This document shows, in pieces, positions 1 to 37,349 of a DNA stretch of 37,349 nucleotides; position 1 is the stretch's first letter; each line of letters starts with the position of its first letter. The position numbers were made by a program, and so were the translations under genes. A model generated the notes under the pieces. It ran no database searches. It had not been told where the DNA came from and was given only the letters and a program-made list of their open reading frames with translations. The DNA lies in NCBI GenBank assembly GCA_022821445.1, contig JAJEDQ010000056.1, positions 1-37,349 of the forward strand. Direction: 5' to 3'. The DNA comes from Acidimicrobiia bacterium (lineage in GTDB: Bacteria; Actinomycetota; Acidimicrobiia; Acidimicrobiales; Bin134).

Positions 1-5
1 TCCCA

Positions 6-26
6 CCTACGCGGTGAGACGGTAGG
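6..26 (-). terminator. Possible hairpin after the NifU-domain gene
   Basis: A short inverted repeat (CCTAC and GTAGG arms, with two further inner pairs around a bulge) lies just past the stop codon of the NifU-domain gene. There is no T-tract, so an intrinsic terminator is only suggested. Nothing else is visible in bases 1-33. Confidence 0.25.
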
Positions 27-33
27 CCACACC

Positions 34-276
34 CTATTCGCGGGGGTCGTCGATTGAGACGGTGCTTACATCGGCGATGCGGGTGGTGACCATGTCGAGG
101 GCGATCTGCTCTAGGAACTCCTTGGGCATGACGCACTCGCGGCATTCAGCGCCTTCCAGGATGAGTCGGAGAGCCACGGTGCCCTCGGCGGCTGATACGA
201 ATTCCACGTCGCCGCCGTCGAGGGCTACTAGGGCACGGAGCTCGCCGACGGCCTCGTCCAATAGGGCTTGATCCAT
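34..276 (-). CDS. NifU C-terminal domain (Fe-S scaffold-like) protein
   Basis: This 80-residue protein consists of a single NifU C-terminal-type domain. It shows the family's DGGDVE segment (residues 20-25) and a C-x2-C pair (C45 and C48). In this family the cysteine pair binds or transfers iron-sulfur clusters in the cytoplasm. The length matches stand-alone Nfu-type domains, with no N-terminal scaffold part. It is the last gene of the minus-strand metabolic run and starts 11 bases after the SDR stop, so it is probably co-transcribed with it. The family call is fairly secure. Its client proteins are unknown, and no Fe-S enzyme is encoded next to it. Confidence 0.85.
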   Translation of the reverse strand: MDQALLDEAVGELRALVALDGGDVEFVSAAEGTVALRLILEGAECRECVMPKEFLEQIALDMVTTRIADVSTVSIDDPRE

Positions 277-287
277 GGCGAGGGATT

Positions 288-1091
288 CTAACTGGCGTCT
301 TGTCCCAGGTTCGGAGGGCGGGTTCTAGACAGGAAGGCGCCGGCGTCGGCCAGGATTAGCTGGCCGGTGGTGCAGCGGGCCAGGTCGGAGGCCAGGTATA
401 CCGACAGGCGGCCCAGTTCTTCGGGAAGGGTCTCCCGGCGCAGGGGGGTGGCGGCCACGATGGCTTCGTAGTGTTCGGGAGAAAATGCTTCCTTTATCAA
501 TTCAGTGGGGGTGGTGCCGGGGGCGATGGCGTTGACTCGGATGTTGTGGGGGCCGAGCTCCACCGCCATCGACCAGGTGAGGTGGTTGATGGCGGCCTTG
601 GCCGCGGCGTAGCTCGACATCATGGGCGAGGGCCGGGTGGTCTCTCCCGAGCTGACGTTGATGATCACCCCGCCGCCATGTTCCATCATCACCAGGGCCT
701 CAGCCCGGCCGCACAAGGCCGTCAGCACCAGATTCTGGTCTACAAGGTCCCGCCAGAACTCTCCGTCCATGTCCACAAACCGAGTCGGGGAACGCCCCGC
801 CATCATGCCGACGTTGTTGACGGCAATATCCAGGCGCCCGCCCCAGGCCACCACATCGCCCACCAGGGCCTCAATGGCGGCGTCATCGCGCAGATCAGCG
901 GGGAATGCCGCTGCCGTGCCCCCTTCCTCGGCAATTTGGGCCACGGTTTCCCCGGCATTTTCGCCCCGGATATCGTTCACCGCCACCGATGCGCCAGCCC
1001 GACATATCCACCGGGCGATCTCCCGGCCGATGCCCGCTCCCGCTGCGGTGACCAGGGCCACCTTGCCGGAGTGGTCGATCTCGACGCTCAT
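288..1091 (-). CDS. Short-chain dehydrogenase/reductase (SDR)
   Basis: A 267-residue classical SDR with a Rossmann fold. The nucleotide-binding motif TAAGAGIG lies at residues 15-22, the NNVG structural motif near residue 92, the catalytic serine in the INVSS segment near 147-148, and Y161-x3-K165 forms the YxxxK pair. D39 after the second strand (VAVND) suggests a preference for NAD(H). It should oxidise a hydroxyl or reduce a ketone, but the substrate cannot be read from the sequence. The start is ATG preceded by a GAGG ribosome site. It lies 54 bases after the alcohol dehydrogenase gene and 11 before the NifU-domain gene. Confidence 0.9.
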   Translation of the reverse strand: MSVEIDHSGKVALVTAAGAGIGREIARWICRAGASVAVNDIRGENAGETVAQIAEEGGTAAAFPADLRDDAAIEALVGDVVAWGGRLDIAVNNVGMMAGRSPTRFVDMDGEFWRDLVDQNLVLTALCGRAEALVMMEHGGGVIINVSSGETTRPSPMMSSYAAAKAAINHLTWSMAVELGPHNIRVNAIAPGTTPTELIKEAFSPEHYEAIVAATPLRRETLPEELGRLSVYLASDLARCTTGQLILADAGAFLSRTRPPNLGQDAS

Positions 1092-1145
1092 AACCTCAGT
1101 GCCGCCCTCAGTCGCTCGATCTCGAAGCTCACTGATCCGGTGGCG

Positions 1146-2213
1146 CTAGCTGTGCCGGAGTCCGACCCGCACCGCGTCGTGGTCGGCGGTGCGCTGGAGC
1201 AGGGCCATGGCCTGGTCGATCTGGTCGAGGCCGAACACCTCGCCCAGCAGCGGCCCGGTGGGGAACTCCCCGCTGTTCAATATCTCCACCGCCTCCCGCA
1301 TGGAGCTGGGGGTGGACCCGCTCCCGCCCTGGACCGTCAATCCCTTGAGCACGATCAGGTCGGTGATCATCTCCACTGGTGCCAAGTTCTTCAATCCGGC
1401 CAGCTGCACCTTGCCCCCCTGGCGAACCAGGCTCAGGCATAGGGGCACGGTGGCGGTTGTATCGGCCAGATCCACGGCCATGTCGGCCATGGCCCCACCG
1501 GTGATCTCGGCCACAAACGCCACGAGGTCGGTGGCGGTGACGTCGACGGTTACATCGGCGCCCACCTCGCGGGCCACCTCCAGGCGCAGGGCGTCGGCAC
1601 CGGTGCCGGTGACGATTACCGTCTCTGCTCCCCGGCGCTTGGCCTCCGCGGCGTACACCAGCCCCATGTGGCCCGGCCCCTGCACTACCACGGTCTCGCC
1701 CTCGCCCACGGGCATCCGGCTGAACCAGTTGCACACGTTGGCCAGCGGCTCGAACAGGGTCAGCTCGGCGGCATCAATGTCGTAGGTCAGCTTCACCAGA
1801 TGGGTGTTGGGCAACACGCCCATGTACTCCCCGTAGCCGCCCCACAGGCCGTGGCCGTCTTCGAGGCCCATCGTGTAGCCGTACACCTCGCCCAGGCCAA
1901 ACGGGTTGTTCTCCGTAACCGGTGCCCGCACAACAAGGTCCACCGCCACCCGGTCGCCCACTGCCACGCCCAGGTTGGCGTCGTCGGCCAGGGCATGAAC
2001 CCGGCCCACGATCTCATGGCCGGGAACCAGCGGTGATTTCTCTCCGGGGACGTGCTGGTGGCCGTGGAGTTGGGCCACGTCGCTGCCGCACATGCCCACG
2101 GCCTCCACCTTGAGCACCCCGCCGCCGGGGGGCGGCTCGGGCACCGGGAAGTCGTCCCTCAGTTGGAAGGTGCCGTCGCCGTTGAAGACAACGCCCCGAC
2201 AAGTGCTGCTCAT
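1146..2213 (-). CDS. Zinc-type alcohol dehydrogenase (MDR family)
   Basis: A 355-residue medium-chain dehydrogenase. Catalytic zinc ligands are visible as C42 (GMCGSD) and H66-E67 (PGHE), and the glycine-rich NAD(P) motif is GPGHMG. The four-cysteine structural zinc lobe of classical alcohol dehydrogenases is not present, so only the catalytic zinc is expected. The ORF track extends to 2465, but that extension has odd composition and overlaps the thiolase gene. I chose the ATG at 2213 because the homologous N-terminus begins there and a GAGAGG ribosome site lies upstream. It sits between thiolase and SDR genes in the same direction, consistent with shared work on an alcohol or ketone intermediate. 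The substrate is unknown. Confidence 0.88.
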   Translation of the reverse strand: MSSTCRGVVFNGDGTFQLRDDFPVPEPPPGGGVLKVEAVGMCGSDVAQLHGHQHVPGEKSPLVPGHEIVGRVHALADDANLGVAVGDRVAVDLVVRAPVTENNPFGLGEVYGYTMGLEDGHGLWGGYGEYMGVLPNTHLVKLTYDIDAAELTLFEPLANVCNWFSRMPVGEGETVVVQGPGHMGLVYAAEAKRRGAETVIVTGTGADALRLEVAREVGADVTVDVTATDLVAFVAEITGGAMADMAVDLADTTATVPLCLSLVRQGGKVQLAGLKNLAPVEMITDLIVLKGLTVQGGSGSTPSSMREAVEILNSGEFPTGPLLGEVFGLDQIDQAMALLQRTADHDAVRVGLRHS

Positions 2214-2245
2214 GGTCGCTGCCTCTCTTCTGGAGCTGGGGACTG

Positions 2246-3445
2246 CTAGATCCCGCTCTTCTCCAGGATGTGGACGCCGCAGCTTGAGCCGAGGCCGATC
2301 ACATGGGCCAGGCCCACGTTGGCCCCTTCGATCTGGCGGTCGCCGGCCTCGCCCCGCAGGTGGGTGGCCACCTCGTACACGTTGGCCACGCCGGTGGCGC
2401 CGATGGGATGGCCCTTGGAGATGAGTCCGCCGGACACGTTCACCGGGGTGTCGCCGTCGCGCCACGGAGCGCCTCGGTCGATGAAGTCGCCCGCGCCCCC
2501 CGGCTCACACAGGCCCAGGTTGTCGTAGTGGATGAGTTCGGCGGTGGCGAAGCAGTCGTGCAGCTCCACCAGGCTGAGGTCTTCGGGGCCCACCCCGGCC
2601 TGCTCGTAGGCGGCTTGGGCCGCGTTGCGGGTGAGGGTGTTCACGTCGGGCTGCATGGCGCCCGACTCCACGTAGGGGTCAGTGGTGAGCACCGAGGCGG
2701 AGATCTTCACCGCCCGAGACTGCTGCTCGCGGCTGAGGGTGGCAAAGCGCTCCTCGCCCACCAGCACGCAGGCGGCAGCGCCGTCGCCGGTGGGGCAGCA
2801 CATCAGCAGCGTGTTGGGGTAACTCTGCATGGGCGAGCCCATCACCTCTTCCAGGCTGAACTCCTTCTGGTACTGGGCCAAGGGGTTGAGCGTGGAGTGG
2901 GCGTGGTTCTTCTGGGCCACCTTGGCAAACTGCTCGAAGCCCACCCCGTCGTTGTCGTTGGCGTACTCCATGCCCGCTTGGGCGAACACGCCGGGCATGG
3001 TGTCGGTGCCCAAGATGCCGTCGATGGGCATCACCGCTCCAAAGCGGCCCGACGGCTCATACACGTTCTTCTCTTTGCGGGCGCCGCCGGCTAGAAGCCC
3101 CATCTTGCCCATCTGCTCCACGCCGATGGCCAGGCCCAGGTCGGCCTCTCCGGCCCGGATGGCCATGATCACTGTGCGCAGGGCCGTAGCGCCGGTGGCA
3201 CACGCATTGGACACGTTGTAAACCGGGATGCCGGTTTGGCCGATCTGCTTCTGCACCTGCTGACCCATGCCGGCGTTGGCCTGGAACAGGGTCCCGCACG
3301 ACAGGAGGTCCATGTCGGAGATGGTCACCCCGCCGTCGTCCAGTGCGCCCAGAGCCGCCGCGGCGGCCAAGTCCACCGCATCCTGGTCGGGGTAGCGGCC
3401 GAACGCCGTCATGTGCGTTCCCAGAACCCAGATGTCTTGTGCCAT
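2246..3445 (-). CDS. Thiolase-family acyl-CoA acetyltransferase
   Basis: A 399-residue thiolase of the SCP-x/lipid-transfer-like branch. The complete active site is visible: nucleophile C82 in NACATG, H346 in GHPIGATG and C389 in GSSCG. It should cleave or form beta-ketoacyl-CoA in the cytoplasm. The gene directly follows a DUF35 Zn-ribbon gene. Thiolases of this branch often act with a DUF35 partner, for example as two-component thiolases or, in steroid side-chain degradation, as retro-aldolases. The intact Cys-His-Cys set argues for true thiolase chemistry here. The start is ATG with a strong AGGAGG ribosome site six bases upstream. The substrate remains unknown. Confidence 0.9.
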   Translation of the reverse strand: MAQDIWVLGTHMTAFGRYPDQDAVDLAAAAALGALDDGGVTISDMDLLSCGTLFQANAGMGQQVQKQIGQTGIPVYNVSNACATGATALRTVIMAIRAGEADLGLAIGVEQMGKMGLLAGGARKEKNVYEPSGRFGAVMPIDGILGTDTMPGVFAQAGMEYANDNDGVGFEQFAKVAQKNHAHSTLNPLAQYQKEFSLEEVMGSPMQSYPNTLLMCCPTGDGAAACVLVGEERFATLSREQQSRAVKISASVLTTDPYVESGAMQPDVNTLTRNAAQAAYEQAGVGPEDLSLVELHDCFATAELIHYDNLGLCEPGGAGDFIDRGAPWRDGDTPVNVSGGLISKGHPIGATGVANVYEVATHLRGEAGDRQIEGANVGLAHVIGLGSSCGVHILEKSGI

Positions 3446-3508
3446 TGTCGGCCTCCTGTGGTTGGTTCGTTCTCGTGGTTGGCTTCGCCGATTCCTACTG
3501 ATTGGCTG

Positions 3509-3898
3509 TCATGTCGGGGCGTAGCCGAAGGCAACGGCCTCTTGGCCGTCGTCGTCGGTGCCCACGACATAGGTGTCGAGCTTGACTTTCATGCCGAGCG
3601 AGATCTTGGCCGGATCGGGCTCGATGTTGATGAGGTTGGAGCGCACCGAGGTGCCGTCGTCGGTGAGCACGATGGCCGAGACGTAGGGCGTGGGGATGGT
3701 GGGGGCGGCCCGGTAGACGATGCTGAAGGTGCGCAGCGTGCCGGTGTCGCTCACCCGCACCGGTTTGAACTCCCGGTGGCCGCAATGGGCGCAGGCGTTG
3801 CGCCGGCCAAAGAAGCGGGCACCGCAATTGGTGCACTCGTTGGCTTGCAGATAGGGCTCATCGCCCAAGACGAGGTAGTACACGAGTGGGATTTGCAC
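3509..3898 (-). CDS. DUF35 Zn-ribbon/OB-fold acyl-CoA-associated protein
   Basis: This 129-residue protein has an N-terminal rubredoxin-like zinc ribbon (C22-x2-C25 and C36-x2-C39) followed by an OB-fold. That is the standard DUF35 layout. DUF35 proteins partner thiolase-fold enzymes and help bind or channel acyl-CoA. The next gene downstream is a thiolase, which supports that role here. The start codon is GTG, with a GAGG sequence about a dozen bases upstream. The family assignment is strong. The exact complex is inferred from gene order. Confidence 0.88.
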   Translation of the reverse strand: MQIPLVYYLVLGDEPYLQANECTNCGARFFGRRNACAHCGHREFKPVRVSDTGTLRTFSIVYRAAPTIPTPYVSAIVLTDDGTSVRSNLINIEPDPAKISLGMKVKLDTYVVGTDDDGQEAVAFGYAPT

Positions 3899-3975
3899 GA
3901 CGGGCAGACTACCTCAGCACCCGATGTCGCGGCCCAACTGCGCCGGGGGCGCGGGCCGATTGTGGCTCGTGTCGG

Positions 3976-4464
3976 CTATCCGGGGATGTCGAATCCCTCG
4001 GGGAAGCTGCCGTCCATGTACCCGCTAATTTCCACCTTCTTGACGATGCGGAATCCGTCGGGGGTCCGGGAGACGGTGTCGTGATACCAGCCGCCCACGT
4101 AGAACAAGTGCAGCCCCGATCCGTTGGGGTCGAACTTGCCGTCGCCGTCCACCGGCATGCCCATGGGGTTGTGGAAGAGGGTCGTGCATTGGGCGGTGTC
4201 GCCGTCCCAGCTGCGGATGTAGGTCTTTCCCACCATGTGCTGGGTCATGGGAAAGATGGAAAGGGCCATCTGGAGCCACCCCTTGACGGTGGGATAGTCG
4301 GCATTGGCGTCGTCCACTCCGGGCGCCGACGAGGAGTAGTCCAGGTGGGCGTCGGGAGTGAAGACCGTGTCGAGCAGGTCCCAGTCCTTCTCGTCAATGG
4401 CAATGGTGTAGCGGACGATGGTGTCCTCGATGGCCAGGCGGTCGACGGGATCAGGCATGTTCAT
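3976..4464 (-). CDS. SnoaL-like (NTF2-fold) protein
   Basis: A 162-residue NTF2-like protein. The opening, AIEDTIVRYTIAIDEKDWDLLDTVF, with TPDAHLDY after it, is typical of the SnoaL-like cone-fold family, which includes cyclases, isomerases, dehydratases and the beta subunits of ring-hydroxylating dioxygenases. The cone-shaped pocket binds small hydrophobic substrates. No catalytic residue can be assigned confidently. The ATG overlaps the nitroreductase stop (ATGA); a second ATG two codons in is an alternative start. It probably belongs to the same transcript as the thiolase group, as an isomerase- or dehydratase-like member, but this is inference. Confidence 0.8.
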   Translation of the reverse strand: MNMPDPVDRLAIEDTIVRYTIAIDEKDWDLLDTVFTPDAHLDYSSSAPGVDDANADYPTVKGWLQMALSIFPMTQHMVGKTYIRSWDGDTAQCTTLFHNPMGMPVDGDGKFDPNGSGLHLFYVGGWYHDTVSRTPDGFRIVKKVEISGYMDGSFPEGFDIPG

Positions 4465-5051
4465 GGCGGGCCACCGTAGTAGACAACCTCGTCCAATGGC
4501 CTACGGGGGCGGGAGGCGGAGGAACTCGGTCGATCTTCATCTGGGTATCCAAGGGCCACGGTTCCGACGATACGGCGATCCTCGGGGATTTTGAGGCCCT
4601 CGATTACGGCCGCTTCGTGTTCGAATACACCGAAGAAACAAGAGCCCAGGCCCGCGGCCGCAGCGGACACAAGCAGATGGTGGACCGCCATGCCCGCGTC
4701 CACCCACCAGTAGGGCACAGGCCAGGACTCGGGGTTGTCGCCGAGGCCGGTGTGGGCCTTGTCGGGCTCGGAATAGCGCTGGGCGTAACGCTCGGGGTCG
4801 GTGAGCACCACTACCAGCACGGGGGCAAGCAGCAGGCCGGGCCAGGGGAACTCGGCTCGGCGCTCCGAGGTGAGGGTGAGCTGCCAGTAACGCTCGGGCT
4901 CGGTGGCCACGCAGAACTCAACGGCCTGGGTGTTGCCCGCCGACGGGGATCGGCGAGCCTGGTCGAGCAGCTCGGGCAGCAGGCCGTCGGGCAGTTGGTC
5001 GGGGAGAAAGTTGCGGCACATCGGCCGCCGAAGGGGCGATGAGTCGCTCAT
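4461..5051 (-). CDS. Nitroreductase-family flavoprotein
   Basis: A 196-residue nitroreductase-like FMN protein. The N-terminal RRSPSAGNTQ stretch matches the FMN-phosphate-binding segment. The middle VDAGMAVHHLLVSAAAAGLGSCFFG block and the late IVGTVALGYP strand are typical of the family. Such enzymes use NAD(P)H and FMN to reduce nitro groups, enones or quinones; some act as dehydrogenases or dehalogenases. The length is normal. The stop overlaps the next gene's ATG, so translation is probably coupled. The physiological substrate is unknown. Confidence 0.87.
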   Translation of the reverse strand: MSDSSPLRRPMCRNFLPDQLPDGLLPELLDQARRSPSAGNTQAVEFCVATEPERYWQLTLTSERRAEFPWPGLLLAPVLVVVLTDPERYAQRYSEPDKAHTGLGDNPESWPVPYWWVDAGMAVHHLLVSAAAAGLGSCFFGVFEHEAAVIEGLKIPEDRRIVGTVALGYPDEDRPSSSASRPRRPLDEVVYYGGPP

Positions 5052-5083
5052 GGCCGCGGGCAGCCGAACCGGCGCCCGATTGC

Positions 5084-5752
5084 TCAGGTGTACTTGAGCA
5101 GGTCTTCGGCCATGATCCAGCCGAAGGCGATCATGGTGTCGCCGCCGGCGCGGTCCACCTTGTCGAACAGGGCAGCCACGTCGGGGGCGATGCCCTCGGG
5201 CTTGGCGGTCTCATAGTCGAGCAGACAGGCCTGGCTGTCGTCGCCCACCACTCGGAAGTCTCGGTCGAGATACCGGCTGGCGCTGATGCTGAACCGCTTG
5301 GCCAGGCGGCGTCCCCAGGCCCGCTCTTCGCCGGAGGCCTTGTGGCCCGGGCGGGGGACGATGTCCACCAGAGGCTTGAAGGCGTCAAACCCGCCGGCGT
5401 TGTCGAACTGGGTCCCCAAGAGCACGTCTTCGTCGGGGAACGCCATCAGGGCCCGGTGCAGCTGTGCGTCGACGAGTTGGCGGAGAACTGTGCTGCGCTT
5501 GGAGGTGCGGGCCACCGAGGCCAAGCCCACCAACACGCTCGGCGTCCCGCCGATGCGCTCCAGGGTGGAGAAGGCGAATCCCCGAAGCTTGCCGTTCTCC
5601 CGGGCGGTGGAGATCAGCACCCACTCCTCGGTCTGCTTGGAGAGCAGCCCCACCGAAAACGGGTTGGGGCCGTCAGCGCACATGTCCGCCATTTCGGCCA
5701 GCTCAGCGTCGGTGACCGCTGTGCAGTCCTTGGTTTCGACGTCGATTGCCAT
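5084..5752 (-). CDS. Conserved-looking protein of unknown function, possible GNAT-like fold
   Basis: I do not recognise this 222-residue protein with certainty. The stretch from about residue 45 to 105 (GKLRGFAFSTLERIG, then a strand and an arginine/lysine-rich turn before a helix) resembles the core of a GNAT acetyltransferase, but no clear acetyl-CoA loop is visible. There is no signal peptide or membrane segment. The ATG is preceded by AAGGAGG eleven bases upstream, so expression is credible. It heads the minus-strand metabolic run and ends 32 bases before the nitroreductase gene. Confidence 0.6.
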   Translation of the reverse strand: MAIDVETKDCTAVTDAELAEMADMCADGPNPFSVGLLSKQTEEWVLISTARENGKLRGFAFSTLERIGGTPSVLVGLASVARTSKRSTVLRQLVDAQLHRALMAFPDEDVLLGTQFDNAGGFDAFKPLVDIVPRPGHKASGEERAWGRRLAKRFSISASRYLDRDFRVVGDDSQACLLDYETAKPEGIAPDVAALFDKVDRAGGDTMIAFGWIMAEDLLKYT

Positions 5753-5897
5753 GCGCTGCTCGCCCTCCTTGCTGGCTGGTCCCCCACAGATTTCTGCCCG
5801 TGGGCACCCCTATAGTCCATCAATCGCTCCGGTAGGCGCGCAAACCCGCAGGATTGCAAGGGTTTTCGATGATTGTCCGCTTTCGGTAAAACGCCAG

Positions 5898-8800
5898 CTA
5901 GTCGGGCTGCACGGCTATGGCGTTGCTGCCCAGTTCCTCTCGCAGCAGGCCGATCAACCCACTTCCCGTGTCCACTCCGTAGTCCGATGAGAGCTTGATT
6001 CCCTTGTCGTCACCGAGCATCAAGACCACCTCTGACTTGCCCGGATGGCTGGCGAAAATCGACTTGAGGGTATCGATCCGGTCCACGGTCAGCTTTTGGG
6101 TGTTGATGTTCACCTTCAGAGGGCCGAGGCCGTTGGCCCAGTCGGCTCGCACCGGCTCCACCCCGTAGCAGATCAAGTTGGGGTCCTCGTCGCGCTGATC
6201 CAGTCGCCCCTCCAGAACGACCACCAGATCGTCCTCGATCTTGTGACCGTGCTCTTCCATCGCCCGGGGGAACAGCGTCACCTCCATGGTTCCGTACATG
6301 TCCTCAAGGTCGAATGACGCCATCTGGTCGCCCTTTCTGGTCCACCTCTTGCGGAAGTTGCTCACCACCCCGCCCACTTTCACCGAGGCGCCATCTTCCG
6401 CTTCGGCCAGGTGGTCGATCCGATGGGTGGTCTTTCGGGCCAGCACTCCCTCCATGCCCATGATGGGGTGGTCGGACACGTACAGCCCGAGCATCTCCCG
6501 CTCGGCGGCCAGCCTCCGAGACTTGTCGAACTCGGTATCGGGAATCTCTATGTCGTCTTGGAAGGCATCGGCACCGCCCTCGTCGAACAGGCTCATCACA
6601 CCCTGCTCGCGCTCTCGCTGCTGCTGGATGCCGCGCCGCACGATGGGCTCGAACACGTTCAACAGCCCCTGGCGGGGATGCCCCAGGGAGTCGAAGCCGC
6701 CCCCTTTGATGAGCGCCTCCACGGTCCCCTTGTTCAGCACCATGGGATCAACCCGCTGGCAGAAGTCGTGGAAGTCGCTGTACGGCCCGTTCTTCTCCCG
6801 CTCATCCAAGATCATCTGCGCCGCGCCCTCTCCCACGTTGCGGATTGCGGACAGCCCGAAGGAGATGGACTGCTCGCCGCGGTCGGAGCCGATGGCCGCA
6901 AAGTCGGACTGGGAGCGGTTCACATCGGGCAACGCCACCTCGATCCCCCGCTGGCGGCACTCGGCCAGATACACCGCCGCCTTCTCCAGCTTGCTTTTCA
7001 CGCTGGTCAACAGCGCGGCCATGTACTCCACCGGATAGTTGGCCTTGAGGAAGGAGCACTGATAGGAGATCAGCCCATAGCCATAGGAATGGCTCTTGTT
7101 GAAGGCGTAGTCGGCAAACTGCTCGATGATGTCGAATAGCTCGGTGCCCAGTTCCTCGCCGTAACCGCTCTTCTCGCAGCCGGCTACGAAGGAGTCCCTC
7201 TCCTTGGCCATCAGCGCCCGGTCCTTCTTGCCGCAGGCCTTGCGGAGGTTGTCGGCCTCGGCCAGGGTGTAGCCCGCAAACTTCTGAGCCACCCGCATCA
7301 CGCTCTCCTGGTAGATCATCAGCCCGTAGGTGTCGGACAGGATGTCGGCGGCGTCTTCATGGAACACCTGCACCGGTTTGCGGTCGTTCTTGCGGTCGGC
7401 GTAGTCGTTGTGCATGTTGGCCGCCATCGGACCGGGCCGGTAGAGGGCCACGAGGGCGGCCACATCGTCGAAGCAGGTGGGCTTCAGCGACCGGATCAAC
7501 GAGCGCATCGGGCCGCTCTCCAGCTGGAATATCCCGATGGTCTCCCCCCGAACCAGCATCTCGTAGGTGGCGGCATCGTCCAGCGGCACGTTGTCGATGT
7601 CGATATCCACGCCGCGGGACTGCTTGATGAGGCCGACGGTGTCCTCGATCACATCGAGGTTTCGCAGGCCCAAGAAGTCCATCTTGAGCAGCCCGAGATC
7701 CTCCACCGCGTGCATCTCGTACTGGGTGACGATGGGGGCATCCTCATAGGACTGCCCCGACGAGGCCTTGCGCTGAATGGGGAGGTGCTCGGTGAGCGGA
7801 TCCTTGGTGATCACCACCGCGGCGGCGTGAATGCTGTCTTGGCGGCGCAGGCCCTCCAGGCCCCGGGCCACATCCACCACCCTGCGGGCGTCCTCGTCGC
7901 TCTCGCACATCTCCCGTAGCTCGGCGGCCGCCTTGTAGCCGTCGGCGTGCTCGTCGCTCTTCTCCAAGCATGCCCACAGCGGGGTGTCGCGGCCCAGCAC
8001 CAGGGGGGGCATAGCCTTGGCCAGCTTGTCGCCCAGGGCGTAGGGGTAGTTCAGAACCCGGGCGCTGTCGCGCACCGCGGCCCGGGCCTTGATGGTGGAG
8101 AAGGTGATGATCTGGGCCACATGGTCTTCGCCGTACTTGTGGGACACGTAGCGGATGATCTCGTCGCGGTAGCGGGAGTCGAAGTCCATGTCGATGTCGG
8201 GCATGGACACCCGGGACGGATTCAGGAAGCGCTCGAACAGCAGGTCGTAGCGAATCGGATCCAGATCAGTGATCTGGAGGCTATAGGCCACGGCACAACC
8301 GGCCGCGCTGCCCCGGCCCGGTCCCACGCGGATGCCCCGCTCCCGGGCGTAGCGGATCAGGTCCCAGGTGATCAGGAAGTAGGAGGAGAAGCCCATGTCG
8401 GAGATGACCTTGAGCTCATAGGCCAGCCGGTCGGCCGCCTCATCAGACAGGGGACTCCCCCACCGGGCTTCGGCCCCCTTCAAGGTCAGGGCTTGGAGGT
8501 ATTCGTCGGCGTTCTCGTATTCATCGGGTATGGGGAAGTCGGGGAGTTGCGGCTTGCCGAACTCGATCTCCACATTGGCCCGCTCCGCAATCAACAGCGT
8601 GTTGTCGCAAGCCGGGATCAGGTCGGAGAACACATGACGCATCTCCGCCGCCGTCTTGAGGTAGTGCTCGCTGCCGTCGAACTTCAAGCGGTCGGTGTCG
8701 CTCACCAGCGAGCCGGTTTGCACGCACAACAGGGCATCGTGGGCTTCGGCGTCGTGCCGATGGGTGTAGTGGCTGTCGTTGGTGGCCAGCAGGGGGGCAT

Positions 8801-9434
8801 TGATTTGGCGGGCCAGCTTGATCAATTCTGGGTTGGTGCGAATCTGCGCGTCGATGCCGTGGTCTTGGATCTCCACGAACAGGTTGTCCTTCCCGAAGAT
8901 GTCCTGGAGGCGGGCCGCCTTGGCCACGGCGTCGTCGTAGTCGTCGCGCAGCAGGGCCTGGAGAACGTGGCCGCCCAGACAGCCGGTGGAGCAGATCAGC
9001 CCCTCGCTGTGCTCGGCCAGCAGCTCCCAATCCAGCCGGGGCTTGTAGTAGTAGCCCTCGAGGAAGGCCCGGCTGGAAAGCTGGATGAGGTTCTTGTAGC
9101 CGGCGTTGTTCTCGGCCAACAGCGTGAGGTGGTAGTAGAGCTTCTGGCCTCCCTCAGTGCTTCCCCCGCTGTCGTCGAGCTTGCCCCGCCGGGCGGGCCG
9201 CTCGCTCCTGGTTTCGTGGGCCATGTAGGCCTCGGTGCCGATTACCGGCTTGATCCCCTCGGAGCGGCACGTCTTGTAGAAGTCGACAACCCCGTACATA
9301 TTGCCGTGGTCGGTCATACCCAGCGCGGGCTGTCCGTCGGCGGCGGCCGCCTCGACCAGCTCGCTCACTCGGGAGGCACCGTCGAGGATGGAGTACTCGG
9401 TGTGGACGTGGAGGTGGGTGAAGGAACTGGACAC
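5898..9434 (-). CDS. dnaE: DNA polymerase III alpha subunit
   Basis: The 1178-residue replicative polymerase, full length for the DnaE1 class. The PHP domain opens with HLHVHTEYS (residues 8-16). The palm carries GPGRGSAAG (372-380) and the catalytic PDIDMDF (412-418). An OB-fold domain lies near residues 1010-1090. Many PHP metal-binding residues (HLHVH, TDHG) are retained, so proofreading or pyrophosphatase-like activity in the PHP domain is possible. No intein or frameshift is visible. The start is GTG at 9434 with AGGAG close upstream. The upstream region holds a perfect palindrome and DnaA-box-like sites (separate entries). The neighbour upstream is the proteasome-activator gene. Confidence 0.96.
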   Translation of the reverse strand: MSSSFTHLHVHTEYSILDGASRVSELVEAAAADGQPALGMTDHGNMYGVVDFYKTCRSEGIKPVIGTEAYMAHETRSERPARRGKLDDSGGSTEGGQKLYYHLTLLAENNAGYKNLIQLSSRAFLEGYYYKPRLDWELLAEHSEGLICSTGCLGGHVLQALLRDDYDDAVAKAARLQDIFGKDNLFVEIQDHGIDAQIRTNPELIKLARQINAPLLATNDSHYTHRHDAEAHDALLCVQTGSLVSDTDRLKFDGSEHYLKTAAEMRHVFSDLIPACDNTLLIAERANVEIEFGKPQLPDFPIPDEYENADEYLQALTLKGAEARWGSPLSDEAADRLAYELKVISDMGFSSYFLITWDLIRYARERGIRVGPGRGSAAGCAVAYSLQITDLDPIRYDLLFERFLNPSRVSMPDIDMDFDSRYRDEIIRYVSHKYGEDHVAQIITFSTIKARAAVRDSARVLNYPYALGDKLAKAMPPLVLGRDTPLWACLEKSDEHADGYKAAAELREMCESDEDARRVVDVARGLEGLRRQDSIHAAAVVITKDPLTEHLPIQRKASSGQSYEDAPIVTQYEMHAVEDLGLLKMDFLGLRNLDVIEDTVGLIKQSRGVDIDIDNVPLDDAATYEMLVRGETIGIFQLESGPMRSLIRSLKPTCFDDVAALVALYRPGPMAANMHNDYADRKNDRKPVQVFHEDAADILSDTYGLMIYQESVMRVAQKFAGYTLAEADNLRKACGKKDRALMAKERDSFVAGCEKSGYGEELGTELFDIIEQFADYAFNKSHSYGYGLISYQCSFLKANYPVEYMAALLTSVKSKLEKAAVYLAECRQRGIEVALPDVNRSQSDFAAIGSDRGEQSISFGLSAIRNVGEGAAQMILDEREKNGPYSDFHDFCQRVDPMVLNKGTVEALIKGGGFDSLGHPRQGLLNVFEPIVRRGIQQQREREQGVMSLFDEGGADAFQDDIEIPDTEFDKSRRLAAEREMLGLYVSDHPIMGMEGVLARKTTHRIDHLAEAEDGASVKVGGVVSNFRKRWTRKGDQMASFDLEDMYGTMEVTLFPRAMEEHGHKIEDDLVVVLEGRLDQRDEDPNLICYGVEPVRADWANGLGPLKVNINTQKLTVDRIDTLKSIFASHPGKSEVVLMLGDDKGIKLSSDYGVDTGSGLIGLLREELGSNAIAVQPD

Positions 9435-9442
9435 AGCACTCC

Positions 9443-9451
9443 TGTGGACAA
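9443..9451 (-). promoter_or_regulatory. DnaA-box-like site before dnaE
   Basis: On the minus strand this reads TTGTCCACA, the consensus DnaA box of actinobacteria. It ends nine bases before the dnaE GTG and abuts its AGGAG ribosome site. Binding is inferred from the match only. Confidence 0.45.
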
Positions 9452-9464
9452 TCTGTGGCTGGGT

Positions 9465-9473
9465 TGTGGAAAA
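9465..9473 (-). promoter_or_regulatory. Second, weaker DnaA-box-like site
   Basis: On the minus strand this reads TTTTCCACA, two mismatches from the usual TTATCCACA/TTGTCCACA. It lies 13 bases from the first box and overlaps the edge of the palindrome by three bases. Confidence 0.3.
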
Positions 9474-9490
9474 CTACAGCTCTGTAGTTT
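9471..9490. promoter_or_regulatory. Perfect 20-bp palindrome upstream of dnaE
   Basis: AAACTACAG and CTGTAGTTT arms flank a two-base centre. The spacing and symmetry suit a dimeric repressor. It does not match the actinobacterial LexA box (GAAC-N4-GTTC). The region 9491-9563 beyond it shows no gene. Confidence 0.5.
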
Positions 9491-9563
9491 CTGACCATAC
9501 CAAGACGGGAGAGCCCATGCTCGCCGCCCGAGAATTCCCGCGTTTTCCCTGGTTGTTGAACTT

Positions 9564-10067
9564 CTAGAGATATGTTCCCGGTGCTTTGTCGTGCGGGAGG
9601 CGGTCGGCGCCGGGGGGAAGTTCGGCGCGGATGTTGGCCAGCTGCTGCTGCGCCGACACCTGTTGGGCGAACAGAGCAGCCTGGATGCCTTGGATGAGGC
9701 CCTCCAGCCAGCCCACCAGCTGGGCCTTCGCCACCTGGAGCTCGGCTTGGCTGGGAGGGTGGTCTTCGGGGAAGGGCAGGATCAGGCGGTCGAGCTCCTC
9801 ATTGAGGTCGGGCGACAGCGCGGAGCCCAGCTCCTCGATCGAGGTCTCGTAGATCTCTCTCAGCCGGTCGCGGCTGGATTCGTCGAGGGAGGCATCGCGC
9901 ACCTCGTCCAAGAGCTGCTTCATCATCGTGCCCACCCTCATGACCTTGGCCGGCTGCTCGATGGCCTCACGGGCCGATGCAAGCCCCGCCGGGTCGCCGT
10001 CGACGGGCGGCGTCTCGTGGACGATCTCCGCAGGCTCTGCCGATGCCGGCTGACCGGTGTTTGACAT
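9564..10067 (-). CDS. bpa: Bacterial proteasome activator (Bpa/PafE family)
   Basis: A 167-residue member of the DUF2587/Bpa family. The conserved core VMRVGTMMKQLLDEVRDA, the LSPDLNEELDRL helix and the QLVGWLEGLIQGIQAALFAQQ helix are all present. The protein ends in GTYL, matching the C-terminal GQYL-type tail with which mycobacterial Bpa docks into the 20S proteasome alpha-ring pockets. The known role is an ATP-independent ring that opens the proteasome gate for unfolded proteins. I place the start at the ATG giving MSNTGQ. The track's longer ORF runs through a duplicated leader. The presence of this gene implies that the organism has a 20S proteasome encoded elsewhere. Confidence 0.92.
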   Translation of the reverse strand: MSNTGQPASAEPAEIVHETPPVDGDPAGLASAREAIEQPAKVMRVGTMMKQLLDEVRDASLDESSRDRLREIYETSIEELGSALSPDLNEELDRLILPFPEDHPPSQAELQVAKAQLVGWLEGLIQGIQAALFAQQVSAQQQLANIRAELPPGADRLPHDKAPGTYL

Positions 10068-10126
10068 GGCTGGAAACCTACCCTCTGGCCAACTGACCGG
10101 TGTCTGACATGGCTGGAAATTTACCC
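10050..10126 (-). repeat. 34-bp direct repeat containing the bpa start codon
   Basis: Copies at 10050-10083 and 10093-10126 share about 31 of 34 bases and are offset by 43 bp. Each contains an ATG followed by codons for MS(N/D)TGQ. The inner copy starts bpa. The outer copy starts a mini-ORF in a different frame. Confidence 0.85.
10078..10110 (-). CDS. Possible upstream mini-ORF MSDTGQLARG before bpa
   Basis: The upstream copy of the duplicated bpa start region opens with ATG and ends at TAG after ten codons, 11 bases before the real bpa ATG. The peptide's first residues copy the Bpa N-terminus. If the context around the outer ATG is as good as that of the inner one, ribosomes should translate it. 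It could be a decoy or regulatory leader, or simply debris from a tandem duplication. Confidence 0.3.
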   Translation of the reverse strand: MSDTGQLARG

Positions 10127-10152
10127 GCCCATCGGCGATTTCGGGCACATCC

Positions 10153-11340
10153 TCAGGCGCGGGTGCCGAACGCGGCCAGGCAGGGAACCAACATCTCCGC
10201 CGATGTCAGCGAGCCATGGCGGCCCAGCAGCTCGAACGTGGGCCGGCCCCCTCCCCCGGTTTGGCTCTGAGGCACGGGCTTGGGCTCCACGAAGGCCACC
10301 GGGTCGCAGGGCACCAGGGCCACGTCGCCCATCCGAGAACGGGCCTCCGGGCTCATATGGGGGCCGAACCAGCCCTCGTCCAGCATCTGCTGGCGGTTTA
10401 CCACCAGGCCATGGCGGCCATAGCGCTCGGCAGCCGCGTCCAGTAGCTCGCCGGCTCTTCCGGGACGGGCGTGGAGCCAGCGGAATCGAGCCTCTCCCGA
10501 GGTGACCGCGGTGAGGGCGAGAACGTCGCGGGCCAGCTCCACCTTGTTGTCGCCCACCATGACTTGACCGTGGTCGGACACCACCAGCAGCGCCGCCTCT
10601 GGGGGCAGCACGGCCAGGATCTGTGCCACCAGGCGGTCGACTTCTGCGAACTCGGCGTCCAAGTAGGGGCCGAACCCGTACTCGTGAGCAATCCGGTCGG
10701 GCCCGTCGTAGTAGGCGTAAACGAGCGGCTCACCCCCCTCCACTAGCTTCTGCACTTCTACGGCGATGGAGCTGGTCAGCTTGTACCCCCTGTGGTCCAC
10801 CCCGTCGAGATGGGCCCGGGTGAAGCCAGTACCCCGGAATTCGCTGCGGCCCACTGCCGGCACCCGGCGCCCGAAGAAGGCGGGCAGGTTTTGGACCTGC
10901 TCGGGAACGAGGGACTTGCGGGCATCAGACGGTTTGGCGCCCGCAGTCCACCGCAGGGCGTTGAGCACCTGCCCCTGGATGTAGATCTGGTAACCGATCA
11001 GGCCGTGCTCGCCTGGCGTCGCCCCGGTGACCAGCGACGTCAGGGCCGTGGTAGTAGTGGTCGGGGCCACCGTGGTGATGGGACCTCCCTCCATGGCCGA
11101 CATCACCGGCGTCAGCTCGGCCCGGTCTTGGAGCTGCTCCCACCCCATCCCATCGATCAGCAACAGCACCACTGCCTTGGCCTCACGGATTGGATCGGGA
11201 AGCCACTGGGCGGCATCGGGCGGGCCGAGCAGGGCCGGCACCACATTGCTCAGGCAAGACTCCCTGTAGTCGGGCAGCACCGGAAAGCCGGTGATCCCAC
11301 CGCTGGCTGCTGGGGTGCTGTGCTGGCTTGGGCTTCCCAT
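10153..11340 (-). CDS. Alkaline-phosphatase-superfamily phosphodiesterase/pyrophosphatase
   Basis: A 395-residue type I phosphodiesterase/nucleotide pyrophosphatase-like protein. Metal and catalytic segments are visible in order: LLLIDGMGW (near 60-67), APTTTTTALTSLVTG with the candidate threonine nucleophile (near 92-100), YYDGPDRIAHEYG, and VVSDHG. These form the two-metal site of the superfamily. No signal peptide is evident, so it is probably cytoplasmic. The substrate (nucleotide, phosphodiester or phosphonate) cannot be deduced. It is transcribed divergently from the Rrf2 regulator and precedes bpa by 85 bases. Confidence 0.85.
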   Translation of the reverse strand: MGSPSQHSTPAASGGITGFPVLPDYRESCLSNVVPALLGPPDAAQWLPDPIREAKAVVLLLIDGMGWEQLQDRAELTPVMSAMEGGPITTVAPTTTTTALTSLVTGATPGEHGLIGYQIYIQGQVLNALRWTAGAKPSDARKSLVPEQVQNLPAFFGRRVPAVGRSEFRGTGFTRAHLDGVDHRGYKLTSSIAVEVQKLVEGGEPLVYAYYDGPDRIAHEYGFGPYLDAEFAEVDRLVAQILAVLPPEAALLVVSDHGQVMVGDNKVELARDVLALTAVTSGEARFRWLHARPGRAGELLDAAAERYGRHGLVVNRQQMLDEGWFGPHMSPEARSRMGDVALVPCDPVAFVEPKPVPQSQTGGGGRPTFELLGRHGSLTSAEMLVPCLAAFGTRA

Positions 11341-11349
11341 CCGGCCTTC

Positions 11350-11355
11350 AAACTA
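11350..11355 (-). promoter_or_regulatory. Putative -10 element TAGTTT of the phosphodiesterase gene
   Basis: TAGTTT lies nine bases upstream of the ATG at 11340, leaving room for only a leader of a few bases. An AAGG is also present. No convincing -35 is visible. Confidence 0.35.
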
Positions 11356-11386
11356 TCGGCTCAACCATGCGGAGAAGATTGAGAAG

Positions 11387-11392
11387 TAGTGT
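11387..11392 (+). promoter_or_regulatory. Putative -10 element TAGTGT of the Rrf2 gene (leaderless)
   Basis: TAGTGT ends eight bases before the GTG start and no ribosome site is present, which suggests a leaderless mRNA. Just upstream GAGAAG occurs twice three bases apart (GAGAAGATTGAGAAG), a possible operator half-site pair. Confidence 0.45.
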
Positions 11393-11400
11393 GATGGCTC

Positions 11401-11844
11401 GTGAGGGTGTCGACTCGAGGTGACTACGCCAGCCGGGCGCTGCTGTCTCTTGCCCTGCACCCCGACGAGTCCGGTCCCACCTCGGCCCGGGACATTGCCG
11501 AGCGCACCGGACTCCCTCAGCCCTATCTGGAGCAGATCCTCCAAGCGCTGAAGGGCGCCGGCCTGGTGCGCTCCAAACGGGGTGCGGGGGGTGGCTACGC
11601 CTTGGCCCGACCGGCCTCCGAGATCAAGTTGAGCGAGATAGTGAGCGCGGTGGACGTGCCCATTGTGCTGGGCGACTTCGGCCAGCCCCATAGTGACGGT
11701 GCCTGCGATCACGAGGGCCAATGCGTGCTGCTGGCCATCTGGACCCACGTGGGCGACATCATGCACGACCTGCTGAGCGATTACTCCCTGGACGACATTG
11801 CCAAAGCGGCACGCGGCCTCCTCCCCTGGCCGGGATCAGACTGA
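11401..11844 (+). CDS. Rrf2-family transcriptional regulator
   Basis: A 147-residue Rrf2 protein. The N-terminus MRVSTRGDYASRALLSLA and the winged helix with TSARDIAERTGLPQPYLEQILQAL and GAGGGYALARP are diagnostic. Iron-sulfur sensing members use three clustered cysteines. Here only C102 and C108 are present, so cluster ligation would need another residue type. The GTG start fits the family N-terminus. The gene is divergent from the phosphodiesterase gene and convergent with rluD. It probably represses itself or the divergent gene. The signal (Fe-S, redox or nitric oxide) is unknown. Confidence 0.9.
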   Translation: MRVSTRGDYASRALLSLALHPDESGPTSARDIAERTGLPQPYLEQILQALKGAGLVRSKRGAGGGYALARPASEIKLSEIVSAVDVPIVLGDFGQPHSDGACDHEGQCVLLAIWTHVGDIMHDLLSDYSLDDIAKAARGLLPWPGSD

Positions 11845-11865
11845 CTCAAGTTCGATTGAATCTGG

Positions 11866-12819
11866 CTACCCGCAGAGAAACCGGTAGAGGCGGGAGAAGT
11901 CTTCAGGGGGATCCACCTGAAATCCGAGCTGCTCGCCCGTGTCTGGGTGGGCAAAACCCAGGGTGTGGGCATGAAGGAGGGGGCGGTTGATGCCGGGGGC
12001 ATCGGGGCCGCCGTATAGGTCGTCACCCAGAACCGAGTGGCCGATGGCAGCCAGGTGAACCCTGATCTGATGGGTGCGCCCGGTTTCCAGTTGCAGCTCC
12101 AGGCGGGCAGCGTCGAACAGCACCGACTCTTCAGATGGCTCGGTGGGGGCGGGCATGCGAGCGGTTACCTGGTAGTGGGTGCGGGCCGGCCGGCCGGCGG
12201 CGGTCACCGCCATCTTGATGGGATGGCGAGTGGAGCGTCCCACGGGGGCGTCGATCACCCCCCGGTCATCGGCCGGCATCCCGCTCACCAGGGCCACATA
12301 GCCCCGATGCACCTCCCGCCGGCCCAGCGCGGCGGTGAGGGCCTCGTAGCTGCGCTGGGTGCGGGCCACCATCAGCAGCCCTGAAGTGCCTCGGTCGAGC
12401 CGGTGGACAATGCCGGGGCGCTCCGGCTCTCCCACGCCGGCGATCTCGGGAAATCGGGCCAGCAAGCCGTTAACCATCGTCCCCGCCGCGTGGCCCGATC
12501 CAGGATGCACCACCAGATCGGCCGGTTTGCTCACCACGATCACGCATTCATCGGCATGGACCACGTTCAACTCCACCCCGGGATCGGGCCCTGGAGGCGG
12601 CTGCCCCATGGCCGGTGTCTCGGAAAGCCAGATCTGGTCCCCCGCCACCAGCCGCTGCGACCGGGTTGCCGCCGGAATGCCGTTGACTTCTACTTTCTGC
12701 TGGTCGATCAACCGGGCGGCCTCGGCCCGGCTGCACTCCCAGACCAGCGCCACCACTCGGTCGAGGCGCTCGCCGGTCAACGCGTCGGGAACAACCTCGT
12801 CAGTGCCCATCGGGCTCAT
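11866..12819 (-). CDS. rluD: RluA/RluD-family pseudouridine synthase
   Basis: A 317-residue enzyme with an N-terminal S4 RNA-binding domain (GERLDRVVAL to about residue 70) and an RluA catalytic domain. The catalytic aspartate is in HRLDRGTSG, and the late ETGRTHQIRVHLAAIGHSVLGDDLYGG segment is intact. Homologues isomerise uridines in 23S rRNA. The track's ORF runs on to 13005 through a tandem repeat. I chose the ATG at 12819, which has GGAG six bases upstream; the ATG at 12810 is an alternative. It overlaps the 3' end of lspA by 20 bases. The order lspA-rluD is common in actinobacteria. Confidence 0.92.
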   Translation of the reverse strand: MSPMGTDEVVPDALTGERLDRVVALVWECSRAEAARLIDQQKVEVNGIPAATRSQRLVAGDQIWLSETPAMGQPPPGPDPGVELNVVHADECVIVVSKPADLVVHPGSGHAAGTMVNGLLARFPEIAGVGEPERPGIVHRLDRGTSGLLMVARTQRSYEALTAALGRREVHRGYVALVSGMPADDRGVIDAPVGRSTRHPIKMAVTAAGRPARTHYQVTARMPAPTEPSEESVLFDAARLELQLETGRTHQIRVHLAAIGHSVLGDDLYGGPDAPGINRPLLHAHTLGFAHPDTGEQLGFQVDPPEDFSRLYRFLCG

Positions 12820-13489
12820 CGGACTCTCCGAAGCCGCCGGGCTCTCCGGGCTGATCTGGCTCTCCGAAGCCGCCGGGCTCTCCGGGCTGATCTGGCTCTG
12901 CGAAGCCGCCGGGCTCTCCGGGCTGATCGGACTCAGCGAACCCACCGGGCCCTCGCTGCTCATCAGCCTCATCAACAGCTTGGGTTTGGCGGTAGCGGGG
13001 GGCAATCAGCACCAGGATGATCCCGGCCATCACGATGGCGGAGTCAGCCGCGTTGAACACCGGCCACCACTGGAGATCGATGAAGTCGACCACGGCCCCG
13101 CCCAGAAACCCGTCACCGGCCCGTACCGCCCTGTCGGCCAGATTGCCGATGGCGCCGCCCAGCACCATGCCCTGAAGCACCGGCGGCATCGACAGCCGGC
13201 GACCCCCCCAACTGGCCCATGCCACCACGATCACAAACAACAGGGCCACCACGGCGATCACGGTGTCCCAGTCTTGGGCCAGGCCGAAGGCGGCTCCGGT
13301 GTTGTAAACCAAATTGAGCCGCAGCGTCCACACCAGATCGATGGTCCGGTTTTCCAACGTCTCCAGCGCCCACCACTTGGTTAGCTGGTCGATGGCGACT
13401 ACTAGCCCAGCCACCCCCAGAAATATCTGGTTGTGGCGACGACGAGACCGGCGATCTTCGTCAATCGAAGCAGCTATCTCAGAATCCAC
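12800..13489 (-). CDS. lspA: Lipoprotein signal peptidase with repetitive C-terminal tail
   Basis: Signal peptidase II, which cleaves lipidated prolipoproteins in the membrane. Four membrane segments and both catalytic aspartates are visible: D119 in GNLADR and D149 in FNAADSAI (numbering from the GTG at 13489). LspA is usually about 160-200 residues. Here the last 60 residues are a cytoplasmic acidic tail of 12-residue repeats such as GGFAEPDQPGEP. The start is uncertain: GTG at 13489 or ATG at 13531, both overlapping the end of the TraR/DksA-like gene. The 3' end overlaps rluD. Confidence 0.9.
   Translation of the reverse strand: MDSEIAASIDEDRRSRRRHNQIFLGVAGLVVAIDQLTKWWALETLENRTIDLVWTLRLNLVYNTGAAFGLAQDWDTVIAVVALLFVIVVAWASWGGRRLSMPPVLQGMVLGGAIGNLADRAVRAGDGFLGGAVVDFIDLQWWPVFNAADSAIVMAGIILVLIAPRYRQTQAVDEADEQRGPGGFAESDQPGEPGGFAEPDQPGEPGGFGEPDQPGEPGGFGESDEPDGH
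12822..12965 (-). repeat. 36-bp tandem repeat, about four units
   Basis: Units begin at 12822, 12858, 12894 and a degenerate one at 12930. The first three are nearly identical. Because 36 is a multiple of three, every frame stays open. The repeat encodes the lspA tail, and its last copy supplies the GGAG before the rluD start. Confidence 0.9.
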
Positions 13490-14099
13490 CGGCTTTGTGT
13501 TCAACCCGCTCCGCGGCCCACGGAATGGCATTCAGCCGCTGGCGGGGAATCGGCTTGCCCGACACCAGGCAGATGCCATAGGTGCCGCTATCGATCCGGG
13601 CCAACGCGGCGTCGATCTGGTCGACGGCCGCTCGGGCGTGAGCACTGAGGGCCAGATCCCGTTCCCGCTCCACCGCCAAGGTGTCTCCCTCACCCGACTC
13701 TTCGTCGAATTGGACATCGCCTGGCTCCCGCTCTTCCACCAGGGAATCGGCCTCGGCCTTGAGCCTGGTAGCCGAGGTGATGTAGCGGCTGCGCTCTTCC
13801 AAGAGCAGATCGCGCTGCTTGTCTAGATACTTCTTGTCGAACAGCGGCTTCTTGGCCGCGGACTTGGCGGCGGGCTTTTTGGCCGCGGGCTTAGCCGCCG
13901 GCTTGCTGGCAGTTTTGGCCGAGGACTTGGCCGCGGGCTTAGCCGCTGGCTTGCTGGCAGTTTTGGCCGAGGACTTGGCGGCGGGCTTTTTGGCCGCAGA
14001 TTTGGCCGCCGGCTTGCTCGCGGCCGACTTGGCGGTGGTAGCGGCCTTCTTTGCCGGCTTCTTGGCCGGAGGCTTGCGAGCGGTCTTCTTGGCGGTCAT
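13479..14099 (-). CDS. TraR/DksA-like protein with histone H1-like tail and degenerate zinc finger
   Basis: A 206-residue protein. Residues 1-85 are almost only lysine, alanine, proline and serine (KPAAK/SAKTASKPAA repeats), resembling histone H1 tails. Residues 88-175 form the coiled-coil of the TraR/DksA family. The C-terminal finger YGICLVSGKPIPRQRL keeps the fold signature but only one of the four zinc cysteines. DksA-family proteins bind RNA polymerase through the secondary channel. The tail suggests added DNA or polyanion binding. A similar gene between ileS and lspA is known in Streptomyces. It ends overlapping the lspA start and is divergent from ileS. Confidence 0.85.
   Translation of the reverse strand: MTAKKTARKPPAKKPAKKAATTAKSAASKPAAKSAAKKPAAKSSAKTASKPAAKPAAKSSAKTASKPAAKPAAKKPAAKSAAKKPLFDKKYLDKQRDLLLEERSRYITSATRLKAEADSLVEEREPGDVQFDEESGEGDTLAVERERDLALSAHARAAVDQIDAALARIDSGTYGICLVSGKPIPRQRLNAIPWAAERVEHKAGGF
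13883..13978 (-). repeat. 48-bp tandem duplication in the H1-like tail
   Basis: Two 48-bp copies (13883-13930 and 13931-13978), nearly identical, encode the 16-residue unit with AKSSAKTASKPAA. This shows recent expansion of the basic tail without breaking the frame. Confidence 0.9.
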
Positions 14100-14109
14100 T
14101 GCAGGCGGG

Positions 14110-14115
14110 AGTGTA
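14110..14115 (-). promoter_or_regulatory. Putative -10 element TACACT of the TraR/DksA-like gene
   Basis: TACACT lies ten bases upstream of the ATG at 14099 with no ribosome site between, the same arrangement as other stand-alone genes here. A GCC/GGC run lies upstream and no good -35 is seen. Confidence 0.35.
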
Positions 14116-14235
14116 GCCGCCGCCGCCGCCGATTACTGCCAATTGGCCTGAGAACGGCTTAACCCGGATGGCTACCAAATGGCGCAATCGGGTTGAGAGC
14201 GGCAAAACGATGTCTGGACCGGGATGGAAACGGGT

Positions 14236-14241
14236 TACTTT
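14236..14241 (+). promoter_or_regulatory. Putative -10 element TACTTT of ileS
   Basis: TACTTT ends twelve bases before the ATG at 14254, giving an expected leader of about six bases. CTGGAC sits 17 bases upstream as a weak -35. If correct, the upstream ATG at 14224 would not be transcribed. No T-box leader is present. Confidence 0.4.
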
Positions 14242-14253
14242 TGTTTTACCAGT

Positions 14254-17200
14254 ATGCCTGGAGGCCCGTTGTCCGAACCGTCTGCCCACTACCCCGAGGT
14301 CGACCCCAAGCCCTCCTTCCCCGATATCGAGCGCCGGGTTCTGGACTCGTGGGACACCGATGAGACCTTTGCCCATTCAGTAGAGCGACGGCCCGCGGGC
14401 GACCAGGGCGACAACGAATACGTGTTCTACGACGGGCCCCCGTTTGCCAACGGACTCCCCCACCACGGCCACCTGCTCACCGGCTACGTGAAAGACGTGA
14501 TCCCCCGTTACCAAACCATGCGGGGCCGCCGCGTGGAGCGCCGTTTCGGATGGGATTGCCATGGCCTACCCGCCGAGATGGAGGCCGAGAAAGAGCTCTC
14601 GGTTTCCGGTCGAGCAGCCATCACCGCCTATGGCGTCGACCATTTCAACGACTACTGCCGCCAATCGGTGCAGCGCTACACCCAGGAGTGGGAAACCACC
14701 GTTACCCGCCAGGGTCGCTGGGTGGACTTCGAGAACGACTACAAGACCATGGACCTGCCCTACATGGAATCTGTCATGTGGGCGTTCAAGACGCTGTGGG
14801 ACAAGGGCCTCGTTTATGAGGCCTATCGGGTGATGCCCTATTCGTGGGCAGCCGAGACCCCTCTCTCCAACTTTGAGATCCGTTTGGACGATGCCACCCG
14901 GCCCCGCCAAGACCCCGCCATCACCGTGGCCTTCGATCTGCGGCCCGAGTCCGGCGACCCTGGGCCGCTGCGCATGCTGGCCTGGACAACCACCCCGTGG
15001 ACCCTTCCGTCGAACCTGATGCTGGTAGTGGGCCCGGAGATCGAGTACGCCATCGTGGAGCACGACGGCGGCCACGTGGTGTTGGCGGCGGAGACGCTGG
15101 CGGCCTACGAGGCCGAGTTGGGCCAAGGCCGGGTGGTGGGCACGGTGGCCGGCGCCGCGTTGATCGGCCGGCGATACCAGCCATTGTTCGACTACTTCGC
15201 CCCCTTGGCCGACGACGGCGCCTTCCAGGTGGCGGGCGCCGACTTCGTGGACACCGCCGAGGGAACCGGCGTTGTCCACGCCGCCCCCGGCTTCGGCGAG
15301 GACGACCAGCTGGTGGCCGAGGCCAACGGCGTGCCCGTGGTGGCGCCGGTAGACGACCAGGGCCGCTTCACCGAGGAAGTGGCCGACTGGTCAGGGGTGA
15401 ACGTGTTCGAGGCCAACAGCGGCATCATCGCCCGGCTCAAGGAGCAGGGGCGGATCCTGCGCCAGGCCACCTACGAGCACAACTACCCCCACTGCTGGCG
15501 CACCGACGAGCCCATCATCTACCGGGCGCTCAGCTCGTGGTACGTTCGGGTCACCGAGATCAGCCAGCAGATGCTGAAGCTGAACCAGGAGATCAACTGG
15601 GTGCCCGGCCATGTGCGCAACGGCCGGTTCGGCACCTGGCTGGAGGGGGCTCGAGACTGGTCGATCAGCCGTAACCGGTTCTGGGGCTCTCCCATCCCTG
15701 TGTGGCGCAGCGACAACCCCGAGTATCCCCGAGTCGACGTCTACGGCAGCCTGGATGAGATTGAGCGGGACTTCGGGGTGCGCCCTGTGGACCTGCACCG
15801 CCCATTCATCGACGAGCTCACCCGGACCAATCCCGACGACCCCACCGGGCAGTCCACCATGCGGAGGGTACCCGAGGTTCTGGACTGCTGGTTCGAGTCG
15901 GGGTCGATGCCTTTCGCCCAGGTTCACTACCCGTTCGAGAACAAGGAGTGGTTCGAGCACCACTTTCCGGCCGACTTCATCGTGGAGTACATCAACCAGA
16001 CCCGGGGATGGTTCTACACCCTCCATGTGCTGGCCTCCGCCCTGTTCGACCGGCCCGCGTTCAACAACGTGATCTGCCACGGCATCCTGCTCGATGCCAA
16101 GGGGCGAAAGCTGTCCAAGAAGCTGAGGAACTACACCGAGCCCGAGGAGATCTTCGCCACCAAAGGGGCCGATGCGCTGCGCTGGTACTTGATGGGCTCA
16201 CCCATCGTGCGGGGCGGTGATCTCCGCTTGGACGACTCGGGGATCAACGACGTACTGCGCCAGGTGATCATCCCCATCTGGAACGCCTATTACTTCTTCA
16301 CCCTCTACGCCAACGCCGACGGCGTCCTGGCCAAACCCCGGGCCAACTCCGAGGAGCTCTTGGACCGCTACATCCTGGCCAAGACCCGCCAGTTGACCAA
16401 GGCGGTTACCCAGCGCATGGACGCCTATGACCTGCCCGGTGCCGCTGCCGAGTTGGAGGGGTTCATCGACTCCCTCAACAACTGGTACATCCGCCGCAGC
16501 CGCGACCGGTTCTGGGCCCCCGCCCGGCCGTCGTCGGCCGACGACAAGCAGGATGCCTACGACACCCTGTTCACCGTGCTCACCACCCTGGCCCGGTTGC
16601 TGGCGCCGTTCCTGCCGTTGGTGTCCGAGGAGATCTACCGGGGGCTCACCGGAGAGTCGAGCGTGCATCTGTGCGACTGGCCCGACCCCGCCGAGCTTCC
16701 CGCCGACCCCCAGCTCGTGGCGGCCATGGACCGGGTGCGCGACGTGTGCTCCACCGGACTGAGAGTTCGAGAAGACGAGGGGATCCGGGTTCGACAGCCC
16801 TTGCCTTCGCTCACCGTGGCCGGCCGAGAGGCCGACACACTGGCGCCGTTCACCGCCCTGATTGCCGACGAGGTCAACGTGAAAGACGTCCGCCTCAGTG
16901 ACGATCTGGCCGCCTACGGGCAGTTCGTGCTCCGGCCCAACGGCCAGGAACTGGGCCCGCGACTGGGCAAGGACGTGCAGGGCGTGTTCGCCGCCGCCCG
17001 GGAAGGCCAGTGGGAACTCGCTTCCGACGGCTCGGTGGCGGTGGCCGGCCACACCCTGTCGGAGGGCGAGTTCGATTTGGCCTTGAACCCGGTGGAGGGC
17101 ACCACTGCGGCGGCGCTGCGCACCAACGACGCCCTAGTGGCCCTTGACACTGAGGTGAGCGGTGAGCTGGCGGCGGAGGGCATCGCCCGCGACGTGGTCC

Positions 17201-17439
17201 GGGTGATCCAAGCCGAGCGAAAGAATCAAAACCTGGACGTCACCGATCGGATCATGCTGGCCTTGACCGCGGGGCCCGACATCATCGAGGCAGTCCAGGC
17301 CCACCAGACGTATGTGTGCGAGCAAGTGCTGGCCGTCGGCGACCCGGATCTCATTGTTTCGGAGGTGGCCGCGGTATTGGCGAACGAAACCGCGATCGAC
17401 GCGGGCCGGTTGCAGATCCGCTTAGCGAAAGCCAGCTAG
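14254..17439 (+). CDS. ileS: Isoleucyl-tRNA synthetase
   Basis: About 1061 residues, a full-length class I synthetase that charges tRNA-Ile. The HIGH-type motif is HHGH in FANGLPHHGHLLTGY. The editing domain carries TTTPWTLPSN and GTGVVHAAPGFGEDD. The KMSKS loop reads KLSKK (GRKLSKKLRNY). A C-terminal anticodon-binding region follows. The KLRNY context and length resemble the eukaryote-like IleRS class found in many actinobacteria, which includes naturally mupirocin-tolerant enzymes; this is inference. I prefer the ATG at 14254, since a -10 element overlaps the sequence after the alternative ATG at 14224. It converges with sepF. Confidence 0.93.
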   Translation: MPGGPLSEPSAHYPEVDPKPSFPDIERRVLDSWDTDETFAHSVERRPAGDQGDNEYVFYDGPPFANGLPHHGHLLTGYVKDVIPRYQTMRGRRVERRFGWDCHGLPAEMEAEKELSVSGRAAITAYGVDHFNDYCRQSVQRYTQEWETTVTRQGRWVDFENDYKTMDLPYMESVMWAFKTLWDKGLVYEAYRVMPYSWAAETPLSNFEIRLDDATRPRQDPAITVAFDLRPESGDPGPLRMLAWTTTPWTLPSNLMLVVGPEIEYAIVEHDGGHVVLAAETLAAYEAELGQGRVVGTVAGAALIGRRYQPLFDYFAPLADDGAFQVAGADFVDTAEGTGVVHAAPGFGEDDQLVAEANGVPVVAPVDDQGRFTEEVADWSGVNVFEANSGIIARLKEQGRILRQATYEHNYPHCWRTDEPIIYRALSSWYVRVTEISQQMLKLNQEINWVPGHVRNGRFGTWLEGARDWSISRNRFWGSPIPVWRSDNPEYPRVDVYGSLDEIERDFGVRPVDLHRPFIDELTRTNPDDPTGQSTMRRVPEVLDCWFESGSMPFAQVHYPFENKEWFEHHFPADFIVEYINQTRGWFYTLHVLASALFDRPAFNNVICHGILLDAKGRKLSKKLRNYTEPEEIFATKGADALRWYLMGSPIVRGGDLRLDDSGINDVLRQVIIPIWNAYYFFTLYANADGVLAKPRANSEELLDRYILAKTRQLTKAVTQRMDAYDLPGAAAELEGFIDSLNNWYIRRSRDRFWAPARPSSADDKQDAYDTLFTVLTTLARLLAPFLPLVSEEIYRGLTGESSVHLCDWPDPAELPADPQLVAAMDRVRDVCSTGLRVREDEGIRVRQPLPSLTVAGREADTLAPFTALIADEVNVKDVRLSDDLAAYGQFVLRPNGQELGPRLGKDVQGVFAAAREGQWELASDGSVAVAGHTLSEGEFDLALNPVEGTTAAALRTNDALVALDTEVSGELAAEGIARDVVRVIQAERKNQNLDVTDRIMLALTAGPDIIEAVQAHQTYVCEQVLAVGDPDLIVSEVAAVLANETAIDAGRLQIRLAKAS

Positions 17440-17459
17440 CAAGAACCAGCTAGCAAGAG
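17432..17459. repeat. 14-bp tandem repeat filling the ileS-sepF gap
   Basis: Two tandem copies of CCAGCTAGCAAGA(A/G). The first contains the ileS stop codon and the second fills the gap to the sepF stop. No terminator hairpin with a T-tract is visible between these convergent genes. Confidence 0.8.
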
Positions 17460-17981
17460 TCAGCCGTTGTTCTGGTAGTCGGCCTGCTCCATGCGGCGGC
17501 GCTCCTCGGCCGACACCTCCACATTGGTGGGGGTCAGCAGGTACACATGGTCGGCCACCCGCTCCATGCGGCCGTCCAGTCCGTAACACAAGCCACTGGA
17601 GAAGTCGATGAGCCGGCGGGCCACCTCCCGGCTGCTGTGCTGCAAGTTCACGATTACCGCTTGCCCGCCCCGGAAGCAGTCCGCCACATCCTTGGCGTCG
17701 TCGAACGACATCGGGGTGACCACCGACGGCTTGGATGAGGTAGAGGGGATGGGGCGGACGAAGCTGGTCCGAGGTTGCTCAGCGGTCCCTTCGCCCGCCG
17801 GATGGTCGCCAGCGGGAACGGGGCGTACCGAACCCGTTTCAGGGCCCATCCGATACTGCTCATCAGGCGTCTGAGACACGAGGCGCATGTCGGATTCCTG
17901 CTCGGCATACCCTCCCGGAGCGAACTCCTCCTCGGTTCCGAACCCGAGCCAGAACTTGGTTTTCTGCCACACGGACGACAT
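17460..17981 (-). CDS. sepF: Cell division protein SepF
   Basis: A 173-residue SepF. An amphipathic N-terminal start (MSSVWQKTKFWLGF) can bind membrane. A variable proline-rich linker runs to about residue 85. The C-terminal SepF fold carries the segments PMSFDDAKDVADCF, AVIVNLQHSS, RRLIDFSSGLCYGLDG and VYLLTP. In bacteria without FtsA, SepF tethers FtsZ to the membrane, which fits the missing ftsA here. The track's 292-residue ORF is overextended: the ATG at 17981 has AGGGGAT about nine bases upstream and gives the conserved N-terminus. It is the last gene of the dcw run, 98 bases after yggS. Confidence 0.93.
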   Translation of the reverse strand: MSSVWQKTKFWLGFGTEEEFAPGGYAEQESDMRLVSQTPDEQYRMGPETGSVRPVPAGDHPAGEGTAEQPRTSFVRPIPSTSSKPSVVTPMSFDDAKDVADCFRGGQAVIVNLQHSSREVARRLIDFSSGLCYGLDGRMERVADHVYLLTPTNVEVSAEERRRMEQADYQNNG

Positions 17982-18079
17982 GGGTTCATCCCCTTTCGGC
18001 AGTGGATCACTTGGCCTTTCCGATGGTACAGGAACCAGCCCCCCGTTTCGGGGAGGGTGGCGCAGTAGTTGGAATACGC

Positions 18080-18739
18080 TCAGCCGGGGCGAGATCCGAA
18101 CAACGCGGTGCCCACTCGAATCATGGTGGCCCCTTCTTCCACGGCAACCTCCATGTCGGCGGTCATTCCCATCGACAGCTCGGCCAGGCCGAGGTCTTCG
18201 GCCTGGGACGCCAGCAGGCGAAAGCCAGGGCGGGCCTCTTCTGGCGGCCCCGGCGCACCAACCGCCATCAGGCCGGCCACTTCCAGACCGGCGTCGCGGC
18301 AGTGCTGCACCAGCCCGGCCGTGTCCTCGAAAGCACAACCGCCCCGGCCCCCCGTGCCCGCGATGTCCACCTGCACCAGCACCCGGGCTCCCGGTGCCCG
18401 CCGAGCGATCTCCGCGGCCAGCTCGGGGCGGTCCACGCTCTGCCAGAGGTGGACCAAGCTGGCGATCTTGCGGATCTTGTTCCGCTGCAATCGGCCGATG
18501 AAGTGCCAGCGGGGTTGAAGCGAGGCGTCAGACTGGTGGCTCAAGTCCTCTGCTTTGGCCAGCAGTTCTTGGGCGTAGTTCTCGCCGACCTCGGCCAGGC
18601 CGGCTTCGATGACCGCGGCCACCGCATCGGGGCCGAAGCCCTTGGTCACCGCCACCACCTGTACTTGACCGCCCCCGGCCCGGTACAACCGGTCTCGCAG
18701 GGCGCCTAGGCGGTCGGCTACCTCTGCGGCGCTGATCAA
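18080..18739 (-). CDS. yggS: YggS/PLPBP-family PLP-binding protein
   Basis: A 219-residue pyridoxal-phosphate homeostasis protein with a type III alanine-racemase-like barrel. The PLP lysine is K33 in VVAVTKG. The GENYAQEL, WHFIGRLQRNK and GMTADMEVAVEEGATMIRVGTALFG segments are all family hallmarks. It acts in cytoplasmic vitamin B6 and amino-acid homeostasis, not in division itself, yet commonly lies between ftsZ and sepF. The start appears to be TTG at 18739, 22 bases after the ftsZ stop. No better ATG or GTG lies nearby. Confidence 0.92.
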   Translation of the reverse strand: MISAAEVADRLGALRDRLYRAGGGQVQVVAVTKGFGPDAVAAVIEAGLAEVGENYAQELLAKAEDLSHQSDASLQPRWHFIGRLQRNKIRKIASLVHLWQSVDRPELAAEIARRAPGARVLVQVDIAGTGGRGGCAFEDTAGLVQHCRDAGLEVAGLMAVGAPGPPEEARPGFRLLASQAEDLGLAELSMGMTADMEVAVEEGATMIRVGTALFGSRPG

Positions 18740-18761
18740 TTCAATGTCTCAGCTGGCCGGG

Positions 18762-19847
18762 CTACCGGAGGAAGGAGGGGATGTCGAACTCGTCGTCGAC
18801 ATCAGACGACAACAAGTCGTCGGCGGCGTCGCCGAACACATCGGGCACTCCTGAAGCGCCCGCGTCGTCGGCGGCCGTCATCCGGGTGGCCCGTTCGCCC
18901 TCCCACCGGTCGAAACCGGCGGCGATCACGGTGACTCGGATGTGGTCGCCCATCGACTCGTCCACCACGGTGCCGAAAATGATGTTGGCATCGGGGTGGG
19001 CAACGCCCTGGACGATCTCTGCGGCCTCGTTCACCTCGAAGATGCCTAGACCGGCACCGCCGGAGATGCTCAGCAGGATCCCGCGAGCGCCTTCGATCGA
19101 AGCCTCGAGCAGCGGGCTGGCAATGGCCTTGCGGGCCGCACTCACGGCCTTCCCCTCGCCGGAGGAAATGCCCACGCCCATGAGAGCAGAACCAGCGTCC
19201 TGCATCACCATGCGCACATCGGCGAAGTCGGTGTTGATGAGCCCCGGGGTGGTGATGAGCTCGGTGATGCCCTGCACGCCGTGCAGCAACACCTCGTCGG
19301 CCTTCTGGAACGCCTCCACCACCGACGTGTGGTCGTCGGAAATGGTGAGGAGTCGATCGTTGGGGATGACGATTTGGGTGTCAACCTTGTCTCTGAGGGC
19401 CTGGATGCCGCTTTCGGCCTGAACCGACCGGCGGCGACCTTCGAAGCCGAACGGTCGGGTGACCACCGCGATGGTGAGCGCGCCGAGGCTCTTGGAGATC
19501 TCCGCAATGATCGGAGCAGCTCCGGTGCCCGTGCCGCCACCCTCTCCCGCGGTGATGAACACCATGTCGGCGCCGCTGAGCGCCTCTTCAATCTCCTTGC
19601 GGTGATCGGTGGCCGCTTGGGCGCCGACCTCCGGGTCGCTGCCCGCGCCCAAACCTCGGGTCAGCTCTCGACCAATGTCGAGCTTGACCTCAGCAGAGCT
19701 CATGAGCAGCGCCTGGGCATCGGTATTGACGGCGACGAACTCAACGCCGCGCAGGCCAGCCTCGATCATGCGGTCAACTGCGTTGACACCGCCGCCGCCG
19801 ACGCCGATGACCTTGATAACCGCTAGATAATTCTGGGGATCAACCAT
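18762..19847 (-). CDS. ftsZ: Cell division protein FtsZ
   Basis: The 361-residue tubulin-like GTPase that forms the Z ring. The GTP-binding motif GGGTGTG lies at residues 103-109, the N-terminal glycine cluster [10 protein letters not shown] near 15-24, and the T7-loop region around [11 protein letters not shown]. The C-terminal peptide [11 protein letters not shown] matches the conserved tail that binds membrane tethers, here presumably SepF. The linker between the GTPase core and this tail is short, about 30 residues. The start is ATG with GAGGAA seven bases upstream. A 107-base leader separates it from ftsQ, so it may have its own promoter. Confidence 0.97.
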
Positions 19848-19954
19848 GGTGATTCCTCACTCCAAAAGCCCGAATCTTCACTCTCTACCTTTGGTTGATG
19901 TGAACGAAGAGTTGAGGCTTTAGAACCTATTCCTCTAGTTGAGGTGCATCTAGC
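19848..19954 (-). promoter_or_regulatory. ftsQ-ftsZ leader region
   Basis: This 107-base gap is AT-richer than its surroundings and interrupts an otherwise tightly overlapped cluster. CCTCAACT occurs twice on the minus strand, and TAGGTT is a possible -10. A dedicated ftsZ promoter is likely on general grounds, but the elements are weak. No hairpin terminator is seen. Confidence 0.35.
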
Positions 19955-20854
19955 TTACGAGCAGTCGTCGATTGGGGTCAAGGCGGGAAGTTCCGGGATG
20001 CTCAGATCCACGATCTCCACGCAACTCATATCAACCTCGGCCAGTACTCGGGCTAGCGCATCGGCCTTTCCGTGAGGATCGTCTTGGGCGCCCCAGTGGG
20101 CCCGTCCTTCACCGGACAGACCCACAACCACCTCCCCATCCATCAGATAAATCGCCCCGATGTCCCTTTGTTGAAGGGGTATGAGCGCCTCGCTCACATC
20201 CAACAGAGGCAGGGCCCACCCGTGCAGCCACCCGCCGGGCTGGGGAACCGGGGTGAACTGCACTACCGGCAGAGCACCGCGAACCGGATTTACTTGGAGC
20301 ACCCTTCCCTCACGGTCGACCAGCGCCCACTCCTCGCCGACGGGAATCTGGGCCACGGCCTGGCGCTCGGTGATGTCGAACGTGACCTTGCCCCCCCACG
20401 TCCGGCTGGAACGCACTTGGTCCACCCAAGGCAGCGCAGCGATCGATCTACGGGGGCCAGACAAATTCAAGCCCAACAGCGGTGTCCCCAGCTCGATACC
20501 CGCCGCCTCCAAGACTTGGGCAGAGCTGGTGCGCCCGGCGCCTATGACCTCGATCTCGTCGACGTCCATGAGGGGACTCTGGGTGACGCCGTATGCCGCA
20601 GCCGCCAACACGGCGATGACCCCGATAGAGATCCACACTCGAAGACGCCGCCGAGTCCGCACGCCGGTGCGCCGGGCCTGGATGCGGGGATCGACCTGGG
20701 GCTGAGGGTTCTTTGGCTGGCTCTCGGGCGGGTCGACCCGGGGCTGAGTGCCCTTAGGAGACTCAGCGGGAGGGTCTACTTGAGGCTTAGGGCTCTCCGG
20801 CTTGTCTTCCGGCTGGTCCTCGGACCGATCCTGGGGGGGGTTATCAGAGGACAC
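19955..20854 (-). CDS. ftsQ: Cell division protein FtsQ
   Basis: About 299 residues. The cytoplasmic N-terminus (1-70) is proline-rich with repeats such as PKPQVDPP, PQPQVDPR and TQPRVDPP. One membrane segment lies at about 73-90 (VWISIGVIAVLAAAAYGV). The POTRA domain follows (DVDEIEVIGAGRTSSAQVLEAAGI) and then the FtsQ/DivIB beta domain. FtsQ links early and late divisome proteins at the outer face of the membrane. I prefer the GTG at 20854, one base after the murB stop; an ATG at 20899 would overlap murB by 44 bases. Confidence 0.88.
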   Translation of the reverse strand: MSSDNPPQDRSEDQPEDKPESPKPQVDPPAESPKGTQPRVDPPESQPKNPQPQVDPRIQARRTGVRTRRRLRVWISIGVIAVLAAAAYGVTQSPLMDVDEIEVIGAGRTSSAQVLEAAGIELGTPLLGLNLSGPRRSIAALPWVDQVRSSRTWGGKVTFDITERQAVAQIPVGEEWALVDREGRVLQVNPVRGALPVVQFTPVPQPGGWLHGWALPLLDVSEALIPLQQRDIGAIYLMDGEVVVGLSGEGRAHWGAQDDPHGKADALARVLAEVDMSCVEIVDLSIPELPALTPIDDCS

Positions 20855-20855
20855 T

Positions 20856-21803
20856 TCAGCCTGCCTGACCTGCCCATGGACCAGCTTCGAATCCCACAAG
20901 ACGAGTTTCGGGCCGCAGCGTCACATCGAATTCGGCGAGAACGCGCTCGAACACCTCTCCCATCAGCGCGTGGAGATCATCGGCAGTGCCATTCCGGTCG
21001 GCAATGAAGAAGTTGGCGTGCTTGTTTGAAACCGAAGCAGTCCCCACCCGATGCCCCTTGAGTCCGACCGCTTCGATGATACGGCCCGCGCTGTCGCCCG
21101 CCGGGTTGGTGAACACCGAGCCTGCGTTCTGCCCTCCCGGCTGGTTCTCGCGCCTCCACGCCACGATCTCGGCGATGGTGGCCTGGGATGACTCCGCATC
21201 ACCAGCGGCCAGGACCATCTCGGCGCCCAGCACCATGTGGTGTTCGGCCAGCGCAGAACTCCGGTAGCCCAGTTCCAGCCGCTCCGGCGCCCACTGCTCG
21301 ACGCAGCCGCGCCGCAGGTCTAGGACCTCGGCTTGCACCAGCGTTGCGGCCATGTCTGAGCCATGGCCGCCGGCATTCATGCGGATCGCTCCCCCCAGCG
21401 ATCCCGGCAACCCCACTGCCCACTCGAATCCCGTCAGCCCTGCGGCCGCGCTTTGGCGGGCCAGCACCGGCAGCCCCGCCGCCGCCCCCGCTTTGAGGTG
21501 CAAGCCGTTGACCTCCACCCAGTCGTATCCCGCGCCCAGCCAAATGGCCACCCCGTCGAAACCGGCCTCGGCCACCAACATGTTGGAGCCCTTGCCAACC
21601 ACCAGCACGTCGGGGCAGTGGACGGCCACCGCTTGGGCCATCGCCGCAACATCAGCATCCACGGGGAACGTCACGCCGACCCGGGCCGCGCCGCCGACGC
21701 GATAGGTGGTGTCGGGTCCGATCGGGCGCTCCCGGCTCACCGCCTGCTCCCCCAACACGCCGGCCAAGTCTTGGGCCAGCCGATCCCAGCCAAGCGCGCT
21801 CAT
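20856..21803 (-). CDS. murB: UDP-N-acetylenolpyruvoylglucosamine reductase
   Basis: A 315-residue FAD enzyme that reduces the enolpyruvyl group to make UDP-MurNAc using NADPH. FAD-binding parts include the YRVGGAA segment and VVGKGSNMLV. GLPGSLGGAIRMNAGGHG is the family's central block. The catalytic serine lies in NAGSVFTNPAGDSAG, and SNKHANFFIAD is also conserved. The ATG overlaps the murC stop (ATGA), so translation is probably coupled. The length is normal. Confidence 0.95.
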   Translation of the reverse strand: MSALGWDRLAQDLAGVLGEQAVSRERPIGPDTTYRVGGAARVGVTFPVDADVAAMAQAVAVHCPDVLVVGKGSNMLVAEAGFDGVAIWLGAGYDWVEVNGLHLKAGAAAGLPVLARQSAAAGLTGFEWAVGLPGSLGGAIRMNAGGHGSDMAATLVQAEVLDLRRGCVEQWAPERLELGYRSSALAEHHMVLGAEMVLAAGDAESSQATIAEIVAWRRENQPGGQNAGSVFTNPAGDSAGRIIEAVGLKGHRVGTASVSNKHANFFIADRNGTADDLHALMGEVFERVLAEFDVTLRPETRLVGFEAGPWAGQAG

Positions 21804-23173
21804 CGGCGTCCCGCGAGCATCGAGATCACCTGGTCGGGCAGCTTGGTCAGATCACCGGCCCCCAGGGTCAAACACAGATCCTGGGGCCGCAGCACCTCGG
21901 CCAATCGGGTGGCGACGTCGTCGAGGCGAGGCACATAGGCAACGTCGCATTCGGGGTGGGCCTCGGCTACTGCCCGCCAGACCAACTCACCCGACACATC
22001 GGGAATGGGCATTTCGCCCGCGGAGTAGATGTCGGTGATGATCACCACGTCGGCGGCCTGGAAACTGTGGGCGAATTCCGACCAAAGCTGCGAGGTTCGG
22101 GTGTAGCGGTGGGGCTGGAACACGCACACCACCCGGTCCCACCCCCCTTCGGATGCCGTCTTCAGCGAGCAGGCCACCTCGGTGGGCAGGTGGGCATAGT
22201 CGTCGATGAACTCGACTCCGGCGGCCTCTCCCCGCGGTTCGAACCGGCGGGTCACACCCCCGAAATCGGCCAACGCGGCCGCGGCATCGGTTCCGTCGGT
22301 CCCCAGCTGGCAGGCCATGGCCAGCGCTCCCGTGGCGTTGAGCGCGTTGTGGTCTCCGGGCATGGACACGGTTACCGGGCCGAGCAGATCGCCGCGGAAC
22401 CACACCTCCCCATCGATGGAGTGCCGGTGGCGCCGCAGGAGTCGCCAGCGGTAGTCGGCCTCGGGGCCGGTTCCGTAGAGAACCCGGGGGCATCCCGCGG
22501 AGGCCTTCATGGCGCCGGGGTCGTCGGCGCACACCACCAGCCCATCGGCGGCACCGGCGCAGAACCGGGCGAACTCGGCCTCCAGTTCGCTTACTGGGCG
22601 ATCGCGGCGCAAATGGTCGGGCTCCACGCTGGTGAGCACCGCCCGGTTAACGCTCAACTCGCCAAATGTCCCGTCGCTCTCGTCGGCCTCCACCACGAAC
22701 CAAGGGCTCTGCGACCAGCGAGCCCCGATGCTGCCGTCAGACATCACCGCGCCGATGACAAAGCTGGGATCGGCGCCCACTGCCAGCAGCACATGGGACA
22801 GCATGGCCGCGGTTGTGGTCTTGCCGTGGGTGCCAGCCACCGCCACCGTGGATCTCAGCGCGGTGATCGCGGTCAGGATCTGCGCCCGGCGATAAACGGG
22901 GATACCCGCCTGTGCAGCCGCGACCACCTCGGGATTGTCGTCGCCCACGGCGGTGGACCGGGCCACTAGATCGGCGCCGGAGACCTGGGCCGCGTCGTGA
23001 CCGACAAAAGCTTCGACCCCGACCTCTCGCAGCCGGTGGAGCACCGGTGAGTCGGCCGAGTCGCTGCCGCTGACCCGACAACCCAACCCCTGCAAAACCA
23101 CGGCAATAGCCGACATGCCCGCCCCGCCCACTCCTAAGAGATGAATCCGGGTTGTGGGGCACAAATCGACCAT
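21800..23173 (-). CDS. murC: UDP-N-acetylmuramate-L-alanine ligase
   Basis: A 457-residue Mur ligase that adds the first L-alanine to UDP-MurNAc with ATP. The N-terminal Rossmann motif HLLGVGGAGMSA lies near residues 11-22, the P-loop GTHGKTTT at 114-121, and EADESDGTF and the HxxN-type block DHNALNATGALAMA follow. The track start at 23221 would overlap murG. The ATG at 23173 (MVDLCPTTRIHLLG) fits homologues and has GGAGGA upstream, though at a long 15-base spacing. The gene lies 28 bases after murG. Confidence 0.95.
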   Translation of the reverse strand: MVDLCPTTRIHLLGVGGAGMSAIAVVLQGLGCRVSGSDSADSPVLHRLREVGVEAFVGHDAAQVSGADLVARSTAVGDDNPEVVAAAQAGIPVYRRAQILTAITALRSTVAVAGTHGKTTTAAMLSHVLLAVGADPSFVIGAVMSDGSIGARWSQSPWFVVEADESDGTFGELSVNRAVLTSVEPDHLRRDRPVSELEAEFARFCAGAADGLVVCADDPGAMKASAGCPRVLYGTGPEADYRWRLLRRHRHSIDGEVWFRGDLLGPVTVSMPGDHNALNATGALAMACQLGTDGTDAAAALADFGGVTRRFEPRGEAAGVEFIDDYAHLPTEVACSLKTASEGGWDRVVCVFQPHRYTRTSQLWSEFAHSFQAADVVIITDIYSAGEMPIPDVSGELVWRAVAEAHPECDVAYVPRLDDVATRLAEVLRPQDLCLTLGAGDLTKLPDQVISMLAGRR

Positions 23174-23201
23174 GGCCCTATTTTTGCTTCCTCCGGAACC
23201 C

Positions 23202-24332
23202 CTAATGGGGTCTATGGGCATGTTGCTCGAGAAGATCGGCTACCCGGGTGTCGGCATCTCGGCGACCGACACCGGCTGCCTCTCTTCCCATAGCGCCCAG
23301 GAGGCCGGGAACCTTCAGCAGATTTTCCACCTCTTCGACCATGCGGGGGCCGTCCATCTCGGCGTCGGGAATCATCACCGCCCCGCCGACGGCAGCCAAG
23401 TGGGCGGCGTTGGCCGTCTGGTGATCGCCGGGCGCCCCCGGCAGCGGAACCAGCACCGACGGCAGACCGACAACCGCCAACTCGGCCACGCTCGACGCTC
23501 CGGCTCGCCCCACCACCAGATCGGCGGCGGCATACACCGTGGGCATGTCCATCTCGTATTCCACGGCCCGGTATTCCAGCGCCACCTGGGAGAGGTCGGG
23601 CCGCAGGTGGGACATCTCCTGCCAATCTCTTCGACCGATCACATGATGTACCGACAAATCTTCCCGTTCGGCCCAGCAGCCAACAGCTTCGAACGCGGCC
23701 CGGTTGATTCGAGCCGCGCCCAACGACCCGCTGGCCACCACCACAAGACACCGCCCCTCACCCACCCCAAGGGAGGCTCGGGCCGCCGACCGGTCATCGG
23801 CCCGGTTGACTCCCTGGACCTCATCGCGCACCGGATTGCCTGTGAGCACCGCCCGGGGCAGCTTGGTGCCGGGGAATGACACCGCGGCCGCCCGGGCCCA
23901 GCGCCCGGCCCAGCGATTGGCCAAACCGGGAACCGCATTCTGCTCGGTTACCACCAACGGGATCCTGAGCAGCGCAGCCGCCAGGGCGCAGGGCACGCTG
24001 GCGTAGCCGCCCAGCCCCAGCACAACCGCCGGACGCAAGCGCCGCAGCAGTCTTAGGGCCTGGACCACCGCCCGGGCCAGACCGGCGGCCGACTTGAGGC
24101 TCTGCCATGTGAGCTGGCGCCTGATTCCCCGTCCGGGGAGCAGGGTCAACTCGAATCCGGCCGCCGGAACCAGATCTCGCTCCACTCCCCGGGCCGAGCC
24201 CACAAAGTGGATGCTCTCGGGGTGGTGGCCGCGCCGAACCAGGGCCCGGGCCACGGCTAGGCCGGGGTGGACATGACCGGCGGTCCCGCCTCCGGCGATC
24301 ACCGCCCACACCGGCTGAGCGCTTTCGCTCAC
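23202..24332 (-). CDS. murG: UDP-GlcNAc:lipid I N-acetylglucosaminyltransferase
   Basis: A 376-residue GT28-family enzyme that converts lipid I to lipid II on the inner membrane face. The GGGTAGHVHPG loop is at residues 14-24. GLGGYASVP, VTEQNAVPGLANR and the donor-site block VVGRAGASSVAELAVVGLPSVLVPLPGAPGDHQ (partly quoted family signature) are present. The track ORF extends to 24737, but the extension overlaps ftsW. The GTG at 24332 overlaps the ftsW stop (GTGA) and gives the canonical N-terminus, so I use it. Confidence 0.95.
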   Translation of the reverse strand: MSESAQPVWAVIAGGGTAGHVHPGLAVARALVRRGHHPESIHFVGSARGVERDLVPAAGFELTLLPGRGIRRQLTWQSLKSAAGLARAVVQALRLLRRLRPAVVLGLGGYASVPCALAAALLRIPLVVTEQNAVPGLANRWAGRWARAAAVSFPGTKLPRAVLTGNPVRDEVQGVNRADDRSAARASLGVGEGRCLVVVASGSLGAARINRAAFEAVGCWAEREDLSVHHVIGRRDWQEMSHLRPDLSQVALEYRAVEYEMDMPTVYAAADLVVGRAGASSVAELAVVGLPSVLVPLPGAPGDHQTANAAHLAAVGGAVMIPDAEMDGPRMVEEVENLLKVPGLLGAMGREAAGVGRRDADTRVADLLEQHAHRPH

Positions 24333-25495
24333 AGCTCGACGCGGGTCTGGCGGGCGATGTTCAGCAGAATGCCAGTGGCAACCATGCTGGTAAGCAGTGC
24401 GGAGCCTCCCACCGACAAGAACGGGAGGGGAACACCGGTGATCGGCAGCACCCCGATCACCGCGGCGATGTTCACAAACGCCTGGGCACCCACCCACACG
24501 GTGATGCCCGTGGCCAGAACTTGGCCGAAGCGATCGGGGGTGTGCAGGGCGATCCACATCCCGCACACGACGAAGCCGGTGAAGAGCCCGATGACGAACA
24601 TCGCTCCCAGCCAGCCCATCTCCTCGGCGAGAACCGCGAAGATGAAGTCGGTTTGGGCCTCGGGCAAAAAGCCCCATTTGATCCGGCTCTCGCCCAGCCC
24701 CACCCCGGATGCGCCTCCCGATGCAATGCCCACCCACGATTGGATGGTCTGCCAGCCGGTGTCAAGGGGGTCGGACCACGGGTCGAGCATGGCGGTCAAG
24801 CGGTCGCGCCGGTAGCCCGATCCCCAGGCCGCCAAAGCGGCCGCGGCCCCGCTGATCAGCGACCAGCCGGTGAGGGGGAGCAGGGGCACCCCGGCCATGA
24901 ACAGGGCGGCGAAGGCGATCATCACGATGATCACCGCGGTCCCCAGATTGGGTTGGAGCAGGATGAGCCCGGACATGAGGCTGCACACCACCAGCACCGG
25001 GCGGATCGTGGTGCGGGTATTGCGCTCCTTGCCCGCCTTGTCGGCCAGCCACGCGGCGGCGAAGAGGGCCATGGCCAACTTGGCCAGCTCAGAGGGTTGG
25101 AAGCTGATCGGCCCGAAGTAGATCCAGCGAGAGGCGCCGTTTGTTGTGGTGCCGATTCCGGGGATCAGCACGGCCACCAGAAGCAGTCCGGTGAAAGCCA
25201 AAACGGCTTTGGAGTACTTCTGCCACTGCCGGTAGTCCACCCGCATCACCAACATCAGGGCCAAGAGCGCACCGACGCTCCACACCAGTTGGCGCTGGAA
25301 GGTGTACCAGGTGGACTGTCCCACATAGTGATTGGTGACCGACGAAACCGACAGCACCATGACCAACCCGATGGCGTTGAGGGTGATGACCATGCCGAAC
25401 AGCACGTAGAACGGCATGGTGGCGTGACCCGCCGGCGCCGACCGGAGTGCCGCCACCAACCCCCGTCGGGGGATCTGGGGAGCGAGAGTAGTCAT
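24329..25495 (-). CDS. ftsW: SEDS peptidoglycan polymerase FtsW
   Basis: A 388-residue SEDS-family membrane protein with about ten membrane segments. Signature parts are GASRWIYFGPISFQPSELAKL, LLQPNLGTA and, near the C-terminus, GVPLPFLSVGGSALL. FtsW polymerises septal glycan from lipid II together with its cognate class B PBP, here the ftsI product. The cluster has one SEDS gene, so a RodA partner would be elsewhere. The start overlaps the murD stop (ATGA). Confidence 0.95.
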   Translation of the reverse strand: MTTLAPQIPRRGLVAALRSAPAGHATMPFYVLFGMVITLNAIGLVMVLSVSSVTNHYVGQSTWYTFQRQLVWSVGALLALMLVMRVDYRQWQKYSKAVLAFTGLLLVAVLIPGIGTTTNGASRWIYFGPISFQPSELAKLAMALFAAAWLADKAGKERNTRTTIRPVLVVCSLMSGLILLQPNLGTAVIIVMIAFAALFMAGVPLLPLTGWSLISGAAAALAAWGSGYRRDRLTAMLDPWSDPLDTGWQTIQSWVGIASGGASGVGLGESRIKWGFLPEAQTDFIFAVLAEEMGWLGAMFVIGLFTGFVVCGMWIALHTPDRFGQVLATGITVWVGAQAFVNIAAVIGVLPITGVPLPFLSVGGSALLTSMVATGILLNIARQTRVEL

Positions 25496-26904
25496 GGTGA
25501 TCCTCCGATCAGTTCGCGCACCAGCAGGGAGAAATGGTCGCCCCGCTCGGCGTAGGAGCCGTACCAGTCGAATGAGGCACAGCCGGGTGACAGCAGCACC
25601 GCGTCACCGCTTAGGGCGATCTCGGCGGCCTGGCCCACCGCATCCTCCATAGATTGTGCGACGGTCACCGGGCAGCGGCCGGCGAACACCTCTTGAACCT
25701 CGGCCGCGGCATCCCCAATGGCCACCACTGAGCGCAGACTTTGTGCCACCTCGCCCATCGATTCCAGATCGATCCCCTTGTTTCGTCCCCCGGCAATGAG
25801 GACCGCTTTTCTCGCGGACTGCCCCGCGGATTGCGTTACCCACCGGACCTTCTCGCGCTGCGCGTGCCACGCATCGTCCGCGGACTGCCCCGCGGATTGC
25901 GTTACCGACCGGACTGCGGCGCACACCGCGTGGGGTGTGGTGGCCTTGGAGTCGTCGAAGAAGCACACCCCGTTGTGCTCGGCCACCAAGACCACCCGAT
26001 GGGGAAGCCCGGTCCAGGCCAGCAGAGCCTCCCTCACTCCTTGCGGGCTGGCGCCTGCGGCCATGGCCACGGCCGCCGCGGCCAGATGGTTGGAAAGCTC
26101 ATGGGGAAGGGCTCGGCGCAGCTCTGCGGATTCGGCCAGCTTTTCCGACCCCGCCCACAGGGCTCCCCCGCTCATCTGGAAGTCGCCTTTATCGACCCCA
26201 AAAGTCACCACCTGGCCCCGATCAGGGGTATGGGCGACCACCACCGGATCGTCAAGGTTCACCACGGAGATGGATTGCTCGTCGGCCCTGTTCCACACCG
26301 CGGCTTTGGCCATGCGATAGCTGGCCAGGGAGGCATGAACGTCGAGGTGATCGGGGGCGAAGTTCAACCACGCGCCCACTGCGGGGCGATAGCACCGGCT
26401 TTGGCCCAGTCGGAATGAGGATGCCTCTACAACGAGGACAGCGGGCCGCTCGTCTCGAATGGCCTCCACCAGCGGTGTCTCGGTATTCCCCGCCACTGTG
26501 GTTGGCACCCCGGAGGCCTCCAGCATGGCTGCGGCCAGAAGCGTCACCGTGGTCTTCCCGTTGGTGCCGGTAACCGCCAGCGTGGGGCGCGCGTCCCACC
26601 GCTGAGCCAAATCGAACTCAGAGATCACGGGTGTTTCCGCTGCCTCGGCGGCACCGAGCGAAGGGTGCGACTCGGGAAGCCCCGGAGTGGGGATCACCAC
26701 CCGGGCGTCCGCCACCAGCGCCGGCCAGTCTTCGGGAGCAGAGCCCTCGACGAGGTCAACGCCCATCGCCGCGGCCTGGCGGCGAGCCTGATCGTTTGGG
26801 GCATCGTCAGCCGCCACCACCGCATGGCCGCGCTCTATCAATTGGGCGCAGACTGCCTGATTGGTCACGGCGAACCCCACCAGAAGTACAGGTGCCGGGC
26901 TCAA
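25492..26904 (-). CDS. murD: UDP-N-acetylmuramoylalanine-D-glutamate ligase with repeat insertion
   Basis: A 470-residue Mur ligase that adds D-glutamate. The N-terminal LLVGFAVTNQAV, the P-loop GTNGKTTV near 115-122, NFAPDHLDVH and the DDSKATTPHAV and IAGGRNKG motifs are all present. Between the last two motifs, where homologues have roughly ten residues, about 33 extra residues occur, with VTQSAGQSA twice. The start is TTG at 26904, overlapping the mraY stop (TTGA) and placed six bases after a GGAGG site. The track's longer ORF has no such support. The reading frame is intact, so the enzyme is probably active with a surface loop. Confidence 0.94.
   Translation of the reverse strand: MSPAPVLLVGFAVTNQAVCAQLIERGHAVVAADDAPNDQARRQAAAMGVDLVEGSAPEDWPALVADARVVIPTPGLPESHPSLGAAEAAETPVISEFDLAQRWDARPTLAVTGTNGKTTVTLLAAAMLEASGVPTTVAGNTETPLVEAIRDERPAVLVVEASSFRLGQSRCYRPAVGAWLNFAPDHLDVHASLASYRMAKAAVWNRADEQSISVVNLDDPVVVAHTPDRGQVVTFGVDKGDFQMSGGALWAGSEKLAESAELRRALPHELSNHLAAAAVAMAAGASPQGVREALLAWTGLPHRVVLVAEHNGVCFFDDSKATTPHAVCAAVRSVTQSAGQSADDAWHAQREKVRWVTQSAGQSARKAVLIAGGRNKGIDLESMGEVAQSLRSVVAIGDAAAEVQEVFAGRCPVTVAQSMEDAVGQAAEIALSGDAVLLSPGCASFDWYGSYAERGDHFSLLVRELIGGSP
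25813..25914 (-). repeat. Duplicated 36-bp palindromic element inside murD
   Basis: Two 36-bp copies (25813-25848 and 25879-25914) differ at one base and lie 66 bp apart, a multiple of three. Each contains CCGCGG-N6-CCGCG(G), able to form a hairpin, and encodes VR(S/W)VTQSAGQSA. The spacer holds a second small palindrome, GCGTGGCACGC. They look like in-frame insertions of a repetitive element. Confidence 0.9.
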
Positions 26905-27932
26905 TCTGCCCCTCCGATGGATACGAAGTCGGCGTAGAAGAGCCCGAGGGCTACCGCAGTGGCGAAGCCGGTCATGATCCACAGCCGGATGATCACGGTG
27001 GTCTCGGGCCAGCCGCCCAGTTCGAAGTGATGGTGGATCGGGGCCATGCGGAACACTCGGGTGCCGAACACCCGGAAGCTGAACACCTGGATGATCACCG
27101 ACAGGGTCTCCATCACGAACAAGCCGCCGATGATGGGCAGCAGCAGGTGGGTGTTGGTGGCCAAGGCCAGCGCGGCCATCCCGGTGCCGAGCGACAGCGA
27201 TCCGGTGTCACCCATGAAGATGCGGGCCGGCGCGGCGTTCCACCACATGAAGCCGGCACTGGCCCCCAACATGGCGGCGGCCAAGATGGCCAGGTCCAGG
27301 GCGTGGGGGATGCCGTAGATGTCCTCGTTGCGGAAGGCCCAAAAGCCGATCACCACGAAAGCGGCGTAGGCGAACACCGAAGAGCCGGCGGCCAGGCTGT
27401 CTAGCCCGTCGGTCAGGTTCACCGCGTTGCTCGTGCCCAAGATCAACAGCACGGCCCAGAGTCCCCAGCCCCACGGCCCTAGGTCGATGTTCAGGGAGTC
27501 GTAGCGGGTGAAGGAGAGCTCGGTGCGGACGTCGGTCAGATGGATCATCAGCAGCGCGTATCCCACCGCCACGATGAGTAGGCCCAGGATCTTGGTGCCC
27601 TTTCCGAGACCCAGGTTGCGCTCTCGGGACACCTTGAGCCAGTCGTCGACGAAGCCGACGACGCCCGAGCCGAGAATGGCCAGCATCACGATCAGGCCGG
27701 TGCGGGTGAAGATGCCGTTGTAGAGGTCGCTGATGCCGTACCCGGCCAGCGCGCCGACCACAATGGCCACTCCCCCCATGGTGGGAGTGCCCGCCTTGCT
27801 GACATGGCCTTGAGGCCCGTCTAGGCGGATGGGCTGGCCTATGGAGTGTCTGCGCAGGAAGGTGATCAAGAAGCGGGTGCCGATCACCGAGACCACGCCG
27901 GCGATGGCAACCGCGAACAGGAGGCGGATCAT
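26901..27932 (-). CDS. mraY: Phospho-MurNAc-pentapeptide transferase
   Basis: A 343-residue polytopic membrane enzyme with about ten membrane segments that transfers phospho-MurNAc-pentapeptide to undecaprenyl phosphate, making lipid I. Signature residues lie in PTMGGVAIV, GFVDDWLKV, NAVNLTDGLDSLA and FMGDTGSLSLG, the last before the histidine-rich MAPIHHHFE loop. The ATG overlaps the murE stop (ATGA). In most bacteria murF sits between murE and mraY; here it is missing. Confidence 0.96.
   Translation of the reverse strand: MIRLLFAVAIAGVVSVIGTRFLITFLRRHSIGQPIRLDGPQGHVSKAGTPTMGGVAIVVGALAGYGISDLYNGIFTRTGLIVMLAILGSGVVGFVDDWLKVSRERNLGLGKGTKILGLLIVAVGYALLMIHLTDVRTELSFTRYDSLNIDLGPWGWGLWAVLLILGTSNAVNLTDGLDSLAAGSSVFAYAAFVVIGFWAFRNEDIYGIPHALDLAILAAAMLGASAGFMWWNAAPARIFMGDTGSLSLGTGMAALALATNTHLLLPIIGGLFVMETLSVIIQVFSFRVFGTRVFRMAPIHHHFELGGWPETTVIIRLWIMTGFATAVALGLFYADFVSIGGAD
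26911..26915 (-). promoter_or_regulatory. Ribosome-binding site deciding the murD TTG start
   Basis: GGAGG on the minus strand lies six bases before the TTG at 26904. It supports this rare start codon over upstream ATGs in the extended ORF. Confidence 0.75.
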
Positions 27933-29347
27933 CGGGTGGCCCCCCTGGCCGCCAACAGCTCTCGGGCCACGACCCGGTCGTCGAAGGGAATCACCCGGTC
28001 GCCCACCACCTGGGTGGTCTCATGGCCCTTTCCGGCCACCACCATCACATCACCGTCGGATGCGATGTCGAGGCACTGGGCGATGGCCGCCGCCCGGTCG
28101 GATTGGGTGGAGACGCCACCGGAGTTCTCGGGCACTCCGCTCAAAATGTCGGTGATGATGGCCTCTGGGTCCTCAAAACGAGGGTTGTCGGAGGTGACGA
28201 TCACTTGATCGGCCAACTCGGCTGCCACCTTGCCCATCATCGGGCGCTTGCCGGAATCACGATCACCCCCGCAGCCGAACACCACCCGCAGGGATCCTGA
28301 GCCGGTCACCAACTCGCGGGCGGCGGCCAGCACCTGGGCCAGGCCATCAGGAGTGTGGGCATAGTCCACCACCACTGTGAACGGACTATCGGACTCGATG
28401 GTCTCGAACCGGCCCGGCACCGGGGCCGCCGACTCCAACCCGGCAATCACTTCGGGCACGCTGACATTCAGCATCAGGGCAGTCTCTGCCGCAGCCAAGG
28501 CGTTGGCGGCGTTGAAGCGGCCGGTCAGGGACAGGGCGACTTCTTGGCCCTGCCACCGCATGGCCAGGCCCTGCGGCACCACCTCGACCGACAGGTCTGC
28601 GGGGTCATAGCCCACGGAGGGGATACGAGGGCCGGCAAACAGACGCCGGCCGTACTCATCGCTTCGGTTAACCACAGCGCAGTCCGACAGTTGGGGTGTG
28701 AACAACCGGGCCTTGGCGGCGAAGTACTCCTCGATGGTGCGGTGGTAGTCCAAGTGGTCGGGGGTGAGGTTGGTGAACACCGCGGCGTCGAATCGGATGC
28801 CGTCCACCCGGTGTTGAGCCAGCGCGTGGCTCGATACCTCCATCACCACCGCTTGGGTCCCAGCCGATCGCCAACAAGCCAGTTGGTGCTGCAAGTCAAC
28901 CGACTCCAGGGTGGTCAAGACCCCCGTGAGCGTGCCCAGGATCTCGCTTTGCAGTCCGGCCGCATCCAGCACCGACCTCAGCAGGCTGCAAACCGTGGTC
29001 TTGCCATTGGTGCCGGTAACCCCCACCACCGTCATGGAGTGGGACGGGTGGCCGTAGAACTTCGAGCTGATGGGGCCCATGGCTTGGCGCACCGATTTGG
29101 TTTGCAGCTGGGGACAGTCCAAATCGAGCCGACGCTCCACCACCAGCCCCGAGGCCCCCCGGGCCAGCGCGTCGGCTGCGAAGTCGTGGCCGTCGTGGTT
29201 GGCACCCGGCACGCAGAAGAACAATTCGCCGGGATTGACAGATCGGGAGTCGTGGGCCAACCCGGTGATCTCGGCGTTGCCGCTCTTCTCGATCAGCCCG
29301 GGAGCAGCTTCAGCCAGCACCGGCAGCGCCATCGATGGTGCGGTCAT
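27929..29347 (-). CDS. murE: UDP-MurNAc-tripeptide ligase (meso-DAP type)
   Basis: A 472-residue Mur ligase that adds the third stem-peptide residue. The P-loop GTNGKTT lies at 112-118, the lysine-carbamylation region follows SSHAL and NLTPDHLDYH, and DNPR (387-390, in TSDNPRFEDP) is the motif that recognises meso-diaminopimelate. The C-terminal GKGHETTQ is conserved. The cell wall is therefore expected to contain meso-DAP. The ATG overlaps the ftsI stop (ATGA), and its own stop overlaps the mraY ATG. Confidence 0.95.
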   Translation of the reverse strand: MTAPSMALPVLAEAAPGLIEKSGNAEITGLAHDSRSVNPGELFFCVPGANHDGHDFAADALARGASGLVVERRLDLDCPQLQTKSVRQAMGPISSKFYGHPSHSMTVVGVTGTNGKTTVCSLLRSVLDAAGLQSEILGTLTGVLTTLESVDLQHQLACWRSAGTQAVVMEVSSHALAQHRVDGIRFDAAVFTNLTPDHLDYHRTIEEYFAAKARLFTPQLSDCAVVNRSDEYGRRLFAGPRIPSVGYDPADLSVEVVPQGLAMRWQGQEVALSLTGRFNAANALAAAETALMLNVSVPEVIAGLESAAPVPGRFETIESDSPFTVVVDYAHTPDGLAQVLAAARELVTGSGSLRVVFGCGGDRDSGKRPMMGKVAAELADQVIVTSDNPRFEDPEAIITDILSGVPENSGGVSTQSDRAAAIAQCLDIASDGDVMVVAGKGHETTQVVGDRVIPFDDRVVARELLAARGATR

Positions 29348-31356
29348 GGCCCGTTCTCGGCTCCAGGTGTTGGGGCAGGCTCGGCGGTGGGTCCTGACGT
29401 CGGAACTGGCGAAGGCGTTCCCGACGGCTCGGGCTCGGCCACTGGCTGGGGCTCAGTCGCTTCCGTCACCGGCTCGGGCTCGGCCACTGGTTCGGGCTCA
29501 GTCGCTTCCGTCACCGGCTCGGGTTCCGTCGGTTCGGCCACGGCCTCGGGCCTGCTGGTTGTTTCTGAGCCGGAATCAGCCTCAGGAACCAGGGTCGGGG
29601 CCGGCTGGGGGGTGGGGGCAGGTCCTAACTTGGAACCGACGGTGAAGTAGTTGGCGGGTGGGGCGATGCGGAGGCGTTGGAGGGAGTATTTGGCCAATTC
29701 GGCAAACAGCGGGGCGGCCGACTGGCTGGCATAGAAGTTGGTGACCGGCTCGTCGATCACCACAATCATCGAGAGCTGCGGATCCTCGGCGGGATAGAAA
29801 CCGGCAAACGTGGCCGTGTAGCGGCTGAACCCCTCGTCGTCCTCATAGTTGCCGCCTGACAGCACTTTCTGGCCGGTCCCCGTCTTACCGGCAACGGAGT
29901 AGCCCTCAACCTGGGCATTTCGTCCTGTTCCCTCTCGCACAACCGTGACCAACATGTCGGTCATCTGTGAGGCAGTGTGCGCGGAGACCACCCTCACCGG
30001 GTCGCCCTGTTCCACTCGGATCGTCTGGCCATCGGCGTCGACGGCCGATTGCACCAGGGTGGGCGGCACCCGCACCCCTCCGTTGGCCAGGGTGTTGTAC
30101 ACCATCAACACCTGCAACGGGGTGGCCAGGATGCCCTGGCCCAGCGCGAAGCTGGCCACGTCGGTGCCGCTCCAGCTCAAGAGTTGCGGGACCAATCCTG
30201 ACGACTCGCCCCTGAAACCCAGCCCAGTGGGCGTCCCCAGCCCGTACCGGGACATGTAGGCAGCCAGGCGGGTGGAGCCCAGAACCAGAGCCCACTCGAC
30301 GGTGCCGGTGTTGGACGAACGAGCCAGGATCTCCTCCATGCTGTAGAGCACGGTCCCGTACTCGGTGTGGTCGGTGAACGTCTGATCGTAGAGCTCAAGC
30401 CAGTGATTCACTTCGCGCACATGGTTCGGCTCGCCCAGCCCCGTCTCGATCACCCCGGAGAGCGCGACGCTCTTCATCACCGATCCGGGCTCGAATGCCC
30501 AGGTCACCGCGCGGTTCTCGCTGAGGGAGACAGGATTTCCCTCTTGATCTCGACCCACCGAGGCCATGGCCAGGATCTCGCCGGTGCCGGGCACCATGAT
30601 GATGACGGTGCCGCTGGCGGCATTCACCTCTTCAATCTGGTGCTTCAACGCCCGCTCGGCTTCGAACTGCAAGGAGCGGTCGATGGTCAGATACAGGTCG
30701 GCCCCCGGCTGCGCGGGTCTGATGTGACGGGCACCGGTGGGGATTGTGCGCCCGTCTTGGCTGCTCTCCAACACCATCTCGCCGGGCACACCGCCCAGCA
30801 ACTCGTCGTACTGGGATTCGATCCCGCTGATGCCCGTTTGGTCGACGTCCACGGTTCCGACCACGGCCCGGGCCAGGCGGGAACCGGCGGGGTTGAACCG
30901 GGCGGACTCCTCCAACCGGAACACTCCCTTGATTTCGAGGGCGGCCACCGCCGTAGCGATGTCGTCGGGCACGGTACGAGCCAGATAGGCGTGCTGGTCG
31001 GGCTCGCTCAGAAGCTCGAGCAGATGGGTCCCGTCCATGTTCAGCACGGGGGCAAGAGCAGCCGCAGCGGCGGCTGGATCATCCACCTGGCTGGGGTCGG
31101 CCCAGATTGTCCATTGCGGCACCGACAGGGCCAGCGCCACTCCGTTTCGGTCGTAGATCTGGCCCCGGTCCGCGGTCAGCTTGACCGTTCGGGTTCGCTG
31201 CTGCTGGCCGTACTCCACAAAGGCGTCAGAGCTGATGAGCTGAAGGTCAGCCAGCCGGATGCCCAGGACCACGGCCACCAAGGCGAACACAACCGCCATG
31301 GCCGTACCACGGCGACGCCGCGAGCTCCGCCCGGCAATCTTCTCGGAAGGGCTCAC
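29344..31356 (-). CDS. ftsI: Septal penicillin-binding protein (class B PBP)
   Basis: A 670-residue class B PBP, the divisome transpeptidase. A basic cytoplasmic start and one membrane anchor (about 18-38) precede the PBP dimer domain. The transpeptidase motifs are S292-V-M-K295 (nucleophile serine), S347-S-N349 and K491-T-G493. No PASTA domains are present. Instead, the last 85 or so residues form a proline/glutamate/threonine-rich extracytoplasmic tail with repeats like ATEPEPVAEPEPVT. The start is GTG overlapping the ftsL-like stop (GTGA). It should partner FtsW. Confidence 0.95.
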   Translation of the reverse strand: MSPSEKIAGRSSRRRRGTAMAVVFALVAVVLGIRLADLQLISSDAFVEYGQQQRTRTVKLTADRGQIYDRNGVALALSVPQWTIWADPSQVDDPAAAAAALAPVLNMDGTHLLELLSEPDQHAYLARTVPDDIATAVAALEIKGVFRLEESARFNPAGSRLARAVVGTVDVDQTGISGIESQYDELLGGVPGEMVLESSQDGRTIPTGARHIRPAQPGADLYLTIDRSLQFEAERALKHQIEEVNAASGTVIIMVPGTGEILAMASVGRDQEGNPVSLSENRAVTWAFEPGSVMKSVALSGVIETGLGEPNHVREVNHWLELYDQTFTDHTEYGTVLYSMEEILARSSNTGTVEWALVLGSTRLAAYMSRYGLGTPTGLGFRGESSGLVPQLLSWSGTDVASFALGQGILATPLQVLMVYNTLANGGVRVPPTLVQSAVDADGQTIRVEQGDPVRVVSAHTASQMTDMLVTVVREGTGRNAQVEGYSVAGKTGTGQKVLSGGNYEDDEGFSRYTATFAGFYPAEDPQLSMIVVIDEPVTNFYASQSAAPLFAELAKYSLQRLRIAPPANYFTVGSKLGPAPTPQPAPTLVPEADSGSETTSRPEAVAEPTEPEPVTEATEPEPVAEPEPVTEATEPQPVAEPEPSGTPSPVPTSGPTAEPAPTPGAENGP
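29426..29515 (-). repeat. 45-bp tandem repeat encoding the FtsI tail
   Basis: Two 45-bp copies (29426-29470 and 29471-29515), nearly identical, plus a partial third encode 15-residue TEATEPxPVAEPEPV units. The frame is kept. Confidence 0.9.
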
Positions 31357-31742
31357 CTCGCTCCACCCTCGTCTGGTTCCAGCGGGGGCAGGTATGTCCG
31401 GCCATCGGGCTCCACCATCCCCAACCGGTACAGGGCCTCGGCCACGATGCGGTTGGGGGCTTCGGCCCTGGCCACGTTGAGCTGCAATCGGTCGTTGACG
31501 GCTCGAACGTCTTCAATCTGCTGATTGAGGTTGTCCAGAGTGGATTGCCGGTCCACGATCACGGCATGAAGGAAGGCGAGGGCGAACAGGGCGACAACCA
31601 CGGTAATGGCCGCAGCCCAGCCCAGCACGGGCATCAGCCTGCGTTTCGGCCGCGGCGCCGCCCGGAGGTGTTGGCGGGGCTGGTTGGTCCGGTGGGCCGG
31701 GTCGGCCGGCGACGGTTGAGGGCGGTGTTGCGGGGCGACCAT
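31353..31742 (-). CDS. ftsL: FtsL-like divisome protein
   Basis: A 129-residue bitopic protein. A basic, proline-rich cytoplasmic part (1-36) is followed by one membrane segment (about 37-59) and a short extracytoplasmic coiled-coil (QSTLDNLNQQIEDVRAVNDRLQ). This layout and the place between rsmH and ftsI identify it as FtsL, which with FtsB and FtsQ activates FtsWI. Sequence similarity in this family is low, so the call rests mainly on topology and position. The ATG overlaps the rsmH stop (TAATG), and its stop overlaps the ftsI GTG. Confidence 0.85.
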   Translation of the reverse strand: MVAPQHRPQPSPADPAHRTNQPRQHLRAAPRPKRRLMPVLGWAAAITVVVALFALAFLHAVIVDRQSTLDNLNQQIEDVRAVNDRLQLNVARAEAPNRIVAEALYRLGMVEPDGRTYLPPLEPDEGGAR

Positions 31743-32722
31743 TACCCGGCCACCTCACCCTGATCGGCCCCCAGCTTGCAGAACGCCCGATAGCGGGCGC
31801 TTGAGGCTCGGGGATTGTCGGCCACCTCCGCAGGGCTGGGCTTGCGACTGCCCCGGGGAACCAACTCGATTGCGGGTGGGGCCTGGGTGTCAGAGCGGGG
31901 CAGTCCCAGATAGCGGGACTCATCGGAAAGTCCGGCCCGGCGGCGGAGAACCTGTTTGACGATGCGATCCTCCCCGCTGTGGTAGCTGAGCACCACCCCC
32001 CGGCCTTCGGGTGCCATCCGGTTTATGGATGTTTCCAGGGCAGGCTCGATCTGGTTCAGCTCATCGTTTACTGCAATGCGAATGGCCTGAAAGGTCCGCT
32101 TGGCCGGGTGGCCTCCCCGGCGGCGGGCGGGAGCGGGAATGGCATCGCGAACCACCTCGGCCAACTCGGTGGTAGACCCGATCGGCCGAGCCGAAGCGAT
32201 GGCGGCGGCGATGCGGTGGGCGTAGCGCTCATCGCCGTAAGAGCGCAGGATCGTGACCAGTTCGTCTGTTGACCAGGCGTTCACCACTTGGCCGGCCGAG
32301 AGTTGCTGGCCGCCGTCCATCCTCATGTCCAGCGGACCGTCGTGGCGATAGCTGAACCCGCGCTCGGGCTGGTCCAGTTGCGGAGAGCTCACCCCGAAGT
32401 CGAATAGCGATCCCACTATGCAGGCAACGCCCAGGGAATCCAGAACGTCGCCCAGCTGTCCGAAGCTGGCGTGGTGGATCGTGGCGCCGCGGCCGGCCAA
32501 GACGGTGGTGGCGGCCTCGACCGCGGAGGGGTCACGGTCGAGGCCTATTAGCGAGAGGTCAGGGCGGGCGTTCAAGAGCGCCCGAGCGTGACCTCCCCCG
32601 CCCACGGTGGCGTCGAGAAAGGCTCCCGACGGGACCGTAGACAGGTGCTCCACCACTTCTGTCACCATGACGGGGTGATGGACGAAACGACGTTCGATCG
32701 CTGTCGGTGTCCCCCCGTTCAT
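31742..32722 (-). CDS. rsmH: 16S rRNA m4C1402 methyltransferase
   Basis: A 326-residue RsmH (MraW) methyltransferase that methylates N4 of C1402 in the decoding site. It shows HHPVMVTEVVEHL at the start, the SAM loop DATVGGGGHA, FDFGVSSPQLDQPERGFSY, and RRGGHPAKRTFQAIRIAVNDEL. The start is ATG with a near-perfect GGGAGGTGA ribosome site. A 264-nt structured leader separates it from mraZ. Confidence 0.96.
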   Translation of the reverse strand: MNGGTPTAIERRFVHHPVMVTEVVEHLSTVPSGAFLDATVGGGGHARALLNARPDLSLIGLDRDPSAVEAATTVLAGRGATIHHASFGQLGDVLDSLGVACIVGSLFDFGVSSPQLDQPERGFSYRHDGPLDMRMDGGQQLSAGQVVNAWSTDELVTILRSYGDERYAHRIAAAIASARPIGSTTELAEVVRDAIPAPARRRGGHPAKRTFQAIRIAVNDELNQIEPALETSINRMAPEGRGVVLSYHSGEDRIVKQVLRRRAGLSDESRYLGLPRSDTQAPPAIELVPRGSRKPSPAEVADNPRASSARYRAFCKLGADQGEVAG

Positions 32723-32729
32723 GATTTTT

Positions 32730-32737
32730 CACCTCCC
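32730..32737 (-). promoter_or_regulatory. Strong rsmH ribosome-binding site
   Basis: GGGAGGTG on the minus strand lies seven bases before the ATG, close to the full anti-Shine-Dalgarno complement and one of the strongest in the window. It is directly downstream of the structured leader, which could gate access to it. Confidence 0.8.
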
Positions 32738-32745
32738 TGGCGGCT

Positions 32746-32758
32746 CAGCAGACTGCTG
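32746..32758 (-). other. Small hairpin just before the rsmH ribosome site
   Basis: CAGCAG and CTGCTG are perfect complements around one base, so three to five pairs can form around a small loop. It ends eight bases before the ribosome site. Confidence 0.4.
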
Positions 32759-32781
32759 CGAGAAGGGCCTGTTTTTTGCGC

Positions 32782-32817
32782 CCGATGGGATCGAACGGCA
32801 AGAATGTCGCCCATCGG
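32782..32817 (-). other. 8-bp stem downstream of the multibranched leader RNA
   Basis: CCGATGGG and CCCATCGG arms enclose a 20-base loop. Its first two bases overlap the end of the large stem's 3' arm, so the two structures must either share that boundary or compete. Confidence 0.5.
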
Positions 32818-32920
32818 CAGTCCTCCGCCCGGCGACCGCACTCCGGGATTTCTCCCCGGTTGTGTCAGATGGCAAGCGGGCGGAGTAGGGGCCTTCCATC
32901 TCGTCGGACGGAGGACTGCC
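32816..32920 (-). ncRNA. Multibranched structured leader RNA between mraZ and rsmH (mraW-RNA-like candidate)
   Basis: On the minus strand GGCAGUCCUCCGUCCG (32905-32920) pairs with CGGGCGGAGGACUGCC (32816-32831): sixteen pairs including one G-U. The 73-nt interior holds two further hairpins: AGAUGG/CCAUCU extended by AGG/CUU pairs after one mismatch, and CCGGG/CCCGG with a short A-rich loop. The result is a compact three-way-junction RNA of 105 nt transcribed with the operon. A structured mraW RNA motif has been described in actinobacteria upstream of this gene. The position agrees, but I could not compare the consensus. Confidence 0.65.
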
Positions 32921-32935
32921 CATGAGCGCACTCCT

Positions 32936-32962
32936 GGTCGGCCTACACGGAGGTCACCGACC
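32936..32962 (-). other. Bulged hairpin 5' of the multibranched RNA
   Basis: GGTCGG pairs with CCGACC. After a three-base bulge, CCT pairs with AGG around a six-base loop. It lies between the mraZ stop and the large structure and may belong to the same leader RNA. Confidence 0.5.
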
Positions 32963-32986
32963 TTGTTGTCTGTCTGCGAATCCACA

Positions 32987-33394
32987 TCACAACCACCGGT
33001 CTACGTCTGCCTCGCCGAGTTCGGCTTGCAGCGACTGCCATTGCTCCGCGTCCCACACCTCGCCGCGGTTGAACACACCGACCAGCACCACGTTCTTGTC
33101 CAATCCCAGCACCTCACGCTTGGAGGATGGGAGGTTCAACCGACCTTGGGCATCCACGGTGGCCGGTTCGAGGCTGGAGGAGAATGCCCGCAGTTCGTCG
33201 CCCGTGGCCTCTCCGGCCCGAACCGCCGCCTCGAGCCGCTCCAGCGCGCTGCGGGCCTCATCCGCAGTCCAGATGCCGAGGCACTGCCTGTAGATGGCCA
33301 CGTAGGCCCCTTCAGCCAGCACCGAGCGGAAGACCGGCGGCAACGAGAGCCGGCCCTTGTCGTCCAGGGAACGCGTGTGCTCACCGGTGAGCAC
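32987..33394 (-). CDS. mraZ: Transcriptional regulator MraZ
   Basis: About 135 residues with two SpoVT/AbrB-like MraZ repeats: LDDKGRLSLPPVFR in the first half and VDAQGRLNLPSSKR in the second. MraZ forms a ring that binds repeated GTGGG-type boxes and controls the dcw operon. The track uses the ATG at 33406. I prefer the GTG at 33394, because VLTGEHTRSLDDKGR aligns without gaps to the usual family start and GGGGGG lies four bases upstream. The operator (separate entry) lies immediately upstream, so autoregulation is expected. Confidence 0.94.
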   Translation of the reverse strand: MLTGEHTRSLDDKGRLSLPPVFRSVLAEGAYVAIYRQCLGIWTADEARSALERLEAAVRAGEATGDELRAFSSSLEPATVDAQGRLNLPSSKREVLGLDKNVVLVGVFNRGEVWDAEQWQSLQAELGEADVDRWL

Positions 33395-33412
33395 GATTCC
33401 CCCCATCGGGTC

Positions 33413-33467
33413 CCGAGTAATTCCCCTTCTCTCCCACTTCGTCCCACACTATCCCTTATTACCCCAC
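33413..33467 (-). promoter_or_regulatory. MraZ operator: six boxes in 10-bp phase
   Basis: On the minus strand, boxes at exact 10-bp intervals read GTGGG, AAGGG, GTGGG, GTGGG, AGGGG and CTCGG, each separated by five bases. Three are perfect matches to the known MraZ box. The array overlaps the proposed mraZ promoter and runs to within 20 bases of the start codon. Confidence 0.85.
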
Positions 33468-33475
33468 TAGCGCAA
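33446..33475 (-). promoter_or_regulatory. Proposed mraZ/dcw promoter
   Basis: TTGCGC (33470-33475) and TAGTGT (33446-33451) are separated by 18 bases. The -10 element overlaps one MraZ box and the spacer holds two more, as expected for a repressed promoter. Assignment is by pattern only. Confidence 0.5.
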
Positions 33476-33559
33476 CTCTATGCAGGGAATTTGAGGGCCG
33501 GGGTTCCACCGCGCCCGCGTGGAGCCGCAAACGTGAATGAGCGCGGACGCGAACAGAAA

Positions 33560-33619
33560 GGTTTCTTGGGCCGCTCAATTAGGCAGAGAGGTTTCTTGGG
33601 TCGCCTAGCGAGGCAGAGA
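33560..33619. repeat. 30-bp tandem repeat at the 3' end of the lipoate-ligase-like gene
   Basis: Two adjacent 30-bp copies share GGTTTCTTGGG and AGGCAGAGA with a variable middle. The second copy contains the stop codon of the ligase-like gene. The rest of 33476-33559 shows no gene. Confidence 0.8.
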
Positions 33620-34285
33620 GGCTAAGAACGCGTTGTGAATGTCATCGGGTTGGGCATCTACCGGCCAGGCGGCCGACGAGAGGGCGCTTCGAAGCTCCTC
33701 AGGTGACTCCGCCAGACGAGCAATCAACTCCTCGGGGGACCAGTGGCGATACAAGAGGGTTTGGAATCGTGCGGTGGTCCGGGTGCGGCGCTGGGTGATG
33801 CCCACCGCTTTGGCCCCGCCCACCAGCACCTCGCCCGGCCCCCGGCTGGCGAAGCAGGCCAACCGTCCCCAAGGGCCGGGTTCATAGCGGTCGAATACCT
33901 CCCCGTGCGTGATGCCCAGCGAGGCCAGAGCCGCCGCCCATGCTTCGCCCAGCCACAGGGGTGCCCGGTTCACATCGTCATCCCAGAGCGGGTCGCTTCG
34001 GCCGATCACCACGTCGATCCACACCGAGTGGCCCGGAGCCACCAGCACCGCGCCCCCTCCGCTGCGGCGCCGCACCAACGCAGCGCTTTCGGCAATCGGG
34101 CTCGAGGCGGTCTCGTCGGGTTGGGCCGACCCCAGCACCAGAGCGGTGTCGAGGGGCGACATCAGCCAGACTTCCCGATCAGCGCCAGGGTCGGAACTCA
34201 GGGCATGCAACTCCCCCACCGTTCCGCTCAGCCGGTGTGCCTTCCACCCCCCTTGGATCGACAGGGGCCCAGTCTTGGTGCTCAC
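33605..34285 (-). CDS. Lipoate-protein ligase A-like (BPL/LplA/LipB family) protein
   Basis: About 226 residues. The biotin/lipoyl ligase fold is indicated by RRRSGGGAVL (72-81, the RRxGGG substrate loop) and by GGAKAVGITQRRTR with K159, the conserved lysine of lipoyl transferases. Such enzymes attach lipoate or octanoate to 2-oxoacid dehydrogenase and glycine cleavage proteins. LplA, an octanoyltransferase of the LipM/LipL type, or another acyltransferase are all possible. The track's 304-residue ORF is overextended into the HNH gene. The GTG at 34285 gives a sensible N-terminus 32 bases after the HNH stop. Confidence 0.82.
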   Translation of the reverse strand: MSTKTGPLSIQGGWKAHRLSGTVGELHALSSDPGADREVWLMSPLDTALVLGSAQPDETASSPIAESAALVRRRSGGGAVLVAPGHSVWIDVVIGRSDPLWDDDVNRAPLWLGEAWAAALASLGITHGEVFDRYEPGPWGRLACFASRGPGEVLVGGAKAVGITQRRTRTTARFQTLLYRHWSPEELIARLAESPEELRSALSSAAWPVDAQPDDIHNAFLASLPR

Positions 34286-34317
34286 CGATCCATGTCGCCG
34301 GGCATCCCGCGACAGGC

Positions 34318-34836
34318 TCAAGCAGTCTGGGCGACGGATTCGGCTGCTGGGTCTAGGTAGGGCAGCCAGTCGGAAGGCACATGGCCCACGGCCGAAGCCA
34401 CCCAGGCCGAGCGGGGCGGCTCGGCCGGCGGACGCATCAGCCGCATCTGCGTCTCCGAGAGCAGCCGGTCTCGCTTGGCCATGTTGCACCGGCGGCACGC
34501 GGCCACCACGTTCTCCCAAGAGTGGGTGCCGCCGCGGCTGCGGGGGCGCACGTGGTCGATGGAGTCGGCGTGGCGGCCGCAGTACTGGCAGCTATAGCCG
34601 TCTCGGGCGAACACTCCCCTACGGCTGAGCCCGCCAGTGCGGAAGAAGGGCACTTTGACGTAGTAGCGCAGTCGGACCACCGACGGCACCGGCAGGTCGA
34701 GCTGCTCGGAGCGGATTCGCTCTCCGGACTCCAGCACGACTTCGGCCTTCTCGGCCATCACCAGCACGAGAGCGCGCCGGGGCGACACCACACTCAGCGG
34801 CTCAAAGGATGCGTTGAGCACCAGCGCCCGGCTCAT
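34318..34836 (-). CDS. HNH endonuclease family protein
   Basis: About 172 residues. The N-terminal half (SRALVLNASFEPLSVVSPRR) is the conserved extension of stand-alone actinobacterial HNH proteins. The nuclease part has C83-x2-C86 and C114-x2-C117 zinc pairs, D94-H95 (the DH of HNH) and the SWENVVAACRRCN finish. The activity is expected to be nicking or cleaving DNA; the biological role of this widespread single-gene family is not established. The start at 34836 is preferred over 34890 because a TATGGT -10-like element lies seven bases upstream. It may be co-transcribed with the ligase-like gene. Confidence 0.88.
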   Translation of the reverse strand: MSRALVLNASFEPLSVVSPRRALVLVMAEKAEVVLESGERIRSEQLDLPVPSVVRLRYYVKVPFFRTGGLSRRGVFARDGYSCQYCGRHADSIDHVRPRSRGGTHSWENVVAACRRCNMAKRDRLLSETQMRLMRPPAEPPRSAWVASAVGHVPSDWLPYLDPAAESVAQTA

Positions 34837-34843
34837 GGTGGAA

Positions 34844-34849
34844 ACCATA
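34844..34849 (-). promoter_or_regulatory. Putative -10 element TATGGT of the HNH gene (leaderless)
   Basis: TATGGT lies seven bases before the preferred ATG and no Shine-Dalgarno sequence is seen. This supports 34836 over the upstream ATGs. Confidence 0.4.
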
Positions 34850-34879
34850 GTGAACCCGCTGGGCTGCTTTACGCGGATT

Positions 34880-34925
34880 ACCCAGAACACACCTCTGGGT
34901 TGAATGCCCGCAAGGGGCGGTTCAA
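34880..34925 (-). terminator. Two adjoining hairpins after the 69-residue gene
   Basis: TTGAA/TTCAA with an inner GCCC/GGGC stem (34900-34925) is followed by a perfect 7-bp ACCCAGA/TCTGGGT hairpin (34880-34900). Together they separate the small gene from the HNH promoter. There is no T-tract, so termination is inferred. Confidence 0.4.
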
Positions 34926-34932
34926 TTAGGCT

Positions 34933-35142
34933 TTACCTGGTGGTCTGCTCCCAAGACCTGCACCATTGCAGGTAGGTAACCAGATCGTCGGCACGGGGCT
35001 GGGCTTGGGCATCCCCGTACATGATGACCATCCGGAACCTCAAATACGCAGGATCGGGGGCCAGCCTCAACCGCCATCCGAGCCGAATCGCCGTTGTCCA
35101 GAGGCTGGGACGCGCGAGCAACTTGGCCAGTGATCGAATCAC
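34933..35142 (-). CDS. Conserved small actinobacterial protein, function unknown
   Basis: A 69-residue protein. The PDPAYLRFRMVIMYGD and DDLVTYLQWCRSW segments are, from memory, typical of a small conserved actinobacterial family with no known function. A basic N-terminus and many tryptophans suggest contact with a partner or membrane, but there is no membrane segment. The start is GTG at 35142, preceded by TAGCCT six bases upstream and no ribosome site. I chose this over the overlapping 109-residue ORF because of composition and the family match. It is divergent from the HhH-GPD gene. Confidence 0.75.
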   Translation of the reverse strand: MIRSLAKLLARPSLWTTAIRLGWRLRLAPDPAYLRFRMVIMYGDAQAQPRADDLVTYLQWCRSWEQTTR

Positions 35143-35148
35143 GGTTCC

Positions 35149-35154
35149 AGGCTA
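35149..35154 (-). promoter_or_regulatory. Putative -10 element TAGCCT of the 69-residue gene (leaderless)
   Basis: TAGCCT lies six bases upstream of the GTG, the distance expected for transcription starting at the first codon. Confidence 0.45.
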
Positions 35155-35197
35155 CGTCGTAGCAGTCTTTCCCTCGTGATCTTCCTTCGGCGGCCAG

Positions 35198-35203
35198 TAC
35201 GAT
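35198..35203 (+). promoter_or_regulatory. Putative -10 element TACGAT of the HhH-GPD gene (leaderless)
   Basis: TACGAT lies six bases before the ATG at 35210 with no real ribosome site. It mirrors the divergent promoter 44 bases away. Confidence 0.45.
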
Positions 35204-35209
35204 GGGCGG

Positions 35210-35785
35210 ATGGGAACACTTGCCGTCACCGGTGATCACGACGCCGACCAACTCCTAATCGATAACCCATTCGCCCTGCTGCTGGCCATGATGCTCGACC
35301 AGCAGATCCCCATGGAATGGGCCTTCAAGTCGCCCCTGCGGCTGAAAGAGCGCATCCCCGAGAACTTCTCCGCCGCGGGTCTGGCTGAGATGGACCCCGA
35401 GAAGGCCGAGGCTGCCTTCAAGGAGAAGCCCGCCCTGCACCGCTTCCCCGGATCAATGGCCCGCCGAGCCCAAGACCTGGCCCGCCACATCGTGGACCAC
35501 TACGACGGCAACGCCGCCAAGCTGTGGGCCGAAGCCCCCACCGGCCAAGACCTGCTCAAGCGGCTCAAAGCCCTCCCCGGCTACGGCGACGAAAAAGCCA
35601 AGATCTTCCTCGCCCTGCTGGCCAAGCGCTTCAACATCACCCCCGAAGGCTGGGAAACCGCCGCTGGCCCATTCTCCGACGCCACCCCCCGCACCGTCGC
35701 CGACATAGACAGCCCCGAAGCCTTAGCCGAGGTCAGGGCTTGGAAGAAAGCCCAAAAAGCCAAAGGCAAATCCAAACAGGACTGA
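35210..35785 (+). CDS. HhH-GPD-type base-excision-repair-like protein
   Basis: A 191-residue protein of the HhH-GPD DNA-glycosylase superfamily, matching the small uncharacterised actinobacterial subgroup. FALLLAMMLDQQIPMEWAF is the conserved early helix pair. LKALPGYGDEKAKIFLALLAKR (about 117-138) is the helix-hairpin-helix. The usual catalytic aspartate downstream of the hairpin is not obvious, and there is no Fe-S cysteine cluster. It may bind or process damaged DNA; the substrate is unknown. The lysine-rich C-terminus could help DNA contact. It lies 34 bases before the nuclease-like gene in the same direction. Confidence 0.85.
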   Translation: MGTLAVTGDHDADQLLIDNPFALLLAMMLDQQIPMEWAFKSPLRLKERIPENFSAAGLAEMDPEKAEAAFKEKPALHRFPGSMARRAQDLARHIVDHYDGNAAKLWAEAPTGQDLLKRLKALPGYGDEKAKIFLALLAKRFNITPEGWETAAGPFSDATPRTVADIDSPEALAEVRAWKKAQKAKGKSKQD

Positions 35786-35801
35786 CCGTCACAACCTTCT
35801 C

Positions 35802-35807
35802 TAAGCT
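35802..35807 (+). promoter_or_regulatory. Putative -10 element TAAGCT of the nuclease-like gene
   Basis: TAAGCT lies twelve bases upstream of the ATG at 35820 in a 34-base gap that lacks a ribosome site. A very short leader would result. Confidence 0.3.
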
Positions 35808-35819
35808 GGCACCGCCCCT

Positions 35820-37286
35820 ATGACCAACCCAGCCGACATCCCAACCCCGCTTCCGTGGGAACAGCGCTCCAAAGGGGTTGGCTCCATGCCCGGGGGGTAC
35901 ACAGGCTACATCCATGCCCTTCGTGAAATCTGCGAGCATGTCATCAGCGAAGGACCTTCTCGAACAGATTTAGTTGGCTGGATCCAAAGCCATTTCAATC
36001 TAAGTGGAGGCAGCGCCATCTGGCGCGAGCGCTTCTTGCACAAAGCTGGTGTTCTCGAATCCTCTGCCAACCAGATCAAACTCAGTGAGCACGCAAGCCG
36101 CTGGTATCTGGCTTCGGACGACGGAATTCTGATCGGGCTCCTGCACAGCCGACTTCAGTTTCTTGGCGAAATGCTCTCAGAGCTGCGTGAAGGACCTCGA
36201 ACGCTTGAAGAGTTGCGTCAGGCAGCAAAGAAGTACGACCTAAATTGGGATACGGACAATCAGGGGCACATAAGGCGGGGCTGGTTGGAGTCCGCCAAGC
36301 TGGTTGAGGCCGTCGGAGACAATCGATTGGCCATCACAGACGTGGGACGCGACCTGCTGTCCAAGCTGACCGTCCATGCTCCCGGTTCGGATCCAGAACC
36401 CCTTCATGCAGAAACGCCTCCTGATCCAACGCCGGACAGCGTCCCCACTTCCGCACCAGAGACCATACCCTCCGCCACCATCGATGCACCAGACGACTCC
36501 ATAGCAGATCGCAACCTCTCCCCCGCTGAAGCTCTCGCACTCGAAATCCGCGAAGCGGCCACCGACAGCAAGAATCCTGACCGTTTGGAGGTCGCCGTCC
36601 GGGATGCGTTTCACTTTCTCGGGTTCAACGCCAAGAAACTTGGCGGCAGCGGCAAGACTGACGTGCTGGCCACAGCACCGTTGGGCAAGAACGACTCCTT
36701 CACAGTGGCCATAGACGCCAAAACAGTCGGCTCTGGCTCCCTGGGTGATCACCAGGTGGACTGGGTCACCCTCGAAGAACATCGCAGACAGCACAATGCC
36801 GACTATTCAATGCTGGTGGGACCGAACCCCTCTGGCCAACGCCTGATGAGCCGGGCTGTCGACAAGACGGTGTCAGTGCTCTCAACCGAACAACTTGCTG
36901 ACCTGTGCATCCAGCACGCCGAAACGCCACTGGGCCTCGAGGACTACCGTGCGCTCTTCGAGGCTGGCGGTGCTGTTGACACGACCCCGACCAGCAGGGC
37001 GGCCGAGGACTTGGGCCGGCTTCGGGGTCTCGCTATCGAGCTCTGTGAGAAATTGGCTGAGAGGACCGGCACTTTTGGGCCACTTACTGCATCACAACTC
37101 ATGGTGATGATCGATCAGCCCGACAAGCCCAGTTCCGAGCAGGAAATCCAACAGACACTGGACACTCTTACCAGCCCATTGGTGGGTGCAGTCCAGGGCA
37201 CGGCTTCAACTGGATATGTCCTTGCCACTGCCCCACGAGTCATTCAACAACGCCTCCAACAGCTTGGCGATCAGATCGCGCGTTGA
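35820..37286 (+). CDS. Winged-helix/PD-(D/E)XK restriction-endonuclease-like protein
   Basis: A 488-residue protein. Residues about 27-100 and 105-185 look like two winged-helix domains (GGSAIWRERFLHKAGVLE, then RRGWLESAKLVEAVGDNRLAITDVG). A proline-rich linker (190-230) follows. An Mrr-like nuclease core comes next, with E257, D281 (GKTDVL) and D299-A-K301 (IDAKT), the PD-(D/E)XK metal site. The C-terminal 110 residues look helical and may be another winged helix. No methyltransferase is adjacent, so a type IV-like or solitary defence nuclease is plausible, but host DNA processing is an alternative. Its lower GC and mixed codon use suggest acquisition by transfer. Bases 37287-37349 after it show nothing recognisable. 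Confidence 0.75.
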   Translation: MTNPADIPTPLPWEQRSKGVGSMPGGYTGYIHALREICEHVISEGPSRTDLVGWIQSHFNLSGGSAIWRERFLHKAGVLESSANQIKLSEHASRWYLASDDGILIGLLHSRLQFLGEMLSELREGPRTLEELRQAAKKYDLNWDTDNQGHIRRGWLESAKLVEAVGDNRLAITDVGRDLLSKLTVHAPGSDPEPLHAETPPDPTPDSVPTSAPETIPSATIDAPDDSIADRNLSPAEALALEIREAATDSKNPDRLEVAVRDAFHFLGFNAKKLGGSGKTDVLATAPLGKNDSFTVAIDAKTVGSGSLGDHQVDWVTLEEHRRQHNADYSMLVGPNPSGQRLMSRAVDKTVSVLSTEQLADLCIQHAETPLGLEDYRALFEAGGAVDTTPTSRAAEDLGRLRGLAIELCEKLAERTGTFGPLTASQLMVMIDQPDKPSSEQEIQQTLDTLTSPLVGAVQGTASTGYVLATAPRVIQQRLQQLGDQIAR

Positions 37287-37349
37287 CGTGATCTCGCAGG
37301 CTCAGCCTCCTATCAGCGTCTCAGGGCGGGGGCGGGGGGTTGTTGCCAG

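What the first reader, a model, noticed from the sequence alone, without database searches (positions are those of the whole stretch)
32723..32986. Densely structured leader RNA between mraZ and rsmH
The 264-nt gap holds four separable structures on the transcribed strand: a bulged hairpin, a 105-nt element closed by a 16-bp stem with two inner hairpins, an 8-bp stem sharing two bases with it, and a small hairpin just before a near-perfect ribosome site. A 16-pair helix spanning 105 nt is very unlikely by chance. The actinobacterial mraW RNA motif is known from this position, so this is either a divergent member or a new class controlling the whole cell-wall operon. The overlap of two stems hints at a switch.
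Basis: partly seen in the sequence, partly recalled or inferred. Interest (0 to 1): 0.78.

Follow-up and report, generated by a model that had tools for sequence, protein, structure and literature searches.

The report
New leader RNA locking rsmH translation
Between the first two genes of the cell-division operon, Acidimicrobiia bacteria carry a previously uncatalogued folded RNA whose main stem hides the ribosome-binding site and, in most relatives, the start codon of the next gene, rsmH, so it probably controls when that operon is translated.

Summary
The structure is real and is a new RNA family. The core is 123 nt (32807-32929, minus strand): a 27-position outer helix enclosing two hairpins in a three-way junction. 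It folds 6.4 SD better than shuffles. It is 97% identical across the genus, against 86% for the end of mraZ and 68-84% for the flanks. In an unbiased alignment of 100 distinct sequences, 44 of 46 pairs show two-sided compensatory changes and 90% of cells pair (0/500 shuffles). It occurs in 140/198 genomes of the order and in other orders of Acidimicrobiia, and in none of the phylum sample outside the class. It always lies between mraZ and rsmH. It is not the Rfam mraW RNA (RF01746): that sits at the same place in Actinomycetes but is a single long hairpin, and neither model finds the other.

The helix 3' arm holds a Shine-Dalgarno site (95/100) and a start codon (79/100). In 47 of 78 checkable relatives that codon opens RsmH itself; in the window it opens a 31-codon ORF whose stop overlaps the rsmH start (ATGA). 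The likeliest role is translational control, with the near-invariant loop CUCCGCCC as recognition site. That loop best matches, among all rRNA, the RsmH target around C1402: suggestive, not proven.

The parts
32807..32929 (-). Conserved leader RNA core: outer helix plus two inner hairpins in a three-way junction
   Evidence: z -6.36; 44/46 pairs covary in 100 distinct sequences; model R1 127.8 bits in own genome, one copy
32902..32929 (-). 5' arm of outer helix, anti-Shine-Dalgarno side (GCGCUCAUGGGCAGUCCUCCGUCCGACG)
   Evidence: 26 of 27 pairs with changes on both sides
32807..32834 (-). 3' arm of outer helix, carrying the Shine-Dalgarno site and AUG
   Evidence: SD-like 4-mer in 95/100 and start codon in 79/100 relatives
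32821..32826 (-). Shine-Dalgarno site GGAGGA inside the helix, 6 nt before the AUG
   Evidence: sequence; conservation
32812..32814 (-). AUG paired in the helix; in 47 of 78 checkable relatives this is the rsmH start codon
32719..32814 (-). 31-codon ORF from the helix AUG; its TGA overlaps the rsmH ATG (ATGA), suggesting translational coupling
   Evidence: sequence; exact overlap in 13 of 29 frame-shifted relatives against 4 of 29 in the control frame
32868..32900 (-). Inner hairpin 1 (GAUGGAAG...CUUGCCAUC)
   Evidence: 8 of 8 pairs with two-sided changes in A3
32877..32892 (-). Loop of hairpin 1, GCCCCUACUCCGCCCG; core CUCCGCCC 91-100% conserved, best rRNA match 16S 1396-1405
32838..32865 (-). 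Inner hairpin 2, loop AGAAA/AGACA closed by GGGG/UCCC
   Evidence: 10 of 11 pairs with two-sided changes
32780..32798 (-). Genus-specific small hairpin downstream of the core (CGUUCGAUCCCAUCGGGCG)
   Evidence: mostly kept within the genus, limited compensation
31742..32722 (-). rsmH (16S rRNA C1402 N4-methyltransferase), the gene that always follows
   Evidence: TIGR00006 296 bits; downstream in 77/77 loci with enough sequence
32987..33406 (-). mraZ, the gene that always precedes
   Evidence: TIGR00242 74.6 bits, below its cut-off of 98.35, plus position; upstream in 75/75 loci with enough sequence

Best explanation
A class-wide cis-regulatory leader RNA of Acidimicrobiia sits in the mraZ-rsmH intercistronic region of the division/cell-wall operon. 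Its long outer helix sequesters the Shine-Dalgarno site and a start codon. In most relatives that is the start codon of rsmH. In others, including the window, it starts a short ORF translationally coupled to rsmH; in a minority the codon has been lost. Shown by comparison: the structure, its position, and the placement of the ribosome-binding site in the helix. Inferred: that the folded helix holds translation of rsmH, and through it expression of the downstream ftsI-mur genes, in a low state until a factor recognising the near-invariant hairpin-1 loop, or an RNase, changes the fold. The factor is unknown; RsmH itself is one candidate.
For: Structure: 100 distinct sequences not chosen by the loop motif, 90.3% of cells paired, 44/46 pairs with two-sided changes, 0/500 shuffles on every measure; sliding the partners by 1-3 columns drops pairing to 37-46%. 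The 14 strongest covarying column pairs are all predicted pairs. G.U cells (414) exceed A.C cells (147), so the rsmH strand is the folded one; the window scores 127.8 bits on this strand and 39.2 on the other. Distribution: 140/198 genomes of the order, plus other orders of the class, none outside it in a 297-genome phylum sample. Single copy (second matches are the same place on the other strand); always mraZ upstream (75/75), rsmH downstream (77/77), ftsI further down (44/44). Function: SD in the 3' arm in 95/100 and start codon in 79/100. The helix start codon is in frame and open into RsmH in 47 of 78 checkable loci; in 29 of these no other in-frame start precedes the conserved HxPV motif, which lies only 6-15 codons in for most. 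Where the codon is out of frame its ORF ends exactly on an rsmH start (ATGA-type) in 13/29 loci, against 4/29 for the other frame. Core 97% identical in the genus against 68-84% in its flanks.
Against: In 15 of 78 checkable relatives the helix has no start codon at that place while the helix is kept by compensation, so start-codon sequestration cannot be its only role. A helix this stable (-72.7 kcal/mol for the core) in front of an operon with essential genes needs an opener, and none is identified. No expression, probing or binding data exist. The synteny is never broken, so rsmH-specific control cannot be separated from operon-level control. The 4/29 control rate shows that some apparent couplings are chance. 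Some rsmH starts were called by motif, not by experiment.
Confidence: 0.6

Rival explanations
1. RNase III processing element: the long helix is cut to separate mraZ from the rsmH operon mRNA, setting stability or freeing the ribosome-binding site, with no ligand or regulator.
For: About 23-27 nearly continuous pairs in an intercistronic position. Kept even where the start codon is lost. In C. glutamicum a mapped 5' end lies inside the 3' part of the analogous mraW RNA (PMC3890552).
Against: Does not explain the near-invariant 8-nt loop core of hairpin 1 (91-100% per position), the conserved second hairpin, or the fixed helix sequence over the SD.
Confidence: 0.2
2. Transcription-level element: an attenuator or a processive antitermination RNA near the start of a long operon.
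For: Position between genes 1 and 2 of a long operon. Role independent of the start codon in some lineages. Part of the genus has AUUUUU soon after the helix.
Against: The U-run is absent in the window (AUUCUU) and in most relatives. No terminator-like site on this strand. SD plus start codon in the helix in most of the class is unexplained.
Confidence: 0.12
3. Metabolite riboswitch using the three-way junction as aptamer.
For: Three-way junction with conserved single-stranded loops and SD control is a common riboswitch layout (general knowledge; structure).
Against: Never found upstream of any gene other than rsmH, whereas riboswitch classes usually occur in front of several genes. The conserved bases are in terminal loops, not the junction core.
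Confidence: 0.08

Closest known systems
mraW RNA (Rfam RF01746, Actinomycetes)
   Same: Same position between mraZ and rsmH, sense strand, long stem, C-rich terminal loop (ACUUCCCC there, ACUCCGCC here: ACUYCSCC).
   Different: Single long hairpin, no three-way junction, no second hairpin; neither model detects the other.
UpsM and the extended dcw 5' leader of Rhodobacteraceae (PMC5089854)
   Same: A structured leader RNA of the same gene cluster.
   Different: Lies upstream of mraZ, contains a Rho-independent terminator and yields an RNase E-processed trans-acting sRNA; different lineage.
Ribosomal-protein autoregulatory leaders (as a way of working; from general knowledge)
   Same: One copy per genome, always in front of one operon encoding an rRNA-acting protein, SD held in structure, loop resembling the protein's rRNA site.
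   Different: The product is a methyltransferase, and binding to the leader is untested; one invariant loop base (U) mismatches the rRNA (A1398).

Membership tests
mraW RNA (RF01746) | Covariance-model score at or above the gathering score of 50 bits | tested here: not met
   No hit in the window at gathering, none at E<=10 in 32650-33050, none at E<=5 in 14 loci, own genome 0
mraW RNA (RF01746) | Single extended hairpin with loop ACUUCCCC | tested here: not met
   Three-way junction with loop CCCCUACUCCGCCCG supported by covariation
mraW RNA (RF01746) | Located between mraZ and mraW/rsmH in Actinomycetota | tested here: met
Cis-regulatory leader RNA with SD sequestration (kind) | Conserved structure with compensatory changes | tested here: met
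Cis-regulatory leader RNA with SD sequestration (kind) | SD and start codon of the regulated gene lie in the helix | tested here: met
   47 of 78 checkable relatives directly; by a coupled ORF in the window
Cis-regulatory leader RNA with SD sequestration (kind) | Structure changes expression of the downstream gene | not testable with these tools
   Needs reporter assays
RsmH autoregulatory leader (hypothesis) | Leader resembles the RsmH target in 16S rRNA | tested here: inconclusive
   Best of all 16S and 23S 10-mers is 16S 1396-1405 (mean 8.4/10); score and site together in 0.4% of permuted cores, but the score alone in 7.6%, and the invariant U is a mismatch
RsmH autoregulatory leader (hypothesis) | RsmH binds or methylates the leader | not testable with these tools
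   Needs binding and m4C mapping
Intrinsic terminator/attenuator | Stem followed by a U-run on the transcribed strand | tested here: not met
   No such site on the minus strand of 32600-33500; U-run only in part of the genus

The most novel reading that the evidence does not exclude
The leader is a molecular mimic of the decoding-site rRNA. Its hairpin-1 loop copies 16S 1396-1405, the site RsmH methylates at C1402. Free RsmH binds (or methylates) its own mRNA leader and so sets its own translation and, through the operon, links completion of 30S subunits to cell-wall and division genes.
Probability: 0.17. Interest if true: 0.92.

Novelty: new variant of a known kind. Interest (0 to 1): 0.7.

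Why it matters
It adds a strongly supported RNA family, absent from Rfam 15, at the head of one of the most conserved bacterial operons, in a class known mostly from metagenomes. Together with mraW RNA it shows that at least two actinobacterial classes hold different structured RNAs at the same mraZ-rsmH position with similar C-rich loops. That makes it testable what controls the step from mraZ to rsmH-ftsI, and whether an rRNA methyltransferase couples ribosome maturation to division.

Tried and rejected
(1) Divergent RF01746 member: rejected by reciprocal model searches. (3) A protein-coding reading of the element: indels shift frame between relatives and the 5' AUG is often AUC (alignment A1; upstream sequences). 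(4) Intrinsic terminator: not found. (5) Mobile or repeated element: one copy per genome, fixed synteny. (6) My first count of how often the helix AUG is the rsmH start (22/80) came largely from loci chosen by a loop motif; the unbiased set gives 47/78, so the first figure was dropped. (7) A hairpin1-hairpin2 loop contact: columns 80-125 covary, but the change sits mainly in one clade. (8) Loop pairing with the 3' arm: perfect in the window (CUCCGCCCG/CGGGCGGAG) but not kept in relatives on inspection.

Full report
WHAT IS THERE. The window's dcw operon runs on the minus strand: mraZ (33406-32987), a 264-nt gap, rsmH (32722-31742), ftsI and murE. rsmH is secure (TIGR00006, 296 bits). mraZ rests on a below-cut-off match (TIGR00242, 74.6 of 98.35 bits) plus its position; ftsI and murE are named from sequence and gene order. 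On the transcribed strand the gap folds better than all 200 shuffles (z -3.67). Nearly all of this comes from a 123-nt core, 32807-32929 (z -6.36, -72.7 kcal/mol). The core has an outer helix of 7-8 pairs, one mismatch, then 16 uninterrupted pairs. Inside are hairpin 1 with a 16-nt loop GCCCCUACUCCGCCCG and hairpin 2 with a GGGGAGAAAUCCC stem-loop.

COMPARATIVE EVIDENCE. rsmH loci from 60 relatives and their upstream sequences showed the element across the order. A hand-checked seed of 23 sequences (A1) gave 90.6% paired cells and two-sided changes at 34 of 46 pairs. Model R1 then found it in 140 of 198 genomes of the order, and in five genomes of other orders of the class among 297 phylum genomes, with none outside the class. 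A pattern scan of 84,980 species genomes returned 100 stretches; the 80 listed all carry the element by R1. Their record titles are mostly Acidimicrobiia, Acidimicrobiales or plain Actinomycetota/Actinobacteria. Three are titled Acidobacteria and three Bifidobacterium breve; the Acidobacteria-titled ones have RsmH 54-55% identical to the window's, so these titles look wrong. Contig lengths tie the window's genus to Acidimicrobiia bins (e.g. L117 and G015, 335,093 bases).

Because pattern-picked loci inflate loop conservation, I built a second alignment only from loci found through rsmH or through the model (A3, 100 distinct sequences). There 90.3% of cells pair, 44 of 46 pairs change on both sides, 0/500 shuffles reach any measure, and sliding partners by 1-3 columns destroys pairing. 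The alignment was fitted to the model, which favours the structure, but the mutual-information ranking, made without using the pairs, also puts 14 predicted pairs first. Within the genus the core is 97% identical, against 86% for the adjacent mraZ codons and 68%, 84% and 80% for the rest of the gap.

The 105-nt element is right but incomplete: the helix goes on through the AUG. In relatives AUG becomes AUA or AUC with matching changes in the 5' arm (GCGCUUAU/AUAAGCGC, GCGGUUAU/AUAACCGC, UCGCUGAU/AUCAGCGA), so pairing rather than the codon is what is kept there. The 8-bp overlapping stem exists only in the window and its three closest relatives. A different small hairpin (32780-32798) is mostly kept in the genus. 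The 5' bulged hairpin is kept only in nearest relatives, and the last small hairpin is not conserved.

RELATION TO TRANSLATION. The 3' arm carries an SD-like tetramer in 95 of 100 sequences and a start codon at a fixed place in 79 of 100. I located the RsmH N-terminus by its HxPV motif. Of 78 checkable loci in the unbiased set, in 47 the helix codon is in frame and open into RsmH, and in 29 of these it is the only possible start. Of 29 deduplicated loci (both sets) where it is out of frame, 13 have an ORF ending exactly on an rsmH start (ATGA/GTGA type), against 4 of 29 for the other non-rsmH frame. The window is one of them: 31 codons from 32814, TGA at 32721-32719, rsmH ATG at 32722-32720. 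In 15 of 78 the codon is absent. These facts make control of translation initiation the most economical reading, though not one that covers every lineage. Whether the helix is opened or closed by a factor is inference.

THE LOOP. The core CUCCGCCC is 91-100% conserved per position. Of all 10-mers in the 16S and 23S rRNA of a genus member, the best match is 16S 1396-1405 (ACACCGCCCG against ACUCCGCCCG), which contains C1402, the base RsmH methylates (TIGR00006 description). Permuting the loop positions reaches that score somewhere in rRNA in 7.6% of cases, puts the best site over C1402 in 4.7%, and both in 0.4%. Resampled elements contain a 9/10 match in 1.2%. Against mimicry: the hypothesis was formed after seeing the loop; the invariant U (100%) is the mismatch to A1398; and the mraW RNA, in front of the same gene, has ACUUCCCC, which shares the U but not the rRNA match. 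I rate autoregulation by RsmH at about 0.17.

COMPARISON WITH THE KNOWN. RF01746 (mraW RNA) occupies the same gap in Actinomycetes but has another architecture and is mutually undetectable with R1. It is itself only a candidate motif from comparative genomics (PMC2864571), listed as predicted and transcribed in corynebacteria (PMC3890552, PMC5784534). UpsM (PMC5089854) is upstream of mraZ and unrelated. No paper found in the held library describes an Acidimicrobiia rsmH leader; most subscription papers are not held.

VERDICT. Real, class-wide, not in Rfam 15; best described as a new cis-regulatory RNA family of a known kind. The structure is as well supported as sequence data allow; the mechanism is a reasoned inference.

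Noticed in passing
L217, L221, L224, L235, L238, L242, L253, L254, L258, L266, L275 (other Actinomycetota classes), upstream of rsmH: Between mraZ and rsmH there is often a small ORF (about 45-65 aa) with one hydrophobic stretch, e.g. MAKRIAAPRTRLARELSRSIMLLALTGSSVGGFLGMVAIATRALGRG; of four tested no Pfam match reached its cut-off, and of three tested no NCBIfam match was found. It looks like an unnamed small membrane protein of the dcw operon.
   Followed up: partly
L240, L241 (large, Streptomyces-like genomes by size): A long hairpin with a CUUCCC(C)-containing segment lies upstream of rsmH, resembling mraW RNA but not recovered by RF01746, which suggests that the Rfam model misses members (by eye).
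   Followed up: no
C. glutamicum, reported in PMC3890552: The mapped 5' end of mraW (2,266,932) lies inside the 3' part of the mraW RNA (2,267,021-2,266,916); in C. diphtheriae the motif lies upstream of the TSS (PMC5784534). This may mean processing within the hairpin rather than a promoter.
   Followed up: no
window 29344-31356 (-): The FtsI/PBP-like protein ends in a long Pro/Glu/Thr-rich repetitive tail (EPVTEATEPEPVAEPEP...).
   Followed up: no
window 32787-32806 (-) and the same place in L010-L015, L017: Right after the core, part of the genus has GCGCCAUUUUUAUCG where the window has GCGACAUUCUUGCCG: a conserved block with a U-run in one subgroup, function unclear.
   Followed up: partly
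alignment A3 columns 80 and 125: The last base of the hairpin-1 loop and the last base of the hairpin-2 loop covary (G-A to A-C), mostly in one clade; a possible loop-loop contact.
   Followed up: partly
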